Part shown: positions 1 to 64,000 of the stretch, one piece after another
Layout of the letters: every line of letters starts with the position of its first letter
How positions within the stretch are numbered: position 1 is the stretch's first letter
From: Kofleriaceae bacterium
Lineage (GTDB): Bacteria; Myxococcota_A; Polyangia; Haliangiales; Haliangiaceae
Direction: 5' to 3'
Assembly: GCA_018057825.1 (NCBI GenBank)
Contig: JAGPCY010000023.1
Coordinates: 62,001 to 126,000 of the forward strand
DNA length: 64,000 nt
Program-made: the position numbers and the translations under genes
The notes under the pieces: model-generated
What the model was told of the DNA's origin: nothing
Database searches by the model: none
What the model saw: only the letters and a program-made list of their open reading frames with translations

Positions 1-1
1 G

Positions 2-88
2 CTCCTGGTGGCGGCCGATGATGCCAGCCGGCTCGGGCTGGGCGACACCGAGCGCGCCTTCGCCTTGCTGGCGCCGTGGCCCGAATGA
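2..88 (+). CDS. C-terminal end of an unidentified protein (5' truncated)
   Basis: Only the last 28 codons are in the window. They read in one open frame to a TGA and end in ALLAPWPE, with the high-GC codon use of the neighbours. No domain can be recognised from so short a piece. The stop overlaps the ATG of the next short reading frame (ATGA), so the gene is probably the start of a translationally coupled series that continues into the methyltransferase gene. Confidence 0.6.
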   Translation, partial: LLVAADDASRLGLGDTERAFALLAPWPE

Positions 89-147
89 GCCAACCTCGCG
101 TCTACCTCACGCGCTCGGCACGTCCCGTGCTCGGTGACCGCGGATGA
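85..147 (+). CDS. 20-codon coupled micro-ORF
   Basis: A 20-residue frame (starts MSQPRVYLTR, ends LGDRG) begins inside the stop codon of the preceding gene (ATGA at 85-88). It ends inside the start codon of the methyltransferase (ATGA at 144-147). The double 4-bp overlap is what a ribosome-reinitiation relay looks like. There is no recognisable domain, signal peptide or metal motif. It may equally be a chance frame bridging two coupled genes, or the remnant of a longer protein; the only support is the geometry. Confidence 0.35.
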   Translation: MSQPRVYLTRSARPVLGDRG

Positions 148-893
148 CCGCGCCGACCCGGAGCCCGGAGTTCTTCGATCCCGTCGCGCTCGCCCAGGCG
201 GTGCGCGAGCGCGCGCCGGTGACCGACGCCTGGTTCGAGCGGCTGTACCCGCCGCCGCTGCGGATCATGTCGGGCACGCACTGGACCCCGCTGGCGATCG
301 CCCAGCGGGTGGTCGCGCTCCTGGATCCGACCGGCGACGAGGTCATGCTCGACGTCGGCGCCGGGGTCGGCAAGGTCGTGCTGGTCGGGGCGCTGCAGTC
401 GTCGGCGCGGTGGTGGGGCCTCGAGCTGCGCGCGCCGCTGGTGCGGGCCGCCACCCAGGCCGCGCGGGCCCTCGAGGTCGCCGATCGGGTGTCGATGTTC
501 GAGGACGACGCCCGGAGCTTCGACTGGTCGATGGCCGACGGGGTCTACCTGTTCAATCCCTTCGGCGAGCTGCAGATGCGCGCCGATGCCTCGACTCTGC
601 GCCCGGTCGGCCCGCTGGCGGGGCTGGTGGCGATGACCGAGCGCCGGGCCGCCCGCGACGAGCTGATCCAGATCGCGTGCGAGCGCGCGTGGACCCTGCG
701 GCCGGGCAGTCGGGTCGTCACGTACCACGGCTTCGGTGGCTCGTGGCCGCGGTGCCTCGACCTGGTCGCGCGCGAGCCGGCGGGCGCCGACGTCCTCGAG
801 CTGTGGGTCCGGGTCGGCGACCCGCGGTCGTCGCCACCGCCGGGGTCGTCGGCGGCGGCGGCGTCGTCGTCGTCGTCGTCGTCGGAGGCGTGA
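144..893 (+). CDS. Class I SAM-dependent methyltransferase (DOT1-like fold)
   Basis: A 249-residue protein with a Rossmann methyltransferase core. The glycine-rich SAM motif LDVGAGVGK is at about residues 69-77, an acidic end of beta-2 (WWGLELRAP) follows at about 90-98, and GVYLFNPFGE at about 133-142 is in the place of the family's motif IV. The NPFGE segment and the upstream helix resemble DOT1-like and other small-substrate methyltransferases; the substrate cannot be told. The last 20 residues are a low-complexity Pro/Ser/Ala tail ending in seven serines, encoded by a GTC/TCG run. The ATG overlaps the previous stop by 4 bp. The gene converges on the sigma-54 activator gene with only 8 bp between them. 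Confidence 0.75.
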   Translation: MTAPTRSPEFFDPVALAQAVRERAPVTDAWFERLYPPPLRIMSGTHWTPLAIAQRVVALLDPTGDEVMLDVGAGVGKVVLVGALQSSARWWGLELRAPLVRAATQAARALEVADRVSMFEDDARSFDWSMADGVYLFNPFGELQMRADASTLRPVGPLAGLVAMTERRAARDELIQIACERAWTLRPGSRVVTYHGFGGSWPRCLDLVAREPAGADVLELWVRVGDPRSSPPPGSSAAAASSSSSSSEA

Positions 894-901
894 GCGGACG
901 A

Positions 902-1855
<954 letters not shown>

Positions 1856-1856
1856 C

Positions 1857-1871
1857 ACGACATTTTGTCGT
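1857..1871. promoter_or_regulatory. Perfect inverted repeat, candidate activator-binding site (UAS)
   Basis: ACGACA-TTT-TGTCGT is a perfect palindrome with 6-bp arms and a 3-bp spacer. It lies directly before the activator start codon and about 140 bp upstream of the -24 element at 2009. That is the usual distance for an enhancer of an EBP. Its AT-rich core stands out in this GC-rich sequence. It could serve both autoregulation and activation of the divergent operon. Confidence 0.6.
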
Positions 1872-2008
1872 ATTTCGTGGCCCAATGATGAGAGAGCTGC
1901 ACACGAACGTCAGAAACTCAGCGCGCGACCCGACCCGCGCACGGCCCGCGGCCGGCGCGATCCGGCCCCGTCGGTCGCCGTCGACGCCAGGCCATCACCC
2001 GCGTCCCC

Positions 2009-2024
2009 TGGCACGTCGGTTGCT
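2009..2024 (+). promoter_or_regulatory. Sigma-54 (-24/-12) promoter of the Ehr operon
   Basis: TGGCACGTCGGTTGCT matches the sigma-54 consensus TGGCACG-N4-TTGCW at every defined position. It points towards the seven-gene operon and lies between the divergent activator gene and the first operon gene. Transcription would start near 2035, only a few bases before the first usable start codon (GTG 2037), so the message would be leaderless or nearly so. Confidence 0.85.
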
Positions 2025-2036
2025 GTACCGAAGCGC

Positions 2037-2423
2037 GTGGCACCGCGCCGTGAGCCCTCGATCGTCGTGGTCGGACGCGACCCGCTGGTCGCGCGCGGGC
2101 TCGTGACCTATCTGACCGAGGCCGGCTTTCCGGCCCGCGCCGCCCGCGAGCTGCCCAGCCCGCCGAGCCTGGATGCCCAGGTGGTCGCGGTGATCGCGTT
2201 CCCCGACGAGCTGCCCGAGCCCCTGGCCCTGGCGCCGGTCGCGGCGCTGCAGCGTCACCGCCAGGACGTCCTCCTGGTCCTGGTGTCGAGCCGGCCGAGC
2301 CGCTTCGCCGAGCTGGTTAAGCGGGCGCGGCGCTCGACGGTCGCGCTGCCCGCGCCGGTGTTCGGCTGGGCCCTGGTCGACCTGGTCCGCGCCCACCAGG
2401 CCGAGGCTGGAGGGCGACGATGA
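2037..2423 (+). CDS. Receiver-like (pseudo-response-regulator) protein, first gene of the Ehr operon
   Basis: A 128-residue protein starting at GTG 2037, the first start codon after the sigma-54 promoter. The segment SIVVVGRDPLVARGLVTYL followed by a beta-alpha pattern matches a CheY-like receiver fold. The acidic pocket is reduced (GRD instead of DD), and the strand that should carry the phospho-acceptor Asp reads VVAVIAFPDELP, with Ala/Phe at the key place. It has no output domain. It is probably a non-phosphorylated receiver that works by protein contact, possibly with the membrane complex or the divergent activator; that role is inference. The stop overlaps the start of the next gene (ATGA). 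Confidence 0.6.
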   Translation: MAPRREPSIVVVGRDPLVARGLVTYLTEAGFPARAARELPSPPSLDAQVVAVIAFPDELPEPLALAPVAALQRHRQDVLLVLVSSRPSRFAELVKRARRSTVALPAPVFGWALVDLVRAHQAEAGGRR

Positions 2424-4381
2424 CCCCGCTTCTGTGGTCGGTGCCGGCGCTCCTGGCCGGAGTGGTCCTGGCCACCGCGTTGCCGGGGCGACGCGCCAAG
2501 TTCACCGCCGCGCTCGCGAGCCAGGCCGTGGCCGCGCTCCTGGTCGGGTGGACGATCGCGCCGGTCCTGACCGGCGCGACCCCGGCGGTGACCGCGGTCT
2601 ACGCGTGGTCGTACCCGTTCGACGACGTCCGCTTGCACGTCGACGCCCTGGCCGCGTGCTTCCTGGCCTGGTCGCTGCCGCTCACGCTCCTCGGCACGAT
2701 CTACGCCGCCGGCTATCTGCGCCCGGCCTTCGCGGCTGGCCGCAGCCCGGGGCCGCACCTGGCGCTCCTCAACCTGATCGCGCTGTCGTTCGTGATCGTC
2801 TACGCGGTGCAGAACGCGCTGGTGTTCTTGATCGGCTGGGAGACCGCGGCGGTCGCGGCCTGGCTCCTGGTGATCTTCGACTACCGCAGCCAGAAGATCC
2901 GCTTCGCCGGCTTCAACTACCTGGTGTCGACCCACGTCGGGCTGTTCGTGCTGGTCGCCGCCTTCATGCTCCTGCACAGCCAGACCCGGTCGATGGACTT
3001 CGCGGCGTTCGCGCCGGCGCTGGCCCAGCCCGGCGAGCGCCGCGACGCGGTCTTCGTCTTGCTGGTCGTGGCCTTCGCGCTCAAGGCGGCGTTCTTCCCG
3101 ATGCACACCTGGCTGCCGCGGGCCCACGCCGCCGCGCCGGCCCACGTCTCGGCGCTCATGTCCGGCGTGATCCACAAGGCCGGGCTGTTCGGCCTCCTGC
3201 GCTTCCTCCTCATGCTGGGGCGACCCGACGAGTGGATGGGCTGGACCCTGGTCGCGCTCGGTCTGACGTCGGCGCTGTTCGGGGTGCTGGCGACCGCCGC
3301 GCAGCGCGATCTCAAGCGCCTGCTCGGCTACTCCTCGACGGAGAACGTCGGCATCGCCGCGGTCGGCTTCGGCCTGGGCGCCCTCGGGTTGACCTGGGCC
3401 AACCCGGCGCTGGTGGTGGCTGGCTTCGGCGGTGGGCTGTTCCACCTGATCAACCACGCGCTCTTCAAGTGCCTCTTGTTCTACGGCGCCGGCGCGATCC
3501 ACCACGCCACCCACACTGTCGACCTCGAGCGCCTGGGCGGGCTGGCCCGGGCCATGCCGTGGACCGCCGCGCTGTTCCTTCTCGGCGGCCTGGCGATCGC
3601 CGGGCTGCCACCGCTCAACGGGTTCTGGAGCGAGCTCGTGGTGGTGCGCGGGCTGGCCAGCGGCGGCGCGCCGTCGACCCTGGCCAACGTCGCCCTGGCG
3701 GTGACCGCGGCGCTCCTCGGCTTCGTCGGCGCGACCAGCGCGCTGGCGATCACCCGCGGCTTCGGCGTGGCGTTCCTGGGGACGCGGCGCGATCCGTCGC
3801 TCGCGCCGCGCGAGGTCGGATGGGCGATGCGCGGGGTCATGGTGGTCCACGCCCTGCTGGTGCTCGCGATCGGCCTGGTGCCGACGCTCGGCCTGGCGCT
3901 GGTGCAGCCGGTGGTCGATCAGTTCGCGCCGGCGTCGTCGGTGGCGAGCGGCCTGGCCGCGACCCAGGACGCGGTCTGGGTGGCGGTCGCGATCGGCGCT
4001 GCCACCGCCGGAGTTGGCGTGGCGGTCGCCCGTCGGGTTCGGCGCCACGTCACCTGGGGCTGCGGCTACACCGTCGCGACCCCGCGGTTGCAGTACACCG
4101 CGACCTCGTTCTCGGCGCTGTTCAACCGGCTGTTCGCCGCGGTCCTGCCGGCGCGCCAGCGCGGCGCGTTGCCGACCGAGGTCTTCCCGACGCATCACGG
4201 CCACCTCGCGGTCGACCACGCCGATCCGGTCGAGGGCCGCATGTACGAGGTCCTGGCCGACAACGAGGCCACCGCGGTCAAGATCTCGCAGCGCGTCCCC
4301 GACGAGCCGCGCATCGGCTTCGCCCTCGGGCTGGTGGTGCTGGTGGTGCTCGTCGCCCTGGCGATCGGAGCGCGGACATGA
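2420..4381 (+). CDS. Ehr/hydrogenase-4 type membrane subunit B (NuoL/HyfB-like antiporter subunit)
   Basis: A 653-residue polytopic protein of the proton-translocating NuoL/M/N-Mrp family. The mid-protein signature FALKAAFFPMHTWLP, followed by AH..AP..VSALMSGVIHK, carries the conserved lysines of the antiporter channel. A second lysine lies in the half-channel around QRDLKRLLGYSSTEN. The C-terminal extension RRHVTWGCGY..P.LQYTATSF is characteristic of HyfB/HycC rather than NuoL. It should form one of the ion-pumping arms of the complex. It is coupled to both neighbours by 4-bp overlaps. Confidence 0.85.
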   Translation: MTPLLWSVPALLAGVVLATALPGRRAKFTAALASQAVAALLVGWTIAPVLTGATPAVTAVYAWSYPFDDVRLHVDALAACFLAWSLPLTLLGTIYAAGYLRPAFAAGRSPGPHLALLNLIALSFVIVYAVQNALVFLIGWETAAVAAWLLVIFDYRSQKIRFAGFNYLVSTHVGLFVLVAAFMLLHSQTRSMDFAAFAPALAQPGERRDAVFVLLVVAFALKAAFFPMHTWLPRAHAAAPAHVSALMSGVIHKAGLFGLLRFLLMLGRPDEWMGWTLVALGLTSALFGVLATAAQRDLKRLLGYSSTENVGIAAVGFGLGALGLTWANPALVVAGFGGGLFHLINHALFKCLLFYGAGAIHHATHTVDLERLGGLARAMPWTAALFLLGGLAIAGLPPLNGFWSELVVVRGLASGGAPSTLANVALAVTAALLGFVGATSALAITRGFGVAFLGTRRDPSLAPREVGWAMRGVMVVHALLVLAIGLVPTLGLALVQPVVDQFAPASSVASGLAATQDAVWVAVAIGAATAGVGVAVARRVRRHVTWGCGYTVATPRLQYTATSFSALFNRLFAAVLPARQRGALPTEVFPTHHGHLAVDHADPVEGRMYEVLADNEATAVKISQRVPDEPRIGFALGLVVLVVLVALAIGART

Positions 4382-5298
4382 CCGCGGTGATCGTCCTCGG
4401 ACACCTGGCGGCCGTGGTGATCGCGCCGATCCTGGTGGTCGGGGTGATCACGCGGGTCAAGGCCCGCTGGGCCGGGCGGCGCGGCCCGCCGCTGGTCCAG
4501 CTCGCCTTCGATCTTCGGCGCCTGGTCGGCAAGGACCTCGTGCGCAGCACGACCACGACCGCGGTGTTCGCCGCCGCGCCGTGGGTGGTGCTCGCGACCG
4601 CGCTGGCCGCGACCCTGGTCGTGCCCCTGGCCGGGCCGGCGCCGCTGTCGTTCGGCTACGACTTCCTCCTGGTGATCTACCTGTGGGGGCTCGGGCGCCT
4701 GGCGCTCATGCTCGGCGCCCTCGACACCGGCAGCCCGTTCGAGGGGATGGGCGCCAGCCGCGAGGCGACCTTCGGCGCGCTCCTCGAGCCGGCGGTGATC
4801 TTGACCTTGATCGCGCTGGCCGCGGCCGCCGAACAGCCGAGCCTGGCCGGCGCCCTGGCGGTCCGTCCCGACGGGCCGGCCACCGCGGCGCTGTGGCTGG
4901 CCGCCCTCGTCGCGCTCACGATCGCGCTCCAGGTCGAGTGCGCGCGCATGCCGGTCGACGACCCGACGACGCACCTCGAGCTGACCATGATCCACGAGGT
5001 CATGATCCTCGATCACAGCGGCCCGGACCTCGCCGCGGTCACCGCTGGTGCGGCGATCAAGCTGGCGACCGGGGTCGCGCTCCTCGCCGGCCTGCTCAAC
5101 CCGATGCCGGCGTCGGCCGGGGCGGCGGCGGTGGTCGCTGGTCAGGTCGGCGCGATGCTGGCGGTGGCGATCGCGCTGGGCGCGATCGAGGCCACGGTCG
5201 CGCGGCTGCGCCTGCGCGCGATCTCGCAGTACCTCCTGGCCGCGGCGGTGGCCAGCCTGGTCGCGATCCTCGCGACCTCGTGGCGAGGGCTGCCGTGA
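4378..5298 (+). CDS. Ehr complex membrane subunit C (NuoH/HyfC/HycD-like)
   Basis: A 306-residue membrane protein with about eight hydrophobic segments. In complex I and group-4 hydrogenases the NuoH-like subunit anchors the peripheral arm and forms the entry of the quinone or coupling site. The cytoplasmic loop ARMPVDDPTTHLELTMIHE is the hydrogenase-4/formate-hydrogenlyase version of this region, where acidic residues couple redox chemistry to ion movement. Positively charged loops (RVKARWAGRRG near residue 25) fit the inside. ATGA overlap with the preceding gene and GTGA with the following gene show tight coupling. Confidence 0.85.
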   Translation: MTAVIVLGHLAAVVIAPILVVGVITRVKARWAGRRGPPLVQLAFDLRRLVGKDLVRSTTTTAVFAAAPWVVLATALAATLVVPLAGPAPLSFGYDFLLVIYLWGLGRLALMLGALDTGSPFEGMGASREATFGALLEPAVILTLIALAAAAEQPSLAGALAVRPDGPATAALWLAALVALTIALQVECARMPVDDPTTHLELTMIHEVMILDHSGPDLAAVTAGAAIKLATGVALLAGLLNPMPASAGAAAVVAGQVGAMLAVAIALGAIEATVARLRLRAISQYLLAAAVASLVAILATSWRGLP

Positions 5299-5903
5299 GC
5301 ACCGCGCTGGTGGTCTTCGTGCTGGTGCTCCTGGCGCCGCTGTTCTTGGCGTCGTGGCGGGTCAGCCTCCTCGGCCTCGCCGGTCAAGGCGCGATCCTGG
5401 CCGGGGTCGCCTACCAGCGCGACGGCGTCGCGACCGTCGCCGACGCGATCCGCCTGATCGATCTCGGCGTGGTGCGCGCGGTGCTAGTGCCGCTGGCGCT
5501 GTACCAGGTGATGGCGGCCCGCCGCACGGCGGCCCGCAACGACGTGATCGCGCCCAGCCTGGTGTCGTGGGCGCTGGCGGTGATCGCGGTCCTGGTGGCG
5601 TTTCGGTTCGCGGCGCGGATGCCGCTGGCCGAGGCCGAGCGGCCGTTCATCGCGGTCGGCGCCGCCGCGCTCTTGCTCGCGCTCCTGGTGCTGGCGTCGA
5701 GCGAGCGGGTCTTCAGCCAGGCGGTCGGGGTGTTCCGCCTCGAGAACGCGATCGCGGTGTTCGAGCTGGCCACGCCCGAGCCCGACGCCGACCCGGCGGT
5801 GCGCGGCGCCCTGGCCGCGCTCTTGCTCGTGACGCTCGGGCTCACGCGCTGGTACCTGCGACGACTGTCGCCGACCGGCCACGCCGACCCGGAGGCGCCG
5901 TGA
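5295..5903 (+). CDS. Ehr complex membrane subunit E (NuoK/HyfE-like)
   Basis: A 202-residue protein with about six hydrophobic helices, matching the length and position of HyfE, the extended NuoK-like subunit of hydrogenase-4. The segment RVFSQAVGVFRLENAIAVF in the second half is the typical conserved stretch with the helix-embedded Glu (RLEN). It starts at a GTG inside the stop codon of the previous gene. Individual family members diverge strongly, so the assignment rests on length, topology, the LEN motif and operon order B-C-E-F-G-I. Confidence 0.75.
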   Translation: MSTALVVFVLVLLAPLFLASWRVSLLGLAGQGAILAGVAYQRDGVATVADAIRLIDLGVVRAVLVPLALYQVMAARRTAARNDVIAPSLVSWALAVIAVLVAFRFAARMPLAEAERPFIAVGAAALLLALLVLASSERVFSQAVGVFRLENAIAVFELATPEPDADPAVRGALAALLLVTLGLTRWYLRRLSPTGHADPEAP

Positions 5904-7306
5904 ACCCGGCGTGGTGGGTGCTGGCGCCGCTGGTCGCGCTCGTGGCGATCGGCCCGGGCCGACGGCGCAACGCCCTGGTCCTGGTCGCCGCCGCGGTGAT
6001 CGAGGTCGCGGTCGCCACCACGCTGGCGGTCGGCGGCGTCGATCCCGGCGCCGATCATCTGTTCACCACCGACGCCACCGCCCGGCTGTTCCTCCTGGTC
6101 ATCGACTGGGCCTTCGTCGGCGTCGTGGTCTACGCGTGGAACCGGGCCCGCCTCGATCCGACCCGCCCCGAGAACAGCGCCCGGCGCGGCTACCTCGGCG
6201 TGCTCTTCCTGGTCGGCATCAACCTGACGGTGGTCGCCAACCACGTCGTCCTGGCGTGGATCGCCCTCGAGGTCACCAGCCTGGCGGCGGCGCAGCAGAT
6301 CGCCCAGGCCAACCTGGCAGGCTCGATCGGCGCGTCGTGGCGCTACCTGGTGTTCTCGATCGTCGGCCTGGGCCTGGCGGCGCTCGGGTTCTGGTGCCTG
6401 GCCCGCGGCGCCGGCCACGAGGCCCTGCGCTTCGATCACCTGGCGGCCAGCCCGGCCTCGAACGATCCGTGGCGCGAGCTCGGCTTCGCGCTGCTCGTGC
6501 TCGGGCTCGGCACCAAGCTCGGCCTGGCGCCGATGTACGCCTGGCTGCCCGAGACCTACGACGAGGCGCCGGCCGCGGTCACCGCGATGCTGGCGGCGGT
6601 GCAGTTCAACGGCACGCTGGTGCTGCTCATCCGGGTCTTGCAGATCCCGGGCGCGCGCACCGGGATCGCCGGCGACGCCCTCCTGGTCCTGGGCCTGGCC
6701 TCGATGGCGGTGTCGGCCGGCAGCATCCTCGCGACCCGCAACATCAAGCGGCTGGTCGCCTACGCCTCGATCAACCACGCCGGGGTCATCGCGATCGGGC
6801 TGGGTCTCGGCGGCGACGCCGCTTATGGCGTCCTCCTCTACGCGGTGTCGAACGCCTTCATCAAGGCGATCTTGTTCCTGTCGATCGGCCACATCGAGCA
6901 GCACTACCGCACCAAGCACATGCGCGAGGTCGGTGGACTCATCAAGGACCTGCCGTACACCGGGCTGTTCCTCATGGTCGGCACCTTCGCGCTCCTCGGC
7001 TTCCCGCCCTTCGGCAGCTTCCTCGGCGAGCTGCTGATCCTGTCGGAGCTGGCGGCGTCCGAGCAGATGTTGGTGTTCACCGGCTTCGCCGCGGTCCTGG
7101 CCACCACCTTCGTCGCCACCGGCCGCTCGGTGTTCCCGATGATCTGGGGCGAGAGCCGCATCAAGGCGACCTGGGGCCGGCAGCCGCTCTTGCCGCACCT
7201 GCCCAAGCTCCTGCTCCTGGTCGCGCTGGTGATGCTCGGGTTGTACCTGCCGCCGTCGTTCAACGCGCTGTTCCGCGAGGTCGCGCTCGCGATGGGGGGA
7301 CGATGA
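5900..7306 (+). CDS. Ehr complex membrane subunit F (NuoN/NuoM/HyfF-like antiporter subunit)
   Basis: A 468-residue polytopic protein of the NuoL/M/N family. GTKLGLAPMYAWLPETYDEA, then P.AVTAMLAAVQFNG, is the conserved transmembrane region with the channel lysine. RNIKRLVAYASINHAGVI carries the second conserved lysine. It is the second putative ion-pumping subunit of the operon, and its order after the E-like subunit fits HyfF. It starts at a GTG that overlaps the previous stop. No missing key residue is evident, so ion translocation itself looks competent. Confidence 0.85.
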   Translation: MNPAWWVLAPLVALVAIGPGRRRNALVLVAAAVIEVAVATTLAVGGVDPGADHLFTTDATARLFLLVIDWAFVGVVVYAWNRARLDPTRPENSARRGYLGVLFLVGINLTVVANHVVLAWIALEVTSLAAAQQIAQANLAGSIGASWRYLVFSIVGLGLAALGFWCLARGAGHEALRFDHLAASPASNDPWRELGFALLVLGLGTKLGLAPMYAWLPETYDEAPAAVTAMLAAVQFNGTLVLLIRVLQIPGARTGIAGDALLVLGLASMAVSAGSILATRNIKRLVAYASINHAGVIAIGLGLGGDAAYGVLLYAVSNAFIKAILFLSIGHIEQHYRTKHMREVGGLIKDLPYTGLFLMVGTFALLGFPPFGSFLGELLILSELAASEQMLVFTGFAAVLATTFVATGRSVFPMIWGESRIKATWGRQPLLPHLPKLLLLVALVMLGLYLPPSFNALFREVALAMGGR

Positions 7307-8757
7307 CCTCGCTGGTGGTCCACGCGGTCCCGCTCGACGAGGTCGTGGTCCTACCGCCGCGGCCGTGGCGCAACTGGGTCAAGGCCGAGCTGGCCCAGGG
7401 CAGTCGGCCGGTGATGTTGTGGGGCCGGCCCGATCGCGACGGCGTGGTGGTGACGATCGCGCTCCAGCGCGCCGACCGCGGCCTCGACGTCTTGCGCACC
7501 GTGGTCGAGCCGAGCCACGGCTACTTCGCGTTGACCGAGGTCGCGACCGCGCTGCACGGCAACGAGCGCGAGCTGCACGAGGAGCTGGGCGTGCGCTTGA
7601 CCGGCCACCCGTGGCTCAAGCCGATCCGCCACGCCGGTCAACGCCAGGCCGACATGGCGACTTATCCGTACTATCGGGTCGACGGCAAGTGCGTGCACGA
7701 GGTCGCGGTCGGCCCGATCCACGCCGGGGTGATCGAGCCCGGCAGCTTCCGGTTCCAGTGCCTGGGCGAGCAGGTCTTGCACCTCGAGATCCAGCTCGGC
7801 TATCAGCACCGCGGCGTCGAGGCGCTCCTGGTCGGCGCCCCGCCGGCGCGCGCGGTCGCCCTGGCCGAGACGATCGCCGGGGACGCCAGCGTGGCTCACG
7901 CCTGGGCGACCTGCGCCGCCCTCGAGCGGCTGGCCGGCGTCGAGGTCGACGCCGAGGTCGAGCGCCTTCGGGTCGCGTACCTCGAGCTCGAGCGGATCGC
8001 GATGCACCTGGCCGGGCTGACCGGCCTGGCGACCGACGTCGGCTTCCTGCCCGCGGCCTCGACCTACGGGCGGCTGCGCACCACCGCGATCAACACCACG
8101 ATGCGGCTGTCGGGGAGCCGGTTCGGACGCAGCGCCCTGGCGCCCGGCGGGGTCCGGGCCCGACTCGCCGGCGACGCGGTCCGCGACGCGGTCGCGCTCC
8201 TCGCCGAGCACGGCGCCACCGCCGACGAGGTCTTCTTCGGGTCGCGGATCGTGCGGTCGCGCCTGCAGGGCGTCGGCGCGTTGACCACGGCTCAGGCCAC
8301 GGCGATCGGGCTGGTCGGCCCGGCGGCGCGGGCCTGTGGGGTCGCCCTCGATCAGCGGGTCGACGCCGCCGGCGCGTACCAGGCGCGACCGATCGCGATC
8401 CAGGTCGAGTCCGCCGGCGACTGCTGGGCGCGGGCGCGGCTGCGGGCTCGTGAGCTGACCGCGTCGCTGGCCTGGCTCGCGGCCGAGGCCCCCCACCTGA
8501 CCGCGCCGCCACCGCCGGCGTCGCTGCCGGCCCTGGCGCCAGCCTCGCTGGCGATCGCGCTGTGCGAGAGCTGGCGCGGCGAGGTGGTCCACGCGCTCGA
8601 GACCGACGGCGACGGCCGGGTGGTGCGGCACAAGGTCCAGGATCCGTCGCTGCGCAACTGGCTCGGCCTGGCCCTGGGCCTGCGCGACAACGACATCTCC
8701 GACTTCCCGATCTGCAACAAGAGCTACGACCTGTCCTACTGCGGGAACGATCTGTGA
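7303..8757 (+). CDS. Ehr catalytic-like large subunit (NuoC-NuoD/HyfG fusion) lacking Ni-Fe ligands
   Basis: A 484-residue fusion of a NuoC-like N-terminal domain (about 1-165) and a NuoD/hydrogenase large-subunit domain (about 170-484), as in HycE/HyfG. The entry to the second domain, EVAVGPIHAGVIEPGSFRFQ, is typical of group-4 hydrogenases. A working Ni-Fe enzyme needs an N-terminal CxxC and a C-terminal DPCxxC. Here the first is replaced by AETIAGDASVAHAW, and the C-terminus reads DFPICNKSYDLSYCGNDL, with two cysteines eight residues apart and no CxxC. It also lacks the C-terminal extension removed during hydrogenase maturation. It therefore should not bind Ni-Fe. This is the hallmark of Ehr complexes, such as the Rv0081-0087 locus type of mycobacteria; the electron donor or acceptor is unknown. 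Confidence 0.85.
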   Translation: MTSLVVHAVPLDEVVVLPPRPWRNWVKAELAQGSRPVMLWGRPDRDGVVVTIALQRADRGLDVLRTVVEPSHGYFALTEVATALHGNERELHEELGVRLTGHPWLKPIRHAGQRQADMATYPYYRVDGKCVHEVAVGPIHAGVIEPGSFRFQCLGEQVLHLEIQLGYQHRGVEALLVGAPPARAVALAETIAGDASVAHAWATCAALERLAGVEVDAEVERLRVAYLELERIAMHLAGLTGLATDVGFLPAASTYGRLRTTAINTTMRLSGSRFGRSALAPGGVRARLAGDAVRDAVALLAEHGATADEVFFGSRIVRSRLQGVGALTTAQATAIGLVGPAARACGVALDQRVDAAGAYQARPIAIQVESAGDCWARARLRARELTASLAWLAAEAPHLTAPPPPASLPALAPASLAIALCESWRGEVVHALETDGDGRVVRHKVQDPSLRNWLGLALGLRDNDISDFPICNKSYDLSYCGNDL

Positions 8758-9503
8758 TGTGGAAGCTCCTCCAGCTCCGCCGCGAACAGGGCCGCCAGGC
8801 CATCCCCGAGCTGTCGACCGCGCGGCCCGAGGGCTTCCGCGGTCGGCCGATGATCGCGACCACCCCGTGCGCCGACGGCTGCGCCGCCTGCGTCGCGAGC
8901 TGCCCGACCGCGGCGATCACCGCGCCGCCGGTGCGCCTCGATCTCGGGGCCTGCACGTTCTGCGGCGCGTGCGCCGAGGTCTGTCCCACCGGCAAGGTGA
9001 CCTTCACGTCCGAGGTCGCGATGGCGGCCAGCCAGCGCGCCGACCTGGTGCGCGGCGAGGGCGACACCGCCGCGCCGGCGATCGATCTGGGCGCCGAGAT
9101 CCGGGCGCGCTTCGGGCGCTCGCTCAAGCTGCGGCAGGTCTCGGCCGGGGGCTGCAACGCCTGCGAGCTCGAGCTGAACGCCCTGGCCAACGTCAACTTC
9201 GATCTCGGCCGCCACGGCCTCGAGTGGGTGGCGTCGCCGCGCCACGCCGACGCCCTGGTGGTGTCGGGGCCGATCACCAAGACCATGGCCGACGCGATCG
9301 TCCTGGCGTGGGACGCGATGACCGCGCCGCGCTTCGTGGTCGCGGTCGGCGCGTGCGCGGTGAGCGGTGGCCTGTACCGCGACGCCGCCGGCGTGGATCG
9401 CGGGTTCTTCGAGCGCGTGCCGCCGCTCCTGTACGTGCCCGGATGCCCGCCCCATCCGCTGACGATCGCGCGGGCGCTGCTGACGGCGATCGGGGTGGGC
9501 TAG
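8757..9503 (+). CDS. Ehr iron-sulfur subunit: ferredoxin domain fused to NuoB/HyfI-like small subunit
   Basis: A 248-residue protein combining two normally separate subunits. The N-terminal half has two [4Fe-4S] ferredoxin motifs, CADGCAACVASCP and CTFCGACAEVCP (HyfH/NuoI-like). The C-terminal half is NuoB-like, with all four ligands of the N2-type cluster: GGCNACELELN (two Cys), GACAVSGG and PGCPPHP. The electron-transfer chain is therefore intact although the large subunit has lost its metal site. The ATG shares one base with the previous stop (TGATG). This is the last gene of the operon. It converges on the C39-like peptidase gene with 24 bp between them, and no terminator hairpin is evident there. 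Confidence 0.88.
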   Translation: MWKLLQLRREQGRQAIPELSTARPEGFRGRPMIATTPCADGCAACVASCPTAAITAPPVRLDLGACTFCGACAEVCPTGKVTFTSEVAMAASQRADLVRGEGDTAAPAIDLGAEIRARFGRSLKLRQVSAGGCNACELELNALANVNFDLGRHGLEWVASPRHADALVVSGPITKTMADAIVLAWDAMTAPRFVVAVGACAVSGGLYRDAAGVDRGFFERVPPLLYVPGCPPHPLTIARALLTAIGVG

Positions 9504-9527
9504 CGAGACCGAGGCGGGGGCCGCTCG

Positions 9528-10505
9528 TCAGCGCGCGCGGCGGCGGACGACCTTGTTGAGCTGCTCGGCCTGGAGGCGGAGCGCCCGACGCAGGCCGTGC
9601 TTGCCGCCGACCGAGCCCAGGCCCATGCCGTACATCTCGTCGATGCCGCGCACCGCGACCGTCCACATCGTCACCAGGATCGCCAGGTCGGCGGCGGCGC
9701 GGCGCGCGGAGGCCCCGGGGATCACCAGGCCGTAGGTCTCGGACACGAAGCGCAGGTTGCGGAGGATCTTCACGATCGCGTCGCGATCGATGTCGCCGTG
9801 CCAGAACACCACCCGCGAGACGATCAGCTCCTGGTGGCGGCGCAGGAACTCGGCCATCGAGATCGGGTTGGTGATGCGGCCGGCCGGCTTGCAGATCTCG
9901 AGCAGGTCCTCGAGGTACTCGTTCCAGTACAGCGCCAGGCTGCGGTTCTCGGGGCGGCGCAGGAACTTGATGCGCTCGACCGAGAAGTCGGCCTTGACCG
10001 GGGTGCGGAAGCGCGGGCGGATCGCGTGCAGGTCGTAGAGCACCGGCGGCTTCTCGCGATCGAAGTCGACGTCGTCGTAGTGCCAGCGCGCGCGGAGCTG
10101 GGCCCAGGTGTGGATCGTGAGGACCGGATCCTGCTCGCTGTCGATCACCAGGAAGCGCGCGCCATCGACCCCGACCACCGTGATCCAGTGGGTCCACTCG
10201 TCCACGCACAGGAGCACGGGGATCTGCTCTTCGCGGAGGAGCTTGACCAGGCGACGCCGGGCCTCCTCGGCGTCGCGCGAGCGCTCGAGCACGAGGTCGC
10301 ACTCGAAGGCGCGCGCGGCGCGCGCGAGGCGGATCTCGTTGGTGCCGCTCCACCAGTGGGTGCGCGCGGTCCGCGCGATCTCTTGCGCGTGCACGGTGCG
10401 ACCGAGCGCGACCAGCGCGTGCTTGAGCGCGAACGGACCACACGTCCATTCGTTGGGCTGCGGGTAGAAGCCGGGGCGGTGTCGGAGCGAGGTCGGCGCG
10501 GGCAT
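9528..10505 (-). CDS. C39-like cysteine peptidase domain protein
   Basis: A 325-residue protein with a papain/C39-type fold in its first 130 residues: Gln/Asn then the nucleophile in PNEWTCGPFAL (Cys22), His in EWTHWITVVGVDG (His106) and Asp in FLVIDSEQDP (Asp122). The rest (about 140-325) is alpha/beta with no family I recognise. There is no ABC transporter domain and no signal peptide, so this is not a bacteriocin exporter; an intracellular peptidase or transglutaminase-like role is possible. ATG 10505 is preferred over the in-frame GTG at 10517 because GGAGG sits five bases upstream of the ATG. An AT-rich inverted repeat lies about 55-80 bases upstream. Confidence 0.65.
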   Translation of the reverse strand: MPAPTSLRHRPGFYPQPNEWTCGPFALKHALVALGRTVHAQEIARTARTHWWSGTNEIRLARAARAFECDLVLERSRDAEEARRRLVKLLREEQIPVLLCVDEWTHWITVVGVDGARFLVIDSEQDPVLTIHTWAQLRARWHYDDVDFDREKPPVLYDLHAIRPRFRTPVKADFSVERIKFLRRPENRSLALYWNEYLEDLLEICKPAGRITNPISMAEFLRRHQELIVSRVVFWHGDIDRDAIVKILRNLRFVSETYGLVIPGASARRAAADLAILVTMWTVAVRGIDEMYGMGLGSVGGKHGLRRALRLQAEQLNKVVRRRAR

Positions 10506-10559
10506 CGGGACCTCCACAGAGTATCGCGCCGGGGCTCGGAGGCCAGTCCGCGGAAACGG

Positions 10560-10585
10560 AAATACATGAATAATATCATATATTT
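10560..10585 (-). promoter_or_regulatory. AT-rich imperfect inverted repeat in the peptidase promoter region
   Basis: AAATACATGA and TCATATATTT form 10-bp arms with one mismatch around a 6-bp centre. The 26 bases contain only three G or C pairs, in sequence that is otherwise about three-quarters GC. The position, 55-80 bp before the start of the C39-like gene on the minus strand, fits a promoter with an overlapping operator. No specific regulator family can be named. Confidence 0.45.
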
Positions 10586-10717
10586 ATGAGCGGAGATCGG
10601 CCCCGCCGCGAGGTCCTGGCGAGGCCTTCGCGCGAGAAATTGGCCCACGGGGCAGGCTGGCGGGCCGCTGGTGGGCGCGCGGCCCCCTGCGATTGCGGCC
10701 ACATAGCCCCGCCGAGC

Positions 10718-10726
10718 TTATCCACA
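10718..10726 (+). promoter_or_regulatory. Perfect DnaA-box sequence
   Basis: TTATCCACA matches the strongest DnaA-binding 9-mer and lies in the 280-bp non-coding gap 10506-10785, about 130 bp from the AT-rich inverted repeat. Only one box is present and no dnaA, dnaN or gyrB is nearby, so this is not an obvious origin. It may be DnaA-dependent regulation or chance. Nothing else is visible in the gap. Confidence 0.3.
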
Positions 10727-10785
10727 GGGCCGCCGCGACGATCGCAGGCAAAGGATTCAGGCAGGTTACGAGCGACGCGAGGCCG

Positions 10786-11589
10786 TCAAAAGCCGGGCTC
10801 CGGCGGCCAGTTTTCCCCCGGCTGGACCCGATCGCGAGGGAGCCCGACCCGCCCCAGATGATCGAGCATGACCTCGCACGCGACACACACCGCGAGCGCC
10901 TGGTCGGCCGCGAAGAACGGATCGTCGCCGCTAGCGGCGACGCGGATCGCGCCGGGCGCGAGGGCGGCGAGCGCGGCGGTCAACGGTTCGCGATCGAGGC
11001 TCCCGGCGGGTAGCCCGCGCGCGGATTCGATCGCGCCGAGGTAGCTCGACAGCGCGCGCGGCAGCGGACACGCCCCGGGCGGGCACGCGGGCGGCGGAAG
11101 CTGGTTCTCGCTCGCGCCGCGGAGCCACGCCGCGACATAGATCTCGACGTTGGCGGCGACCGGCACGACGCCACCGCCGCCGGCCCGCGCGTCGACCCAG
11201 ACCTGACCGCGATGGGGTCCGCCGACGATCAATAGCGCGAGCTGACCGCAGCCGAGGTGGCCGAGGCCAACCGCGCCGCGGTAGAGCGCGCGGCCGGGCG
11301 CGCGAGGATCGAAGGTGCCCTCGGCCAGCGCGTGTTGCAGCGGATGATCGAGCGGGAACAGGCCGTGGTACGGGCCGGCGCCACCGTCGCCGAGGGCGGT
11401 GAGCCATCCGCGATGCCACGGCGACAGCGCGCCGCCCAGGCGCTCGGCCACCGCCGCGGCCCGCTCGGGGGACAGCGGCGGCCGGAGCTGGTAGCGATGG
11501 CTGCCGGCGCCGAAACGTCGTCGCGCGGGATCGGCTGCAGCCTGGGTCGCGAGCCAGGCCCGGACGGTGGCGGCGTCTCCCTCGGTCAC
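10786..11589 (-). CDS. SMI1/KNR4 (SUKH)-like protein
   Basis: A 267-residue protein starting at GTG 11589, which overlaps the stop of the SulP gene (GTGA). The stretch from about residue 15 to 110 has the SUKH pattern: RYQLRPPLSP, an aromatic/GDGGAGPYHGLFPL turn, and GCGQLALLIVGGPHRGQVWVD, followed by ANVEIYVAAWL. SUKH proteins are small alpha/beta binders; many are immunity proteins against nuclease toxins. No toxin gene is beside this one, so a housekeeping or signalling role linked to the transporter is just as likely. The C-terminal third, with several Cys residues (CPPGACPL, CVACEV), is not recognised. Confidence 0.65.
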   Translation of the reverse strand: MTEGDAATVRAWLATQAAADPARRRFGAGSHRYQLRPPLSPERAAAVAERLGGALSPWHRGWLTALGDGGAGPYHGLFPLDHPLQHALAEGTFDPRAPGRALYRGAVGLGHLGCGQLALLIVGGPHRGQVWVDARAGGGGVVPVAANVEIYVAAWLRGASENQLPPPACPPGACPLPRALSSYLGAIESARGLPAGSLDREPLTAALAALAPGAIRVAASGDDPFFAADQALAVCVACEVMLDHLGRVGLPRDRVQPGENWPPEPGF

Positions 11590-13361
11590 GACGGGCGGGC
11601 CGCGGCGTGGACGATCGCCATGCTGATCGCGGTCTCGAGGTCGGGCGCGAAGGCCAGGCGCCCGGGCACGCGCTTGATCCCGGCTCGCTCGAACAGCGCG
11701 GCCGGCTCGGGCGGCACCGCCGCCAGGATCACCATCCGCCCGCTGCGCCCCAGGCGATCGAGGGTCGACTCGAAGGCGACCAGACCGGTGGCGTCCATGA
11801 CCGCGACCTTGTCCATCGCCAGGATCACGGTGTGCGCGCTGCGGTCGACCGCGCCCAGGGTCTCCATCGCCAGGTTGGCGGCGCCGAAGAACATCGGGCC
11901 GGCGATGTCGTAGAGCTTGATCCCGGGCGGGACGTCGAGGCGTCGCGCCCGATCGTCGTCGAGGGTGATGCGGGTCAGGACCGCCATCCGGCGCATGAAC
12001 AGGAGCGCGGCCAGGACGACGCCCACCGACACCGCGAGGATCAGATCGAACAGGACGGTCAGGGCGAAGCAGGTGACCAAGACGACGACGTCGCTGCGCG
12101 GCGCGATCCGCAGCAGCCGGAGGACGTGGCGGGCCTCGAAGGTCGAGGCCGCGACCGCCAGGAGCACCGCGGCCAGGCCGGCCAGCGGGACGTGGGCGAA
12201 CAGCGGCGCCAGCGCGATCGTGATCGCGATCAGCACCACGGCCTGAAACCCCGCGGCCAACGGCGAGCGCGCGCCGGCCCGGAGGTTGGCGGCGGTGCGG
12301 CCGACCGCGCCGGCGCAGGCCATGCCGCCGAAGAACGGGCACACCAGGTTGCCGAGGCCCAGGGCGATCAGCTCGGCGTCGGGATCGTGCTTGGAGCCGG
12401 CCAGGCCGTCGGCGACGACCGCCGAGGTCAACGACTCGATCGCGGCCAGGACGGCGATCGCGAAGGCCGCCGGCAACAGCTCGCGCACCAGGGCGTAGTC
12501 GATCGCGAAGGCGGCGCCGCTGGCGTCGCCCAGGCGCCACGGCACGACCGGCAGCGGCGGCAGCGGCGGCACCCCGCGCACGGTCTCGCCGTCGATCACG
12601 GTGGTGAAGCGCGTGCCGAGGGTGTGGACGGTGAGGCCGTCGAGCAGGTGGAGGGCGAGCGCGGCGCCCAGGGCGACCACGACCAGCGCGATCAGGGGCG
12701 CCGGGGCGCGCCGAAGCACGCGCGGCGCGAGCGCCAGGGCGAGCAAGGTCGCGGCGGCGATCGCGGCGTCGGCGCCGCTGACCGTGGCGCGCGCGGCCCA
12801 CAGCGCACCGAGCAGCTCGACGGTGCCGTCGGGGCGGGTCGCCAAGGTCAGGCCGAGGGCGTCGGGGAGCTGGAGCAGGCCCAGGACGACCGCGACCCCG
12901 GCGGTCAGCCCGGTGGTCACCGGGTGCGGGATGAACTGCATCCAGCGCCCGAGGCCGGCCAGGCCCATCAGCACCAAGAGCGCGCCGGCCAGGCCGCCGG
13001 CGACCAGCAGGCCGCCCAGCCCGTGGCGCAGCGCGATCGGGTGGAGGATCACCACCAGGGCCGCGGTCGGGCCGGTGATCTGCCAGCGGCTGCCGCCGAG
13101 GAGCGCGCACACCACGCCGGCGACGATCGCGCCGGCCAGGCCGTGCTGCGGCGGGATGCCGATCGCGTTGGCCAGGGCCAGCGCCAGCGGCAGGCTGACC
13201 AGCGCCACCGCCAGGCCGGCGCGGGCGTCGTGGCGCAGATCGTCTACGCCGTAGCCCTCGCGCAGCCGAGAGCGCAGGCCGGCGCCGAGCCGATCTCGGA
13301 GGCCGTAAGCGCGGGCGAGCTGCGACCGCACCGCGTCGGTGAGGTCGTCGACGTACCGCAT
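11586..13361 (-). CDS. SulP family anion transporter with C-terminal STAS domain
   Basis: A 591-residue inner-membrane transporter. About 12 hydrophobic segments span residues 45-430, with the family's early signature ALVSLPLALALANAIGIPP..GL and RWQITGPTAALVV. A cytoplasmic STAS domain follows at about 460-580 (GIKLYDIAGPMFFGAAN and DKVAVMDATGLVAFE). SulP proteins import sulfate, bicarbonate or dicarboxylates; the sequence alone does not decide between them. The Ser/Thr just before the alpha-helix of the STAS domain (MDATGL) is conserved. A soluble N-terminal stretch of about 45 residues precedes the membrane domain. The next gene, a SUKH protein, is translationally coupled, which is unusual for a transporter and suggests a partner. 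Confidence 0.88.
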   Translation of the reverse strand: MRYVDDLTDAVRSQLARAYGLRDRLGAGLRSRLREGYGVDDLRHDARAGLAVALVSLPLALALANAIGIPPQHGLAGAIVAGVVCALLGGSRWQITGPTAALVVILHPIALRHGLGGLLVAGGLAGALLVLMGLAGLGRWMQFIPHPVTTGLTAGVAVVLGLLQLPDALGLTLATRPDGTVELLGALWAARATVSGADAAIAAATLLALALAPRVLRRAPAPLIALVVVALGAALALHLLDGLTVHTLGTRFTTVIDGETVRGVPPLPPLPVVPWRLGDASGAAFAIDYALVRELLPAAFAIAVLAAIESLTSAVVADGLAGSKHDPDAELIALGLGNLVCPFFGGMACAGAVGRTAANLRAGARSPLAAGFQAVVLIAITIALAPLFAHVPLAGLAAVLLAVAASTFEARHVLRLLRIAPRSDVVVLVTCFALTVLFDLILAVSVGVVLAALLFMRRMAVLTRITLDDDRARRLDVPPGIKLYDIAGPMFFGAANLAMETLGAVDRSAHTVILAMDKVAVMDATGLVAFESTLDRLGRSGRMVILAAVPPEPAALFERAGIKRVPGRLAFAPDLETAISMAIVHAAARPS

Positions 13362-13421
13362 GACGTCGCGCCAGGGTAGCGCAAGGGCGCGCGGGATGTC
13401 ACCCCGTGGGGCCGGCCGCGG

Positions 13422-16400
13422 TCAGCGCGGCGGGGGCGCAGCCTCGAGGACGGTCGCGCCGGCGTCGTCGTCGACCACCAGGAGCGCGAACCGCTCGACC
13501 CGATCGAGGTCGTCGGTCGACAAGGTGGCGTAGTCGAAGCGCCCGCACAGATCGGTGTAGCCGTCCTTGTAGAACTGCACCGCGCCGCCGCGCATCCGGG
13601 CGAAGCACTTGACGTACGCGGCCGGGCGGACCGCGCCGGTGGCGGCGTCGCGGACCTGCAGGCGGCCGTAGGGCGCGCTGACCGCGATCGAGAGCTGGTG
13701 CGCGAAGTGGGTGATCGCGGCCCGCGCGCCGTCAGCCACCGCCTCGATCACCAGGCTGTGGCGCCGCAGCTCGGCGGGCAGCGGCGCGCGGGTCGGGCCG
13801 AGGGCCGGCAGGGTCACCGCCTCGACCCGGCCCGGCTCGATGAAGCCGAAGCGATCGCCGCCCCCGCTCAGGAACGGCTGGCGCGAGAACAGGAGCTCGA
13901 GATCGAGCCGGTAGTAGCGGAGCTCGACCTGCGCGAGCCGCGCGTGATCGAGCACGACCGCGTCACCGTCGACGCGCACCGCCAGCGTGGGCAGCGCGGC
14001 GGCGGCGGCGGCCAGCACCTGCTCGCGGTTGTCGGGATCGGTGGGGCCGGTCGGGCCCGCGCCAGCCGCCTCGTCGAGGACGGCGGCCAGCGCGGCGAAC
14101 CGCGTGCGCCAGCGGTCGACCGGATGATCGCGGTGGGCGGCGGCCAGGGCGCGCGCGGTCGGCAGATCGCCGCGGCCGATGGCAGCGTAGGCCGCGAGGT
14201 AGTCGGCCTGGAGCGCGGCGGCGGCGGTGGGCGAGGTGCAGCGGGCCAGGGCCCGGGCGGCGTCGTCGGGGCGCTCGAGGGCGAACAGGTAGTGGGCGGC
14301 GGCCAGCCAGTCCTCGGCGCGCGGCGCCGGGCGATGGGCGGTGGCCTCGAGGAACGCGCGCCACTGCGCGGCCAGGCCGTCGTTTGGGACGGTGCGGCGA
14401 TCGCCGAGTCGGTGGGCGCGAGCGTTGACGAGCGGCGCGTACTCGAGGTGCTGGTACGCGGCGCGCTCGACCGGCTCCCAGGTCATGAGCTCACACGCGA
14501 AGACCGGGCCGAGGTCGCCGAGCGCCGCGCCGCGGTGGGCCAGCCACTCGGCGGCGCGCGCCCGATCGCGGTGGCGGAGCGCGTACGACCAGATCGTGTC
14601 GTCGAACCCGCGGCGGGCCGCCAGGGTCGCGGTCAGGCGGGCGAAGGCGGCGGGCTCATGGCAGCGCCAGGCCAGGAGCGACAGGTCGAGGCGCGCCAGG
14701 TTGGCGTCGCCCAGGAACTGACAGACCTCGTCGAGGCTGCCGCGCTGGGCCAGGTGGGGCCACGAGGTCGGGTCGAGGGCCGACGGGGTCGCGACCACGG
14801 TCAACCGGCGCGTCGCGATCGCCGCCAAGACCGCCGGGGCGGCGCCGCCCGCCGAGGTGACCTGGGCGCCGTAGTGCTCGAACTCGCCCGGGTGCGGGAA
14901 GTAGAAGCCGTACTCGATCGTGGTCGATTGGTAGGGCTGGAGCTCGAGCCGGGTGGTCGCGGTCGCCAGGGCCCCGGCGATCGCCAGCGCGCCGGCGGGG
15001 ATCTGGTAGAGGACGCTGACCCGCAGGCGCCGGCTGGTCGGGTTGGTGATCACGACCTGGCAGGTGTAGGCCACGCCGGTCACGAGCTCGCCGGTGACGT
15101 ACTTCTCGACCTGCTCGGCGCCGTCCCACTGCCAGCGATCGTCGGTGCGGAAGTAGCTCTGGCCGAGGAGCGCCGCGCCGGTCGGTGGACCGTCGACCTC
15201 GGCCAGCTCGACCCGGGCGACCAGGGCGTCGCTGCCGGTGGTGACCTCGGCGCCGGCGCCGATCGCGACCACCCGATGCGGCGCGGCGGTGAACGGCAGA
15301 TCGACGAAGGCCAGGGCCGCCATCGCCGCGGGCAGGTTGTGGGCGGCGTCGATGATGTGCGGCGACAGGAACCGCCCGCCGTCGTGGGCCGCGAGGTCGC
15401 GCCACAGCCGGGCCGGCGGGATGAGCTCCGGCCCGACGTCGGCGAGCCGGCGCTCGAACCAGTTGTGCTCGGCCCACTCCTGGGTCCGATCGGCGGCGCG
15501 GAACATCGGCGGGGCCTCGTCGCGGGCGGCCAGCTCGTGGTCGGCTTCGGCGGCCTCGTCGTCGAAGTCGTCGGCGGCGCGGGCGCGCCGGGCCGCCTTC
15601 TTCTTCAGCTCGCGCTGGACCGGGCGGGGGGCGCTCGGCGGTTCGGCGGCCGCGACCTCGGCCAGCAGCTCCGCGGGGGCGTCGGCGGCGACGGCGTCGG
15701 CCAGGGGATCGCCGCCCGCGGCCTGGCCGCCGGCGACCAGGGTGTCGACCAGGCGATCGTCGGCGCCGGGATCGGGGGCGCGGAGCTCGACCGCGTCGGT
15801 CAGGCGGCGGACGAGCGCCGGCGCGACCTCGGGGTGGCGCTGGGCGAGGAGCGCGAGCTCGAGGGCGTTGCAGGTGTCGAGGCGCCACGGCGCGAGATAC
15901 TCGTCCAGACGCTGGCCGAGGAGCCAGCGGTCGACCAGCGTCGGGTGCAGCTTGCTCGCCAGGTACGGGCGCAGCGCGCGCTCGAACAGCGGCCGGTCCT
16001 TGCCGTAGATGAACAGCGCCAGCTCGTGGCAGGCGTGGCGCGAGTACAGGCGCAGGCGCTCGGCCTCGTCGAGGCTGGCCCAGCGCGGCAGGAAGTCCCA
16101 TCGCGCCAAGGTGGCGTCGCCCGACAGCGCGCACAGCGCTCGGTACAGCTTGTCGACGGTGTCGACCAGCTCGAGGCGGGTGGTCGCGCGATCGGCGACC
16201 GCCAGGGTCGCGCCGGCCAGCGCCGGATCGAGCCGGCGATCCTCGCGGCGATGGCGGTCGCCGGGCAGGGCCGCGGCCAGCCGGAGATCGCGGACCGCGA
16301 GCGGCGGCGCCTGGCCGACCAGGTCGCACCGCGTCGTGGCGGTGGGATCGACGACGATCACCTGCAGGTGCGCGGCCCCGGCGAGCGCGGCGGCGGCGAG

Positions 16401-19400
16401 CCGGACCACGCCGTCGCCGTCGGGGCGCAGGTTGGCGATCACGATCGGCGGCGCGGCGAGGAAGTCGACGGCGGCGACGGCGGCGCTCGGCTGTCCCAGC
16501 GCCGGGCCGCGCTGGCTGGCGTAGCTCGCGGCCCGCATCGACGGCGCCGGCGCCGGCGCGCCGAACCCGCCACCGCCCCGCGCGTGCTGCACCGCGGTCG
16601 CGGTGGTGCGCAGCGCCCACGGGTTGAGCAAGAGCGACGGCTTGTCGAGCAGCGAGCCGGCCGACCGCGGCTGGTGTTGACGATCGAGGACGTAGCGATA
16701 CTCGTCGCCGATGTCGCGACCGGAGACGTAGCGCGACCGCGGCCGCCAGCCCCAGGTCACCGCCGGCTCGGCCACTGGCGGTGCCGCACCGCCCACGGCC
16801 GGGCTCGCCTGGAGCGCGGTCGCCAGGACGTGGACGCGGGTCGCCGCCGAGCCGTGGGCCACCGCGATCACCAGGTCGCCGGCGCGATCGACGGTCGCGG
16901 TCGCGGTGGTGGCCGGACGGCGGCTGCGCTCGAAGAGGCCGTGGCACGGCGCGGCCCAGCCGCGACCACCGGGGACGTCGGCGGCGACGATCACGACCTC
17001 GGTGATCTGCTCGGCGGCGCGGACGTGGTACCGGCCGGGCGTCAGGCCGCGCAGCCGCACGCGGCCTGGCTCGGCGACGGCGTGGCCGGCGGCGTCGCGG
17101 ATCGGCGCGTCGCCGCGCAGCTCGACCACCGACCAGCGGCTCGCGGTCAGCGGCTCGCCGGCCACGTCGCTCGCGGTCGGTACGATGACCTCGTCGTCGG
17201 GGCCGGCGACGATCCGCGGCGCCGAGCTCGGCGGCGGCGTCCCCAGCGCGAGGTCCTGGGTGACCTCGCCGGCGGTGGCCGACAGGTGGGTGACGCCGCG
17301 CAGCGGGCCGAGGTCGACCTCGCCGCGGTCGTCAGTGGCGAGGGTGATGTCGATCGTGCGGGTCAGGGCGCGGTGGGTCAGCGCGACCGCGATGGCCCGG
17401 CCTGGCCGCGGCTCGCCGGTCTTGCCGAGGAGCGCCAGGCGGTAGCCGCGCGGGGTCGGTCGCAGATGCAGCCCGGCGGTCAGCGTGGTCTGGTGCATCG
17501 TCCCTAGCTCGATCGTCGCGTCCTGGCGGACGTCGACGTGGCGCTGCTCCGACACCACCCGGACCCGGCCGCCGACGGCGAGCGCGATCCGCGCCGGCTC
17601 CGCGGGCAGCGGCAGCTCGACGACCAGCTCGGCGTCGTCGGTCAAGGTCAGCGGCCGCCGCTGCTTCACCTCGACGCCGCGGCGATCGGCGATCACCCAC
17701 TCGAGGTAGGGCTCCTCGACGAGCGCCAGCGGCGCCGGCTGGCCGCCGACGCCCAGGGTCACCCGCGTGATCACCCGGGCCGTGGCCTCGGGCAGGAGCG
17801 CCTGGCGATCGACCCACCAGGTCGCGGCGAGCTGGTAGCGCTCGGCCCGGGTCGGCACCGCCACCACCGCCGCGACGTCGCCGGCCCCGACCAGCGCGCT
17901 CGGCGTGCCGGGCTGCGTCGAGAACGGCACCGTGATCGTGCCGCGGGCGTCGGCGCGCAAGGTCAGGCCGCCCAGGCGCAGCCAGGCCTCGGGGCACGGC
18001 TGGCCGCGCTCGTCGAAGACCTCGACCGCGGTCCCGCCCAGGGCCGGGCGCGCCGCGATCCGCAGGTCGCCGCGCCGGATCACCGCCCGGCAGGCCCGGC
18101 CGGCGCCGATCAGCTCGACGACGTAGGTGCCGGGGCGCGCGCACGCCGCCAGCTCGAGGCGAACCTGATGGCGGCGCATCGGCGGCAGCTCGAAGCGGCG
18201 GATCTCCTCCCAGCCGGCGGTCAGGCCGTCGAGGTCGAGCTGCTCGTCGACCTCGCGGCCGGTGGCGTCGAACCACGCCGGGACGTTGATGCGAAACACG
18301 CGGACCCGCAGCGTGTCGACGTGCTTGACGATCACGTCGAGGGCGACCGGCTGGTCGCGGCCCCAGCGGGCCGGGTTGGTCGGCGCCAGCTCGAGCTGGA
18401 CCTGCTCGCGCAGCGCCGCGGTGGCCTCGGCGCCGTAGTGGGCCACCCACCGCGGGTCGCTGTCGCCGGCCAGCATGCGCGCCGCCGCGCGCTCGCGGGT
18501 CAGCCAGGCGGGATCGAGCACGTCGCCGAACTCGACCTCGCCACCGTCGGCCAGGAGCGCGTGGACGTAGGCGACGACCACGCCGCTGTCGTCGCCGATC
18601 GCCGGCAGCCCGAGGGCGGTCAGGGTGCGCTGGTCGATCGCCACGCCCGGCGTGCGCGCGAAGCGCTGCGCCACCACGGCGCTGGCGCCGACGCCGGTGC
18701 GCGGCAGCCCGAGGTAGGCCCGCAGCCGCCCGTGGTGGTACGTGCCGAGCCACAGATCGCAGCACAGGCGGTGATAGAGGATGACCGCGCGCAGCGGCGC
18801 GAACACCGGCGGCAGCGCCGCGGTCGCGGCGGCCAGCGCGTCGAGGTGCGCGACCCGGGTCGGCAGGTCGTCGATCCAGTCGACGTGATCGGCCGGGCGC
18901 AGCCGGGCCAGGCGCGCCACCACCCACACCGGGTCGACTCGCAACGCCGGGCGCAGCGCGGCCAGCTCGTCGAGCTCGGCGGTGGTCAGCCGGTGGTGCA
19001 CGGCCAGCGAGCCGAAGCCGCTCGACGAGCGCTCCCCCAGATCGGCGGCGAGCGCCGCCACCAGGCCGGGCAGGCCGGTGCGCTCGAGGCGCTGGAGCAG
19101 GTGGCGCCGCTGCTCGGCGTCGAGGCTGCGGGTGAGCAGGGCCGGCAGCGCGGCCGGGGTGACCTCGTCGAGGTAGTCGCCGGCGATCGCGTCGCCGAGC
19201 AGCGTGGCCTCGTCGACGAGCTTGGGATCGAGGCGGTTGGGGTAACGCTCGGCGGCGGCTTCGACGTCGGGCTGGTGCTCGAAGTGGACGCCGAGCTCGA
19301 GGGCCAGAGGCTCGGCGTGGGTCGCCAGATCGGCCGACGCCGCCAGCAAGCGCTGTCGGCGCGCGACCCGGGCGTAGGCCGCGGTGTGGCCGTGGCGGTT

Positions 19401-19562
19401 GACCCAGCCCGCGAGCGCGCGGTCGACCTCGGCCAGCCGACCGGCCGCCTGCCAGGCGATGGCCTGCCAGTAGTCGTGGGCTTCGCTGCCGGGCACCAGC
19501 GCGGCCAGCGCCGCCGCGCGATCGTCGCCCAGCGCCAGCGCTTCGAGTTGCTCGAGGTCCAT
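13422..19562 (-). CDS. Giant macroglobulin-like multidomain protein of unknown function
   Basis: At 2,046 residues this is the largest gene in the window. The N-terminal 450 residues are helical and repeat-like. From about 450 to 900 there are beta-rich segments with the rhythm of alpha-2-macroglobulin MG domains (YVVELIGAG, AVEVFDERGQPCPEAWLRLGG). A central helical part follows, then a charged linker with a KKKAARRARAADD patch. Another beta domain reads TCQVVITNPTSRRLRVSVLYQIP, with YGFYFPHPGEFEHYGAQV. The C-terminus has the distinctive YYRLDLELLFSRQPFL and QFYKDGYTDLCGRFDYA. No C-x-E-Q thioester and no signal peptide at ATG 19562 are seen. The family is conserved in style, but I cannot name it with certainty. 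The gene is divergent from the M15/extensin-like gene. Confidence 0.6.
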   Translation of the reverse strand: MDLEQLEALALGDDRAAALAALVPGSEAHDYWQAIAWQAAGRLAEVDRALAGWVNRHGHTAAYARVARRQRLLAASADLATHAEPLALELGVHFEHQPDVEAAAERYPNRLDPKLVDEATLLGDAIAGDYLDEVTPAALPALLTRSLDAEQRRHLLQRLERTGLPGLVAALAADLGERSSSGFGSLAVHHRLTTAELDELAALRPALRVDPVWVVARLARLRPADHVDWIDDLPTRVAHLDALAAATAALPPVFAPLRAVILYHRLCCDLWLGTYHHGRLRAYLGLPRTGVGASAVVAQRFARTPGVAIDQRTLTALGLPAIGDDSGVVVAYVHALLADGGEVEFGDVLDPAWLTRERAAARMLAGDSDPRWVAHYGAEATAALREQVQLELAPTNPARWGRDQPVALDVIVKHVDTLRVRVFRINVPAWFDATGREVDEQLDLDGLTAGWEEIRRFELPPMRRHQVRLELAACARPGTYVVELIGAGRACRAVIRRGDLRIAARPALGGTAVEVFDERGQPCPEAWLRLGGLTLRADARGTITVPFSTQPGTPSALVGAGDVAAVVAVPTRAERYQLAATWWVDRQALLPEATARVITRVTLGVGGQPAPLALVEEPYLEWVIADRRGVEVKQRRPLTLTDDAELVVELPLPAEPARIALAVGGRVRVVSEQRHVDVRQDATIELGTMHQTTLTAGLHLRPTPRGYRLALLGKTGEPRPGRAIAVALTHRALTRTIDITLATDDRGEVDLGPLRGVTHLSATAGEVTQDLALGTPPPSSAPRIVAGPDDEVIVPTASDVAGEPLTASRWSVVELRGDAPIRDAAGHAVAEPGRVRLRGLTPGRYHVRAAEQITEVVIVAADVPGGRGWAAPCHGLFERSRRPATTATATVDRAGDLVIAVAHGSAATRVHVLATALQASPAVGGAAPPVAEPAVTWGWRPRSRYVSGRDIGDEYRYVLDRQHQPRSAGSLLDKPSLLLNPWALRTTATAVQHARGGGGFGAPAPAPSMRAASYASQRGPALGQPSAAVAAVDFLAAPPIVIANLRPDGDGVVRLAAAALAGAAHLQVIVVDPTATTRCDLVGQAPPLAVRDLRLAAALPGDRHRREDRRLDPALAGATLAVADRATTRLELVDTVDKLYRALCALSGDATLARWDFLPRWASLDEAERLRLYSRHACHELALFIYGKDRPLFERALRPYLASKLHPTLVDRWLLGQRLDEYLAPWRLDTCNALELALLAQRHPEVAPALVRRLTDAVELRAPDPGADDRLVDTLVAGGQAAGGDPLADAVAADAPAELLAEVAAAEPPSAPRPVQRELKKKAARRARAADDFDDEAAEADHELAARDEAPPMFRAADRTQEWAEHNWFERRLADVGPELIPPARLWRDLAAHDGGRFLSPHIIDAAHNLPAAMAALAFVDLPFTAAPHRVVAIGAGAEVTTGSDALVARVELAEVDGPPTGAALLGQSYFRTDDRWQWDGAEQVEKYVTGELVTGVAYTCQVVITNPTSRRLRVSVLYQIPAGALAIAGALATATTRLELQPYQSTTIEYGFYFPHPGEFEHYGAQVTSAGGAAPAVLAAIATRRLTVVATPSALDPTSWPHLAQRGSLDEVCQFLGDANLARLDLSLLAWRCHEPAAFARLTATLAARRGFDDTIWSYALRHRDRARAAEWLAHRGAALGDLGPVFACELMTWEPVERAAYQHLEYAPLVNARAHRLGDRRTVPNDGLAAQWRAFLEATAHRPAPRAEDWLAAAHYLFALERPDDAARALARCTSPTAAAALQADYLAAYAAIGRGDLPTARALAAAHRDHPVDRWRTRFAALAAVLDEAAGAGPTGPTDPDNREQVLAAAAAALPTLAVRVDGDAVVLDHARLAQVELRYYRLDLELLFSRQPFLSGGGDRFGFIEPGRVEAVTLPALGPTRAPLPAELRRHSLVIEAVADGARAAITHFAHQLSIAVSAPYGRLQVRDAATGAVRPAAYVKCFARMRGGAVQFYKDGYTDLCGRFDYATLSTDDLDRVERFALLVVDDDAGATVLEAAPPPR

Positions 19563-19659
19563 GGCCCCGAGGGTACCGCTCCGACGCCCGGGGGCGCCGC
19601 GCGCGCGACGAACTTCGCCATCCGGACCGCGCCGACCCGGGCCGTAGTACGGTCGGCCG

Positions 19660-20325
19660 ATGTCGCGCGCCTCGATCGCCGTCCTCGCTCTGGTCGCTGT
19701 GGCGGCCAGCTCCAGCGACGCCGACGCGCGCCGCAAGCCGCGCAAGAAGACCAAGCCCAACATGCCGGCCGGCTGGACCTGGCCGCCGAGCAAGGCGATG
19801 CGCACCGCCGGCGTCGCCTGTCAGGCCGAGCTCGATCGCCTGCAGGTGACGTGGAAGCCGGGCAAGAAGGAACGCAAGATCGCGACCCCGGTCGTGGTGC
19901 CGGCGATGGTGTTCGGGGGCGTCGCGGTCAAGCCGACCTTCCGCCGTCCGCCGTTCGTGATGGACTGCCACATGGCGCTGGCCCTGGCCCGTCACGGCAA
20001 GGAGCTCTACGCCCGCGGGGTCCGCGAGATCTGGTTCTCGCGCATCCACGGCTACACCCGGGTCCGCACCGGCGGACGCCAGACCCGCTCGCTGTCGCGC
20101 CATGCCCTCGGGCTCGCCATCGACATCCGCGCGGTCGTCGACGACACCGGGCGCAAGGCCGTGGTCCTCGACGACTACCCCAAAGACGATCCGATCCTCT
20201 TGGCGGTCGAGCAGTACTTCAACGACTCGGGCGGCTTCCGCACCGTGCTCACGCCGAAGAACGATCCCGAGAGCCACGACGATCACTTCCACGTCGAGGC
20301 CGTGATCGACTACCCGAAGCGATAG
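19660..20325 (+). CDS. Secreted extensin-like / M15-type peptidase-fold protein
   Basis: A 221-residue protein with an N-terminal signal peptide (SRASIAVLALVAVAASSSDADA) and a basic linker (RRKPRKKTK). The C-terminal 150 residues match the extensin-like C-terminal family, which shares the LAS/M15 zinc-peptidase fold: SRHALGLAIDIRAVVD supplies His and Asp, and SHDDHFHVEA supplies the second His pair. Two cysteines (ACQAEL and MDCHMA) fit a periplasmic disulphide. The likely role is peptidoglycan peptide trimming in the envelope. The gene is followed within a few bases by a long SGAGRC-type hexamer tract and then by the convergent multicopper oxidase gene. Confidence 0.78.
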   Translation: MSRASIAVLALVAVAASSSDADARRKPRKKTKPNMPAGWTWPPSKAMRTAGVACQAELDRLQVTWKPGKKERKIATPVVVPAMVFGGVAVKPTFRRPPFVMDCHMALALARHGKELYARGVREIWFSRIHGYTRVRTGGRQTRSLSRHALGLAIDIRAVVDDTGRKAVVLDDYPKDDPILLAVEQYFNDSGGFRTVLTPKNDPESHDDHFHVEAVIDYPKR

Positions 20326-21955
<1,630 letters not shown>

Positions 21956-21969
<14 letters not shown>

Positions 21970-23311
21970 GAGAACCTCCCGCGTGAGGGGATGACGGCAT
22001 GGCGACGGCGGGCGACGGCGCGAGATCGAGGGCGACCCCGGCGCGCAGCGCGGCGACCACGACCGCGGCGCGGGCCAACCGGACCCGGGCCGCGATCAGC
22101 GCCTGCTCGGCCCGGGCCTGATCGCGGCGCGCGCTCAGCAGCTCGAAGGGGCTGGCGTTCATCGCGTTGTACTGCAGCACGGTCTCCTCGACGATCCGCC
22201 GGGTCAGCGGCACGACGACGTCGGCGAGGTGGCGGGCCTCGGCGTGGGCGGCCAGGGCCTCGAGGCGCGCGCCGCGGGCGGCGGCGCGCAGCTCGATCGC
22301 GATCGCCTCGGTGGTGGCGGCGGCGGCGCGTCCGCGGGCGCGGGCGGCCGCGGCCTCGGCGCGCTCGCCCGACACCAGGGGCAGCCCGAGGTGGACCGCG
22401 GTGCCGTAGGTCCAGCTCCCGTGGTGGCGCGACGCCACCGGGCCGATCGCCAGCGACGGCAGCCACGCGCCCACCGCGGCGACCCGAGCGGCGTTGCCGG
22501 CGGCGCGCTCGTCGGCGTCGGCGGCGCGCAGCGCGAGGCTGGCGGCGACCGCGGCCGCCTCGAGATCGTCCGCGGCCGGCGGCGCGGCCGGCACCTCGGG
22601 CAGGGCGTCGCCCAGCCGCCACTGGGTGGCGCGGCCGCTGAGCCCGAGGGCGGCGTCGACCGCGGTGCGAGTCCGCTCGACCGCGACCTCGGCGCGGGCC
22701 AGCTCGAGGCGGGCCAGCTCGCGCTGGCCGTCGGCCCGGGCCCGGGCCAGCTCGGTCGTGCCGCCCGAGGCCCGCAGTCGCCCGGTCAGCTCGGCCGCGG
22801 CGTCGACCGCGTCGAAGCCGTCGCGGACGATCCGCAGCTCGGCGGCGGCGCCGGCGGCGTCGAGCCAGGCCAGCTCGGCGCGGGCGGCCAGCGCGATCAG
22901 CTCGGCGGCGGCCCGGGCCTGGGCTGCCTCCACGATCGCGTCGGCGGCCGCGCGTCGCGGCAACGCCAGGAGGAGCGGCATGACGTCGTGCACGACCGCC
23001 AGATCGACGCCGGGATCCGTGCCGTAGGTCAGGTACTCGAGATCGAGCTCGGTGTGGCCGAGGCTGCCGGCGGCGGCGGCCGGGCCGACCGCGGTCGCCA
23101 GGGTGGCGCGCGCTGCGGCCGCCCGCGGGTGGTGCGCGATCGCGAGCTGGATCGCCGCGGCCCGGGTGAGCGGCCGCTCGAGCAAGGGGGAGGTGTCGGC
23201 GTCGAGGTCGGCGCCGATCCGCGCGCGCACCAGCTCCGCGACCGGGCGCTCGACGGTGCGCACCGCCGGCACGCACGCGGCCAGGGCGCCGAGGAAGAGC
23301 GCCGCTCTCAC
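21956..23311 (-). CDS. TolC/CusC-like outer-membrane efflux lipoprotein
   Basis: A 451-residue protein with a lipoprotein signal (ALFLGALAAC) and the long Ala/Arg/Glu-rich helices of outer-membrane efflux channels. The paired repeats expected for TolC proteins can be followed from about 50-240 and 265-430 (LQYNAMNASPFELLSARR near the end of the second). GTG 23311 overlaps the stop of the small lipoprotein gene by 4 bp. No membrane-fusion or RND-pump gene is in the cluster, so the channel must pair with partners encoded elsewhere. Its position beside the oxidase and a His-rich protein suggests copper or another soft metal. Confidence 0.8.
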
Positions 23312-23481
23312 GGTGCCCTCGTCGGCGCCGAGGTCCCGAGGCTCGGCGGAGGACCGGCCAGGCGGCCGCCGGGAGCGTCGGCCCGGGCCGGGTGGTCGGC
23401 GGCGCGCACCGGCGGTGCGACCCGACAGCCAGCCGCGGCCACCGCCAGCGACGCCAGCGTCAGCGCCAACGCGCGTCTCAC
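23308..23481 (-). CDS. Small lipoprotein (57 residues) in the metal cluster
   Basis: A short gene that is easy to miss. It begins at a GTG inside the stop codon of the His-rich lipoprotein gene and ends inside the start codon of the TolC-like gene, both as GTGA. The product has a signal peptide with a good lipobox (RRALALTLASLAVAAAGC), leaving a mature peptide of about 39 residues rich in Pro, Ala and Arg with one His. It has no recognisable domain. The double coupling and intact lipobox make it a convincing gene. Confidence 0.7.
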   Translation of the reverse strand: MRRALALTLASLAVAAAGCRVAPPVRAADHPARADAPGGRLAGPPPSLGTSAPTRAP

Positions 23482-24008
23482 GGCGCCCCGCAGCCGGTCG
23501 ACGCCAGGTGCTCGGCGTGACCGCGGACCTCGGCCTGCACCGCGGCGAGCTGATCCGGAAATGCCACGAAGGTGAGCTGCAGGCCGCCGTCGACCTCGCC
23601 GACCTCGGCCCGGGTGTGGGCCGCGATCATGAGGGCCGGGTCGGCCGCGACCGGGGCCGCCGGCTTGGCCGCGTGGTCGCCGTGGTGGTGATGATGGTGA
23701 TGATCGTGGCCGCCGGCCGGCGCGGTCTCGGCCCCGGTCGGCAGCGGCCCCATCGCGGCGTGGCGGGCGTTGTGGCGCTCGGCCCAGCCGTCGAGGCGGG
23801 CCCGCAGCGCCGCGAGATCGCCGGTGGTGCGGAACACCAGCGCGCCGCCGGTCGAGGTGTCGGTCGCGGTGACCGAGGTGCCGGGGAGATCCATCGGGCA
23901 CAGCGTGGCCGCGGGCGCGGTCGGGGTGGTGGTGGTGGTGGTGGTGGTGGACGACGACGAGCCGCAGGCGCCGAGGACGGCGACCGCGATGAACCAGAAC
24001 TTCGACAT
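23478..24008 (-). CDS. His-rich periplasmic lipoprotein, putative metal binder
   Basis: A 176-residue lipoprotein: signal MSKFWFIAVAVLGAC, then a Ser/Thr linker with eight consecutive Thr, a folded part of about 60 residues (LVFRTTGDLAALRARLDGWAE), a metal-binding patch GHDHHHHHHHGDH, and a C-terminal domain ending in CGAP. AAGGA eight bases before ATG 24008 supports the start. The His patch and the neighbouring multicopper oxidase and efflux channel suggest periplasmic metal buffering (copper, zinc or nickel). The family is not recognised beyond that. Confidence 0.72.
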   Translation of the reverse strand: MSKFWFIAVAVLGACGSSSSTTTTTTTTPTAPAATLCPMDLPGTSVTATDTSTGGALVFRTTGDLAALRARLDGWAERHNARHAAMGPLPTGAETAPAGGHDHHHHHHHGDHAAKPAAPVAADPALMIAAHTRAEVGEVDGGLQLTFVAFPDQLAAVQAEVRGHAEHLASTGCGAP

Positions 24009-24040
24009 GGAGGTGATCCTTGCAGGCGAGACGAGGTACC

Positions 24041-24058
24041 TGCGCCCTCGCGGGCGCA
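24041..24058 (-). terminator. Hairpin between the Cys-rich and His-rich genes
   Basis: TGCGCCC-TCGC-GGGCGCA is a perfect hairpin with a 7-bp stem and 4-base loop in the 97-bp gap inside the cluster. There is no U-run after it, so it is more likely an attenuating or RNA-stabilising element than a strong intrinsic terminator. Confidence 0.35.
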
Positions 24059-24105
24059 CCTGGACGACGCACCGACGCGGCGATCGCGCGACCGCCGCGA
24101 TCACC

Positions 24106-24492
24106 TCACAAGCGCAGGACGCGCAGCGCCAGCCACCGCGGTGGCCCGAGGGCGCGGGGCGTCGGCGGCCACGACCGATCGGCGGCGCGGGGCGGCGCGC
24201 TCGGCGCGAGCGCCACGAGCGCGCGCGGCGGTTCCCCGAGCGCGGGCGCGGCCGAGGTCGCGAGCGGCGGGTGTGGATCGGCGACCGCGGCGGGCGCCAG
24301 ATCGCAGCAGCGCGCGGTCAGCCGCGGCTCGCTCGCCGGCGCGTCGTCGGTCGGGCAGCACGGACACGTGGCCACCGCGTCGGGGATCATCGCCGCGGCG
24401 CAGGTGCCGATCGCCCAGCCGCGGCCGGCCACCACGACGGCGATCGCGACCGCCAGGGCGGTGAGCGCGGTCAGCAGGCGTGGGCGCGACAC
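24106..24492 (-). CDS. Small Cys-rich exported protein at the head of the metal cluster
   Basis: A 128-residue product from GTG 24492. It has an N-terminal hydrophobic segment (LLTALTALAVAIAVVVAG), then a compact cysteine region, GTCAAAMIPDAVATCPCCP and TARCCDL, with six cysteines within about 40 residues, and a Pro/Ala-rich tail containing a Trp-Pro-Pro. The arrangement resembles small membrane-anchored proteins found beside copper-efflux genes, but I cannot assign a family. It is probably the first gene of the unit that continues into the His-rich lipoprotein, with a 97-bp gap and hairpin between them. Confidence 0.6.
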   Translation of the reverse strand: MSRPRLLTALTALAVAIAVVVAGRGWAIGTCAAAMIPDAVATCPCCPTDDAPASEPRLTARCCDLAPAAVADPHPPLATSAAPALGEPPRALVALAPSAPPRAADRSWPPTPRALGPPRWLALRVLRL

Positions 24493-24531
24493 CCGTCGAC
24501 TGTGCGCGAGGCCGGGCCGGCCGTCAAACCA

Positions 24532-25797
24532 TCATCGCCGCTTGCGATCGCGCGGCAGGCGGCGGGCGATCGTCGACAGGAGCCACCAGAGCTGAGCCAG
24601 CCCCGGCGACAGCGCCGGCTTGCCGGTGGTCATGAGGGCGGCGGCCAGCTCGCGCTCGGGGTCGGCCCACACGAAGACGTTGGTGAAGCCGAGGTGACCG
24701 AAGGCCTTGGGGGTGCCGAGGCCAAACGGGCTGGTCAGGTTCGAGCCCAGGAGGAACCCGGCGCCGTAGCGGATCGGCGCGCCCAGCGTGAGATCGAGCT
24801 CGAGGTAGCTCTGCTCGGCGACCGCGTGGGCGATCGTGCGCGGATCGAAGACCCGCACGCCGTCGAGGGTGCCGCCGTCGAGCAGGAGCTGCATGAAGCG
24901 CGCGGCGTCGCCGGCGCTGGTGCAGATGTTGCCGGCCGGGATGACCGCGTTCAGGAACCGCGGGTCGTTGGAGATCCGCACCGCGTCGGTGAACCCGACC
25001 GACAGCGCGCGCTTGATGAGCGACGCCAGCGGCGGCACGATCGGCGGGCCGGTGAAGGCGTTCTCGGCGACATCGCGCTGCCGCTCGGGGGCGGCGCCGT
25101 AGCGGAAGTGGCCGAGCCCGAGCGGCCGGGCGATCTCGTCGGCGAGGACGTCCTGCAGCGCCTTGCCGGTGACCCGCTCGATCACCGCGCCCAGCACGTA
25201 GCCGCCGGTCAGCGCGTGGTAGCCGAGCCGTCGTCCCGGCCGCCACTCGGGCGCCTGATCGCACAGGAGCGCGAGGATGTCGCCGGGTCGGCCCAGGAGG
25301 TTGGGATCGGCCAGCTCGGGCGGGATGCGCGGGATGCCGGCGCGATGGGTGAGGACGTGGCGCAGCGTGATGCGGTGCTTGCCCTTCTTGCCGAACTCCG
25401 GCAGGTAGTGCGCGACCGGATCGTCGAGGTGCACCTGGTGGCGCTCGTCGAGCAGGTGGACCAACATCGCGGTCACCATCTTCGACGCCGAGAACATGCA
25501 GTACAGACCGTCGGGCCGGGCCGGGAGCTGACGGACGTCGCGATCGCGCGGGGCGTTGCCGCGGGCGTGGCCGATCGCGCGATCGAGGATCACCACGCCG
25601 CGCCGGCGCAGGCACAGGGCCAGCGCCGGGTACAGCCCGGTGGCGTAGGCGCCCTCGGCGGCCCGCCAGATCGCGGCGACGTCGTCGCCGGTGAGGCCGG
25701 CGGCGCGCGGATCGGCCTCGGCGCCGATCGCGGTGACCTCGGCGGGAGGCGCAGGGTCGACCAAGGTCTCGAGGCCGCGGCGCAACAGAGCCGGCAT
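24532..25797 (-). CDS. Beta-lactamase-fold serine hydrolase (class C/esterase type)
   Basis: A 421-residue protein of the penicillin-binding-protein/class C fold. The nucleophile motif is SASK (about 103-106, in FSASKMVTAMLVHLLDE), the second motif is a Tyr in LGYHALTGGYVLGAVIE (about Tyr193), and the third-motif region is HLGFTNVFVW. Helices typical of EstB-like and carboxypeptidase-like enzymes (DDPVAHYLPEF, LRHVLTHRAGIP) are clear. There is no signal peptide at ATG 25797, so it is likely a cytoplasmic esterase rather than a beta-lactamase. It lies downstream of the MFS gene on the same strand with 37 bp between. Confidence 0.82.
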   Translation of the reverse strand: MPALLRRGLETLVDPAPPAEVTAIGAEADPRAAGLTGDDVAAIWRAAEGAYATGLYPALALCLRRRGVVILDRAIGHARGNAPRDRDVRQLPARPDGLYCMFSASKMVTAMLVHLLDERHQVHLDDPVAHYLPEFGKKGKHRITLRHVLTHRAGIPRIPPELADPNLLGRPGDILALLCDQAPEWRPGRRLGYHALTGGYVLGAVIERVTGKALQDVLADEIARPLGLGHFRYGAAPERQRDVAENAFTGPPIVPPLASLIKRALSVGFTDAVRISNDPRFLNAVIPAGNICTSAGDAARFMQLLLDGGTLDGVRVFDPRTIAHAVAEQSYLELDLTLGAPIRYGAGFLLGSNLTSPFGLGTPKAFGHLGFTNVFVWADPERELAAALMTTGKPALSPGLAQLWWLLSTIARRLPRDRKRR

Positions 25798-25834
25798 GGT
25801 GGGAGCATCGGCCGCCGGCCGGCGCGACGCAACC

Positions 25835-27061
25835 TTACGCCACGCCGCGGGCCCGTCGACCGGCCGCGGTCGCCAGGTAGAGGCCGGCCGCGACGGTGCC
25901 CAGCGCGGCGCACAGGAGCCATGGCCCCGACGGCCCGAGGCCATCGACCGCGGCCTGGCCCGCCGACGGCGCGGCCATCGCCGCCAGCCCGAAGGTGGTG
26001 CCGAACACGCCCTGGTAGCGGCCGCGCGCGCTGGCCGGCGCCAGCGTCGACACCGTGGTCGCGAAGAACGGCGACTGCAGGATCTCGCCGGTGGTCCAGA
26101 TCGCGACCGCCGCGAACTGCGCCGGCAGCGCGGTCACCGCGTGGAGCGCCATGCCCCAGCCGCAGGCCAGGGACGCCGCCGCCAGGAGCGGCGCGCTGGC
26201 CCGGCCCTCGGCCCAGCGCGACACCAGCGGCTGGATCAGCACGATGAGGATGCCGTTGACCGCGACCATCGCGCCGTAGGTCGCGGCGGCGTAGCCCAGG
26301 CCCTCGACGTGCAGCGACAGCACCACCGTCGACTGGTGGAACATCAGCGCCTGGGTCAGGCATAGCCCGACGAAGATCATGAACACCCGGTCGGTCAGGA
26401 CCGCGCCCAGGTGGACCGGCGCCGCGTCGGCCGCCGGCGCCGGCCGCGACTCGCCGACCCGCCGCCAGATGATGACGCCGTAGATCGCCATGGTCGCGGC
26501 GTCGATCAGAAACAGCGCGCGGTACGACCAGCCGGCCAGGGCCCCGGCCGCCAGCGGCGCGATCGCGAAGCCGAGGTTGATCGCCCAGTACAGGTAGGCG
26601 TAGGCGCGGTGGCGATCGCGCGGCTCGACGACGTCGGTGACGAAGGCCATCACCGCCGGTCGATACAGATCGCCGACCACCCCGAGGACGTAGCCGGCGA
26701 CGCCGATCGCCACCGGCGCCCGCAGCTCCCCCAGCACCACCAGCATCGCGGCGCCGCCGAACAGGGACAGGACCATGGTCGCGCGCCGCCCCAGGCGATC
26801 GGCCAAGACGCCGCCGACCAGACCGGCGGTCAACATCCCGGCGCCGTGACAGGTCGCGATCGCCACCGCGGTGCCGCGCGACAGGCCGCGCTCCTCGATC
26901 AGGTAGTACCCGAGCATCGGCAGGACGAAGCTGCCGGCGCGGTTGACCAGCGTGCCTAGCCAGACCAGCCAGTAGACCTCGGGCAAGCTGGCGCGGACCC
27001 GAGAGAGCGCGGCGAGCACCGTCGACAGCGTGCCGGAGCTTGCCGACCGCGGCAAGGCCAC
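25835..27061 (-). CDS. MFS transporter
   Basis: A 408-residue protein with about 12 hydrophobic helices. The major-facilitator loop 2-3 signature reads [15 protein letters not shown] (about residues 80-94), and the corresponding inner loop in the second half reads [10 protein letters not shown]. It resembles DHA1-type drug or metabolite exporters, but the substrate is unknown. The start is a GTG at 27061; the N-terminal 25 residues are soluble. It is divergent from the SPFH operon, and the 63-bp gap holds an inverted repeat. Confidence 0.8.
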
Positions 27062-27067
27062 GCCGGG

Positions 27068-27091
27068 GGTGCAAACCGGCTATCCTGCACC
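27068..27091. promoter_or_regulatory. Inverted repeat between the MFS and SPFH genes
   Basis: GGTGCA and TGCACC form perfect 6-bp arms separated by 12 bp, inside the 63-bp gap between divergent genes. A TATCCT element lies between the arms. The layout fits a shared operator, but there is no regulator gene beside it to support a name. Confidence 0.3.
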
Positions 27092-27124
27092 GCAAGGGGG
27101 CGGCCACCCGGCCGCGCGACCACC

Positions 27125-28225
27125 ATGTCCAAGTCCGAACCGACCCGCGCCCGCGCCGAGGCCGCGCTGCGCAACCTGAGCGGTAACCGCTCCGTCCTAT
27201 GGCTGGCGGCGGCCGCGGTGGTCGTCGTCATCCTCAGCTTTCGATCGTGCGTGACCGTCGAGCCCGGTCAGGTCGCGGTCCGGGTCAATAACCTCACCGG
27301 CACCGTCGAGACCATCACCCAGCCCGGGCTGATCCTGCGCCTGCCGTTCGGGATCCACACCGTCTACACGATCGAGGCCGCACCCCAGACCTTCCACATG
27401 CGCGGCGCCGAGAACGTCGACCCCCTGAACGTCAAGGAGCTGACGGTCCGGGCCTCGGACGGCTCGAACTTCGTCTTCAACGACACCACGATCCTGTTTC
27501 GCGTCGTGCCGCAGTTCGGCGGCCGGGTGATCGCCGACGCCGGCGAGGGCACGCGCTACCGGATGTGGATGTTGCCCTACGCGCGTTCGATCCTGCGCGA
27601 CGAGTTCGGCAAGGAGTCGACGATCAGCGTGTCCAACCCGACCACGTTCGGCCAGGCCACCGAGCGCGCCCGCAAGCGCATCAACGGGCTCCTCGAGGAG
27701 CACGGCCTCGAGGTCACCAGCATCGTCACGCCGCGGCCGCGGTTCTCGGCCGAGTACGAGGAGCTGATCGAGCTGCGCAACCAGACCGAGAACGAGCTGT
27801 CGGTCATCGGCTCCAACCTGCAGCGGGCCGAGACCGAGCGCAGCCGTCGCCTGGCCGAGGTCGATCGCGACCAGAACAAGATCATGCAAGAGAAGCGCGC
27901 CGGCCACGAGGCGGCGCTGGCCACCGCGGTGGCGGCCCAGACCGAGACCCACCGCGCGGTCGACTCCGAGAAGATCAGCAAGGTCGCCGCCGGCCAGGCG
28001 TCGCTGTCGGCCGATCGCCAGCGCGCCATCGAGCTCACCGGCCAGCTCGACGCCCAGTACACCGCGCGCAAGGCCGAGATCGACGCGTTCCGGGTCCAGC
28101 CGGTCGAGCGGGTGATGGAGCGCCTGGGCGAGCGGCTGCGCGGGGTCACGATCGACATCCAGCCGTGGGCCAACGACACCGTGCCGTCGCGGCTCCAGGT
28201 CGAGCAGTTCGGAGGTGCGCGATGA
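27125..28225 (+). CDS. SPFH/Band 7 (prohibitin-like) membrane protein 1
   Basis: A 366-residue protein with one N-terminal membrane helix ([16 protein letters not shown], about 24-39). An SPFH domain follows at about 42-215 ([28 protein letters not shown]-like strand, [12 protein letters not shown]). After it comes a long charged coiled coil (about 215-325; [20 protein letters not shown]). Such proteins form large ring or cage assemblies at the membrane and often hold FtsH-type proteases or organise microdomains. It is coupled by ATGA to a second SPFH gene, as in HflK-HflC pairs, but the sequences are distant from HflK/C. Confidence 0.82.
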
Positions 28226-29433
28226 AGCCGGCCACGACGATCGCCAAGGTCCTGGTCCTGGGCGCCCTGGCGCTGTGGATCGTGCCGTGGATCTTCTTCA
28301 CCAAGGTCGAGCCCGGCCAGGTCGGGGTGCGGCGCAGCGCGGTCGGCGGCGTCGACGAGACCGACCTCGGGGCCGGCTGGCGGCTGCGCATCCCCGGTCT
28401 GCACCGGATGACCTACCTGCCGTCGACCTACTTCTTCCTCGACTACACCGACGACACCAAGGGCCCGCAGGAGCCGCTGCAGATCCGCACCAAGGACAAC
28501 AACAACGTCACCCTCGACGTTTCGGTGCCGGTCCGGATCAAGCCGGGCCGGGCCCACGCGGTGGTCAAGGCCGGCAACCACATGCGCGAGGCCGACGGTC
28601 GCTACCGCTACATGCGGCTGGCAGAGCAGACCGCGGTCAGCGTGCTGCGCGAGGAGCTGGCCAGCCTCGTCTCGGTCGGCTTCTACTCGACCGAGCGCCG
28701 GCTCGCGGTCAGCGATCACGCCCTGGTCGCGCTCAACGCCGCGCTCGGACCGCTCAACCTCGAGGCCCAGGCGGTGCTCATCCGCGCGGTGCAGTTCCGC
28801 GCCGAGTACGAGAAGCAGCTCCAGTCGATCCAGTTGAACGAGCAGAACAAGCTCCTCGACGGCGCCCGCGAGAAGCTGGCCGCCGAGCAGCAGAAGCTCG
28901 ACAACTACAATCAGGGCACCGCGGCCCTGGCCAGCGCCCGCGAGCAGGACTGGATCAAGCGCCGGGCCGAGCTCGAGCGCGCCTACCAGCTCGGCGGCCT
29001 CGACCTCGTCGACCCGACGCCGGGGGCGGCGCGGGCCGCGCTGGCCGGCCTGACCCCGGAGCAGCTCGCCGCCGCCAAGGCCCGAGTCACCACCGCCCTG
29101 GGCATCGACGCCGCGGTGGTCACCGACGCCTACCTGATCGGCATCAACAACCTGCAGGCTGAGACCCTCGAGTACAAGAACCGCGTCACCGCCGAGGGCG
29201 AGGCGGTGGCGGCGCGCCTCGAGGCTGAGGGCGCGGCGCTCCTGGCCAAGGTCCAGGGCGAGTACGAGGCCAAGCTGAACGCGCTCCTCGGCTCGCCGGC
29301 CGGCCGCGCCTACGTCGCGTGGCAGGCGGCGGCCAACATCAGCTTCGCCAAGACCCTGACCTTCAGCTCGCAAGATGGCGTGCCGTCGGTCCTGCGCCTG
29401 CGGCAGTTCGCCGAGCAGTTCATGGGCAAGTGA
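28222..29433 (+). CDS. SPFH/Band 7 (prohibitin-like) membrane protein 2
   Basis: A 403-residue partner of the preceding protein. It has an N-terminal membrane anchor ([18 protein letters not shown]), an SPFH domain ([47 protein letters not shown]) and a coiled coil from about 190 to 330 ([20 protein letters not shown]). A C-terminal part, FLLD-free and ending FAEQFMGK, may oligomerise. GGAGGT precedes ATG 28222, which overlaps the previous stop. A hetero-oligomeric membrane scaffold with its neighbour is the natural inference; no protease or NfeD-like gene is adjacent. Confidence 0.82.
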
Positions 29434-29584
29434 GCGGGCGGCGGGCGATGGGCCGCGACCGAACGCCGCGGTGTCGGCGGGTGGTGAGGGCCTGACACCG
29501 GTGGCCGGGCAAACGCCCGGATCGTCGACGAGCGTCGACGGCACGGCGGTTGCTGCGCGGGTCGATGCCCCACCGGGGCCTCGC

Positions 29585-29612
29585 TTGACCCACCCCAGGG
29601 TGGGTGTTACGA
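29585..29612 (+). promoter_or_regulatory. Promoter with embedded palindrome before the cyclitol operon
   Basis: ACCCACCC-CA-GGGTGGGT (29588-29605) is a perfect 8-bp inverted repeat. It begins inside a TTGACC -35-like element (29585-29590) and ends before a weak -10 candidate (about 29607-29613). A repressor site between -35 and -10 would explain the layout. The alternative is a stem ending the SPFH transcript, but no U-run follows. Confidence 0.45.
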
Positions 29613-29636
29613 GACCTCGACCGTCAGGAGTCGCCC

Positions 29637-31523
29637 ATGTCGATCAAGCGCTTGCTCATCCCCGCCGCCGGCCGCGGCGCCCGTCTCGACCGCCCTGGCA
29701 TGCCCAAGCCGCTGGTGTGGGTCGCCGGCTTGCCGATGATCGTCCGCACCCTGGTGCAGGCCGAGGAGGCCGGCGTCGAGGAGGCGGTCGTCGTCGTCGG
29801 CTACGAGGCGCCGACCGTGGTCAAGGCCCTGACCCACCACCCGCGGCTGACCCGGTTGAAGGTCCGCTTCGTCGAGGCGCCGCGCTGGGCCGACGACGGC
29901 CTGGTGGCGTCGCTCCTCGCCGCTCGCGAGGTCCTGGGCCAGGAGCGGTTCGTGATCGCGATGGGCGACCACGTCTTCGACGGCAAGCTCATCGAGCGCA
30001 TCGTCGGCGAGCGGGTCGGCGACGGCGAGGTGGTGGCGATGGTCGACGGCAACCTGGCCGAGGTCTTCGACCCCGCGGCCGCGGTCAAGGCCAAGACCCA
30101 CCGCGGCGCGATCCTCGAGATGGGCTGGGACGTGCCCGGCTTCGACGCCGTCGACTGCGGGTTGTTCGCGTGTGGCCCCGAGGCGTGGGCGGTCTTCGCC
30201 GAGGCCTACCAGGCCGATTCCAAGGCCAACATCTTCGCCGCGGTCAACCGCCTGGCGGCCAAGGGCCTGGCCCGGGCGGCCAGCGCCGACGGCCTGCCGT
30301 GGGACGACGTCGATACGCCGGCGGCGCTCATCCGCACCGAGATGCGCCACCGCAAGCAGCGGCGCGAGCAGAACGTCCGCACGATCACGCCGCCCGACGG
30401 CGCGGCGCCCGGCCAGGCCTACGCGTTCCAGACCGGCGCCCCGGCGACCACCGAGGTCGTGGTCGGTCGCGGCATCGCCACCGACGGCAGCCGCCTCGAC
30501 CTCGGCATCCCGGCGCGCAGCGCGTCGTCGCCGATCTTCGTCTTCACCGATCAGACGGTGAACCGGCTCTACGGCGACAACTTCGTCAGCGCGCTCGAGG
30601 CCCGCGGCTACCTGGTCCACCGCATCGTGATGGAGGACGGCGAGGTCTCGAAGACGATCACCAACTACGCCCGCCTGGTCGATCACGTCCTCGAGAAGGG
30701 CATCGACGAGCGCAGCGTGCTGGTGTCCCTGGGCGGCGGCGCGGTGTGCAACGTGTGCGGGTTCGTGGCCTCGACCCTGTACCGCGGCATCGGCCTCATC
30801 CACGTGCCGACCACGCTCATGGCGCAATGCGACGCCGCGATCAGCCACAAGCAGGCGCTCAACGGCGCCCGCGGCAAGAACCTGATCGGCGCGTACTACC
30901 CGCCGATCCGGGTGGTGGTCGACGTCAACTTCCTCGCCACCCTCGAGGACTGGCTCATCCCCGACGGCCTGGCCGAGGTGGTCAAGCACGCCCTCGGTCA
31001 GGACGCGCAGTACCTCCGGGACCTCCTGGCCTACCAGGGTGACCACCGCGACCCCGACTTCCTCGAGTGGGTGGTCAAGAAGAACATCGAGCTCAAGTGC
31101 GAGCTGATGGCGGTCGATCCCAAGGAGCACGCCTCGGGCATGGTCCTGCAGTACGGCCACAACGTCGGGCACGCGGTCGAGTACCTGAGCGGCTACGACC
31201 TGTCCCACGGCGAGGCGGTCGCGATCGGCATGATGGTCGCGGCGCGGATCGCGCGGCTCCTGGGCGGCTGCGACGACGAGACCGTCGAGCTGCACCGCCA
31301 GGTCATCGCCAAGTACAACCTGCCGACCGAGATCCCGGCGTCGATGCGGATCCCCGACATCCTCGACGCGCTCCGCTACGACAAGAAGTACCTGACCGAG
31401 GGCGTGCGCATGGCGCTGGTGGCCGAGCCCGGCAAGCTGTGGGAGGTCGGGGCCGACTACGCGATCCCGGTGCCCGACGACGTCCTCATCCCGGCGCTCG
31501 AGGCGACGATGGAGCGGGCGTGA
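29637..31523 (+). CDS. Nucleotidyltransferase fused to a DOIS-like sugar-phosphate cyclase
   Basis: A 628-residue two-domain enzyme; AGGAG lies 7 bases before ATG 29637. Residues 1-245 form an NTP-transferase: PAAGRGARL (about 9-17), MPKPL (22-26) and a metal-site segment MGDHVF (109-114) resembling inositol-1-phosphate cytidylyltransferases. Residues about 295-628 form a cyclase of the dehydroquinate-synthase superfamily, with VSLGGGAVCNVCGF (363-376), RGIGLIHVPTTL, GLAEVVKHAL (Glu447, Lys450), YGHNVGHAVE (His508, His512) and SHGEAVAIGM (His524). Glu447, His508 and His524 are the expected metal ligands. The dehydroquinate-synthase Arg and Asn are replaced by Gly and Gln, and the local sequence recalls 2-deoxy-scyllo-inosose synthase (BtrC). 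It may make and activate a cyclitol. Confidence 0.82.
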   Translation: MSIKRLLIPAAGRGARLDRPGMPKPLVWVAGLPMIVRTLVQAEEAGVEEAVVVVGYEAPTVVKALTHHPRLTRLKVRFVEAPRWADDGLVASLLAAREVLGQERFVIAMGDHVFDGKLIERIVGERVGDGEVVAMVDGNLAEVFDPAAAVKAKTHRGAILEMGWDVPGFDAVDCGLFACGPEAWAVFAEAYQADSKANIFAAVNRLAAKGLARAASADGLPWDDVDTPAALIRTEMRHRKQRREQNVRTITPPDGAAPGQAYAFQTGAPATTEVVVGRGIATDGSRLDLGIPARSASSPIFVFTDQTVNRLYGDNFVSALEARGYLVHRIVMEDGEVSKTITNYARLVDHVLEKGIDERSVLVSLGGGAVCNVCGFVASTLYRGIGLIHVPTTLMAQCDAAISHKQALNGARGKNLIGAYYPPIRVVVDVNFLATLEDWLIPDGLAEVVKHALGQDAQYLRDLLAYQGDHRDPDFLEWVVKKNIELKCELMAVDPKEHASGMVLQYGHNVGHAVEYLSGYDLSHGEAVAIGMMVAARIARLLGGCDDETVELHRQVIAKYNLPTEIPASMRIPDILDALRYDKKYLTEGVRMALVAEPGKLWEVGADYAIPVPDDVLIPALEATMERA

Positions 31524-32263
31524 CGCGGCTGGCGGTCGTCACCGGCGCGTCGAGCGGCATCGGCCTGGCGGTGGTCGAGCGCCTGGTGGCGCGCGGCGAC
31601 CGGGTGATGGCGGTGGCCCGGCGCCCCGAGGGGCTGGCCGACCTGACCGCGCGCTTCGGCGATCAGGTCCAGCCGCTGGCGGTCGACGTCGGCGATCACG
31701 CCGCGGTCCACGCCACCCTGGCGGCGCTGCCGCCGGTCCACACGATGGTGCTGTCGGCCGGCATCTGCAAGCAGGCCCGCCTGGACGAGGAGGCCGACGA
31801 CGCGACCTGGTGGGAGACCCTGAACGTCAACCTCCACGGCAGCTACTTCGCGATGAAGGCGGTGGCGCCGACCATGCCCGACGGCGGGCGCATCGTCGCG
31901 GTGTCGTCGGGGCTGGGCAAGCTCGGGCGGCCGGGCTACGCCGCGTACTGCGCGTCGAAGCACGCGCTCCTGGGCGTCGTGAAGTGCGTGTCCAAGGAGC
32001 TGGCGCCGCGCGGCATCACCGTCAACGCGGTGTGCCCGGGCTGGGTCGACACGCCGATGGCGCGGGCCGACGTGGTCAAGACCGCCCACGAGCGCGGCGT
32101 CGAGCAGGCCGCGGTCGAGGCCGGCATCTACGCCGGCATCCCGATCGGCCGGATGGTGTCGGCCGACGAGTGCGCGGCGCTGATCTGCTGGCTGGCCTCG
32201 CCCGAGGCGGCGGCGGTCACCGGCGAGGCGTACAACATCTCGGGCGGCGAGTTCTTCGCGTGA
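31520..32263 (+). CDS. Short-chain dehydrogenase/reductase of the cyclitol operon
   Basis: A 247-residue classical SDR with TGASSGIG nucleotide motif (about 8-15), an SAG motif (VLSAGICKQ, for the usual NNAG), active-site Ser in AVSSGLGK and YAAYCASK (Tyr and Lys). The C-terminus ends ITGEAYNISGG-style, as in polyol and ketone reductases. GTG 31520 overlaps the preceding stop. In context it is the likely reductase of the keto-cyclitol made by the upstream cyclase domain; that substrate is inference from the operon. Confidence 0.85.
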   Translation: MTRLAVVTGASSGIGLAVVERLVARGDRVMAVARRPEGLADLTARFGDQVQPLAVDVGDHAAVHATLAALPPVHTMVLSAGICKQARLDEEADDATWWETLNVNLHGSYFAMKAVAPTMPDGGRIVAVSSGLGKLGRPGYAAYCASKHALLGVVKCVSKELAPRGITVNAVCPGWVDTPMARADVVKTAHERGVEQAAVEAGIYAGIPIGRMVSADECAALICWLASPEAAAVTGEAYNISGGEFFA

Positions 32264-33093
32264 CCGCGCCGCGGATCGTCGTCGTCGGCCACGTCACCCA
32301 CGATCGCTACGGCGACGACATCGTCCCCGGCGGCTGCGCGTTCTACGCCGCGCGCACTCAACGGGCCCTGGGCGCCGAGGTCCACCTGGTCACCACGGTC
32401 GGCACCGACTTCGCGTGCGAGGACGCCTTCACCGGGCTGGCGGTCGACGTCACCCGGGCCGGCGCGACCACGCTGTTCACCAACCTCTACCCGCCGGGTG
32501 GCATCCGGGTGCAGCGCATCGAGGCGATGGCGCCGCCGGTGGCGCCGCCGGCTGAGCTGCCCGAGGCCGCGCTGGTCCACCTGGCGCCGGTGATGCAGGA
32601 CGTCGACCTGGCGACCTGGCTCGCCGCCGCCGGTGGGCGACCGGTCGCGATCGCGATCCAGGGCTGGATCAAGGATCGCGGCCCGGGCGAGACCGTGGTC
32701 CAGACCCCGTGGCAGATCGACGGCGCGCTCCTGGCGCGGGTGGCCTTCGCCGCCTGCGGCGAGGAGGATCTGGTGCAGCAGGGCGATCTGCTCGACCGGC
32801 TGTGTCGCCACGTGCCGGTGGTGGCCTTCACCCACGGCAAGCGCGGCTGCGACGTGATCGTCGGCGGGCGGACGACCCGGGTCGGGATCTACCCGCGGGC
32901 GGCCGAGGTGGATCCGACCGGCGCCGGCGACACCTTCGCCGCCGGGTTCTTCTTCGGGCTGGCGCAAGGCCGCGAGCCGGTGGAGGCGGCGCGGCTGGGC
33001 GCCGCGGCGGCGTCGATCGTCGTCGAGGGACGGGGGGGCGAGACCCTGCCGCGGGTCGGTGAGGCGTGGGGGAGGATCGCGGAGATCGGGTAG
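32260..33093 (+). CDS. PfkB-family carbohydrate kinase of the cyclitol operon
   Basis: A 277-residue ribokinase-like protein. The C-terminal PfkB signature DPTGAGDTFAAGFFFGLA (about 219-236) has the catalytic Asp in GAGD, and the N-terminal GG motif is VPGGCAFYAA. It is shorter than fructokinases and resembles cyclitol or nucleoside kinases of the family in its lid. GTG 32260 overlaps the SDR stop. It could phosphorylate the reduced cyclitol, giving the substrate for the N-terminal nucleotidyltransferase domain of the first gene (inference). An SGAGRC tract begins immediately after its TAG. Confidence 0.85.
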   Translation: MTAPRIVVVGHVTHDRYGDDIVPGGCAFYAARTQRALGAEVHLVTTVGTDFACEDAFTGLAVDVTRAGATTLFTNLYPPGGIRVQRIEAMAPPVAPPAELPEAALVHLAPVMQDVDLATWLAAAGGRPVAIAIQGWIKDRGPGETVVQTPWQIDGALLARVAFAACGEEDLVQQGDLLDRLCRHVPVVAFTHGKRGCDVIVGGRTTRVGIYPRAAEVDPTGAGDTFAAGFFFGLAQGREPVEAARLGAAAASIVVEGRGGETLPRVGEAWGRIAEIG

Positions 33094-33303
33094 GGAGGCG
33101 GAGGCGGGGGCGGAGGCCGAGGCGGAGGCCGAGGCGGAGGCGGAGGCGGAGGCGGAGGCGGAGACCGAGACCGAGACCGAGGCCGAGGCCGAGACCGAGG
33201 CCGAGACGGAGGCGGAGGCCGAGGCCGAGACCGAGACCGAGACCGAGGCGGAGACCGAGACCGAGGCCGAGACCGAGACCGAGGCCGAGGTGGAGGCGGA
33301 GGT
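33094..33303 (+). repeat. SGAGRC hexamer tract 2 (after the PfkB gene)
   Basis: About 210 bp of SGAGRC units starting right behind the TAG of the kinase gene. GGAGGC units come first, then mixed CGAGAC, CGAGGC and GGAGGC. It fills the gap to the convergent S41 protease gene. It has the same polarity relative to the upstream gene as the other four tracts. Confidence 0.95.
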
Positions 33304-33317
33304 GACGGTGGAGCTCG

Positions 33318-35423
33318 CTAGCGGGTCATCTGCGCGAGGACCCGGGCGGCCTCGTCGAGCCACGGGTCGCGGGTCAGGCTGTCGCGCCACTTGGTCAGCC
33401 GATCGTCGACGCGCTCGCCCGGGGTCGGGGCCGGCGGCGGGTCCAGGAGCTCGACGGTCAGGGTCGCGGGGGCCTTGTCGAGGGCCGGGGTGACGGCGTC
33501 GAGCTCGGCCTTGCGGCGGGCGCGGAAGGCCTCCCAGTCGGCGCGGGCCAGCGGCACCCGGGTCTCGCCCTTGCGCGTCGCCATCAAGCGGGTGACCGCG
33601 GTGACCTTGGCGAACAGCGGCTGCTTGCCGACCCGGGTCGCGCTGGCGGCCCGGAGCGCCGCCAGATCCCAGGTCGCGGCCCACGGCGCGTAGTCGACCG
33701 CGGCGATCCGCGACGCGGCGATCGCGTGGGGCAGCGTGCGCTCGGCGGTCTCGAGGTGCGCGGCCAGGTCGGGCAAGGCGATGTCGGGGGTGACGCCGTC
33801 GAGCTGCGTCGACGCGCCGTTGACCCGATAGAACTGCTGGATCGTCAGCTTGAGCGAGCCGAGCTGGAGCCGGCCGCCGCTGTCGCGATCGAGGTTGATG
33901 ACCTGCTGGACCGTGCCCTTGCCGTGGGTCGGCGCGCCGACCACGACCGCGCGGCGGTAGTCCTGGAGCGCCGCGGCCACGATCTCCGAGGCCGAGGCGC
34001 TGAACCGATCGACCATCACCACCAGCGGGCGATCGAAGGCGGTGCCGGCGGCGTCGTCGGTCAGGGTCTCGCGCTCGTCGGCGTCGGCGACCTGCACCAC
34101 CGGGCCGCGATCGATGAACAGGCCGGACAGCTCGACGGCGTCGTCGAGCAGGCCGCCGCCGTTGCCGCGCAGGTCGAGCACCAGGCCGGCCACGCCGCGC
34201 GCCGCCAGGCGCTCGAGGAGCGCGCGGACGTCATCGGCGGCGTCGCGGCCGTTGCCGCCGTAGAACGACGGCAGATAGACGTAGCCGAGCGCGGGCAGGC
34301 CCTTGCCCGACAGCACCGCGCCGCGAGCGTAGGTCGCCTCGATCACGATCCGATCGCGGACGATCTCGAGCTTCTTGCTGTCGCCGGCCGCGGTCTTGAT
34401 GGTGAGGCCGATCGTCGTACCCTTGGGGCCGCGGATCATCTTGACCACGTCGTCGAGGTGCATGTCGGCGATGTCGATCGGGTCGCTGCCGGCCGGGGTC
34501 ACGGCGATGATCAGGTCGCCCGGGGTGAGGCCGCCGTGGCGCCAGGCCGCGCCGCCGGGGACCAGCTCGGACACCTCGACGAAGTGCTCGTGCTCGCGCA
34601 GGACCGCGCCGATGCCCTCGAGCTGGCCGGTCATCGAGATGTCGAAGTTGGCCTTGTCCGACGGCGGCAGGTACTCGGTGTGGGGATCGTAGGTCGCCGT
34701 CACCGCGTTGATCAGGTCGGCCGCGGCCTCGATCGGGCGGGTGTCGCGCAGGCGGGCGAACCGGCCGGCGTAGGCGTTGGCCAGCGCGGTCCGCGCCTTG
34801 ACCTCGCGCTCGGCCAGCGGCGCCGGCGGCGGCGCGCCCTTGACCGGCGGGTCGGGCAGCGCGGTGCGCTCGAGCAGCTCGAGCTCGAGTCGCTGGCGCC
34901 AGCGGTCGCGCAGCTCGGCCTCGGTGGCGGCGAACCCGAGCTTGTCGCCGTCGAGCTCGACCTCCTCGCGGTCGGTGTGGTCGAGGGGCGCGGCCAAGAG
35001 CTCGGCGACCAGGGCGTCGACCACCGCGACCCGGGCGGCGTAGCGGGCGGCGCCGGCGTGGGCCAGCGACAGGTCGCCGGCCGCGAGCTGATCGTCGATG
35101 CGCGTGGCGTCGGCGGCCAGGGCGTCGCGGTCGGCGGCGAGCAAGAACAGCTTGGCGGGGTCGAGGCGATCGAGGTAGGCGGTGAAGGCGGCCTGAGCGG
35201 CGGCGTCGTCGAGGCGGTGGCCGGTCAGGTGGTCGCGCTCGAGGCGGCGGGTGATCGCGGCCGCCAGCGTGGCCTCGCGGACCTGATCTTCGGTCAGCGC
35301 TGGCGAGGGCGCGCGATCCCCAACCGTCGGGCTGGGCGGGGGCAACGGATCGGACTTGCCGGCCTTGCTCGGACAGCCCGGGAGGGCGACCAGCGCGGCG
35401 ACGATCACCAGCAGGCGGTGCAT
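33318..35423 (-). CDS. S41 tail-specific protease (Prc/Tsp-like) lipoprotein
   Basis: A 701-residue protease with lipoprotein signal (LLVIVAALVALPGC). The N-terminal helical domain (about 45-240) carries the Prc-type LDPAKLFLLAADRD. A PDZ domain follows (about 262-345; EHEHFVEVSELVPGGAAWR). The S41 core has the catalytic Ser-Lys dyad, by homology Ser477 in DRFSASASE and Lys502 in THGKGTVQQ, 25 residues apart as in E. coli Prc. It should degrade or trim envelope proteins from their C-termini in the periplasm. The start lies 9 bp after the end of the trypsin-like gene, so it is the last gene of the envelope-processing operon. Its 3' end faces hexamer tract 2. Confidence 0.9.
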   Translation of the reverse strand: MHRLLVIVAALVALPGCPSKAGKSDPLPPPSPTVGDRAPSPALTEDQVREATLAAAITRRLERDHLTGHRLDDAAAQAAFTAYLDRLDPAKLFLLAADRDALAADATRIDDQLAAGDLSLAHAGAARYAARVAVVDALVAELLAAPLDHTDREEVELDGDKLGFAATEAELRDRWRQRLELELLERTALPDPPVKGAPPPAPLAEREVKARTALANAYAGRFARLRDTRPIEAAADLINAVTATYDPHTEYLPPSDKANFDISMTGQLEGIGAVLREHEHFVEVSELVPGGAAWRHGGLTPGDLIIAVTPAGSDPIDIADMHLDDVVKMIRGPKGTTIGLTIKTAAGDSKKLEIVRDRIVIEATYARGAVLSGKGLPALGYVYLPSFYGGNGRDAADDVRALLERLAARGVAGLVLDLRGNGGGLLDDAVELSGLFIDRGPVVQVADADERETLTDDAAGTAFDRPLVVMVDRFSASASEIVAAALQDYRRAVVVGAPTHGKGTVQQVINLDRDSGGRLQLGSLKLTIQQFYRVNGASTQLDGVTPDIALPDLAAHLETAERTLPHAIAASRIAAVDYAPWAATWDLAALRAASATRVGKQPLFAKVTAVTRLMATRKGETRVPLARADWEAFRARRKAELDAVTPALDKAPATLTVELLDPPPAPTPGERVDDRLTKWRDSLTRDPWLDEAARVLAQMTR

Positions 35424-35432
35424 CCCAGAAAG

Positions 35433-36467
35433 CTAGCTCGGTTGGCGACGCCGTGCGACCCGCCAGAGCACCGCGGCCGCCAGGAGCGCGACGGCCGGCC
35501 CGGCGGCGGCCCCGGCCTGGCACCCGCAGCCGCCGTCGAGCGGCAGGTCGGCGGGACACGGCGCGGCGAGCTGGCAGGTGCGCGCCGGGCCCTGGCCGAC
35601 GACGACGCAGCCGGGACCGCTGGCGCAGGCCGGGCCGAGCTCGGCGGTGCGCAGGTCGCGATAGCCGCAGCGCGCGCCGTCGGCGCCCGGCAGGCACAAC
35701 ATGCCGAGGGGGCAATCGTCGACGGTGGCGCACCCGGTGGTGCAGGTGGCGAAGCCCTCGACCGGCGGTCGGTCGGGCGGCGGCGCGGTGCTGGCCGCGG
35801 CCACGAACGGCGCGAGGAACGAGGCGTGCTCGTCGGCCAGGGCGGTGATCACGCCGGGCGCGGTGCAGCCGACGCCGCTGGCCTTGATCGCGCCGACCAG
35901 GCGCGGTCCGACGGCGGTCGTCAGCATCGCGGCGCCTCCGGAGTCGGCGCCACACGGCACGCCGCCGGCGGCGGTCGTCAGCTCGGTCGCGGTCACCTGC
36001 GCGAGCACCGCGTCGGCCGCGAGGCGGCGGCCGCCGTCCTGGCGATCGGCCGGCGCGCCGAAGGCGATGAGCCGCACGGTGGCGCCGATCGTCAGCTCCG
36101 ACGGTGGCGCGGTCGCGACCACCAGCGGCGGGATCTCGGCGGGGGCCGGCTCGGCCAGGAGCAGGAGGGCCAGGTCGTGGCCGGCCACCGCCTGGCCCGG
36201 GCGGTAGGCGGGATGGATCTCGCCGTCGACCACCGCCGCCCACCGGACGTCGGCGCCGGCGAGGTCGGGGCCGAAGCCGACCTCGAGCTCGTCGGGGCGG
36301 CGATCCTCGAGGCAGTGGGCGGCGGTGAGCACGACCCGCGGCGCGATCAGGGCGCCCGAGCAGCGCAGCTCCTCGGCGGCGCCGCAGGCCGGCGGCCGGG
36401 CGACGATCGCGACCACCGCGGCGGTGTCGTCGGGGGTGCCGCCGACGATCGCGGTCGGCGCGGTCAT
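35433..36467 (-). CDS. Trypsin-like (S1) protein with MYXO-CTERM-like tail but no signal peptide
   Basis: A 344-residue chymotrypsin-fold protein with a complete triad: LTAAHC (His51), GHDLALLLL (Asp98) and CGADSGGAA (Ser176). The Cys-rich region (about 240-310) ends in GCGCQ, a hydrophobic segment and ARRRQPS, the pattern of the MYXO-CTERM sorting tail. ATG 36467 is followed by only six residues before IVGG, the mature N-terminus of activated trypsins. An in-frame stop lies four codons upstream, so no export signal or pro-peptide can be encoded in this frame. Either the start region has been damaged or export is unconventional. It overlaps the upstream PPIase-like gene by 4 bp. Confidence 0.82.
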   Translation of the reverse strand: MTAPTAIVGGTPDDTAAVVAIVARPPACGAAEELRCSGALIAPRVVLTAAHCLEDRRPDELEVGFGPDLAGADVRWAAVVDGEIHPAYRPGQAVAGHDLALLLLAEPAPAEIPPLVVATAPPSELTIGATVRLIAFGAPADRQDGGRRLAADAVLAQVTATELTTAAGGVPCGADSGGAAMLTTAVGPRLVGAIKASGVGCTAPGVITALADEHASFLAPFVAAASTAPPPDRPPVEGFATCTTGCATVDDCPLGMLCLPGADGARCGYRDLRTAELGPACASGPGCVVVGQGPARTCQLAAPCPADLPLDGGCGCQAGAAAGPAVALLAAAVLWRVARRRQPS

Positions 36468-37339
36468 CGCGGCGGCTCAGCGCTCGGCGGCGCCAGGTGC
36501 GCGACCGCGTCGGCGAAGATCCGGATCCGTCGGCCGGCGCGCAGCCGGGCGACCTCGGCGGCGATCTGCTCGTCGAGCGCGGCCCGCGCCAGCGCCAGCT
36601 TGACCCGCCGCAGGGCGTCCGCGATCGGCTCGGGGCGGACGGTCACGTCGGTGGCGCGCAGGATCAGGTAGCGGCCGTCGTCCAGGCGGCGCGGCCCGAG
36701 CAGGTCGCCGGGGTGACGCAGCTCGCTGGCCAGCCGGACCATGGCCTTGGTCGCGGTGTGCTCGTCGATCACGCCGAGGTCGCCGCCGGCCGCCGCCGAG
36801 GCGTCGATCGAGCGGGCCTGGGCCAGGGCGGCGAAGCCGGCGTCGTCGAGACCGACCGCGGCGGCGTAGGTGGCCTCGGCCGCGGTCGGCTCGGCGAGGA
36901 AGATCGCGCGGGCCCGCACGCCCTCGACCTCGCCGTAGCGGCCGGGCGCGGCGGCGTAGGCGGCGGTCGCCTCGTCGTCGGAGATCTCGGCCGGCCTGCG
37001 CCCGCTGTTGGCGGCCAGGTGATCGACCAGCGCGCGGTGGCGGACCGCGACCCGGAGCGAGCGCGCCGCCAGCCCGCGGCGGCTGGCCTCGTCGGCGAAG
37101 AGCTGGACCCGGATCGCGTCGTCGACCGCGCGCTCGGCCGGCGACGGCGGCGCGGCGCGCCCGGCCACCGGCCGCGGCGGGCCCAGGTGCTCACGCGCAG
37201 CGGCGGCGGTGATCGCGGTGTCGTCGACGCAGGCGACCACGGTGTGATCGGCGCGGGGGCCACACGCTGGACCATCGCCGCAGCCCCACCCTGCCAGCGC
37301 GCTGGCGAACCCGGCGAGGGCGATCGCGACGAACCTCAA
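36464..37339 (-). CDS. Parvulin-like (SurA/PrsA-type) periplasmic lipoprotein
   Basis: A 291-residue lipoprotein from TTG 37339 (signal RFVAIALAGFASALAGWGC). A helical SurA-like N-terminal part (about 70-135) precedes a region with a parvulin pattern (ARAIFLAEPTAAEATYAAAV, SIDASAAAGGDLGVIDEH, PGDLLGPRRLDDGRYLILRATD). It probably assists folding of exported proteins. Neighbouring genes in the same operon encode two proteases and a PLA2-motif lipoprotein. The TTG overlaps the preceding stop (TTGA). Parvulin catalytic residues cannot be confirmed by eye. Confidence 0.75.
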   Translation of the reverse strand: MRFVAIALAGFASALAGWGCGDGPACGPRADHTVVACVDDTAITAAAAREHLGPPRPVAGRAAPPSPAERAVDDAIRVQLFADEASRRGLAARSLRVAVRHRALVDHLAANSGRRPAEISDDEATAAYAAAPGRYGEVEGVRARAIFLAEPTAAEATYAAAVGLDDAGFAALAQARSIDASAAAGGDLGVIDEHTATKAMVRLASELRHPGDLLGPRRLDDGRYLILRATDVTVRPEPIADALRRVKLALARAALDEQIAAEVARLRAGRRIRIFADAVAHLAPPSAEPPR

Positions 37340-38139
37340 TTGGGACAGTAGGCCACGTACGTGACGACGTAGTCACCGCTGGCGTCGTTGAATTCGTCGC
37401 CGCAGTCGGCGCTGCCCGGGCCGGTGCCGCCGCCCGGGTGGTAGTCGACGCAGCGATCGTGATCGAGGCAGTCCTGCATCATGTCGTCGTCGAACCACCA
37501 GTTGCATCCGGCGCCGCACCGGCCCTGACAGCTCGACGCGTAGTTGCCGTAGGCGTCCCAGCTCGCGCTGCAGCCGTGGCTCACGCCGTCGTGGTACGAG
37601 TAGGTGTAGCCGCCGATGCCGGGCAAGCAGGTCGTGCCGTCGTTGCCGCAGGTGCCGGCGCGGTCGACGGTGTCGCTGCCCAGGGTCGCGAGGTCGAAGA
37701 CCTGGCGATCGAGGGTCCAGCCGACCGGGGCCTCGGCCATGCGATCGGCGTGGCGGACCAGGAGGCGACCGTGCAGCGCGTCGATCAGCTCGGGGGCGGC
37801 CGCGCCGATCGCGTCGCGCAGCGCCAGGAGCGCGGCGGTGTCCTCGGGGTATAGCGCGCCCAGGCCGCCGTCGGTCTCGATCAGGCCGGAGCCGAGATCG
37901 AGATCGATCGTCAACACGACCTGGTTGACCTCGAGACGCAAGCTGGCGTGCTCGGGCCCCACGAGTCGGCTGTCGAAGGTCACGACCGAGCCGGCGTGAT
38001 CGAAGGTGCCGCGGATCACCTGGGCGTCGCGCTGGTGAAACACCAGGGCGGCGCTGTCGGTAGCGACCTCGCCCTCGTCGGCGCAGGCGGCCAACGACGA
38101 CACGAACAGAGCGGCGAGCAGGACCGGACGCTGACGCAT
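37336..38139 (-). CDS. Lipoprotein with phospholipase-A2-like CxxHDxC motif
   Basis: A 267-residue lipoprotein (signal LLAALFVSSLAAC). The N-terminal 150 residues form an unrecognised beta-rich domain. The C-terminal 105 residues contain ten cysteines and the segment CGAGCNWWFDDDMMQ followed by DCLDHDRCVDYH (about 223-234). The CLDHDRC core matches the active-site helix of secreted phospholipases A2 (CCxHDxC), with the His-Asp pair intact and one Cys changed. The calcium-loop equivalent could be CGAGC. It could be a membrane-attacking enzyme or a structural relative. It heads the operon that continues with the PPIase and two protease genes. Confidence 0.65.
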   Translation of the reverse strand: MRQRPVLLAALFVSSLAACADEGEVATDSAALVFHQRDAQVIRGTFDHAGSVVTFDSRLVGPEHASLRLEVNQVVLTIDLDLGSGLIETDGGLGALYPEDTAALLALRDAIGAAAPELIDALHGRLLVRHADRMAEAPVGWTLDRQVFDLATLGSDTVDRAGTCGNDGTTCLPGIGGYTYSYHDGVSHGCSASWDAYGNYASSCQGRCGAGCNWWFDDDMMQDCLDHDRCVDYHPGGGTGPGSADCGDEFNDASGDYVVTYVAYCPN

Positions 38140-38255
38140 GAGACCTCCGAGGGTGAGCGGGGCGGACTCCGAGAGCGACGACGCGCGAAACGTCGACGGC
38201 GCGGGGCACGCTCCTCACGTCATGACCCGCGCGGACAGCAATCCATGTTACGCAA

Positions 38256-41200
38256 ATGGAACGCGCCATCACCAGCGCAATCGCCGCGCGCGCGTCGACT
38301 CGATGCATGCTGACGTACGATGATGTGGGCCTGACGCGCCTCGGCCACTACCGCCTGCGCACGCTGCTCGGCGCCGGCAGCTTCGGCTCGGTCTACGAGG
38401 TGATCGACGACGAGCGCGGCGATCGCCTGGCGCTCAAGCTCCTGCGCGGCGCGACCCCGGCGGCGCTGGCGCGCTTCAAGCGCGAGTTCCGCGCCCTGCG
38501 CGACCTCACCCATCCCAACCTGATCGGCCTCGACGAGCTCGGCCACGTCGATGGCGAGTGGTACTTCACGATGGAGCTGGTCGACGACGCCACCGATCTG
38601 ACGCGCTGGCTGGGTGGCGGCGCGGCGGCGATCGCGACGGTGGCGTCGGGCGACGGAGCTCACGGTGCGACCCCGGTGGCGCCGGCGGCGATCGCGCCGG
38701 CCCGCGCGGCGGCCGCGCTGGCCCAGCTCGCCGACGCCCTCGACGCGGTCCACGCCGCCGGCCGCCTGCACTGCGATCTCAAGCCCAACAACGTCCTGGT
38801 CGACGGCGCCGGGCGCCTGCGGGTGTGCGACTTCGGCTTGGTCGCCGACGTCGGCGAGGTGGCCACCGCCGGCACCGCGTGGTTCATGGCGCCGGAGCAG
38901 GTCGCCGGCGCGCCGCTGGGCCCGGCCGCCGACTGGTACGCGGTGGGCGCGATGCTGTTCGAGGCCTGGGCCGGACGACCGCCGTTCGTCGGCGCCGCCG
39001 AGGAGGTCCGCGCCGCCAAGCAGGCCGGGCCGGCGCCGAGCTTGGCCTCGCTCGCCCCCGGCGCGCCGCCGGCGATCGCGGCGCTGGTCGATCGCCTCCT
39101 GGCGCGCGAGCCCGCGGGCCGGGCCGGCGCGGTCGAGGTGCGCGCGACGGTGGCGGCGCTGGGCGGGGCGGTGGCGCCTGCCAACGTTGCCGTCGAGGCG
39201 CCGCTTCTGGGCCGCGGCCCCGAGCTGGCGGCGCTGGGCGCGGCCTGGGGCGACGCCGCGCGCGGGCCGGTGGTGGTGCGGATCGTCGGCCCGTCGGGGA
39301 TCGGCAAGAGCGCTCTGGTCCGGGCGTTCCTGGCCGGTCTGCCCGACGAGGCCTGGGTGCTGGCCGGGCGCTGCTACGACCGCGAGCACATGCCGCTGCG
39401 CGCGATCGATCCGATCGTCGACGCGCTGGTCGCGCGCCTGGCGGCGCTGCCGGCCGCGGCCCGGGCCGCCCTGGTCCCCGACGATGTCGGCGCGCTGGCC
39501 CAGCTCTTCCCGGTGGCGCGCGCGGTGATCGCGCCAGCCGAGCTTGCCCCTGGGGCGCTGCGACGGCGGGCCCGGCGCGCGGCGCGGTCGCTCATCGCCG
39601 CGGTGGCGGCGCGACACCGCCTGGTCCTGTGGCTCGACGATCTGCAGTGGAGCGACGGCGACAGCGGCGAGCTCCTGGCCGAGCTGGTGCGCGGCCCCGA
39701 CGGGCCACCGGTCCTGTGCCTGGCCGGCTGCCGCAGCGAGGACGTGGCCACCAGCCCGGTCCTGGCCGCTCTCGATCGCGCCGGCGTGCCCCAGCGGGTG
39801 GTCGTGGTCGGCGCCCTCGATCTGGCGGCCGGCGCCGAGGTCGCGCGGCACCTCGGCCGCACCGGCGACGCCGCGGCGATCGCGCGCGAGGCCGGCGGGA
39901 GCCCGTTTCTCATCCGCGAGCTGGCGCTGGCCGACGGCGGGCTGGCGCCCCGGGCCACCGTCGACGACGTGGTCCGGGCTCGGGCCGCGGCGTTGCCGGT
40001 CGGAAGCCAGGCGCTCTTGACCATCATCGCCCTGGCCGGCGGGCCGATCGCCCTGCCGATCGCGCGGGCCGCGGTCGCGGCGCCGGTGTCCCGCGCCGAG
40101 CTGGCCCACCTGCGCGCGGTCGGGTTGGTCCGGGTCACCGCCGCCGGCGACGACCTCGACACCTATCACGATCGGATCCGCGAGGCGGTCGCCGCGGGCC
40201 TCGAGCCCGCGGCCGCGCGCGCTGGCCACCGGCGCTTGGCCGCCGCTCTCGAGCTCGGCGGCGGCGATCGCGAGCGGGTGGCGCGCCACCAGTACGCCGC
40301 GGGCGACCGCGACGCCGCGTGTGCGACCGCCGCCGCGGCGGCGCGCGCCGCGCTCGACGCCGGGACCGCCGAGCGCGCGGCCGCGCTGTTCGGCTTCGCC
40401 GCCGACGCGGCCTCTGACCCCGGGACGCGGCGCGCGCTCCTGGTCGAGCGCGGCGAGGCCCTGGTCCTGGCCGGCCGCGGGCCCGAGGCCGCGGCGGCCT
40501 TCGCGGCCGGCGCCACCGGCGCGCCCGCCGACGACGCCCGGGTGCTGCGCCGCCGCGCCGCCGAGCTGCTCCTGCGGGCCGGCCTCCTCGAGGAGGGTCG
40601 GGCCGCGGCCCGCGCGGTCCTCGAGGAGCACGGCGTGCCCTGGCCGACCTCGCCGCCGCGCATCGTCGCGTCGATCCTGTGGCAGCGCGCGCGCCAGAGG
40701 CTGCGCGGCACCACCCCGGCGGCCGCGGCGCCGCTGGCCCCGGCCGCCGCCGAGCGCATCGACGCGCTGTGGGGCCTGGCCGGCGCCCTCGCCATGACCG
40801 ATCACCTGCGCGGCGCCGATCTCCAGCTCCGCAACCTGCGGGCCGCTCTCGACGCCGGCGAGCCGGTGCGGCTGTCGCGCTCGCTGGCCCTCGAGGCGAT
40901 CTACTCGGCGACCGCCGGCGGGCGGGGGCGGGCGCGGAGCCGCGAGCTGATCGCCCGCGCGGCGGCGCTGGCCGCCGCCACCGGCGACCCCCAGGCCACG
41001 GCGATGATCCCGCTGGCCGAGGGCGTGTGCGCCCATCAGGCCGGCGAGTGGACCGCCGCCCGCGAGCGCTGCGCGGTGGCGATCGCCGCCCTCGAGCCGA
41101 TCCGCGGCGCGTTCTACGAGCTGGCCAACGCCCGGTTCTTCTGGCTGGAGTCGCTGATCTTCGGCGGCGAGGTCGCGACGCTGATCGACGCGACGCCCCG

Positions 41201-41756
41201 CCTCCTCGACGACGCCGCCCGGCGCGGTGACGCCTACGCCCTGACCTACCTGCGCGGCGGCCCGCCGTCGTTTCGCTGGATCTGGCACGGCGACCCGGCC
41301 CGCGCGGTGTCCGAGATCCGGACGGTCGAGGCCGGCCTCCCCGACGACGGCTTCCACGTGCCGCAGCTCCTGGTCATGCTGGCCGAGGCCCAGGCGCTCC
41401 TGGCCTCGGGCGATGGCGCCGGCGCCTGGGCCCGGGTCGACCGCGACTGGACCGCGCTCGGCCGGTCGTTCCTGTTGCAGTCGCAAAACGTGCTGCTCGA
41501 GATGACCTCGCTGCGCGGCCGGGTCGCGGTCGCCAGTGGCCGACCCGCGGTGGCGCGGCGGGCCGCCGCCCGCCTGCGCCGCGAGCGCATGCCGTGGGGC
41601 GACGCCCTGGCCGCGCTCCTCGAGGCTGCGCTCGCGCCGTCGGCCGAGCGCTGGGCCGCCGCCGCCTCCGCCTGCGCCGCCGCCGACATGCCGCTCCACG
41701 CCGCCGCCGCCCGCGATCCCGACCCGCCCTTCGCCCGCGCCCTGGCGCCGCGCTGA
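38256..41756 (+). CDS. Ser/Thr protein kinase fused to AAA ATPase and TPR-like region (1)
   Basis: A 1,166-residue protein. The kinase domain (about 32-300) has a glycine loop LLGAGSFGSV, Lys61, a catalytic loop HCDLKPNN (172-179), DFG (192-194) and MAPEQ. The HRD arginine is replaced by Cys, so activation-loop phosphorylation may not be needed. A STAND/AAA-16-type ATPase follows, with Walker A GPSGIGKS (345-352) and Walker B LVLWLDDLQW. The C-terminal half is Ala-rich helical repeats of TPR type. These proteins are common in myxobacteria. ATG 38256 is used; an in-frame ATG at 38307 is a realistic alternative, because the bases around 38240-38256 are AT-rich and could be promoter. The gene converges on the DUF4157 gene. 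Confidence 0.85.
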   Translation: MERAITSAIAARASTRCMLTYDDVGLTRLGHYRLRTLLGAGSFGSVYEVIDDERGDRLALKLLRGATPAALARFKREFRALRDLTHPNLIGLDELGHVDGEWYFTMELVDDATDLTRWLGGGAAAIATVASGDGAHGATPVAPAAIAPARAAAALAQLADALDAVHAAGRLHCDLKPNNVLVDGAGRLRVCDFGLVADVGEVATAGTAWFMAPEQVAGAPLGPAADWYAVGAMLFEAWAGRPPFVGAAEEVRAAKQAGPAPSLASLAPGAPPAIAALVDRLLAREPAGRAGAVEVRATVAALGGAVAPANVAVEAPLLGRGPELAALGAAWGDAARGPVVVRIVGPSGIGKSALVRAFLAGLPDEAWVLAGRCYDREHMPLRAIDPIVDALVARLAALPAAARAALVPDDVGALAQLFPVARAVIAPAELAPGALRRRARRAARSLIAAVAARHRLVLWLDDLQWSDGDSGELLAELVRGPDGPPVLCLAGCRSEDVATSPVLAALDRAGVPQRVVVVGALDLAAGAEVARHLGRTGDAAAIAREAGGSPFLIRELALADGGLAPRATVDDVVRARAAALPVGSQALLTIIALAGGPIALPIARAAVAAPVSRAELAHLRAVGLVRVTAAGDDLDTYHDRIREAVAAGLEPAAARAGHRRLAAALELGGGDRERVARHQYAAGDRDAACATAAAAARAALDAGTAERAAALFGFAADAASDPGTRRALLVERGEALVLAGRGPEAAAAFAAGATGAPADDARVLRRRAAELLLRAGLLEEGRAAARAVLEEHGVPWPTSPPRIVASILWQRARQRLRGTTPAAAAPLAPAAAERIDALWGLAGALAMTDHLRGADLQLRNLRAALDAGEPVRLSRSLALEAIYSATAGGRGRARSRELIARAAALAAATGDPQATAMIPLAEGVCAHQAGEWTAARERCAVAIAALEPIRGAFYELANARFFWLESLIFGGEVATLIDATPRLLDDAARRGDAYALTYLRGGPPSFRWIWHGDPARAVSEIRTVEAGLPDDGFHVPQLLVMLAEAQALLASGDGAGAWARVDRDWTALGRSFLLQSQNVLLEMTSLRGRVAVASGRPAVARRAAARLRRERMPWGDALAALLEAALAPSAERWAAAASACAAADMPLHAAAARDPDPPFARALAPR

Positions 41757-41769
41757 GATGACGCCCGGC

Positions 41770-43629
41770 TCAGTCGGCGATCTTGCGCAGCTCGATCCAC
41801 GCCACGCGGAACTCAGGGCGATCGGTGCCGTCCTCGCCGTTGGCCTGGTCGGCCGCCCGCGCCGCCGTACTGCCGACCGAGCCGATGCTGACCGGGGCGT
41901 GGTCGAGCATCGAGGCCTCCTCGATGTTGCCGCGACCGATCCCGATCAGCTTGACCAGCTTGCTGGCGACCGCGGTGGCGCGCTTGGCCGCGATGCTCTC
42001 GTTCTCGGGACGCGTCCCGCTCGAGCTGGCCGAGCCCTTCACGTAGAGCCGGTACTTGTTGGCCTCGAGGAGCGCCACGGGTCCGCGGGCCGCGCCGAGG
42101 CTCGCGACCCGGTCGTGGGCGGTCTGGGTGTAGTTGAGGTCGCTGGCGTAGGCCAGGAGCGCCTGATCGTCGTTGGCGTCGAGCTTGACCTCGCGGGTCG
42201 CGAACCCGATGGTCGGGCCGTGGGCGAGGTTGTCGGGCACCGCGGGCACGCCGGTCGGCGGCGGCGCCGACGGCGCCTGATCCGGCGTTGGACTCGGCGG
42301 CGTCGGCGTCGAGGTCGGCGGTGCCTGGGTCGGGGCCGGCGGGCACAGCACCAGCATGAACCGGACCGTGTTCCGCGACGTCGTCGCCTGCGTGTACGAG
42401 CGGTCGGTGCGCCCGGAGTCGAGCGTCACGGTGTCCTTGCCGACGTCGATCTCGGCCTTCGAGATCTTCACCTTGCCGTTGGGATTGAGGCCGGCCTGCG
42501 CGCCCTGCTCCTTCATGTCGATCGAGCCGCTGGCGTCGAGGTCGACCAGGAGCTCGAGGGCGTGACGGCCGCGCACGCGTTGCCGGGTCTCGCCCCACCG
42601 GACGCCCAGCGTCGCGAACAGCTGGTCGCTGACCAGGAGCCGCGGCGGCGTCCGCGGCACGAGGTCGAGGGTCCCGTCGCCAGGGTTGAGGACATCGGCG
42701 ACCGCGTTGATCTCGATGGTGCCGGAGTTGCTCCAGTCGGTGTAGCCTTCGTCGACGTCGGTGGTGGCGAAGAAGTCGATCGACGCAGTGCCGTTGAACC
42801 CGTTGGGCAGGTTCATCGACGCGGACTCGGTGTCGCCGTAGAGGTTGGTCTCGTGGAACCAAGCGCCGCCGGCCACCGCGCCATCGACCGTCGCCACCGT
42901 GGTCGGCTTGCTGGTGACCGTGATCTCGGCGCCGCTCGGGCTGGTGATCTGGCGGGCCCAGCGCTGGACTGCGGTGGCGCCGGCCCCGCCGGTCGCGCCT
43001 CCGAGCAGTCCGCGGACGTCCTCGCCCCGGACCACCGCGGCCGCGACCTGATCGGCGTGCTGCTCGTAGGGGTCGCCGACCTGACCGACCGCGCCCTTCA
43101 GGTGTACGCCGTGGCGCTGCTGGACGACGTGGGTGGCCTCGTGGGCGGCCAGGAACAGATCGGGCTCGCCGGCGAAGGCCACGCGGTCGCCGGTGGCGTA
43201 CGCGTGAGCGCCGATCGCTTCGGCGGCGGTGGCCGCGGCGCCGCCGACGTGAGCCCGGACGCCAGACAGATCGTGGTCCGGACCGAAAGCGCGCTGGATC
43301 ACCTCGAGGTGAGGCAGTTGGCCGCCTGCCCCGGCGACGCCGGCCGCCGCGTGAGTCGCGATGAGGTCATCGGACAGGCCGGTGTGACGATCGGCCGCGC
43401 GCTGCACCGGCGCCAGGTCGTCACAGAAGCTGAAGGCGGCGTCGAGCGCGCGCGCGGTGGCCTGGCGGTGCACCGCGGCGGCCACGGGGTCGCCGGTGGT
43501 GGCGCTCGCTGCCGGAGGTGGGCCGCGACGCACCAGCCGCTGGGTGAGCGAGGCCTTGCCGGCGCTGGCCGCGGCGGTGACCGGCGCGAGCTCCGCGTCG
43601 GGATCGCGGTGACGGTTGCGGTGAGTCAT
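41770..43629 (-). CDS. DUF4157 (eCIS-core) metalloprotease-like protein with OmpA-like C-terminus
   Basis: A 619-residue protein; GAGGAG precedes the ATG. Residues about 85-180 match DUF4157, found in cargo of extracellular contractile injection systems: [20 protein letters not shown], then [14 protein letters not shown] and the zinc motif [11 protein letters not shown] (HEATH, 163-167). A middle beta region with Asp-rich segments follows. A Pro/Thr linker (about 425-455) then leads to a C-terminal OmpA-like domain ([23 protein letters not shown]). No sheath, tube or baseplate genes are in the window, so the delivery route is unknown. A domain able to grip peptidoglycan fused to a toxin-associated protease fold is unusual. 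Confidence 0.75.
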
Positions 43630-43645
43630 AGCGTGCTCCTCGTCG

Positions 43646-44665
43646 CTAGCGGGGCAGGCAGGTCGCGGTGGTGCCGCGACAGAACACGCGCTCGATCGCG
43701 GTGGCGCGGTTGCCCGCGGCGTCGACGGCCTCGACCGTCAAGCGCAGCAGCGCCGCGCCGGGCAGGGCCGTGCCGTAGGTGATGGTGCCGGTGGTGCCTG
43801 CGCCGCAGACGCGGCCGCGCTCGATCGTCGCGCCGGTCGAGTCGTCGACGACGGCACACGTGAAGGTCACCGCCTCGGTGGCGGCGTAGTCGAAGGTGAT
43901 CGAGGTGGCGTAGACCGACGGCGGCGCGCCGACGAAGCGCGCGATCGGCGCGGTGCGATCGACGGTCCAGGTGAGGGCAGCGCCCCCGCGGTTGCCCACG
44001 GCGTCGATCGCCGTGACCTCGAAGCGATGGCGGCCATCGCTCAGCCCGGCCACCGGCCGCGCGCCAGCGTCGCCGGCGCCGCACGGCGCGGTGACGCCAT
44101 CGAGGTCGCAGGTGAACGTCGCGGGTTCGTCGCTGCGCCACGCGAGGTTGGCGCTCGCGCTGCTGGTCGGATCAGACGGCCGGTCGACCACCGTCACCGC
44201 GGGCCCGGCGGTGTCGACGCGCCAGCGATCCTCCGCCGGGGTCGGGTCGACGTTGCCGGCGGCGTCGATCGCGACGACCGTGACGAGGTGGTCGCCGTCG
44301 GCCAGCGCCGGCGTGGTCAGCGGCGAGGTGCACGGCGTTGGAGCTGCTCCGTCGAGGGCGCAGCGGAAGGTCGCGCTGGCATCGTCGCTGGCGAAGGCGA
44401 TGGCGCGCGTCGGGTCCCGCGTCGACGGTGGACCTGGTGCCAGCAGGTTGGTGTCGGGCGGGGTGGTGTCGGCCGGCGCATCGGGCGGTGACGGCGCATC
44501 GGGCGGTGACGGCGGCGCGCCGTCGTCGCTGGCCACGGCGTCGACGCTGACCGAGGCGTCCGCGGCATCGACCGTCGGCTCGAAGGCGGTCACGGTACCG
44601 CAGGCGGCCGCGGTGGCGCCGATCGCAACCGACAGGGCGAGCGAGAGAGCGGAGCGGGGCAGCAT
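43646..44665 (-). CDS. Lipoprotein with Ig-like repeat domains
   Basis: A 339-residue lipoprotein (signal [15 protein letters not shown]). A Ser/Asp/Pro-rich spacer leads to three or four bacterial Ig-like repeats of about 80 residues, each ending in DAAGN or DAVGN followed by a Trp/Arg strand ([48 protein letters not shown]). Each repeat carries a FTCxLDG-type cysteine pair ([25 protein letters not shown]). This is a common surface-exposed scaffold in myxobacteria. It lies 16 bp upstream of the DUF4157 gene and probably shares its transcript. Confidence 0.75.
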
Positions 44666-44747
44666 GCTCGACGGCCATTGCCAGCGGCGGGCCAACCGTC
44701 GCGGGCATTTCTCGCGGCGCCGTGGGGCCGAGGGGCGGCGACCGCGG

Positions 44748-44773
44748 GTGGCACCGCCGGCACGTGTCAGCGC
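44748..44773. promoter_or_regulatory. GGCACGTGYC palindrome before the FHA activator gene
   Basis: The 216-bp gap between the Ig-like lipoprotein gene and the divergent FHA activator gene holds a TGGCACC half-site and, just after it, CCGGCACGTGTCAG, a near-perfect palindrome. The same core occurs, with several copies, at 48939-49006 before a kinase gene. A TGCTATGAAT element about 15 bases before ATG 44882 is a plausible -10. Nothing else is seen in the gap. Confidence 0.45.
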
Positions 44774-44881
44774 CGGGCGCTCCGTCGTGGGCAGCGAAGC
44801 GGGCAATCCGCGATGGCGTCGCCGATCGCGGCGCGCCAGTGGTGGTCGGCGCCGCGACCGACCTGCTATGAATGACCGTCC

Positions 44882-46225
<1,344 letters not shown>

Positions 46226-46235
46226 GAGGCGCCAG

Positions 46236-46370
46236 ACGGAGGCGGAGGCGGAGGCGGAGGCCGAGACCGAGACCGAGACCGAGACCGAGGCCGAGACCGA
46301 GGCCGAGACCGAGGCGGAGACCGAGGCCGAGACCGAGTCCGAGTCCGAGACCGAGGTGGGGGCCGAGGAC
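46236..46370 (+). repeat. SGAGRC hexamer tract 3 (after the FHA activator gene)
   Basis: About 135 bp of SGAGRC units beginning ten bases behind the TGA of the FHA activator gene. GGAGGC units are first, then CGAGAC/CGAGGC. It fills the gap to the convergent cytochrome gene. Confidence 0.95.
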
Positions 46371-46386
46371 GGACCGGTGTTGCGAG

Positions 46387-48846
46387 CTACGGACGGACGG
46401 GGGCGGGGCAGCCGTCGAAGCCGGCGGGTAGGGCCTGCTCGGCGGTGGCGGCGTCGATCGACAGGAGGAACGCCGCCAGGTCGGACTTGCGCCCGGCGAT
46501 CTCGGCGGCCGAGCCGGCCGACAGCCACACCGGGTTGCCGGCGGTGGCGTGGGCCTGCCACGCCGGGTTGTCGAACAAGTCCGTGAGATCGGTGGCGCCG
46601 CCGTGGTGCAAGTACGGGGCGCCGACCGCCAGGCCGTACAGCGACGGGATGTTGTAGCCGAGGCGACCCTGGGCCCGGATCACCGCGCCGGCGGCGTTCA
46701 GCCGCGTCTCGAGGGCGTCGACGCCGAAGGTGCCGACGTTGCGCAGCACGCACGCGACCTGGTTGGGCGCGGCGCGGGTCGTGGCCTCGAAGCCGTCGAA
46801 CACGCTCGACGACGGCTGGGTGTTGACCTGGGTGGTGTGGAAGTTCCAGCCGGCCGCGGTGGTCGCGCTCGGCCACAGGGTCGGCGGCGTGAAGCCGGCG
46901 GCCACCAGCGGCGACGGCTCGACGCCCCCCGGGGTGAAGTGGCGACGCGACGCGGTCCAGCCGGCGCCGCCGTGGCACTTGACGCAGCCGGCGTTGTTGG
47001 CGGCGGCGGTCGGCTCGCCGAACAGCGCGGCGCCGCGGGCGACCGCGCCGGTGTCGAGCTTGCGCAGAGCGCGCGGCGGCCGGATCGTCTTGGCGTAGGC
47101 GTCGACCTTGTCCCAGTCGTCGGTGCAGGTGCCGGCCTGGTCCTGATCGAACTTGACCGAGCGGCCGAGGCCGTCGGCCGACACCGCGACCTGGACCTCT
47201 TGCGCCAGGTTGCCGCACTGCGCGCCGACGATCGCCGGATCGGGGCGAGTCACCGCGCCCTTGCCGCCCGACACGCCTCGGGTGTTGCGCTCGAAGTCGT
47301 GCATCTCGTCGAAGATGCCGGTCCAGTTGAAGACCCGCTGCTTCTGCGCGCCCGGGCCGTGGCTATAGCTGCCGTCCATCGAGGTCGACTGCCGCGGGCC
47401 GGCGGCGAAGCTCCAGGTGATGTTGTCCGACAGGCCATCGGGGTGGCACGACCCACAGCCGCTCCAGCCGCTGTTGGACCAGCGGCCGCGACCGGTGAAG
47501 AAGAACCGGCGCCCGAGCTGGGCGTCGCGCTCGTCGGCCTCGACCGCGGCGGAGACCGGGTTGGCGATCAGGGCCTGCTGCGCCAGGTCGATCACGCCGA
47601 GGGACCGCGACACCCAGCAGTTGACGAAGGCCCGGCTCCCGGCGTGGCTGATCACGATCCCGGTCGGGGTGTGGCACGGGCCGGCGGCGCCGGTCGGCGT
47701 GGTGTTGAGCTCGATCTGCGCGGCCTGAGGTGCGCCGAGCTGCGGGCCGCGGGCCGGATCGAGGACCACGCGCTGGACGGTGTCGGAGCCGCGCGACAGC
47801 ACGTACGCCACCGAGGTGCCGACGAAGTCGACGTCGACGATGTCGGCCAGGAACTGCTTGGTCGTGGCGGCGGTGAGCTGATCGCGGATCAGGCGCGGCA
47901 GCACCATCGTGCCGTTCGTGCCGCGGTCTTCGGCGCGGGTCGTCAGGTCGCCGACGTAGAGGACGGCGTGGACGTTGGTCTGGAAGTTGGTCGGCGCGGC
48001 GGGCGCGGCCGAGATCGACGGCACGTAGATCTTTCCGCCGACCACCGCCGCGGTCCAGAGCTGGTTGGGCGCGGTGGTCACGGTCGGCGCGCCGGCCGCG
48101 GCGGTCGACGGCGCGAAGCCGGAGTCGATCGGCGCGAAGGTGATGGCCGGCTCAGGCGCCAGGTCGCTGGCCCGGTACAGCCGGACCCGACCGGTGCGGC
48201 TGCCATCGGTGGCCTCGACCCCGGCCTTCTCGCCGAAGAACTCCGGCACCACGATCAGCTCGTCGTCGTCGTCGTCGTCGCCGTCGTTGGTGACCGCGAC
48301 GCCGCGCGGGTTGCGCGGCGCGGTGATCGCGCCGACCTCGGCGAAGCTGGCGGTGTCGATCACCGCGATCCGCCCCTCGGCCCACTCGGCGACGTACAGG
48401 GTCGCGCCGGTCGGCGACAGCGCCAGGCCGGTCGGCTCGGCGCCGATCGCCAGCGGCGGCGACACCCGCGGCGTGCCGTCGAGATCGTCGATCCGGACCA
48501 CCGTGGCGTCGGCGCGGACCGCGACGTAGGCGCGCTTGCCGTCGGGGTGGATCACCACCGCGCTCGGCTCGCCGCCGACCGCCAGCTCGGCCAGCCGGGC
48601 GTTGGTCGCGGTGTCGAACACGCTGACGGTGCCGGCCTCGGGGTTGACCATGACCACGCGGCTATCGTCCTCGGTGATCGCGATCGTGCTCGACTTCGAC
48701 GGCCGGCTCGCGATCGTGACCGGAGCGGGGGCGTCGGCGCCGGCGTCGGGCGGCGGGGGCGGGGCGTCGACCGCGGGCGACTCGACGTCGCCGCAGGCGA
48801 GGAGCGCGCCGGCCAGGGTCAGATAGGTCAGGCTCAGTCGGTTCAT
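46387..48846 (-). CDS. Beta-propeller (YVTN-like) di-heme c-type cytochrome lipoprotein
   Basis: An 819-residue lipoprotein (signal RLSLTYLTLAGALLAC). Residues about 45-420 form a YVTN-type beta-propeller (AELAVGGEPSAVVIHPDGKR, AIGAEPTGLALSPTGATLYV) with an acidic insert of seven residues (DGDDDDDDE). The second half has two haem c sites, CGSCHPDG and CVKCHGG, with the distal pattern of di-haem peroxidase-like proteins. It probably works in the periplasm or on the surface in electron transfer. The second of two tandem ATGs is used because GGAGG is five bases from it. It is divergent from the next kinase gene. Confidence 0.82.
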   Translation of the reverse strand: MNRLSLTYLTLAGALLACGDVESPAVDAPPPPPDAGADAPAPVTIASRPSKSSTIAITEDDSRVVMVNPEAGTVSVFDTATNARLAELAVGGEPSAVVIHPDGKRAYVAVRADATVVRIDDLDGTPRVSPPLAIGAEPTGLALSPTGATLYVAEWAEGRIAVIDTASFAEVGAITAPRNPRGVAVTNDGDDDDDDELIVVPEFFGEKAGVEATDGSRTGRVRLYRASDLAPEPAITFAPIDSGFAPSTAAAGAPTVTTAPNQLWTAAVVGGKIYVPSISAAPAAPTNFQTNVHAVLYVGDLTTRAEDRGTNGTMVLPRLIRDQLTAATTKQFLADIVDVDFVGTSVAYVLSRGSDTVQRVVLDPARGPQLGAPQAAQIELNTTPTGAAGPCHTPTGIVISHAGSRAFVNCWVSRSLGVIDLAQQALIANPVSAAVEADERDAQLGRRFFFTGRGRWSNSGWSGCGSCHPDGLSDNITWSFAAGPRQSTSMDGSYSHGPGAQKQRVFNWTGIFDEMHDFERNTRGVSGGKGAVTRPDPAIVGAQCGNLAQEVQVAVSADGLGRSVKFDQDQAGTCTDDWDKVDAYAKTIRPPRALRKLDTGAVARGAALFGEPTAAANNAGCVKCHGGAGWTASRRHFTPGGVEPSPLVAAGFTPPTLWPSATTAAGWNFHTTQVNTQPSSSVFDGFEATTRAAPNQVACVLRNVGTFGVDALETRLNAAGAVIRAQGRLGYNIPSLYGLAVGAPYLHHGGATDLTDLFDNPAWQAHATAGNPVWLSAGSAAEIAGRKSDLAAFLLSIDAATAEQALPAGFDGCPAPVRP

Positions 48847-48938
48847 CATGTCCTCCGCGGTCGGCGAGATGCGACCGGCGTGCCGGCGACCCGGGCGTGA
48901 GGGTCCGCGTGGTTGCGGCACCGCGCGGTCGCGCTGCG

Positions 48939-49006
48939 CTGGCACGCGCTGGCACGTGCCAGCCGCCGTGCCGGTGGCACGGCTGGCGGCGCCGCGCCCT
49001 GGCACC
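48939..49006. promoter_or_regulatory. Cluster of TGGCACG half-sites and palindromes
   Basis: Six TGGCACG/CGTGCCA half-sites lie within 70 bp between the divergent cytochrome and kinase genes. They include the perfect 16-bp palindrome GCTGGCACGTGCCAGC (48948-48963) and CCGTGCC-GGT-GGCACGG (48966-48982). Although TGGCAC is also the sigma-54 -24 hexamer, no TTGC follows at the right distance, so this reads as an operator array. A related palindrome is at 44748-44773. Confidence 0.55.
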
Positions 49007-49035
49007 GCCGCCGCGATCGTGGTTCGATCCGGGCA

Positions 49036-52000
49036 ATGGCCGTCGAGTCGGCGCCGACCCTGCCTCCCGAGGCGGTGATCGGCCATCGCTACGTGATCCG
49101 CCGCCTGATCGGGCGCGGCGGCATGGGCGAGGTCTACGCCGCGGCCCGGCCGCACCTGGGCGATGAGGTCGCGCTCAAGCGCCTGCTGCCCAGCCAGGAC
49201 ACCGTGGCCAACCGCCAGCGCTTCGCGATCGAGGCCCAGGCCGCGGCCCACATCCGCCACCCCAACGTCGTGCGGTTGTTCGACTACGGGGTCGACGACA
49301 CCATCGGGCCGTACCTGGTGATGGAGCTCCTCGAGGGGCCGACCTTGGCGGCGATCCACGACGCCGGCCGGTTGCCCCTGGCCCAGGCCCTCGAGCTGTT
49401 CACCGGGATCTGCGCCGCGGTCGAGGCCGGTCACCGCCGCGGCATCGTCCACCGCGACCTCAAGCCGGCCAACGTGATCGTCACCACCGCGGACGACGGC
49501 CGTCAGCTCGTCAAGGTCCTCGACTTCGGCCTGGCGGTCGATCAGCGCATCGCCGATCGCGGCATCACCACGCCCGGCACGATGATCGGCACGGTCGCGT
49601 ACATGGCGCCCGAGCAGACCGACGGGCGGTCGGCCTCGCCGGCCAGCGACGTCTTCGCCCTCGGCGTGGTGCTGTACGAGTTGGTCACCGGGGCGCTGCC
49701 GTTCGCCGGCGGGTCGCCGCTCGAGACCCTGATGGCGCTGTCGGGCGGTCGCTACGTCGATCCGCGCGCCCTGGCCCCCGAGCTGCCCGACCCGGTGGTC
49801 GCGGCGATCACCGCCGCCCTGCAGCGCGACCCGAGCGATCGCCCGGCCAGCCCCGAGCGCCTGGCCCAGCTCGCCCTCGGCGACGACGCGCCGGCGCCGG
49901 CCGCGCCGCTGGTCGGGACCGCGCGGGCCCGCCGCGCCGGGGCCGAGACCGCGGTGACCCGGACCGAGGGCCCGTCGTTCACGCACTTCGTCGGTCGGGC
50001 CCGCGAGGTCGAGCTGCTCGAGCGGACCCTGGCCGAGACCCGCGCCGGACGACCGCCGCTGGTGATCATCACCGGCGACGCCGGCCTGGGAAAGTCGCGG
50101 CTGGCCGAGCGCCTGGCGACCGCGGCGCGGCGCCGGGGCGCGCTGGTTCTGGCCGGGCGGTTCTACGACTACGTCGGCAGCCGGCCGCCGCCCCTCGAGA
50201 CCTTCCTGGCGATGATCGCCGATCGGACCCGGCCGGCGTCGAGCGATGCGCCGTGGGCCGCCCTCGACGAGGTCGGCGCCGGGCAACGCTGGTCGGCCTT
50301 CGCGGCGATCGCCGACGCCCTGGCCGGCCAGGCCGCGGGTCGTCCGCTGGTGATCGTCTTGGACGATCTGCACTGCGCGACCCGCCTCGATCTCGAGCTG
50401 CTCGATCACGTCCATCGCACCCTCGGGCCGCGCGGCACCTTGGTGGTCGCGACCGCGCGCCCGAGCGACGCCGGGCCCGACTTCGCGACCTGGCGCAACG
50501 CCCGCGCCGCCGAGCTCCTCGAGCTGCCGCTGGCCGGGTTCGGCGAGGCCGAGGTGCGGGCGTGGATGGAGGGCGCGTTCCACGGCCTCGACATCACGCC
50601 GATCCAGACCCGCCAGCTCCTGCGCGCCAGCGGCGGCAACCCGTTCGCGCTGGTCGAGCTGGCGCGCGCGCTGGTGACCCGCGGCGAGCTGGTCCAGCTC
50701 GGCGTCGGCTGGCGCCTCGAGCTGGGCGACCTGCCGCAGCCGCCGAGCGTCGCGGCGATGGTGGTGGCGCGGGTCGACGAGCTGGCGCCGACCCATCGCG
50801 CGGTCCTCGAGTACGCCGCGGTCCTGGGCGACGAGTTCCGCGCCGCCACCGTGGTCGCGGCGTCGGGGCTGACCGAGGCCGCGGTCGACGACGCCCTCGA
50901 CGCTGGCGTCGGCCTGCGCCTGCTCAGCGAGCGCGAGGTCTCGGTCGGCAACGACCTGCGCTTCACCAGCCCGCTGGTGCGGCAGTGCATCTACGATCGC
51001 ATGCCCAGCCGGGCCCGCCGTCGCATCCACCGCGCGGTGGTCGACGCCCTGGCCGCGATCTACGGCACCACCGACGATCGCTTCGCCCACGTCTTCGCCA
51101 GCCACCACCACGCGATCGGCGCCTGGCCCGAGGCCTTCGACTTCGCGGTGCGCGCCGCCGCCGAGGCCCTGACCCGCGGCGATCTCGATCTGGCCCACGC
51201 CGCGGCGGCCCAGGCCGACGCCGCCGCGCGCGAGCTGGCCGCCCTCGGTCAGGCCGGCGCGCCGGCCGCGGTCGCGCGCCTCGAGCGAGTCGCCGGCACG
51301 CTGGCGACCGCGCTAGGCGATCCGGTCGGCGGCGCGGCCCGCCTGACCCGGGCGATCGCGCTCGCGCCGACGCGCGAGCTGGCGATCGACGCGCAGATCG
51401 AGCTGGCGCGCAACCTGGCCGCGCGCGGCGAGCTGGTGGCCAGCGGCGACGCCGCTCTCGCCGCGGCCGAGGCCGCCGCCGCCGCCGGCGATCGCGGGCG
51501 TCACCTCCTGGCCCGGGTCGCGGCCGCCGACTACCGCGGGCGCGCTGGGCTGGTCACCCTCGACGTCCTCGACGAGCTGGTCGCCGAGTGCGCGGCCGCG
51601 GTCGGCGATCGCCCGCGCACCGATCTCGAGGCTCGCGCCCTGCTCATGCGCATGCTGCGCCACCAGAAGGCCGGCCGGTTCGCCGACGCCGAGACCGACG
51701 GGCGCCGGGCCCGCGACCTGGCCCGCGCCAACGGCCTCCTCGAGATCGAGCTGCGCGTGGTGGCCAGCCTGTCGGCGATCCGCAGCGAGGCTGGCGACGT
51801 CGCGGGGTCGCAGCGCTTCGCCGAGCAGGTCCTCGCGATGGCCCGCCGGCTCGGCGATCGCCGGCGCGAGGGCATCGCCCTGGCCAACCTCGGCGAGGGC
51901 TACGTCGAGGCCGGCGATCCCGGCCGCGGCCAGCAGCTCCTCGAGGACGCGCTGCGCATCTTCGTCGCGATCGGCGATCGCGCGTGCGAGGGCGACTGTC

Positions 52001-52422
52001 GGGTCAACCTCGGTCGAGCCCAGCTCGCCGGCGGTCGGGTCGAAGCGGCCATCGCCACCCTGACCGAGGCGGCGGCGATGTGCGCGCGGTCGTCGCGGGT
52101 CGAGTACGAGGGCATCGCGCGCATGCTCCTGGGCGAGGCCCGGCGGGCCAAGGGGGAGCCGGCGGCGGCGCGGTCCGACTTCGCCGCGGCGGTCGAGCTG
52201 CTCGGTCGCATCGATCACAACAACCGCTGGCGGGCCGACCTCGGGTTGGCCCAGACCGCCGCCGACCAGGGCGACCCGGCGGCGGCGCGCGCGGCCGCGG
52301 CCAGCGCCCACGCCCACCTGCGGGCGCTGCGGGCCCGCCTGGCGCCCGGCACCTCGGCCGAGCGCCTCGACGCCGCCCTCGCCACCGCGACCGCGCTCCT
52401 GGCCACGCTGCCGACGACGTAG
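49036..52422 (+). CDS. Ser/Thr protein kinase fused to AAA ATPase and TPR region (2)
   Basis: A 1,128-residue protein. The kinase domain (about 19-282) is canonical: GRGGMGEV loop, Lys48, HRDLKPAN (139-146), DFG (163-165) and MAPEQ. A STAND-type ATPase follows, with Walker A GDAGLGKS (347-354) and Walker B LVIVLDDLH. The C-terminal 450 residues are helical repeats of TPR type (ALANLGEGYVEAGDPGRGQQ). The overall plan equals that of the protein at 38256-41756, but here the catalytic loop is intact. It is a likely stress- or development-responsive kinase; its substrates are unknown. It lies directly after the TGGCACG array, which probably regulates it. The papain-like/lectin gene follows 96 bp downstream. 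Confidence 0.88.
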   Translation: MAVESAPTLPPEAVIGHRYVIRRLIGRGGMGEVYAAARPHLGDEVALKRLLPSQDTVANRQRFAIEAQAAAHIRHPNVVRLFDYGVDDTIGPYLVMELLEGPTLAAIHDAGRLPLAQALELFTGICAAVEAGHRRGIVHRDLKPANVIVTTADDGRQLVKVLDFGLAVDQRIADRGITTPGTMIGTVAYMAPEQTDGRSASPASDVFALGVVLYELVTGALPFAGGSPLETLMALSGGRYVDPRALAPELPDPVVAAITAALQRDPSDRPASPERLAQLALGDDAPAPAAPLVGTARARRAGAETAVTRTEGPSFTHFVGRAREVELLERTLAETRAGRPPLVIITGDAGLGKSRLAERLATAARRRGALVLAGRFYDYVGSRPPPLETFLAMIADRTRPASSDAPWAALDEVGAGQRWSAFAAIADALAGQAAGRPLVIVLDDLHCATRLDLELLDHVHRTLGPRGTLVVATARPSDAGPDFATWRNARAAELLELPLAGFGEAEVRAWMEGAFHGLDITPIQTRQLLRASGGNPFALVELARALVTRGELVQLGVGWRLELGDLPQPPSVAAMVVARVDELAPTHRAVLEYAAVLGDEFRAATVVAASGLTEAAVDDALDAGVGLRLLSEREVSVGNDLRFTSPLVRQCIYDRMPSRARRRIHRAVVDALAAIYGTTDDRFAHVFASHHHAIGAWPEAFDFAVRAAAEALTRGDLDLAHAAAAQADAAARELAALGQAGAPAAVARLERVAGTLATALGDPVGGAARLTRAIALAPTRELAIDAQIELARNLAARGELVASGDAALAAAEAAAAAGDRGRHLLARVAAADYRGRAGLVTLDVLDELVAECAAAVGDRPRTDLEARALLMRMLRHQKAGRFADAETDGRRARDLARANGLLEIELRVVASLSAIRSEAGDVAGSQRFAEQVLAMARRLGDRRREGIALANLGEGYVEAGDPGRGQQLLEDALRIFVAIGDRACEGDCRVNLGRAQLAGGRVEAAIATLTEAAAMCARSSRVEYEGIARMLLGEARRAKGEPAAARSDFAAAVELLGRIDHNNRWRADLGLAQTAADQGDPAAARAAAASAHAHLRALRARLAPGTSAERLDAALATATALLATLPTT

Positions 52423-52518
52423 CGCCACCGCTACGCGGTGCCGCGGTTTGCCGATGCGCACCGAGAAGATCCGCCGCCGGCGGCGCTGCACCTATGCCGA
52501 TCCCGGCAGGAGGACCTC

Positions 52519-54543
52519 ATGCCCCGCCTCGCGTTTCATCCGGCCCGTCACGGGTTCCATTTCACCAACCTGTTCGTCAACCGCATCACCCCGCACATCA
52601 CGACCTACGGCCTGTGCGGCGGCATGGTGCTGGCGGCCGCGCGCTACTGGCAGCACCGCCTGCCGATCCCGACCCACATCGCCGACGACTTCCCCGACGG
52701 CAGCCCGGCCGGGGTCCCACCGCCGGGGTCGCCGTTGCACGGCTACATCTACGACTGTCAGATGGCCAGCTACGGTCCCCTCGGCGTGATCAGCGCGGCG
52801 AACTGGATCACGATGCCGTGGATCACCCACGAGGATCAGTTCCGGTGGTCGGCCAACGACGAGTTCCCGCGGATCAAGGCCATGATCGACGTCGGCGCGC
52901 CGGTGGTCCTCGGCCTGCGTCGCGTCGAGGGCGGTCCGTTTGGCCACCAGGTGCTGGCCTACGGCTACGACGCCGCCGCTCAGGCGGTCTACGTCTACGA
53001 CCCCAACTATCCGGACGTCGAGAAGTGCCTGCGCCTCGATCACGCGGCCCGCGCGATCGTCTACGACGGCGCCGGCAGCCCGGCGTGGTCGTCGTACTTC
53101 ATCACCGGCTGCGCCATGGAGGGGCCGCGGCCGCCCTACGTCGACCTCGGCCTGCAGCGGGGCGTCACGGTCAGCGCCGGCGAGGTGGCCCCCGGGGCGA
53201 CCGTCACGATCGAGGCGGCGGTGCGCAACTTCGGCTTCCGCGCCGCTCACCTGCGCGAGCTGGTCGTGACCCTGCGCGGCCCGCGCGGTGAGACCCTCGA
53301 CGCGTCGGTCGGCGCTGGCGACGGCGACCCGACGCCGCTGGCGCCGGGTGGGGAACGGCTGGTGCGGCGCACCGGTCGGGTCGGGGCGAACGCCGGGGTC
53401 TACACCATCGGCGTGTCATATCGGTCGTCCGCCGGTGAGCTGATCCCGGTGCCGGCGATCGCCGGCGGGACCCGCAGCGAGGTCGCCGTGCGGGTGATCG
53501 CCACCACCGGCTCGGGCGCGCCGCGCTGGCGCTCGCTCGGCGGGATCCTCACCTCGACGCCCGCGGTCGGGGTCAACGCCGACGGTCGCCTCGAGGTCTT
53601 CGGGCGCGGACAGGACGATCGCATGTGGCGGCTGACCCAGACCGCGACCGGGCGCGACGAGTTCGGCGGCTGGGAGCTCTTGCCCGGCGAGCACACCTTC
53701 GCGGGTGGACCGGCGGTGGTGCGCAATCACTGGCGCAAGCTCGAGCTCTTCGCCCGCGGGCGCGACGGCGCGCTGTGGCACCGCTGGCAGCATGAGCCCG
53801 ACGTGCGCACGTCCGACAAGTGGTCGGGCTGGCACCACAAGGGTGGCGGCCTGGCCTGCGATCCCGCGGTCGCGCTGAACCACGACGACCGCATCGAGGT
53901 GTTGGTGATCGGCACCGACGCGCGAGTGCACCGCATCTACCAGCGGTGGTTCGATGCGTTCGGCGCGCCGTGGTCGGGCTGGGAGCCGATCGGCTCGCGC
54001 CGGTTCACCGGCCGACCGGCGGTCGAACGCGACGGCAGCGGATGCCTGGTGGCCTACGCGCGCAGCGCCGACGACCACAGCCTGTGGCGCGCCCGGCAGG
54101 TCTCGCCGTCGGGGCCGTGGGCCGACTGGGTGGCGACCGGCGGCGTCGGCGGCGATCCCGCCCTCGGCCGCAACGCCGACGGGCGACTCGAGGCCTTCGT
54201 CCGCGGCACCGACGGCCGGATCTGGCACCAGTGGCAAGCCAGCCCGGGCGGCGACTGGAGCGGCTGGGCGCCGCTCGGTGCCGACCCGGCGCCGATCCTC
54301 GACGGGGGTGGTCGTCCAACCGTGTTCACCCAGGCCGACGGTCGCCTGGCGGTCGCCGGGGTCGAGAGCGATCGCGAGGCCCACGTGATCGTCCGCGTCG
54401 ACGCCGCGCCGTACTGGACCGCGTACCAGCTCGTCGGCAGCGAGGTCAGCGGTGAGATCGCGGCGGCCGCGGGGGGTGGGATGAGCGGCTTGTTCGCGCT
54501 CGGGCCGGGGCGCGATCTGCGGGTGGCGCTGCGGAGGCCGTAG
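52519..54543 (+). CDS. Papain-like/C39-type peptidase fused to PLL-like lectin beta-propeller
   Basis: A 674-residue protein; AGGAGG lies five bases before ATG 52519. Residues about 20-200 have a papain-like layout: TTYGLCGGMVLAA (Cys33), GGPFGHQVLAYGYD (His143) and VYVYDPNYPD (Asp161). A CARDB-like beta domain (about 215-330) follows. From about 335 to 660 there are six or seven blades with the PLL/tectonin pattern (AVGVNADGRLEVFGRG, DDRMWRLTQT, GWEPIGS, NADGRLEAFVRGTDGRIWH). PLL lectins bind fucose and related sugars. There is no N-terminal signal peptide. An exported or lysis-released sugar-targeted protease is a reasonable model, perhaps used against prey. Confidence 0.75.
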   Translation: MPRLAFHPARHGFHFTNLFVNRITPHITTYGLCGGMVLAAARYWQHRLPIPTHIADDFPDGSPAGVPPPGSPLHGYIYDCQMASYGPLGVISAANWITMPWITHEDQFRWSANDEFPRIKAMIDVGAPVVLGLRRVEGGPFGHQVLAYGYDAAAQAVYVYDPNYPDVEKCLRLDHAARAIVYDGAGSPAWSSYFITGCAMEGPRPPYVDLGLQRGVTVSAGEVAPGATVTIEAAVRNFGFRAAHLRELVVTLRGPRGETLDASVGAGDGDPTPLAPGGERLVRRTGRVGANAGVYTIGVSYRSSAGELIPVPAIAGGTRSEVAVRVIATTGSGAPRWRSLGGILTSTPAVGVNADGRLEVFGRGQDDRMWRLTQTATGRDEFGGWELLPGEHTFAGGPAVVRNHWRKLELFARGRDGALWHRWQHEPDVRTSDKWSGWHHKGGGLACDPAVALNHDDRIEVLVIGTDARVHRIYQRWFDAFGAPWSGWEPIGSRRFTGRPAVERDGSGCLVAYARSADDHSLWRARQVSPSGPWADWVATGGVGGDPALGRNADGRLEAFVRGTDGRIWHQWQASPGGDWSGWAPLGADPAPILDGGGRPTVFTQADGRLAVAGVESDREAHVIVRVDAAPYWTAYQLVGSEVSGEIAAAAGGGMSGLFALGPGRDLRVALRRP

Positions 54544-54566
54544 AGGCTGGGACGGGGGGGGCGCGG

Positions 54567-54788
54567 ACGGAGGCGGAGGCGGAGGCGGAGACCGAGACCG
54601 AGGCGGAGGCCGAGACCGAGGCGGAGTACGAGGCGGAGGCCGAGACCGAGACCGAGGCCGAGACCGAGGCGGAGGCCGAGACCGAGACCGAGACGGAGGC
54701 CGAGACCGAGACCGAGGCCGAGACCGAGGCCGAGACCGAGACCGAGTCCGAACCCGAACCCGAGGAGGAGGAGGAAGAGGAGGAGGCC
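54567..54788 (+). repeat. SGAGRC hexamer tract 4 (after the papain-like/lectin gene)
   Basis: About 220 bp of SGAGRC units beginning some 24 bases behind the TAG of the lectin gene. It follows the same order as the other tracts, GGAGGC first, and ends in a GAGGAGGAAGAGGAGG stretch against the convergent phosphatase gene. Confidence 0.95.
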
Positions 54789-54790
54789 TG

Positions 54791-55501
54791 CTATCGGAAC
54801 GTGCGCTGCGCGGCGGACAGGTGATCGACGTGGTTCCAGCCGAGGAGCGACAGCTCGCGCCGCTCGCCGCGCGGCCGCCACAGGAACTCGCTGACCGAGG
54901 CGTTGCGCACCAGCCGCCACATCGCCAGCGTCGCGCGCGGCGCCAGGCCCAGCGCGAGGCGCGCGGCGATGCCGATCGGGCCGCCCGAGGTCACCGCGAT
55001 CACCGTGCGACCGCTGCCCGGGTGGTCCGAGAGCATGCGGTCGAGGCCGCGCTCGACGCGGCCGACGAAGCTGGCGAAGGTCTCGAGGTCGCCGGTGTCG
55101 AGCTCGCCCGCGGTCCAGCGATCGACGACCATCCACAGCGCGCGATCGGCCAGGACCGGATCGACCGCGCCGCCGTCGACGAGCCCGCGCAGCGCCGGCT
55201 CCGCGCGCGCGACCTCGGGCAGGCAGCGGGCCATCAGCTCGAAGGCCGGATACTCGGCGAGCTCGTCGACGACGATGACCTCGGGCAGCGCGCGGCCGGC
55301 GGCGAGCGCGGCGGCGCGGGCGTGGGCGGCGGTGTCGCGCTGGCGCCGCATCGGTCCGCTGTAGATCGCGTCGGGGGCGTCGTCGGCGGCCCAGGCCCGG
55401 CCGAGGGCCTCGGCCTGGGCGATGCCCAGGGCGCTGAGGACGTCGTAGTCGGCGGCGCCGTAGGAGGCCTGCCCGTGACGGACCAAGCGGAGGAGGCTCA
55501 C
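54791..55501 (-). CDS. Histidine-phosphatase superfamily protein (phosphoglycerate-mutase-like)
   Basis: A 236-residue protein with the branch-1 signature LVRHGQASYG (about 6-15: Arg-His-Gly), a second arginine in IYSGPMRRQRDTA, and a catalytic His region in VIAVTSGGPIGIAARLAL, where a Ser-Gly pair replaces the usual HGG. The usual second catalytic His (SHG) is therefore Ser-Gly-Gly here, as in some divergent phosphatases; activity is uncertain. GTG 55501 starts the frame. The small TPR protein gene lies 26 bp upstream on the same strand. Confidence 0.78.
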   Translation of the reverse strand: MSLLRLVRHGQASYGAADYDVLSALGIAQAEALGRAWAADDAPDAIYSGPMRRQRDTAAHARAAALAAGRALPEVIVVDELAEYPAFELMARCLPEVARAEPALRGLVDGGAVDPVLADRALWMVVDRWTAGELDTGDLETFASFVGRVERGLDRMLSDHPGSGRTVIAVTSGGPIGIAARLALGLAPRATLAMWRLVRNASVSEFLWRPRGERRELSLLGWNHVDHLSAAQRTFR

Positions 55502-55527
55502 CGCGCCACTCTACGCTGGTCGGTGCT

Positions 55528-55854
55528 CTAGCGCCGGAACAGGCGCTCGAAGAGCGACGGGCGGCTGCGCCGCAGCGCGAGCGCCGCGTCCTCGAGGGTC
55601 GGCTCGAGCGTGATCGCTCGCTGCCACTCCTCGCGCGCCCGCTTGTAGTCGTTGGCCAGCGCCGCCTCGTGACCGCGCGCCAAGGCCAGGAGCGCTCGGT
55701 AGTGGGCCTTGTGCGGGTGCCGCGTGGCCAGCTCGCGGGCCGCCACGCGCGCCTCGGGCCACCGCTGGAGGGACATCAAGGTCCGCAGGTGGTTCACGAG
55801 CGCCGTCTCGACATCGATGGTCGGGGTCTCACCGGAGCCGCGGGGGGTGCGCAT
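55528..55854 (-). CDS. Small TPR-like protein
   Basis: A 108-residue protein with two or three helix-turn-helix repeats of TPR type (MSLQRWPEARVAARELATR, AHYRALLALARGHEAAL, YKRAREEWQRAITLEP), then a basic end RRSRPSLFERLFRR. It has no signal peptide. GAGGTG nine bases before ATG 55854 supports that start; a GTG at 55878 is also in frame. It is divergent from the PilZ-like gene and probably co-transcribed with the phosphatase gene. Confidence 0.6.
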   Translation of the reverse strand: MRTPRGSGETPTIDVETALVNHLRTLMSLQRWPEARVAARELATRHPHKAHYRALLALARGHEAALANDYKRAREEWQRAITLEPTLEDAALALRRSRPSLFERLFRR

Positions 55855-55979
55855 GGGCTTGTTCACCTCTGACCCCACGGCCAGAGGTTCACCCGGTTAG
55901 TATGATCGAGCGGCGAACGGTCGCAGGGAAATACGAAAAAAATTGGCCTCGGCTGACGGCGACGCCTAGCGTCAGCACC

Positions 55980-56267
55980 ATGATGCTGCGCTGGATGCGT
56001 CGCTGGGTCGGGCCGCGGCGCTCGACTGCGATCCGTGAGGAAGTGTTTTTCGGGGCTTGCCTCGAGCTCGACGTGGTCGACGTCGATGGCACCGCTCGGG
56101 ACATCGGACCAGGGGGCGTGTTCTTCGCGACCACGGCGCCGATCGCGGCCGGGGTTCGCGGCTGGCTGCGTCGCACCGGCACCGCCGAGCGCGTCCCGGT
56201 CCGGGTGTCGTGGCAGCGCCCGGCGCGCCCCGGTCGCCCGGCCGGCCTGGGCCTGGCCTTCGAGTGA
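55980..56267 (+). CDS. Small PilZ-like protein
   Basis: A 95-residue protein with the short PilZ pattern: an Arg-rich start (RRWVGPRRSTAIREE), a strand with GTARDIGPGGVFFATTAP resembling the D-x-S-x-x-G motif (Asp-Ile-Gly-Pro-Gly here), and the C-terminal GLGLAFE. PilZ proteins bind cyclic di-GMP; the Ser of the motif is not present, so binding is uncertain. The frame stays open back to ATG 55902, but the 26 codons between use AAA, AAT and TAC in a way foreign to this genome. That AT-rich stretch (about 55925-55945) is more likely promoter. Confidence 0.55.
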   Translation: MMLRWMRRWVGPRRSTAIREEVFFGACLELDVVDVDGTARDIGPGGVFFATTAPIAAGVRGWLRRTGTAERVPVRVSWQRPARPGRPAGLGLAFE

Positions 56268-56330
56268 TCGCGCCCCCGGCGCCCTGAAACGCCGATCCGC
56301 CGCGGCGCCCGACGTGCGAGGCTCGCCGCC

Positions 56331-57266
56331 GTGAACGTCCGTCGCGCTGCCCTCGCCCTCGCCCCGCTGCTCGCGCTCCACGGCTGCGCCGATCCCTCCG
56401 AGGGGGGCGCCGCCGACGCCGGCGTCGACGCCCCGAGCGGCCGGCCGCCCGGGGTGGCGCTGTGCTACACGCCGCTCGCCGAGGCCGAGCCCGCGACCGC
56501 CCAGCTCTGGGAGGCGCTCCGCGCCGGCGACCGCGAGGCCCGGGCCGACGCCATCGCCGCGCTCGACGCCGCCGTCGCCGCGCACCCCGACGAAGAGGAG
56601 CTCCAACTCTTGCTCGGGCTGGCCCATCTGTGGCGGCTGGCCGAGCCGCTGCCGGACGAGACCAGCCCCGGCGCCCAGCTCCCCTCGGCGATCGCGGCGC
56701 GCGATCACCTCCGCCAGGCCTACGCCTTGTGCCCGACCGATCATCGCATCCCAGCCTGGCTGGGACCGATCCTCGTGCGCTTCGGCCGCACCCTCGGCGA
56801 CCAGGCCCAGATCGACGAGGGGCTGGCGATCCTCGAGGCCGGGGTGGCCGCCTATCCGTCCTTCGTGCTGTTCTCGAAGCTCCTGGTCTTCGCCGACTAC
56901 CCGCGCGACGCGCCGGAGTTCCAGCAGGCCCTCGACGCCGTGGTCGCCAACGCCGACGCCTGCGCCGCCGCGCCGGCCGATCCGGCCTGCCTGGACCACC
57001 CGCGCGCCGCGCACAACCGCGAGGGTGGGGTGGTGTTCTTCGGCGACGCCCTGGCCAAGGCCGGACGCCGGGCCGAGGCCGAGGCGATCTACCGCGCGGC
57101 CCTGGCCGAGCCCGGCTACGGGACCTGGGATCACCAGGGCGTGCTCGCGGACCGCCTGGCCACCCTCGACGCTCGGATCGCCGCCTACGCCACGCCGGAT
57201 CCGTCCGACGATCCGGTGGCGGCCTGGGCCGCCCCAAACCAGTGCGCCTTGTGCCACACCGACTGA
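56331..57266 (+). CDS. TPR lipoprotein with a C-terminal CxxCH
   Basis: A 311-residue lipoprotein from GTG 56331 (signal ALALAPLLALHGC). Several helical TPR-like repeats (AIAALDAAVAAHPDEEELQ, GLAILEAGVAAYPSF, AEAEAIYRAALAEPGYG) fill the mature part. The last residues are QCALCHTD, a perfect haem c attachment motif (CxxCH) four residues from the end. A haem at the extreme C-terminus would be unusual. The site may instead bind a metal or be coincidental. No other cytochrome genes are adjacent; the nearest is at 46387-48846. Confidence 0.65.
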   Translation: MNVRRAALALAPLLALHGCADPSEGGAADAGVDAPSGRPPGVALCYTPLAEAEPATAQLWEALRAGDREARADAIAALDAAVAAHPDEEELQLLLGLAHLWRLAEPLPDETSPGAQLPSAIAARDHLRQAYALCPTDHRIPAWLGPILVRFGRTLGDQAQIDEGLAILEAGVAAYPSFVLFSKLLVFADYPRDAPEFQQALDAVVANADACAAAPADPACLDHPRAAHNREGGVVFFGDALAKAGRRAEAEAIYRAALAEPGYGTWDHQGVLADRLATLDARIAAYATPDPSDDPVAAWAAPNQCALCHTD

Positions 57267-57433
57267 GCGGCGCGAGGGGCGGGGGTGGGTCATGCGATAC
57301 CCTCCCACCAGGGCGGTGATCGGTCGATATCAGCCCGATGTCACCGCGGCGATCCCGGGGGGGGGCCAGGCGCGCGGCGGTGGTCGAACGCGCGGAGCCC
57401 CCGGTCGCGGCGGAGGCCGCGGTCGATGATCAA

Positions 57434-57468
57434 ATTTTTATAGACAACTCTAAAAATATGGTTATATC
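57434..57468 (+). promoter_or_regulatory. Promoter and operator of the TetR gene
   Basis: ATTTTTA and TAAAAAT (57434-57457) form perfect 7-bp arms around a 10-bp centre. They overlap a TAGACA (-35, 57441-57446) that is 16 bp from TATATC (-10, 57463-57468). The start site would fall at the GTG start codon 57475, giving a leaderless message. The region is AT-rich within GC-rich DNA, typical of a TetR operator-promoter. Confidence 0.6.
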
Positions 57469-57474
57469 TATCTC

Positions 57475-58137
57475 GTGACCGCAGGACGCCGCGAGCGCAA
57501 GGCCGCCCAGACCCGCCTCGACCTGATGGCCGCCCTGGGCGACCGCCTCGCCAAGCGCCCGCTCGAGGACATCAACGTCCGCGAGCTCGCCGAGGCCGCC
57601 GACGTGTCCGAGGCGACCTTCTACAACTACTTCCCGTCCAAGGCCGACCTCGCGATCTACTTCATCCAGATCTGGTCGATCGACATGGGCTGGCACGCCC
57701 GGGCCGCTGATCCGGCCGGTCCTCGCGCCGCGATCACGGCGATCTTCGACCACACCGCCGCCGCGGTCGCCGCCGCGCCGCGGGTGATGGGCGAGGTGAT
57801 CGCGGTCCAGGCTCGCCTCGAGGGCAAGGTCGCGCCGCCGCCCCTGTCGGCCCTCGACAAGCAGCTCGCGTTCCCCGATCGACCCGGGATCGAGGCCCTG
57901 GACGCTCTCGGCCTCGACGGTCTCTTACCGCCGCGGCTGCTCCGGGCCCGGACCATCGGCGAGCTGCCGCTGTGGCTCGACCTCGACGCGGCCTTCCTCG
58001 CGTTGGTGTCGGTGTTCTTCGGCGTGCCGCTGATCCTGGCCCGGCGCGCGCCCGGCCAGCTCGCCGCCGCCTATCGCCAACAGCTCGCCCTGGTGTGGGC
58101 CGGCCTCGCTGCGCCGGCCAGAGAGGATGCGCCATGA
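57475..58137 (+). CDS. TetR/AcrR-family repressor, first gene of a two-gene unit
   Basis: A 220-residue regulator. The N-terminal TetR DNA-binding domain is clear: INVRELAEAADVSEATFYNYFPSKADL (split here as residues about 35-61), preceded by the helix KAAQTRLDLMAALGDRL. The C-terminal ligand domain is unique, so the inducer is unknown. GTG 57475 has no Shine-Dalgarno and coincides with the predicted transcription start. An inverted repeat overlaps its -35 element, so autorepression is likely. The ATGA overlap with the Lnt-like gene suggests that gene is under its control. Confidence 0.85.
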   Translation: MTAGRRERKAAQTRLDLMAALGDRLAKRPLEDINVRELAEAADVSEATFYNYFPSKADLAIYFIQIWSIDMGWHARAADPAGPRAAITAIFDHTAAAVAAAPRVMGEVIAVQARLEGKVAPPPLSALDKQLAFPDRPGIEALDALGLDGLLPPRLLRARTIGELPLWLDLDAAFLALVSVFFGVPLILARRAPGQLAAAYRQQLALVWAGLAAPAREDAP

Positions 58138-59618
58138 TCGACGCCGCCGTCAGCTCCACCGTCCGTCCCACCGTCGGGCCCCCGGCCACCTCGGCGTGGT
58201 CGACCCGAACCCTCCTCGCCATCGGCGCCGCGCTGATCGTCCTGGCCGCCTACCGATGGAGCGTCGGCCTGGCGGTCTGGCTCGCGCCGGTGCCGTTTTT
58301 GCTCGTGCTCCGCCGCAGCGCGCGCTGGCGCGATCGGCTGGTCGTCCTGGGCGTCATCGTCCTCGCCACGATCGCGCAGGTCGGCAAGATCATCACCGAC
58401 CCGATCCCGTGGGTCCTGGTGGTGCCGTTCGCGCTGCCCTCGGCGCTGTCGGCGTGGCTGGTGGTCGTGGCCGCCGACGCGATCCGCCGCCGTCGCGGCG
58501 AGCTGGCCGGCGTCCTCGGCTTCGTGGCCGTGACCGGGCTCGGCGAGTGGCTGACCTTCGCCCACTCGCCGCTCGGCCTGTGGGGCACCGCGGCGTCGGC
58601 CCAGACCACCAACCTGCCGCTCCTCCAGCTCGCCAGCCTGGTCGGCCCCGCCGGCATCGGGATGGTCGTCGCCGCGGTGCCGGCCGCCCTGGCCAGCGTG
58701 CTCGCCGAGCCGCTGGCGCGCGATCGTCGACGCACCGCGCTGGTGGTCGCCGTCGCGGTCGGCGCGGTCCACGCCTGGGGCGCGATCCGGTTGTTCGCCC
58801 CGTTGCCCGGCCCGACGGTGCGGGTGGCCGCGATCGTCACCGACGTCGGCCCGGGCGCCGACGGGTTGCCCGACGCTGCCGCCCTCGCGGCCAACACCGA
58901 CACGCTGTTCGCGCGCACTGCGGTCGCCGCCGCCCGCGGCGCCCAGGTCGTGGTGTGGAACGAGGCCGCCACGGTCGTCGAGCCCGCCGAGGAGCCGGCC
59001 TTGATCGCGCGCGGTCGCGCCGCCGCGGTCGCGCACCAGCTCGATCTGGTCATGGCCTACGGCGTGGTGGTCGAGCGGTCGCCGATCCGCTACGACAACA
59101 AGTACGTCTGGTTTGGCCCGGACGGCGTCATCGTCGAGACCTATCGCAAGCACCACCCGGTCCCCGGCGAACCGTCGCTGCGCGGCACCGCGCCGCTCCT
59201 CGCCCACACCCGGCCGTGGGGTCGAGGCGCCGGCGCGATCTGCTACGACTACGACTTCCCGTCGGTGGCCCGCGCCCACGGTCGGCTCGGCGCCGGCCTG
59301 GTGGTGGTGCCGTCGTCGGACTGGCGCGGCATCGACCCCTACCACACCGAGCTGGCGCGGGTCGGCGCGATCAGCGGCGGCTTCGCGGTGGTCCGCCCGG
59401 TGCGGTGGGCGACCTCGGCGGCCTTCGACGCCTACGGCCGGACGCGCGCCACCATGGCCAGCCGCGAGGACAACGATCGGATCATGATCGCCACGGTGCC
59501 GGTCACGCCGGTGCCGACCCTGTACGCCCGCCTCGGCGACACCCCGCTGGTCGTGATCAACCTCATGGTCCTCGGCGGGGTGGGCCTGATCGGGCGGCGG
59601 CGACGTCGGCGCCCGTGA
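58134..59618 (+). CDS. Lnt-like membrane carbon-nitrogen hydrolase (apolipoprotein N-acyltransferase family)
   Basis: A 494-residue protein with six or so membrane segments (about 25-225), then a nitrilase-fold domain (about 228-450). The catalytic triad is Glu277 (VVWNEAATV), Lys339 (TYRKHHPVPGE) and Cys370 (GAICYDYDFP). This plan equals that of apolipoprotein N-acyltransferases, but housekeeping Lnt genes are usually not in a TetR-controlled pair. A specialised acyl- or amide-transfer on lipoproteins or lipids is possible. A C-terminal membrane helix with a poly-Arg end (GRRRRRRP) anchors the tail inside. Confidence 0.8.
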   Translation: MIDAAVSSTVRPTVGPPATSAWSTRTLLAIGAALIVLAAYRWSVGLAVWLAPVPFLLVLRRSARWRDRLVVLGVIVLATIAQVGKIITDPIPWVLVVPFALPSALSAWLVVVAADAIRRRRGELAGVLGFVAVTGLGEWLTFAHSPLGLWGTAASAQTTNLPLLQLASLVGPAGIGMVVAAVPAALASVLAEPLARDRRRTALVVAVAVGAVHAWGAIRLFAPLPGPTVRVAAIVTDVGPGADGLPDAAALAANTDTLFARTAVAAARGAQVVVWNEAATVVEPAEEPALIARGRAAAVAHQLDLVMAYGVVVERSPIRYDNKYVWFGPDGVIVETYRKHHPVPGEPSLRGTAPLLAHTRPWGRGAGAICYDYDFPSVARAHGRLGAGLVVVPSSDWRGIDPYHTELARVGAISGGFAVVRPVRWATSAAFDAYGRTRATMASREDNDRIMIATVPVTPVPTLYARLGDTPLVVINLMVLGGVGLIGRRRRRRP

Positions 59619-59672
59619 TACCGTGGTCGGACCGGGCGCTGGCCGTTCCGCCCGGACAACCCCGGGAGCTCC

Positions 59673-60200
59673 ATGTCGCGCCTCGTCCGCTTCGCCGTCG
59701 CCGCCGCCCTCACTCCGCTCGCGCTCACCGCCGCCGCGTGCGGTGACGATCCCTCGCCGCTCCTCGGGGTCTGGCAGGTCACCGCCCACACCGCCAACCC
59801 GGCGGGCTGCGACGCCGAGGGCCCGGCGGTCGCCGAGCCGCCGTTCATCAAGTTCATCGAGGGCGAGTTCTTCGGGCAGGAGTTCGTCGAGCGGGTCGAC
59901 TGCACCTCGGCCACGATGTGCGACGAGGGCGGCAACCTGTTCGGCGAGCTGTACACCGAGGACATCCCCAACGGCCTGCGCTCCTCGATCTACGCGTCGT
60001 CGGGCGACAGCACCGCCTGCGTGCTGTCGGGCAGCCGCGCCGACGCCACGATCGTGAACGGCGTGCTGCGGATCGAGAAGCGCAGCTACGCGTCGGGCAC
60101 CTTGGCCGGCGTCACGTGCGAGCCCGAGACCGCCGAGGCGATGCTCGCGACCTTGCCGTGCGTCGAGCTCGAGGTCACGACCGGCACCAAGGTCGACTAG
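59673..60200 (+). CDS. Small cysteine-rich lipoprotein
   Basis: A 175-residue lipoprotein with a signal RLVRFAVAAALTPLALTAAAC. The mature part has six cysteines and a beta-strand pattern starting LLGVWQVTAHT, which recalls lipocalin-like small envelope proteins. No specific family can be named. It follows the Lnt-like gene by 54 bp on the same strand and is followed immediately after its TAG by an SGAGRC tract. Confidence 0.65.
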   Translation: MSRLVRFAVAAALTPLALTAAACGDDPSPLLGVWQVTAHTANPAGCDAEGPAVAEPPFIKFIEGEFFGQEFVERVDCTSATMCDEGGNLFGELYTEDIPNGLRSSIYASSGDSTACVLSGSRADATIVNGVLRIEKRSYASGTLAGVTCEPETAEAMLATLPCVELEVTTGTKVD

Positions 60201-60350
60201 GGGCGGAGGCCGAGACCGAGACCGAGACCGAGGCCGAGGCCGAGACCGAGACCGAGGCGGAGGCCGAGTCCGAGACCGAGACCGAGGAGGAGTCCGAGAC
60301 CGAGGCCGAGGCCGAGGCGGAGGCCGAGATCGAGACCGAGACCGAGGCCG
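60201..60350 (+). repeat. SGAGRC hexamer tract 5 (after the small lipoprotein gene)
   Basis: About 150 bp of SGAGRC units directly behind the TAG of the lipoprotein gene, before a gene on the same strand. This is the only one of the five tracts not between convergent genes. It therefore shows that the tract belongs to the 3' side of the upstream gene rather than to convergence itself. Confidence 0.95.
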
Positions 60351-60433
60351 CTGCGACGCGCTGACGCGCGCGACATCGTGCCGCGCGCCGTGGTGGTTCG
60401 CGGGCTCACCGATCCTTGCTCGGGGGTAGGTTC

Positions 60434-63124
60434 GTGCCCACGATCCTCGAGGTGGAACCCGCGGCCTGGAGCCCTCCTGCCGAGTTCGACGACCTGGAGC
60501 TGATCCGGCCGCTCGGTGCGGGCGGCATGGGCGCGGTGTTCCTGGCGCGCGAGCGCCGGCTCGATCGCTTGGTCGCGGTGAAGTTCGTCGCCACCGGCAC
60601 CCGCGATCCCCACGCGGCGGCGCGCTTCCGGATCGAGGCGCGGGCCCTGGCCCGCTTGCAGCACCCCAACATCGTCGCGGTCTATCGGCTCGGCGAGGTC
60701 GAGGGGCGGCCGTACCTCGCCTACGAGTACGTCGACGGGCAGCGCGTCGATCACCTGCATCGGCCGCTGGGCTGGCCGCAGGTCCTGGCGATCTTGCTCG
60801 GGGTCGCCCGCGGCCTGGCGGCGGCGCACGCCGCCGGGGTCCTGCATCGCGATCTCAAGCCGTCCAACCTGATGCTCGGGCCGGGCGGCGACGTCAAGAT
60901 CCTCGACTTCGGCCTGGCGCGGATCTTCGATCCGACCTCGGGCCTCGAGGCCGACGCCTCGGACGCCGATCCCTTCGTCCTGCCGCCGCTGGCCAGCACC
61001 ACCGCGACCTGGGACGCCAGCGCCGGCCCGGCCGACTCGTCGGGGCGCCTGACCTCCCACGGCCACCTGGTCGGGACGCCGCTCTACCTGGCGCCCGAGC
61101 TGTGGGGCGGTGAGTCGCCGACCCCGCGGGTCGATCTCTACGCCCTCGGGCTCATCGCCTACGAGCTCCTGCTCGGCTTCCATCCGCGCGAGCCGCTGTC
61201 GGGGATCGAGCTGGCCCAGCAGGTGCGGAACCGCGAGCTGCCGCGGTTGTCCGAGGAGGTGCCGGCGGCGCCGCGGCCGCTGACCGAGCTGATCGATCGC
61301 CTGGTCGCCCGCGATCCCGCGGCCCGGCCGGCCTCGGCTCAGATCGTGCGCGACGAGCTCGAGATCTTGCGCGCGCTGTACCGGCCGTTCGTCGGCGGGG
61401 CGCTGGCCGCCGCCGCCGACGAGGTCGGCGCGTCCTTCGAGCGCGTCAGCCGGCGCGGCATCGCGCTGACCGAGGAGTTCTACGCGCGCTGGTTCGCCGC
61501 CGATCCGTCCCTGCCGCCGCTGTTCGGCAACTCGATGGCGCTACAGCCGCGCATGCTCATGGCCGCCCTCAAGCTCGCGGTCGAGCACCTGCGCGACCCC
61601 GCGGCCCTGGTCGCGATCGTCGAGGACATCGGCCGCCGTCACGCCGGCAAGGGCGTGCGCCCCGAGCACTTCACGTCGATGGGGACGGCGATGATCGCGA
61701 CCCTCGAGGCCTTCGATCCCGCCTGGACCGAGGAGGCCCGCCGCGGCTGGTCGACCGCGTGGAGCGGCATCGCCCAGGTGCTGCGGCGGTCGCTCGCTGA
61801 CGTCGAGCCGGCGCCGACGCCGTCGGGGGCGCGCTGGCGATCGATCCTGCCACCCGAGCCGCCGCGCACCCACTGGCAGGTCACGCCCAGCGGCGACGTC
61901 GCCTGGCAGGAGATCGGCCACGGCCCGGTCGACGTGCTGGTCCTCGGCGAGTGGGTCACCGACGTCGAGGCGAGCTGGCGCCACCCGCTGGTCGCCGGGT
62001 TCTGGCTCGGCCTGGCCGAGGGCCACCGCCTGCTGCTCTTCGACCGGCGCGGCACCGGGTTGTCGACCCGCGGCGTGGCCCCGACCTTGGCCGCCCACGT
62101 CGACGACGTCTTGACGGTGCTGGCCGCCGCCGGGTCGGATCGGCCGATCGTGGTCGCCCTGGGGGACGCCGCCGCCGCCGCCGCGCTGTTCGCCGCGACC
62201 CACCCGCGGCGGGTCCGGGCCGTGATCTTCGTCGGCGGAGGCCTGGCCGAGCCCGCGAGCGCCAGCGACCTGGCCGCCGAGCTGCGCGCCGGCTGGGGCG
62301 GACCGGTTCGCCTCGGCGCGCTGGCGCCGAGCCTGGTCGACGATCCGGCCTATCGCCACTGGTGGGCGGGCCTGCTGCGCGGCGCGGCGACTCCGACGTG
62401 CGCGATCGCGCTGCTCGATCGCGCCCGGGCCACCGACGTCACTCCGGTGCTGGCCGCGATCCGGGTCCCGACCCTGGTGCTCCACCGGACCGACGACCGC
62501 GTGACGCCACCCGAGGCCGCTCACCGCCTCGCCGCGGCGATCCCGAGCGCGCGCCGGCTCGAGCTGCCGGGCGCCGATCACGTGCCGTGGGCCGGCGACG
62601 CCGACGCCATCGTCGTCGCGATCCGCGAGTTCCTCGACCAGGTGCCGACCGACGTCGCCACGCCGGTGGTCGCCGGCGCGGTCCTGGCGGTGGCGGCGCC
62701 GCACGCCGACGAGCGGTTGCGCGCGGCGGTCTCGGCCGAGGCCGCGCGCCACGGCGGCGTCGAGGTCGAGCCCCGCCCGGGCCTCCTCGCCCAGAAGGTG
62801 TTCGATCGCCCGGCCGCCGCGCTGGCGTGCGCGCGGGCGCTGCTCGTCGGAGGACCGTCGATCGGCGCGGCGATCGCGATCGGCCTCGACGTCGGTCCCC
62901 TCGAGCACGGCCGTCGGGTCGACGGGCCGGCGCTGGCGCGCGCCGCCACCCTCGCGACCGTGGCGCGCCCCGGGCAGCTCATCGCCTCGGCCGCGCTCTA
63001 CCACCTGGTCGCGGACCCGGCGGTGACCGAGCTCGAGCCGATCGAGCTCGACGGTGAGCCCGCGTTCGCGAGCGCGCTCGCCGGCGGTACCCCGAGCCGA
63101 CATCCCCAGGCGCGCTCGGCCTGA
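60434..63124 (+). CDS. Ser/Thr kinase - globin - alpha/beta hydrolase - degenerate cyclase fusion
   Basis: An 896-residue protein from GTG 60434 (an in-frame TTG at 60416 is less likely). Kinase domain (about 22-318): GAGGMGAV, Lys50, HRDLKPSN (138-145) and DFG (158-160), all intact. Globin domain (about 327-455): EEFYARWF with DPSLPPLFG, Gln371 at the E7-like place, and proximal His403 in GRRHAGKGVRPEHF, as in flavohaemoglobin-type globins. Alpha/beta hydrolase domain (about 485-750): LLFDRRGTGLSTRG and DDRVTPPE are present, with His in ADHVPWAG, but the nucleophile elbow reads ALGDAAAAA with no serine. The C-terminal domain (about 760-880) resembles the cyclase homology domain found behind such hydrolases, without metal-binding Asp. 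It is probably a haem-based oxygen or NO sensor that controls a kinase. Confidence 0.85.
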   Translation: MPTILEVEPAAWSPPAEFDDLELIRPLGAGGMGAVFLARERRLDRLVAVKFVATGTRDPHAAARFRIEARALARLQHPNIVAVYRLGEVEGRPYLAYEYVDGQRVDHLHRPLGWPQVLAILLGVARGLAAAHAAGVLHRDLKPSNLMLGPGGDVKILDFGLARIFDPTSGLEADASDADPFVLPPLASTTATWDASAGPADSSGRLTSHGHLVGTPLYLAPELWGGESPTPRVDLYALGLIAYELLLGFHPREPLSGIELAQQVRNRELPRLSEEVPAAPRPLTELIDRLVARDPAARPASAQIVRDELEILRALYRPFVGGALAAAADEVGASFERVSRRGIALTEEFYARWFAADPSLPPLFGNSMALQPRMLMAALKLAVEHLRDPAALVAIVEDIGRRHAGKGVRPEHFTSMGTAMIATLEAFDPAWTEEARRGWSTAWSGIAQVLRRSLADVEPAPTPSGARWRSILPPEPPRTHWQVTPSGDVAWQEIGHGPVDVLVLGEWVTDVEASWRHPLVAGFWLGLAEGHRLLLFDRRGTGLSTRGVAPTLAAHVDDVLTVLAAAGSDRPIVVALGDAAAAAALFAATHPRRVRAVIFVGGGLAEPASASDLAAELRAGWGGPVRLGALAPSLVDDPAYRHWWAGLLRGAATPTCAIALLDRARATDVTPVLAAIRVPTLVLHRTDDRVTPPEAAHRLAAAIPSARRLELPGADHVPWAGDADAIVVAIREFLDQVPTDVATPVVAGAVLAVAAPHADERLRAAVSAEAARHGGVEVEPRPGLLAQKVFDRPAAALACARALLVGGPSIGAAIAIGLDVGPLEHGRRVDGPALARAATLATVARPGQLIASAALYHLVADPAVTELEPIELDGEPAFASALAGGTPSRHPQARSA

Positions 63125-63206
63125 GCCTGGGCGCCCGCGGGCGCGCGGCGCGATCGTGCGGTCGACCCGTCCTGCGCGACGCCGGCGATTGCTAGGCTCT
63201 CGGCCG

Positions 63207-64000
63207 ATGGCGCGCCACGCCGACGACGACCGACCGAAGCGGGCCGGGCTCGGTGAGCTGGCTCTGGCGTTCCTGCGCCTCGGCTGCCTGTCGTTCGGCG
63301 GACCGATCGCGCACCTCGGCTACCTGCGGGCCGAGTTCGTCGAGCGCCGGGCCTGGCTCGACGATCGCGGCTACGCCGAGCTGGTCGCGCTGTGTCAGTT
63401 CCTGCCCGGGCCGGCGTCGAGCCAGGTGGTGTTCGCCCTCGGGATGCACCGGGCCGGCTTGCGCGGCGCGCTGCTCGCGTCCCTGTGCTTCACGCTGCCG
63501 TCCGCGCTCTTGATGATCGCGTTTGCCTACGGCGTCGCCGACGTCGCCGGGCTCGGCCAGGCCGGCTGGCTCCACGGCCTCAAGCTGGCCGCGGTCGGCG
63601 TCGTGGCCCAGGCGGTCTGGGGCATGGGCCGCAAGCTGTGCCCCGACCGCCGGCGGGCCGCGCTCTCGATCGCCGCCGCCGCGGTCCTCTTGCTCGCGCC
63701 CGGCGCCTGGGCTCAGCTCGCCGTGATCGCCGGCGCCGGCGTGCTTGGCTGGTGGTGGTACCGCGGCGCGGGCGCGGTCGAGCCGGCCGACGGCGCGGCT
63801 CCTTCGGCCACCGGCCGGCGCGCGGCGCTGGCGGCGCTCGCGGTCTTCGCCGCGCTGCTCGTCGGCTTGCCCGTGCTGGCGTCGACGACCGGCGCGCGCG
63901 AGGTCGCGGTCTTCGATGGCTTCTACCGCGCCGGGGCGATGGTGTTCGGCGGCGGCCACGTGGTCTTGCCGCTCCTGCGCGTCGAGGTCGTCGCGCCGGG
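63207..64000 (+). CDS. chrA: Chromate transporter (ChrA/CHR family), 3' truncated
   Basis: The first 264 codons of a CHR-family transporter. The typical N-terminal half is clear: LRLGCLSFGGPIAHLGYLR, EFVERRAWLDDRGYAELVAL and CQFLPGPASSQ. These are followed by hydrophobic helices, and near the window end the second-half repeat FYRAGAMVFGGGHVVLPLL appears. CHR proteins export chromate by proton or sulfate exchange in many bacteria, though some are of unknown substrate. ATG 63207 is used. No ChrB-type regulator is seen upstream. Confidence 0.9.
   Translation, partial: MARHADDDRPKRAGLGELALAFLRLGCLSFGGPIAHLGYLRAEFVERRAWLDDRGYAELVALCQFLPGPASSQVVFALGMHRAGLRGALLASLCFTLPSALLMIAFAYGVADVAGLGQAGWLHGLKLAAVGVVAQAVWGMGRKLCPDRRRAALSIAAAAVLLLAPGAWAQLAVIAGAGVLGWWWYRGAGAVEPADGAAPSATGRRAALAALAVFAALLVGLPVLASTTGAREVAVFDGFYRAGAMVFGGGHVVLPLLRVEVVAP

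Follow-up and report, generated by a model that had tools for sequence, protein, structure and literature searches.

Most known sugar-phosphate cyclases other than AroB, the dehydroquinate synthase (DHQS), belong to natural-product pathways, among them those of aminoglycosides, acarbose, and sunscreens. A CDP-inositol route to inositol lipids was reportedly described by Jorge in 2015. In the inositol-1-phosphate cytidylyltransferase (IPCT) and IPCT-DIPPS enzymes (2xme, 4jd0, and 4mnd; family model NF041135), the nucleotidyltransferase (NTase) of IPCT-DIPPS is fused to a CDP-alcohol phosphotransferase. In a putative Bacteroidetes cluster, inositol-phosphate synthase (MIPS) supplies inositol phosphate, and an NTase activates the cyclitol phosphate for a CDP-alcohol transferase, leading to inositol lipids (available text of PMC9246714). 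Cyclitol activation in the acarbose and validamycin pathways (AcbC, AcbR, ValB/VldB) is by a cyclase, a reductase, a kinase, and an NTase (available text of PMC9200736). The ebo operon is a conserved operon that includes EboD, a member of an uncharacterized sugar-phosphate-cyclase clade (available text of PMC5133447).

The locus described here differs from each of these. Its NTase is fused not to a CDP-alcohol phosphotransferase but to a cyclase, and a cyclase like 2-deoxy-scyllo-inosose synthase (DOIS), a reductase, and a kinase would supply a deoxy analogue of inositol phosphate without the MIPS of the Bacteroidetes cluster. In the acarbose and validamycin systems, the substrate is a C7 sugar, the cyclase is of the EEVS type, the kinases are ROK and other kinases, the NTase is like glucose-1-phosphate adenylyltransferases and gives GDP-valienol, and the genes are separate members of a natural-product cluster (PMC9200736, as far as available). 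The six ebo proteins, as described in the accessible part of PMC5133447, include no NTase, SDR, or PfkB protein. Searches of open-access literature, to the extent of its available text, turned up no account of a comparable fusion or module, and the activated-cyclitol route of the trio seems not to have been described previously. Judging from sequence, we think it rather probable that the trio is a full module making a nucleotide-activated, inositol-like ring via CDP-deoxyinositol.

A conserved three-gene module

The window is a 64,000-nucleotide stretch of Kofleriaceae bacterium DNA. A check of its open reading frames confirmed the three overlapping genes of the preliminary description: they lie on the same strand, with a 4-bp overlap at each junction, in the order fusion, SDR, PfkB (Table 1). 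P0001 has the Pfam domains NTP_transf_3 (residues 7–136), DHQ_synthase (330–438), and DHQS_C (444–584); P0002 matches SDR, and P0003 matches PfkB. The AlphaFold2 model of P0001 has a pLDDT of 87.9 and a pTM of 0.69.

Table 1. Features of the trio, in window positions.
Feature	Position	Strand	Basis
NTase–cyclase fusion P0001, 628 aa, ATG start	29637..31523	+	Pfam, family models
P0001 nucleotidyltransferase domain, IPCT-like, residues 1–245	29637..30371	+	NF041135, 2xme, 4mnd fold
P0001 sugar-phosphate-cyclase domain, residues 258–627	30408..31517	+	PF01761, PF24621, tree, fold
P0001 residues 403–406, S-H-K-Q	30843..30854	+	Alignment
P0001 residues 501–508, G-M-V-L-Q-Y-G-H	31137..31160	+	Alignment
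Short-chain dehydrogenase/reductase (SDR) P0002, 247 aa, GTG start, putative ketone reductase	31520..32263	+	Pfam
PfkB-family kinase P0003, 277 aa, GTG start, putative cyclitol kinase	32260..33093	+	Pfam, PDB-chain alignment

Of 377 genomes sampled from the phylum, 25 (about 1 in 15) carry the module cyclase, which is fused in 23 and unfused in two. An SDR gene directly follows it in 24 of 25 distinct loci, the remaining locus being cut by a contig end. PfkB is the third gene in 20 of the 25; two loci are cut by a contig end, and in G057, G212, and G086 a PfkB gene is present but unlinked to the cyclase. Because the same genes recur in the same order in diverged relatives with unrelated flanks, the arrangement is beyond chance: the three genes are a conserved module across distant myxobacteria. 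The reduction, phosphorylation, and activation steps proposed in the preliminary description would each be covered by this trio.

A comparison of 24 loci gave no fourth gene shared across families, and no glycosyltransferase is conserved near the module loci. A cyclase that is joined to an activating enzyme, has no conserved neighbors beyond the trio, and occurs in about one-fifteenth of the sampled genomes looks like a standing cellular function, one that would provide a nucleotide-activated cyclitol without inositol-phosphate synthase.

At E ≤ 1e-60, the fusion was absent from 396 genomes in the phylum to which G378 belongs (L042, titled Actinomycetota) and from 395 in that of G377 (L017, titled Pelobacter). 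Among the matches listed in these searches, which number three, coverage is limited to the cyclase part. Further phyla were covered by a pattern-limited scan. Among the best 80 of 200 relatives in that scan, at least four have both halves, and one more is cut by a contig end; all of these are titled Myxococcales, Polyangiaceae, or Deltaproteobacteria.

The cyclase domain

The cyclase had been proposed to be closer to DOIS than to AroB. The phylogeny and the active-site pattern bear this out, whereas by raw score AroB is nearer. In the tree, the module cyclases form a single clade (support 100/98), which is sister to DOIS with a joint support of 100/99, the two being deep sister groups; the AroB rows split from the module cyclases at 100/99. 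The EEVS rows, three sequences identified by annotation only, are placed elsewhere, and the EboD row groups with them rather than with DOIS. As for scores, P0001 reaches 280.3 bits against the curated aroB model TIGR01357, below the cut-off of 305, and the top PDB match of its cyclase is a DHQS at 186 bits, versus 148 bits for DOIS. The predicted structure does not separate the two, with fold matches of Z 44.7 to DHQS and Z 40.4 to DOIS.

Two AroB residues, an Arg and an Asn, were initially read as Gly and Gln in P0001, and correctly so. Position 501 is Gly, versus Arg in 28 of 28 aligned AroB rows, and position 505 is Gln, versus Asn in 27 of the 28. We take the Arg to be the carboxylate-binding residue of AroB and the Asn to be an active-site residue. 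The Arg is absent from 20 of 20 module rows, which have Gly or Ala, and the Asn from all 20; instead, position 505 is Gln in every module row, Glu in 3 of 3 DOIS-clade rows, and Asp in the EEVS rows. Lys487 and His512 are common to the module, DOIS, and AroB, and are Met and Pro in EEVS. Residues 403–406 are S-H-K-Q in P0001, G-G-K-T/V in AroB, and S-I/H/V-K-Q in DOIS rows. His508 and His524, with Glu447, are likely metal ligands by analogy with their equivalents in DHQS structures.

With DOIS (BtrC, 2d2x/2gru, and the plasmid-encoded DOIS of Sodalis praecaptivus) the module cyclases share S-x-K-Q, Gly or Ala in place of the AroB Arg, Lys487, and His512. They differ in having Gln505 for Glu, Lys583, as in AroB, for Asn, an invariant His404, and the NTase fusion. 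The neighbors differ as well, being SDR and PfkB genes in the module and glycosyltransferase, radical SAM, and deacetylase genes in Sodalis. Because of the differences at 505 and 583, glucose 6-phosphate as substrate and deoxy-inosose as product are extrapolations across long branches.

The AroB-like score, the DHQS chains as nearest structures, and Lys583 would also suit a second, divergent synthase of dehydroquinate (or of aminodehydroquinate) recruited to shikimate-type metabolism, with a fused NTase unrelated to its product. We consider this very improbable: the score is under the aroB cut-off, the tree excludes AroB, the Arg is lost throughout, and the gene is linked to a reductase, a PfkB kinase, and an NTase. 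Nor is it the only aroB of the genome, as the contig also carries a separate AroK-AroB fusion some 12 kb ahead of the window start. Either outcome, grouping with AroB or being the sole aroB, would have told against the early reading, and neither is the case.

The nucleotidyltransferase domain and the kinase

The likeness of the transferase to IPCT, noted at the outset, holds, IPCT models and structures being best or among the best matches. Among family models, the NTase half scores best with NF041135, the IPCT-DIPPS model, at 81 bits, against a cut-off of 580 that belongs to a full-length bifunctional model; Archaeoglobus fulgidus IPCT (2xme) scores 54 bits. In the structural alignment, the domain is 27–29% identical to 4mnd and 2xme. 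The modeled fold matches IPCT-DIPPS 4mnd at Z 28.4, tied with other NTases. Since the matches to IPCT, PntC, and UDP-glucose enzymes are close, CTP is a putative choice of nucleotide. Conserved residues of Thermotoga maritima IPCT are R16, K26, and D112 (available text of PMC12275187); R16, K24, and D111 are invariant in 19 fusion rows, equivalence being by motif rather than by superposition. In the tree, the NTases of the fusions group in a separate clade (99/100), next to IPCT-like rows and without a supported branching order. Their relatives within the phylum include fused IPCT-DIPPS-like proteins and stand-alone genes that adjoin MIPS, in G281 (L321) and G182 (L326).

The cyclase, reductase, kinase, and NTase logic of acarbose biosynthesis (available text of PMC9200736) would also fit a module that cyclizes sedoheptulose 7-phosphate, as EEVS does, and ends in an NDP-C7-cyclitol, a pseudosugar that a pseudo-glycosyltransferase would use in the manner known for acarbose and validamycin. 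This is unlikely in our judgment. The EEVS rows lie elsewhere in the tree and have Asp505, Met487, and Pro512 rather than the module's Gln, Lys, and His; AcbR is a GDP-valienol-forming enzyme similar to glucose-1-phosphate adenylyltransferases (PMC9200736), whereas the fusion NTase is IPCT-like; and a glycosyltransferase is not conserved nearby.

Fused IPCT-DIPPS-like proteins are encoded in the module genomes G212 (254 bits), G245 (245 bits), and G057, which would suit a CDP-cyclitol serving as a compatible-solute precursor, like that of di-inositol phosphate, rather than as a headgroup precursor. We hold this to be quite unlikely, as the module itself has no DIPPS domain, dependence of the fused proteins on the module is putative, and in G018 and G150 the module adjoins an operon of membrane-lipid type.

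P0003 residues 6–258 align to residues 3–252 of 3w4s/4xf6/4xf7, presumably the archaeal myo-inositol kinase, at 34 bits. This is the best-scoring near-full-length match; other PfkB chains score higher, but over the C-terminus alone.

Proposed pathway and possible link to inositol lipids

From these protein families we infer the substrates, the products, the preference for CTP over other NTPs, and the final use, as follows. The NAD- and metal-dependent cyclase would act on a hexose 6-phosphate in the way of DOIS, with glucose 6-phosphate as the likeliest substrate: oxidation, elimination of phosphate, and closure of the carbocycle would leave a deoxy-inosose. The SDR would reduce the ketone to a deoxyinositol of the quercitol type, and the PfkB kinase would phosphorylate one of its hydroxyls. 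The N-terminal IPCT-like domain would then transfer CMP from CTP, yielding CDP-deoxyinositol. With the first and last enzymes on one polypeptide, entry would be coupled to commitment. The user of the CDP-cyclitol would be a CDP-alcohol phosphotransferase, or a transferase of another type, with its gene outside the module, and the route may feed a lipid or cell-surface headgroup. If it does, the resulting membrane or envelope lipid would be of a new kind.

Inositol-type lipids are hinted at because in G018 and G150 the module is divergent from a MIPS and CDP-alcohol transferase operon and because the window genome (99.7% complete) has no MIPS; it also has no close phosphatidylinositol-synthase-type transferase. 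A tentative and on balance doubtful extension is that CDP-deoxyinositol goes into a deoxy counterpart of phosphatidylinositol (or inositol phosphoceramide), made independently of MIPS and replacing inositol lipids in some lineages. All five sampled module-free genomes in the family of the window genome have both MIPS and a phosphatidylinositol-synthase-type transferase. In family f25, MIPS is missing from 6 of 12 module genomes versus none of nine others (Fisher p 0.019, not corrected for kinship), and in genus g117 from both module genomes versus none of three without the module.

Replacement is nonetheless a hint only, because across the 377 genomes MIPS is commoner with the module (16/25) than without it (126/352), because two genera do not follow the pattern, because some genomes are incomplete, and because 7 of the 25 module genomes carry phosphatidylinositol-synthase-type genes (E below 1e-25). 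In genus g163 of family f35, the module genome G268 and the module-free G155 alike lack MIPS. In family f8, MIPS is present in G304, which has the module, and absent from its genus-mate G094, which does not. Of the nine module genomes lacking MIPS, three (G192, G187, and G268) are less than 90% complete.

In a search for a CDP-alcohol transferase (PF01066) that follows the module, family counts do not separate the module genomes, the family being present in 49 of 50 genomes. A PF01066 tree of 95 segments from 16 genomes has no module-only clade common to several families; its rows were chosen by motif, with three of the seven G007 places included, G018, G150, G212, G057, and G245 represented solely by segments from other loci, and doubt attaching to some of the long branches. 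A neighboring NTase, CDP-alcohol transferase, and aldehyde dehydrogenase set in G245 (L130, 1–2524) was considered as a use for the product and rejected, as its NTase falls outside the fusion/IPCT clade and the set comes from one genome.

The operon and its conservation

Three overlapping genes had been proposed to encode a cyclitol-nucleotide pathway, and their coordinates are borne out; all three lie on the + strand, and successive genes share 4-bp stop/start overlaps. The 628-aa P0001 combines an NTP_transf_3 domain with DHQ_synthase and DHQS_C domains, P0002 is a generic FabG-like SDR and P0003 is a PfkB kinase.

Features of the window and of related loci
Feature	Location	Remarks
SPFH/Band 7 protein tandem pair	27125-28225 and 28222-29433	operon's strand; immediately upstream of operon
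P0001, nucleotidyltransferase (NTase)-cyclase fusion	29637-31523	
P0002, SDR	31520-32263	
P0003, PfkB kinase	32260-33093	
GAGGCC hexanucleotide tandem repeat	33095-33302	34.7 copies, 87% match; begins 2 bp past pfkB stop
Cys-rich, secreted-looking protein	37336-38139	no Pfam match; C-x-x-H-D-x-C stretch; relative in locus L003
Window-genome cluster L318, outside window	G000:C53 8001-28000	four CDP-alcohol transferase domains, two NTP_transf_3 NTases, two flippase-type proteins, aminotransferase
IPCT-DIPPS-like fused protein	L323:9016-10725	NF041135, 254 bits
IPCT-DIPPS-like fused protein	L324:8485-10089	
IPCT-DIPPS-like fused protein	L325:2947-4551	NF041135, 245 bits
Sodalis praecaptivus (enterobacterium) plasmid locus	L132:4742-9315	annotated DOIS with PIG-L deacetylase, glycosyltransferase and radical SAM genes
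G245 genes beside unfused cyclase operon	L130:1-2524	other strand

A search with P0001 through 377 of the phylum's genomes, evenly drawn from a larger group, found its cyclase in 25. The match is single and near full length in 19, split or cut by contig ends in four (G072, G217, G268 and G164), and unfused in G245 and G182. Among the best 80 of 200 relatives, two further occurrences (L005 and L006) lie in records titled Deltaproteobacteria. Each module part was then used in tblastn on 26 loci, of which 25 are distinct (L004 duplicates L124). The SDR gene is next downstream in 24, the remaining locus (L127) being cut, and PfkB follows in 20, with L127 and L090 cut. In G057, G212 and G086, PfkB is non-adjacent, with a relative elsewhere in the genome; that relative is absent or weakly matched in six module-free genomes compared with these three. 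All-against-all ORF comparison of 24 loci revealed no further gene common to different families; the SPFH/Band 7 pair does not accompany the module at other loci either, and the module is thus taken to be complete in three genes. Literature searches of open-access papers found no description of such a fusion or pathway.

Affinities of the cyclase

The preliminary description held that the cyclase looks closer to 2-deoxy-scyllo-inosose synthase (DOIS) than to dehydroquinate synthase (DHQS, AroB). Raw scores favour AroB, but the tree (57 rows, IQ-TREE, LG+C20) does not place the cyclase with AroB. The 20 module rows form one clade (support 100/98). Its sister group, joined to it at 100/99, consists of BtrC, the Sodalis DOIS and a Streptomyces SAT1 row; 28 AroB rows are a separate group (100/99), with EEVS and EboD on their side. 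The predicted fold matches both DHQS (Z 44.7) and DOIS (Z 40.4). Within the module clade, the unfused cyclases of G182 and G245 are the first to split off; therefore, the cyclase was probably free-standing before a single fusion event. The Sodalis plasmid locus is an aminoglycoside-like cluster.

Nor is the cyclase the only aroB of its genome (8.9 Mb, 99.7% complete): a second PF01761 gene, ~12 kb before the window start, encodes a 523-aa AroK-AroB protein, its AroK half assigned by reading the sequence.

The alignment (P0001 numbering) also confirms the predicted replacement of AroB's Arg and Asn. Position 501 is Gly or Ala in the module and in DOIS, and Arg in 28/28 AroB; position 505 is Gln in 20/20 module rows, Asn in 27/28 AroB, Glu in DOIS, and Asp in EEVS and EboD. 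Positions 403-406 read S-H-K-Q in the module, mostly G-G-K-T or G-G-K-V in AroB, and S-I/H/V-K-Q in DOIS. Lys-487 and His-512 are common to module, AroB and DOIS (Met and Pro in EEVS), and position 583 is Lys in module and AroB but Asn in DOIS. E447, H508 and H524, likely the metal ligands, are invariant. Given this pattern, the enzyme is not expected to hold the carboxylate of DAHP in the AroB manner, and in its residues it also differs from a standard DOIS. At the level of sequence, the overall reading stands. The family represents a new clade, sister to DOIS, that shows a domain fusion and a putative compact pathway.

The other enzymes and the proposed pathway

The top-scoring model for the NTase half is NF041135 (IPCT-DIPPS; 81 bits), in keeping with the suggested likeness to inositol-phosphate cytidylyltransferases (IPCT). 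Higher scores with this model (88-254 bits) are reached by six of its relatives in the phylum. Among the relatives, one gene adjoins the inositol-phosphate synthase (MIPS) gene in G281 and in G182, and those in G212, G057 and G245 are fused to a CDP-alcohol transferase (G212 and G245 in the NF041135 scan), a type known from hyperthermophiles. The NTases of the fusion proteins form one clade (99/100) in a tree of 28 rows, beside IPCT-like rows in an order that lacks support. The P0003 C-terminus matches several PfkB chains, and the protein aligns nearly end to end, weakly (34 bits), with 3w4s/4xf6/4xf7, the Thermococcus myo-inositol kinase.

Using all parts, the module would cyclise, reduce, phosphorylate and activate. 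Sugar-phosphate cyclases of this superfamily eliminate phosphate; therefore, a CH2 stays in the ring, and the product would be a deoxyinositol instead of an inositol. CDP-activated cyclitol phosphates have precedent in hyperthermophiles and in a putative Bacteroidetes lipid cluster, whose activation step resembles the module's proposed last step (PMC9246714). Related NTases, e.g., CpgD, produce other CDP-headgroups (PMC12275187).

Possible use of the product

In G018 and G150, of different genera, the operon is divergent from MIPS and CDP-alcohol transferase genes, followed by GtrA, MMPL and PAP2 genes (domain scans in G018; blastp counterparts in G150). Neither MIPS nor a close phosphatidylinositol-synthase-type transferase was found in the 99.7%-complete window genome; all five module-free members of its family in the sample have both. 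One of the two NTases of the C53 cluster is IPCT-like; three of the cluster's CDP-alcohol transferase domains were scanned as ORFs and the fourth was detected separately. Counterparts in G281 and G331 lie on the same contig as MIPS, a gene that the window genome lacks. These data suggest that the module's product may go into an inositol-like headgroup. Against this, a tree of 95 segments from 16 genomes revealed no CDP-alcohol transferase clade following the module, and MIPS occurs in 16/25 module genomes vs 126/352 module-free genomes of the phylum, i.e., the two co-occur and are not mutually exclusive. Beside the unfused cyclase operon of G245 lie genes for an aldehyde dehydrogenase, an NTase and a CDP-alcohol transferase.

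Follow-up and report, generated by a model that had tools for sequence, protein, structure and literature searches.

Bacteria are known to sense O2 and NO through globins that belong to chemoreceptors, histidine kinases and diguanylate cyclases. Myxobacteria have very large numbers of Hanks-type kinases, for most of which no signal is known. HemAT and the globin-coupled diguanylate cyclases and histidine kinases combine a haem globin and a signalling output in one chain, an arrangement that we propose for a protein encoded in the window, the 64,000-nucleotide stretch of a Kofleriaceae bacterium genome that was analysed. The classical sensors use an N-terminal globin of the S type (protoglobin family), whereas the globin of the window protein is of the F type (PF00042) and is located behind a Ser/Thr kinase. 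Globin-coupled sensors have been described as an N-terminal globin followed by a variable C-terminal part (PMC1457004). If it works as proposed, the window protein would resemble HRI in outline as a haem-controlled Ser/Thr kinase, but HRI is eukaryotic and its haem domain, once called globin-like, is disputed in this respect (PMC1457004). A globin-linked predicted oxygen receptor has also been reported from a myxobacterium, the globin-PAS chemoreceptor of Corallococcus coralloides, but its output is chemotaxis and not a kinase (PMC6194562). No description of a globin-Ser/Thr kinase family was found in the open-access literature, and the family is apparently undescribed. The principle of globin-coupled sensing is established, and an F-type globin located behind a Ser/Thr kinase appears to be a new variation on it.

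Domain architecture of the window protein

The gene encodes an 896-residue chain in which a Hanks-type kinase, an F-type globin, an alpha/beta hydrolase and a class III cyclase-like domain follow one another:

60434..63124, + strand: gene for the 896-residue kinase-globin-hydrolase-cyclase-like protein (GTG start; alternative TTG at 60416)
60485..61378, + strand: predicted Hanks-type Ser/Thr kinase domain, residues 18-315 (Pfam Pkinase, 5.5e-42; StkP and PknB as best solved relatives; model)
61400..61804, + strand: predicted F-type 3/3 globin of the flavohaemoglobin/single-domain kind, residues 323-457 (Pfam, 5.6e-12; PDB globins, 5e-14; pLDDT 95, Z 20.0)
61859..62641, + strand: predicted LipJ-like alpha/beta hydrolase without nucleophile, residues 476-736 (Abhydrolase_1, 2.6e-16; LipJ NCBIfam, 2.2e-44)
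62669..63079, + strand: class III cyclase-like domain with the metal-binding Asp absent, residues 746-882 (1ybt profile match, 5.4e-14; strands and helices in the model)

The GTG start is preceded by a GGGGG stretch, and a start at the upstream in-frame TTG is possible. The surrounding genes encode a TetR regulator, an Lnt-like protein, a small lipoprotein-like protein and a chromate transporter; no operon partner is evident among the adjoining genes. Two arrays of GAGGCC/GAGACC hexamers are found in the window (54566-54751 and 60206-60350), the second just upstream of the kinase gene.

The kinase domain possesses the catalytic residues K50, E68, D140 (HRD), D158 (DFG) and E222 (APE) and is predicted to be an intact-looking PknB/StkP-like enzyme, which bears out the intact Hanks-type kinase that an earlier note had read from the sequence. 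It shares its catalytic domain with kinases of the PknB/StkP type but lacks their PASTA repeats and has a globin as its C-terminal neighbour. The Lys, the catalytic Asp, DFG and APE are present in every aligned kinase of the family (n = 21) except L130, an open frame without the kinase N-lobe. The window's genome encodes a very large set of Ser/Thr kinases: a search with the protein gave 240 matches, nearly all to the kinase domain, and 150 kinase-like places among the matches listed.

A full-length AlphaFold2 model has a mean pLDDT of 77 and a pTM of 0.49, so the individual domains are credible while their mutual arrangement is unreliable. Because Foldseek matched the whole-chain model to kinases only, the globin was modelled by itself, giving a globin fold with a pLDDT of 95. 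Its top structural match is murine neuroglobin, with Z 20.0 and an rmsd of 1.5 over 130 residues; oxygen-bound Hell's Gate globin I follows with Z 19.8. The domain starts about 8 residues past the last kinase helix. It matches PF00042 above the cut-off at residues 348-450, and its sequence matches in the PDB include neuroglobin, Hell's Gate globin I, flavohaemoglobin and Vitreoscilla haemoglobin (VHb). The 896-residue protein has no match to the protoglobin family PF11563, and no FAD/NAD reductase domain follows the globin in the Pfam assignment, the hydrolase being located there instead. Four residues define the predicted haem pocket:

61481..61483, + strand: B10 Tyr350 (distal)
61523..61525, + strand: CD1 Phe364
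61544..61546, + strand: E7 Gln371 (distal)
61640..61642, + strand: F8 His403 (proximal)

All four are unchanged in 21 of 21 kinase-globin proteins despite globin identities down to 33-40%. The flavohaemoglobin-type globin with His403 and an E7 Gln, as claimed earlier, is thus found both in the residues and in the predicted fold, and the domain is predicted to have a complete haem pocket. A structure prediction lacking a globin fold, which the earlier note had named as one refuting outcome, is therefore not what was obtained. Fold and pocket are common to single-domain F globins and flavohaemoglobins (VHb, Hell's Gate globin I, Hmp), but the window globin is embedded in a kinase chain and lacks the reductase domain.

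By its profile matches, the remainder of the chain is a hydrolase-cyclase tandem of the mycobacterial LipJ (Rv1900c) type. Residues 476-861 match the NCBIfam LipJ family (NF058673) with 151.9 bits, far below the curated cut-off of 800. No Pfam family matches the C-terminal domain by itself, but its profile finds 1ybt, a structure of the LipJ/Rv1900c cyclase domain. Both folds carry substitutions at their catalytic positions:

62162..62164, + strand: hydrolase nucleophile position, Gly577 in place of Ser (residue alignment)

Gly occupies this position in 15 of the 19 hydrolase-bearing proteins, Ser in three (L136, L140, L145) and Cys in one (L146). Asp688 and His716 are kept, and their equivalents are invariant wherever the homologous sequence extends that far. 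Neither cyclase metal site has its Asp in the window protein or in the homologues as aligned by pairing to 1ybt. The loss of the nucleophilic serine and of the metal ligands, both noted earlier, is therefore borne out. Retention of Asp and His together with loss of the nucleophile suggests ligand binding and not catalysis, and both folds may have been retained for binding or dimerization instead of enzymatic activity. Mycobacterium tuberculosis LipJ has the same tandem, whereas in the window protein it is fused behind a kinase and a globin and has lost the nucleophile and the metal ligands. The earlier note knew of no globin-coupled Ser/Thr kinase with such a tail; none was found described in the open-access literature, but the tandem itself is known.

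A conserved family and other globin-kinase fusions

To define the distribution of the protein, 318 genomes of the class were searched with a globin profile. This resulted in 22 strong matches (E at most 4e-38), separated by a gap from all other globins (5e-33 and weaker). Inspection identified 21 kinase-globin proteins and one globin-PAS-MCP-like protein (G422 contig 133, locus L143). The chain of the earlier note does not stand alone: it has 20 further relatives, with which it forms a real and conserved family. The invariance of pocket and kinase residues points to selection. The closest relative (L012/L061), from a second species of the same genus, is 69% identical overall, and the complete genome of the cultured Minicystis rosea DSM 24000 carries the same architecture. 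One carrier genus has very large genomes, among them a single contig of 14,782,125 bases, presumably from Sorangium cellulosum. The hydrolase is kept in 19 of the 21 proteins, L015 and L142 consisting of kinase and globin only. Members of genus g315, which has large genomes, encode a putative zf-HC2 zinc-finger segment in frame ahead of the kinase (L134:3308-6739 (+), L132, L133, L135, L137, L138). Beyond the class, a sample of 294 genomes from the phylum of a Planctomycetales genome contains one kinase-globin protein of 451 residues; its contig is 7.6 kb long and may be a contaminant. An acidobacterial sample of 297 genomes has no match at that level, and the plasmid collection contains no full-length relative.

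Globins are joined to Ser/Thr kinases in other arrangements as well. Two chains (L041:2-4225 (-), L042:1983-5999 (+)) consist of kinase and globin followed by cNMP-binding domains and an aminotransferase class V-like part. Leucine-rich-repeat proteins with a terminal globin are encoded in L022, L030, L040 and L043, and in one of them, L043, a kinase stands in front. A further line (L044:1533-3896 (+), L045:2113-5010 (-), L047:2325-4703 (-), L096:2099-4381 (+)) combines a Ser/Thr kinase, a [2Fe-2S] ferredoxin domain (Fer2), a putative cyclase-like middle without Pfam support and a C-terminal globin; its hosts are Myxococcota and, for L096, an Acidobacteria metagenome-assembled genome (MAG). The globin tree places the kinase-Fer2 globins in a separate well-supported part (98/99); the kinase-LRR globin clusters with the LRR-globins (99/92) apart from the window's group, and the window's group (99/97) takes in the cNMP type. 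These separate positions indicate that a globin was probably joined to a Ser/Thr kinase at least three times. Related bacteria have globins joined to several other signalling outputs, namely globin-PAS-MCP, CheA-globin and kinase-Fer2-globin. The CheA histidine kinases, with an inserted F-type globin, are found in proteobacterial MAGs (L065:3464-6799 (+), L088:870-3944 (+)).

Gene neighbourhood in relatives and in the window's genome

A lone single-domain globin gene adjoins the kinase-globin gene, in varied orientations, in six loci from five genera (L131, L136, L140, L145, L146, L147). In several loci a regulator of about 490 residues with a sigma54-type AAA domain (PF00158, about 1e-39) is also encoded beside the kinase-globin gene, and in L140 regulator, globin and kinase follow one another on one strand. 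Regulators of this family are encoded at the following places, among others:

L140:2113-3612, + strand: sigma54-type AAA regulator with FHA-like N-terminus, GAFTGA loop absent
L141:6080-7576, - strand: sigma54-type AAA regulator with FHA-like N-terminus, GAFTGA loop absent
L145:6289-7710, - strand: sigma54-type AAA regulator with FHA-like N-terminus, GAFTGA loop absent
L146:7906-9372, - strand: sigma54-type AAA regulator with FHA-like N-terminus, GAFTGA loop absent

The N-terminal 170 residues appear FHA-like by eye, with LGRG and SRxQ motifs; the Pfam FHA_2 match is weak (E 0.14) and confined to one of the four regulators. Absence of the GAFTGA motif from the AAA domain in the sequences inspected makes sigma54 activation doubtful. 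Among the 318 genomes, the five closest members of the regulator family are all found in kinase-globin carriers. An F-type globin lies within 7 kb of 14 of the 21 closest family members and of 0 of the next 24, compared with about 0.5% expected by chance. Regulator and single-domain globin genes occur together, often with 45-232 bp between them, even where no kinase-globin gene adjoins. FHA-bearing enhancer-binding proteins of Myxococcus reportedly take input from Ser/Thr kinases. Such proteins were reported by Jelsbak and colleagues in 2005, a paper among the references of PMC12288465. The FHA-like AAA regulator is a likely output of the kinase-globin protein in the relatives.

The window's genome, a draft of 84 contigs, contains neither a close member of this regulator family nor a lone F-type globin gene. 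The fused globin is its sole F-type globin, the others being two of the protoglobin type and two truncated globins. Two sigma54-type regulators of the window (44876-46222 and 905-1909) were rejected as orthologues of the kinase-linked regulator, with 150 and 133 bits versus about 800. A truncated globin within a 904-residue frame of the genome was likewise rejected as a fusion; the open frame is long and GC-rich, and the globin gene inside it is short and ordinary.

A proposed haem-gated kinase and its alternatives

We consider it rather likely that the window protein is a soluble Ser/Thr kinase under the control of a haem globin. The globin would bind haem b through His403, and in the ferrous state it would bind O2 (or NO or CO) via the Tyr B10/Gln E7 pair; because of this distal pair, O2 is our first guess for the ligand and NO the second. 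NO synthase was rejected as a general source of ligand: it is encoded in only 15 of the 318 genomes (all six of genus g315, also genus g51) and is absent from the window's genome, so an endogenous source of NO of this kind cannot be general. Binding or loss of the ligand would move the globin against the kinase C-lobe or alter dimerization, switching autophosphorylation, while the dead hydrolase and the cyclase-like domain may serve as ligand-binding or dimerizing regulators. The output would be Ser/Thr phosphorylation of a protein partner, in the relatives likely the neighbouring FHA-like AAA regulator. This haem-gated model agrees with the invariant pocket and with the genes that adjoin the relatives' loci. 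Against it stand the position of the globin after the kinase, the globin of classical globin-coupled sensors being N-terminal, the absence of the regulator and of the lone globin from the window's genome and, for the regulator, the weak FHA match and the missing GAFTGA motif. A more far-reaching version, which we put forward tentatively and regard as doubtful, is a gas pathway new in kind: an F-type globin would gate a Ser/Thr kinase, an FHA-like AAA regulator would read the resulting phosphorylation and control the free globin gene, the dead hydrolase and cyclase would be extra ligand sensors, and the window's species would keep the kinase without its partner.

The kinase could instead sense haem occupancy or a ferric/ferrous redox switch, in the manner of the haem-regulated eIF2alpha kinase. 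Such sensing has a eukaryotic precedent in the haem-regulated Ser/Thr kinase HRI (PMC1457004). The globin model has neuroglobin among its nearest structural matches, and some globins have been proposed to sense redox state (PMC3520999). The invariant distal Tyr/Gln pair is, however, of the gas-ligand type, and we regard this reading as unlikely. Flavohaemoglobins and Hell's Gate globin I, which rank among the nearest relatives of solved structure, have the same Tyr B10/Gln E7/His F8 pocket, as would be expected if the globin were a tethered NO dioxygenase or O2 supplier and the kinase regulated otherwise. We judge this quite improbable: the chain lacks a reductase domain, the attachment to a kinase is conserved in 21 proteins, and the separate single-domain globin adjoining in several genomes could do the enzymatic job.

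The widespread retention of the hydrolase, with Asp and His kept and the nucleophile mostly lost, is compatible with a dead-hydrolase receptor for a small hydrophobic ligand as the true input, the globin being mainly structural or a dimerizer. However, L015, L142 and a third protein from another phylum's sample consist of kinase and globin only, the kinase-globin-cNMP line has no hydrolase, and the globin is the constant part with its haem pocket invariant; we give this reading a similarly low probability. A metagenome assembly chimaera, conceivable in a draft genome, or a chance fusion was rejected because the 896-residue architecture recurs in the congeneric species, the complete Minicystis rosea genome and many others, and a decayed pseudogene is at odds with selection on the pocket and kinase residues, leaving this explanation a negligible probability.

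A conserved direct link between a haemoglobin-type domain and a Ser/Thr kinase would supply the Hanks-type kinases with a defined input that is simple to assay. The relatives, whose hydrolases have Ser, Cys or Gly at the nucleophile position, represent a natural series of pseudo-enzymes, and this possible family of gas-sensing kinases is testable in cultured strains.
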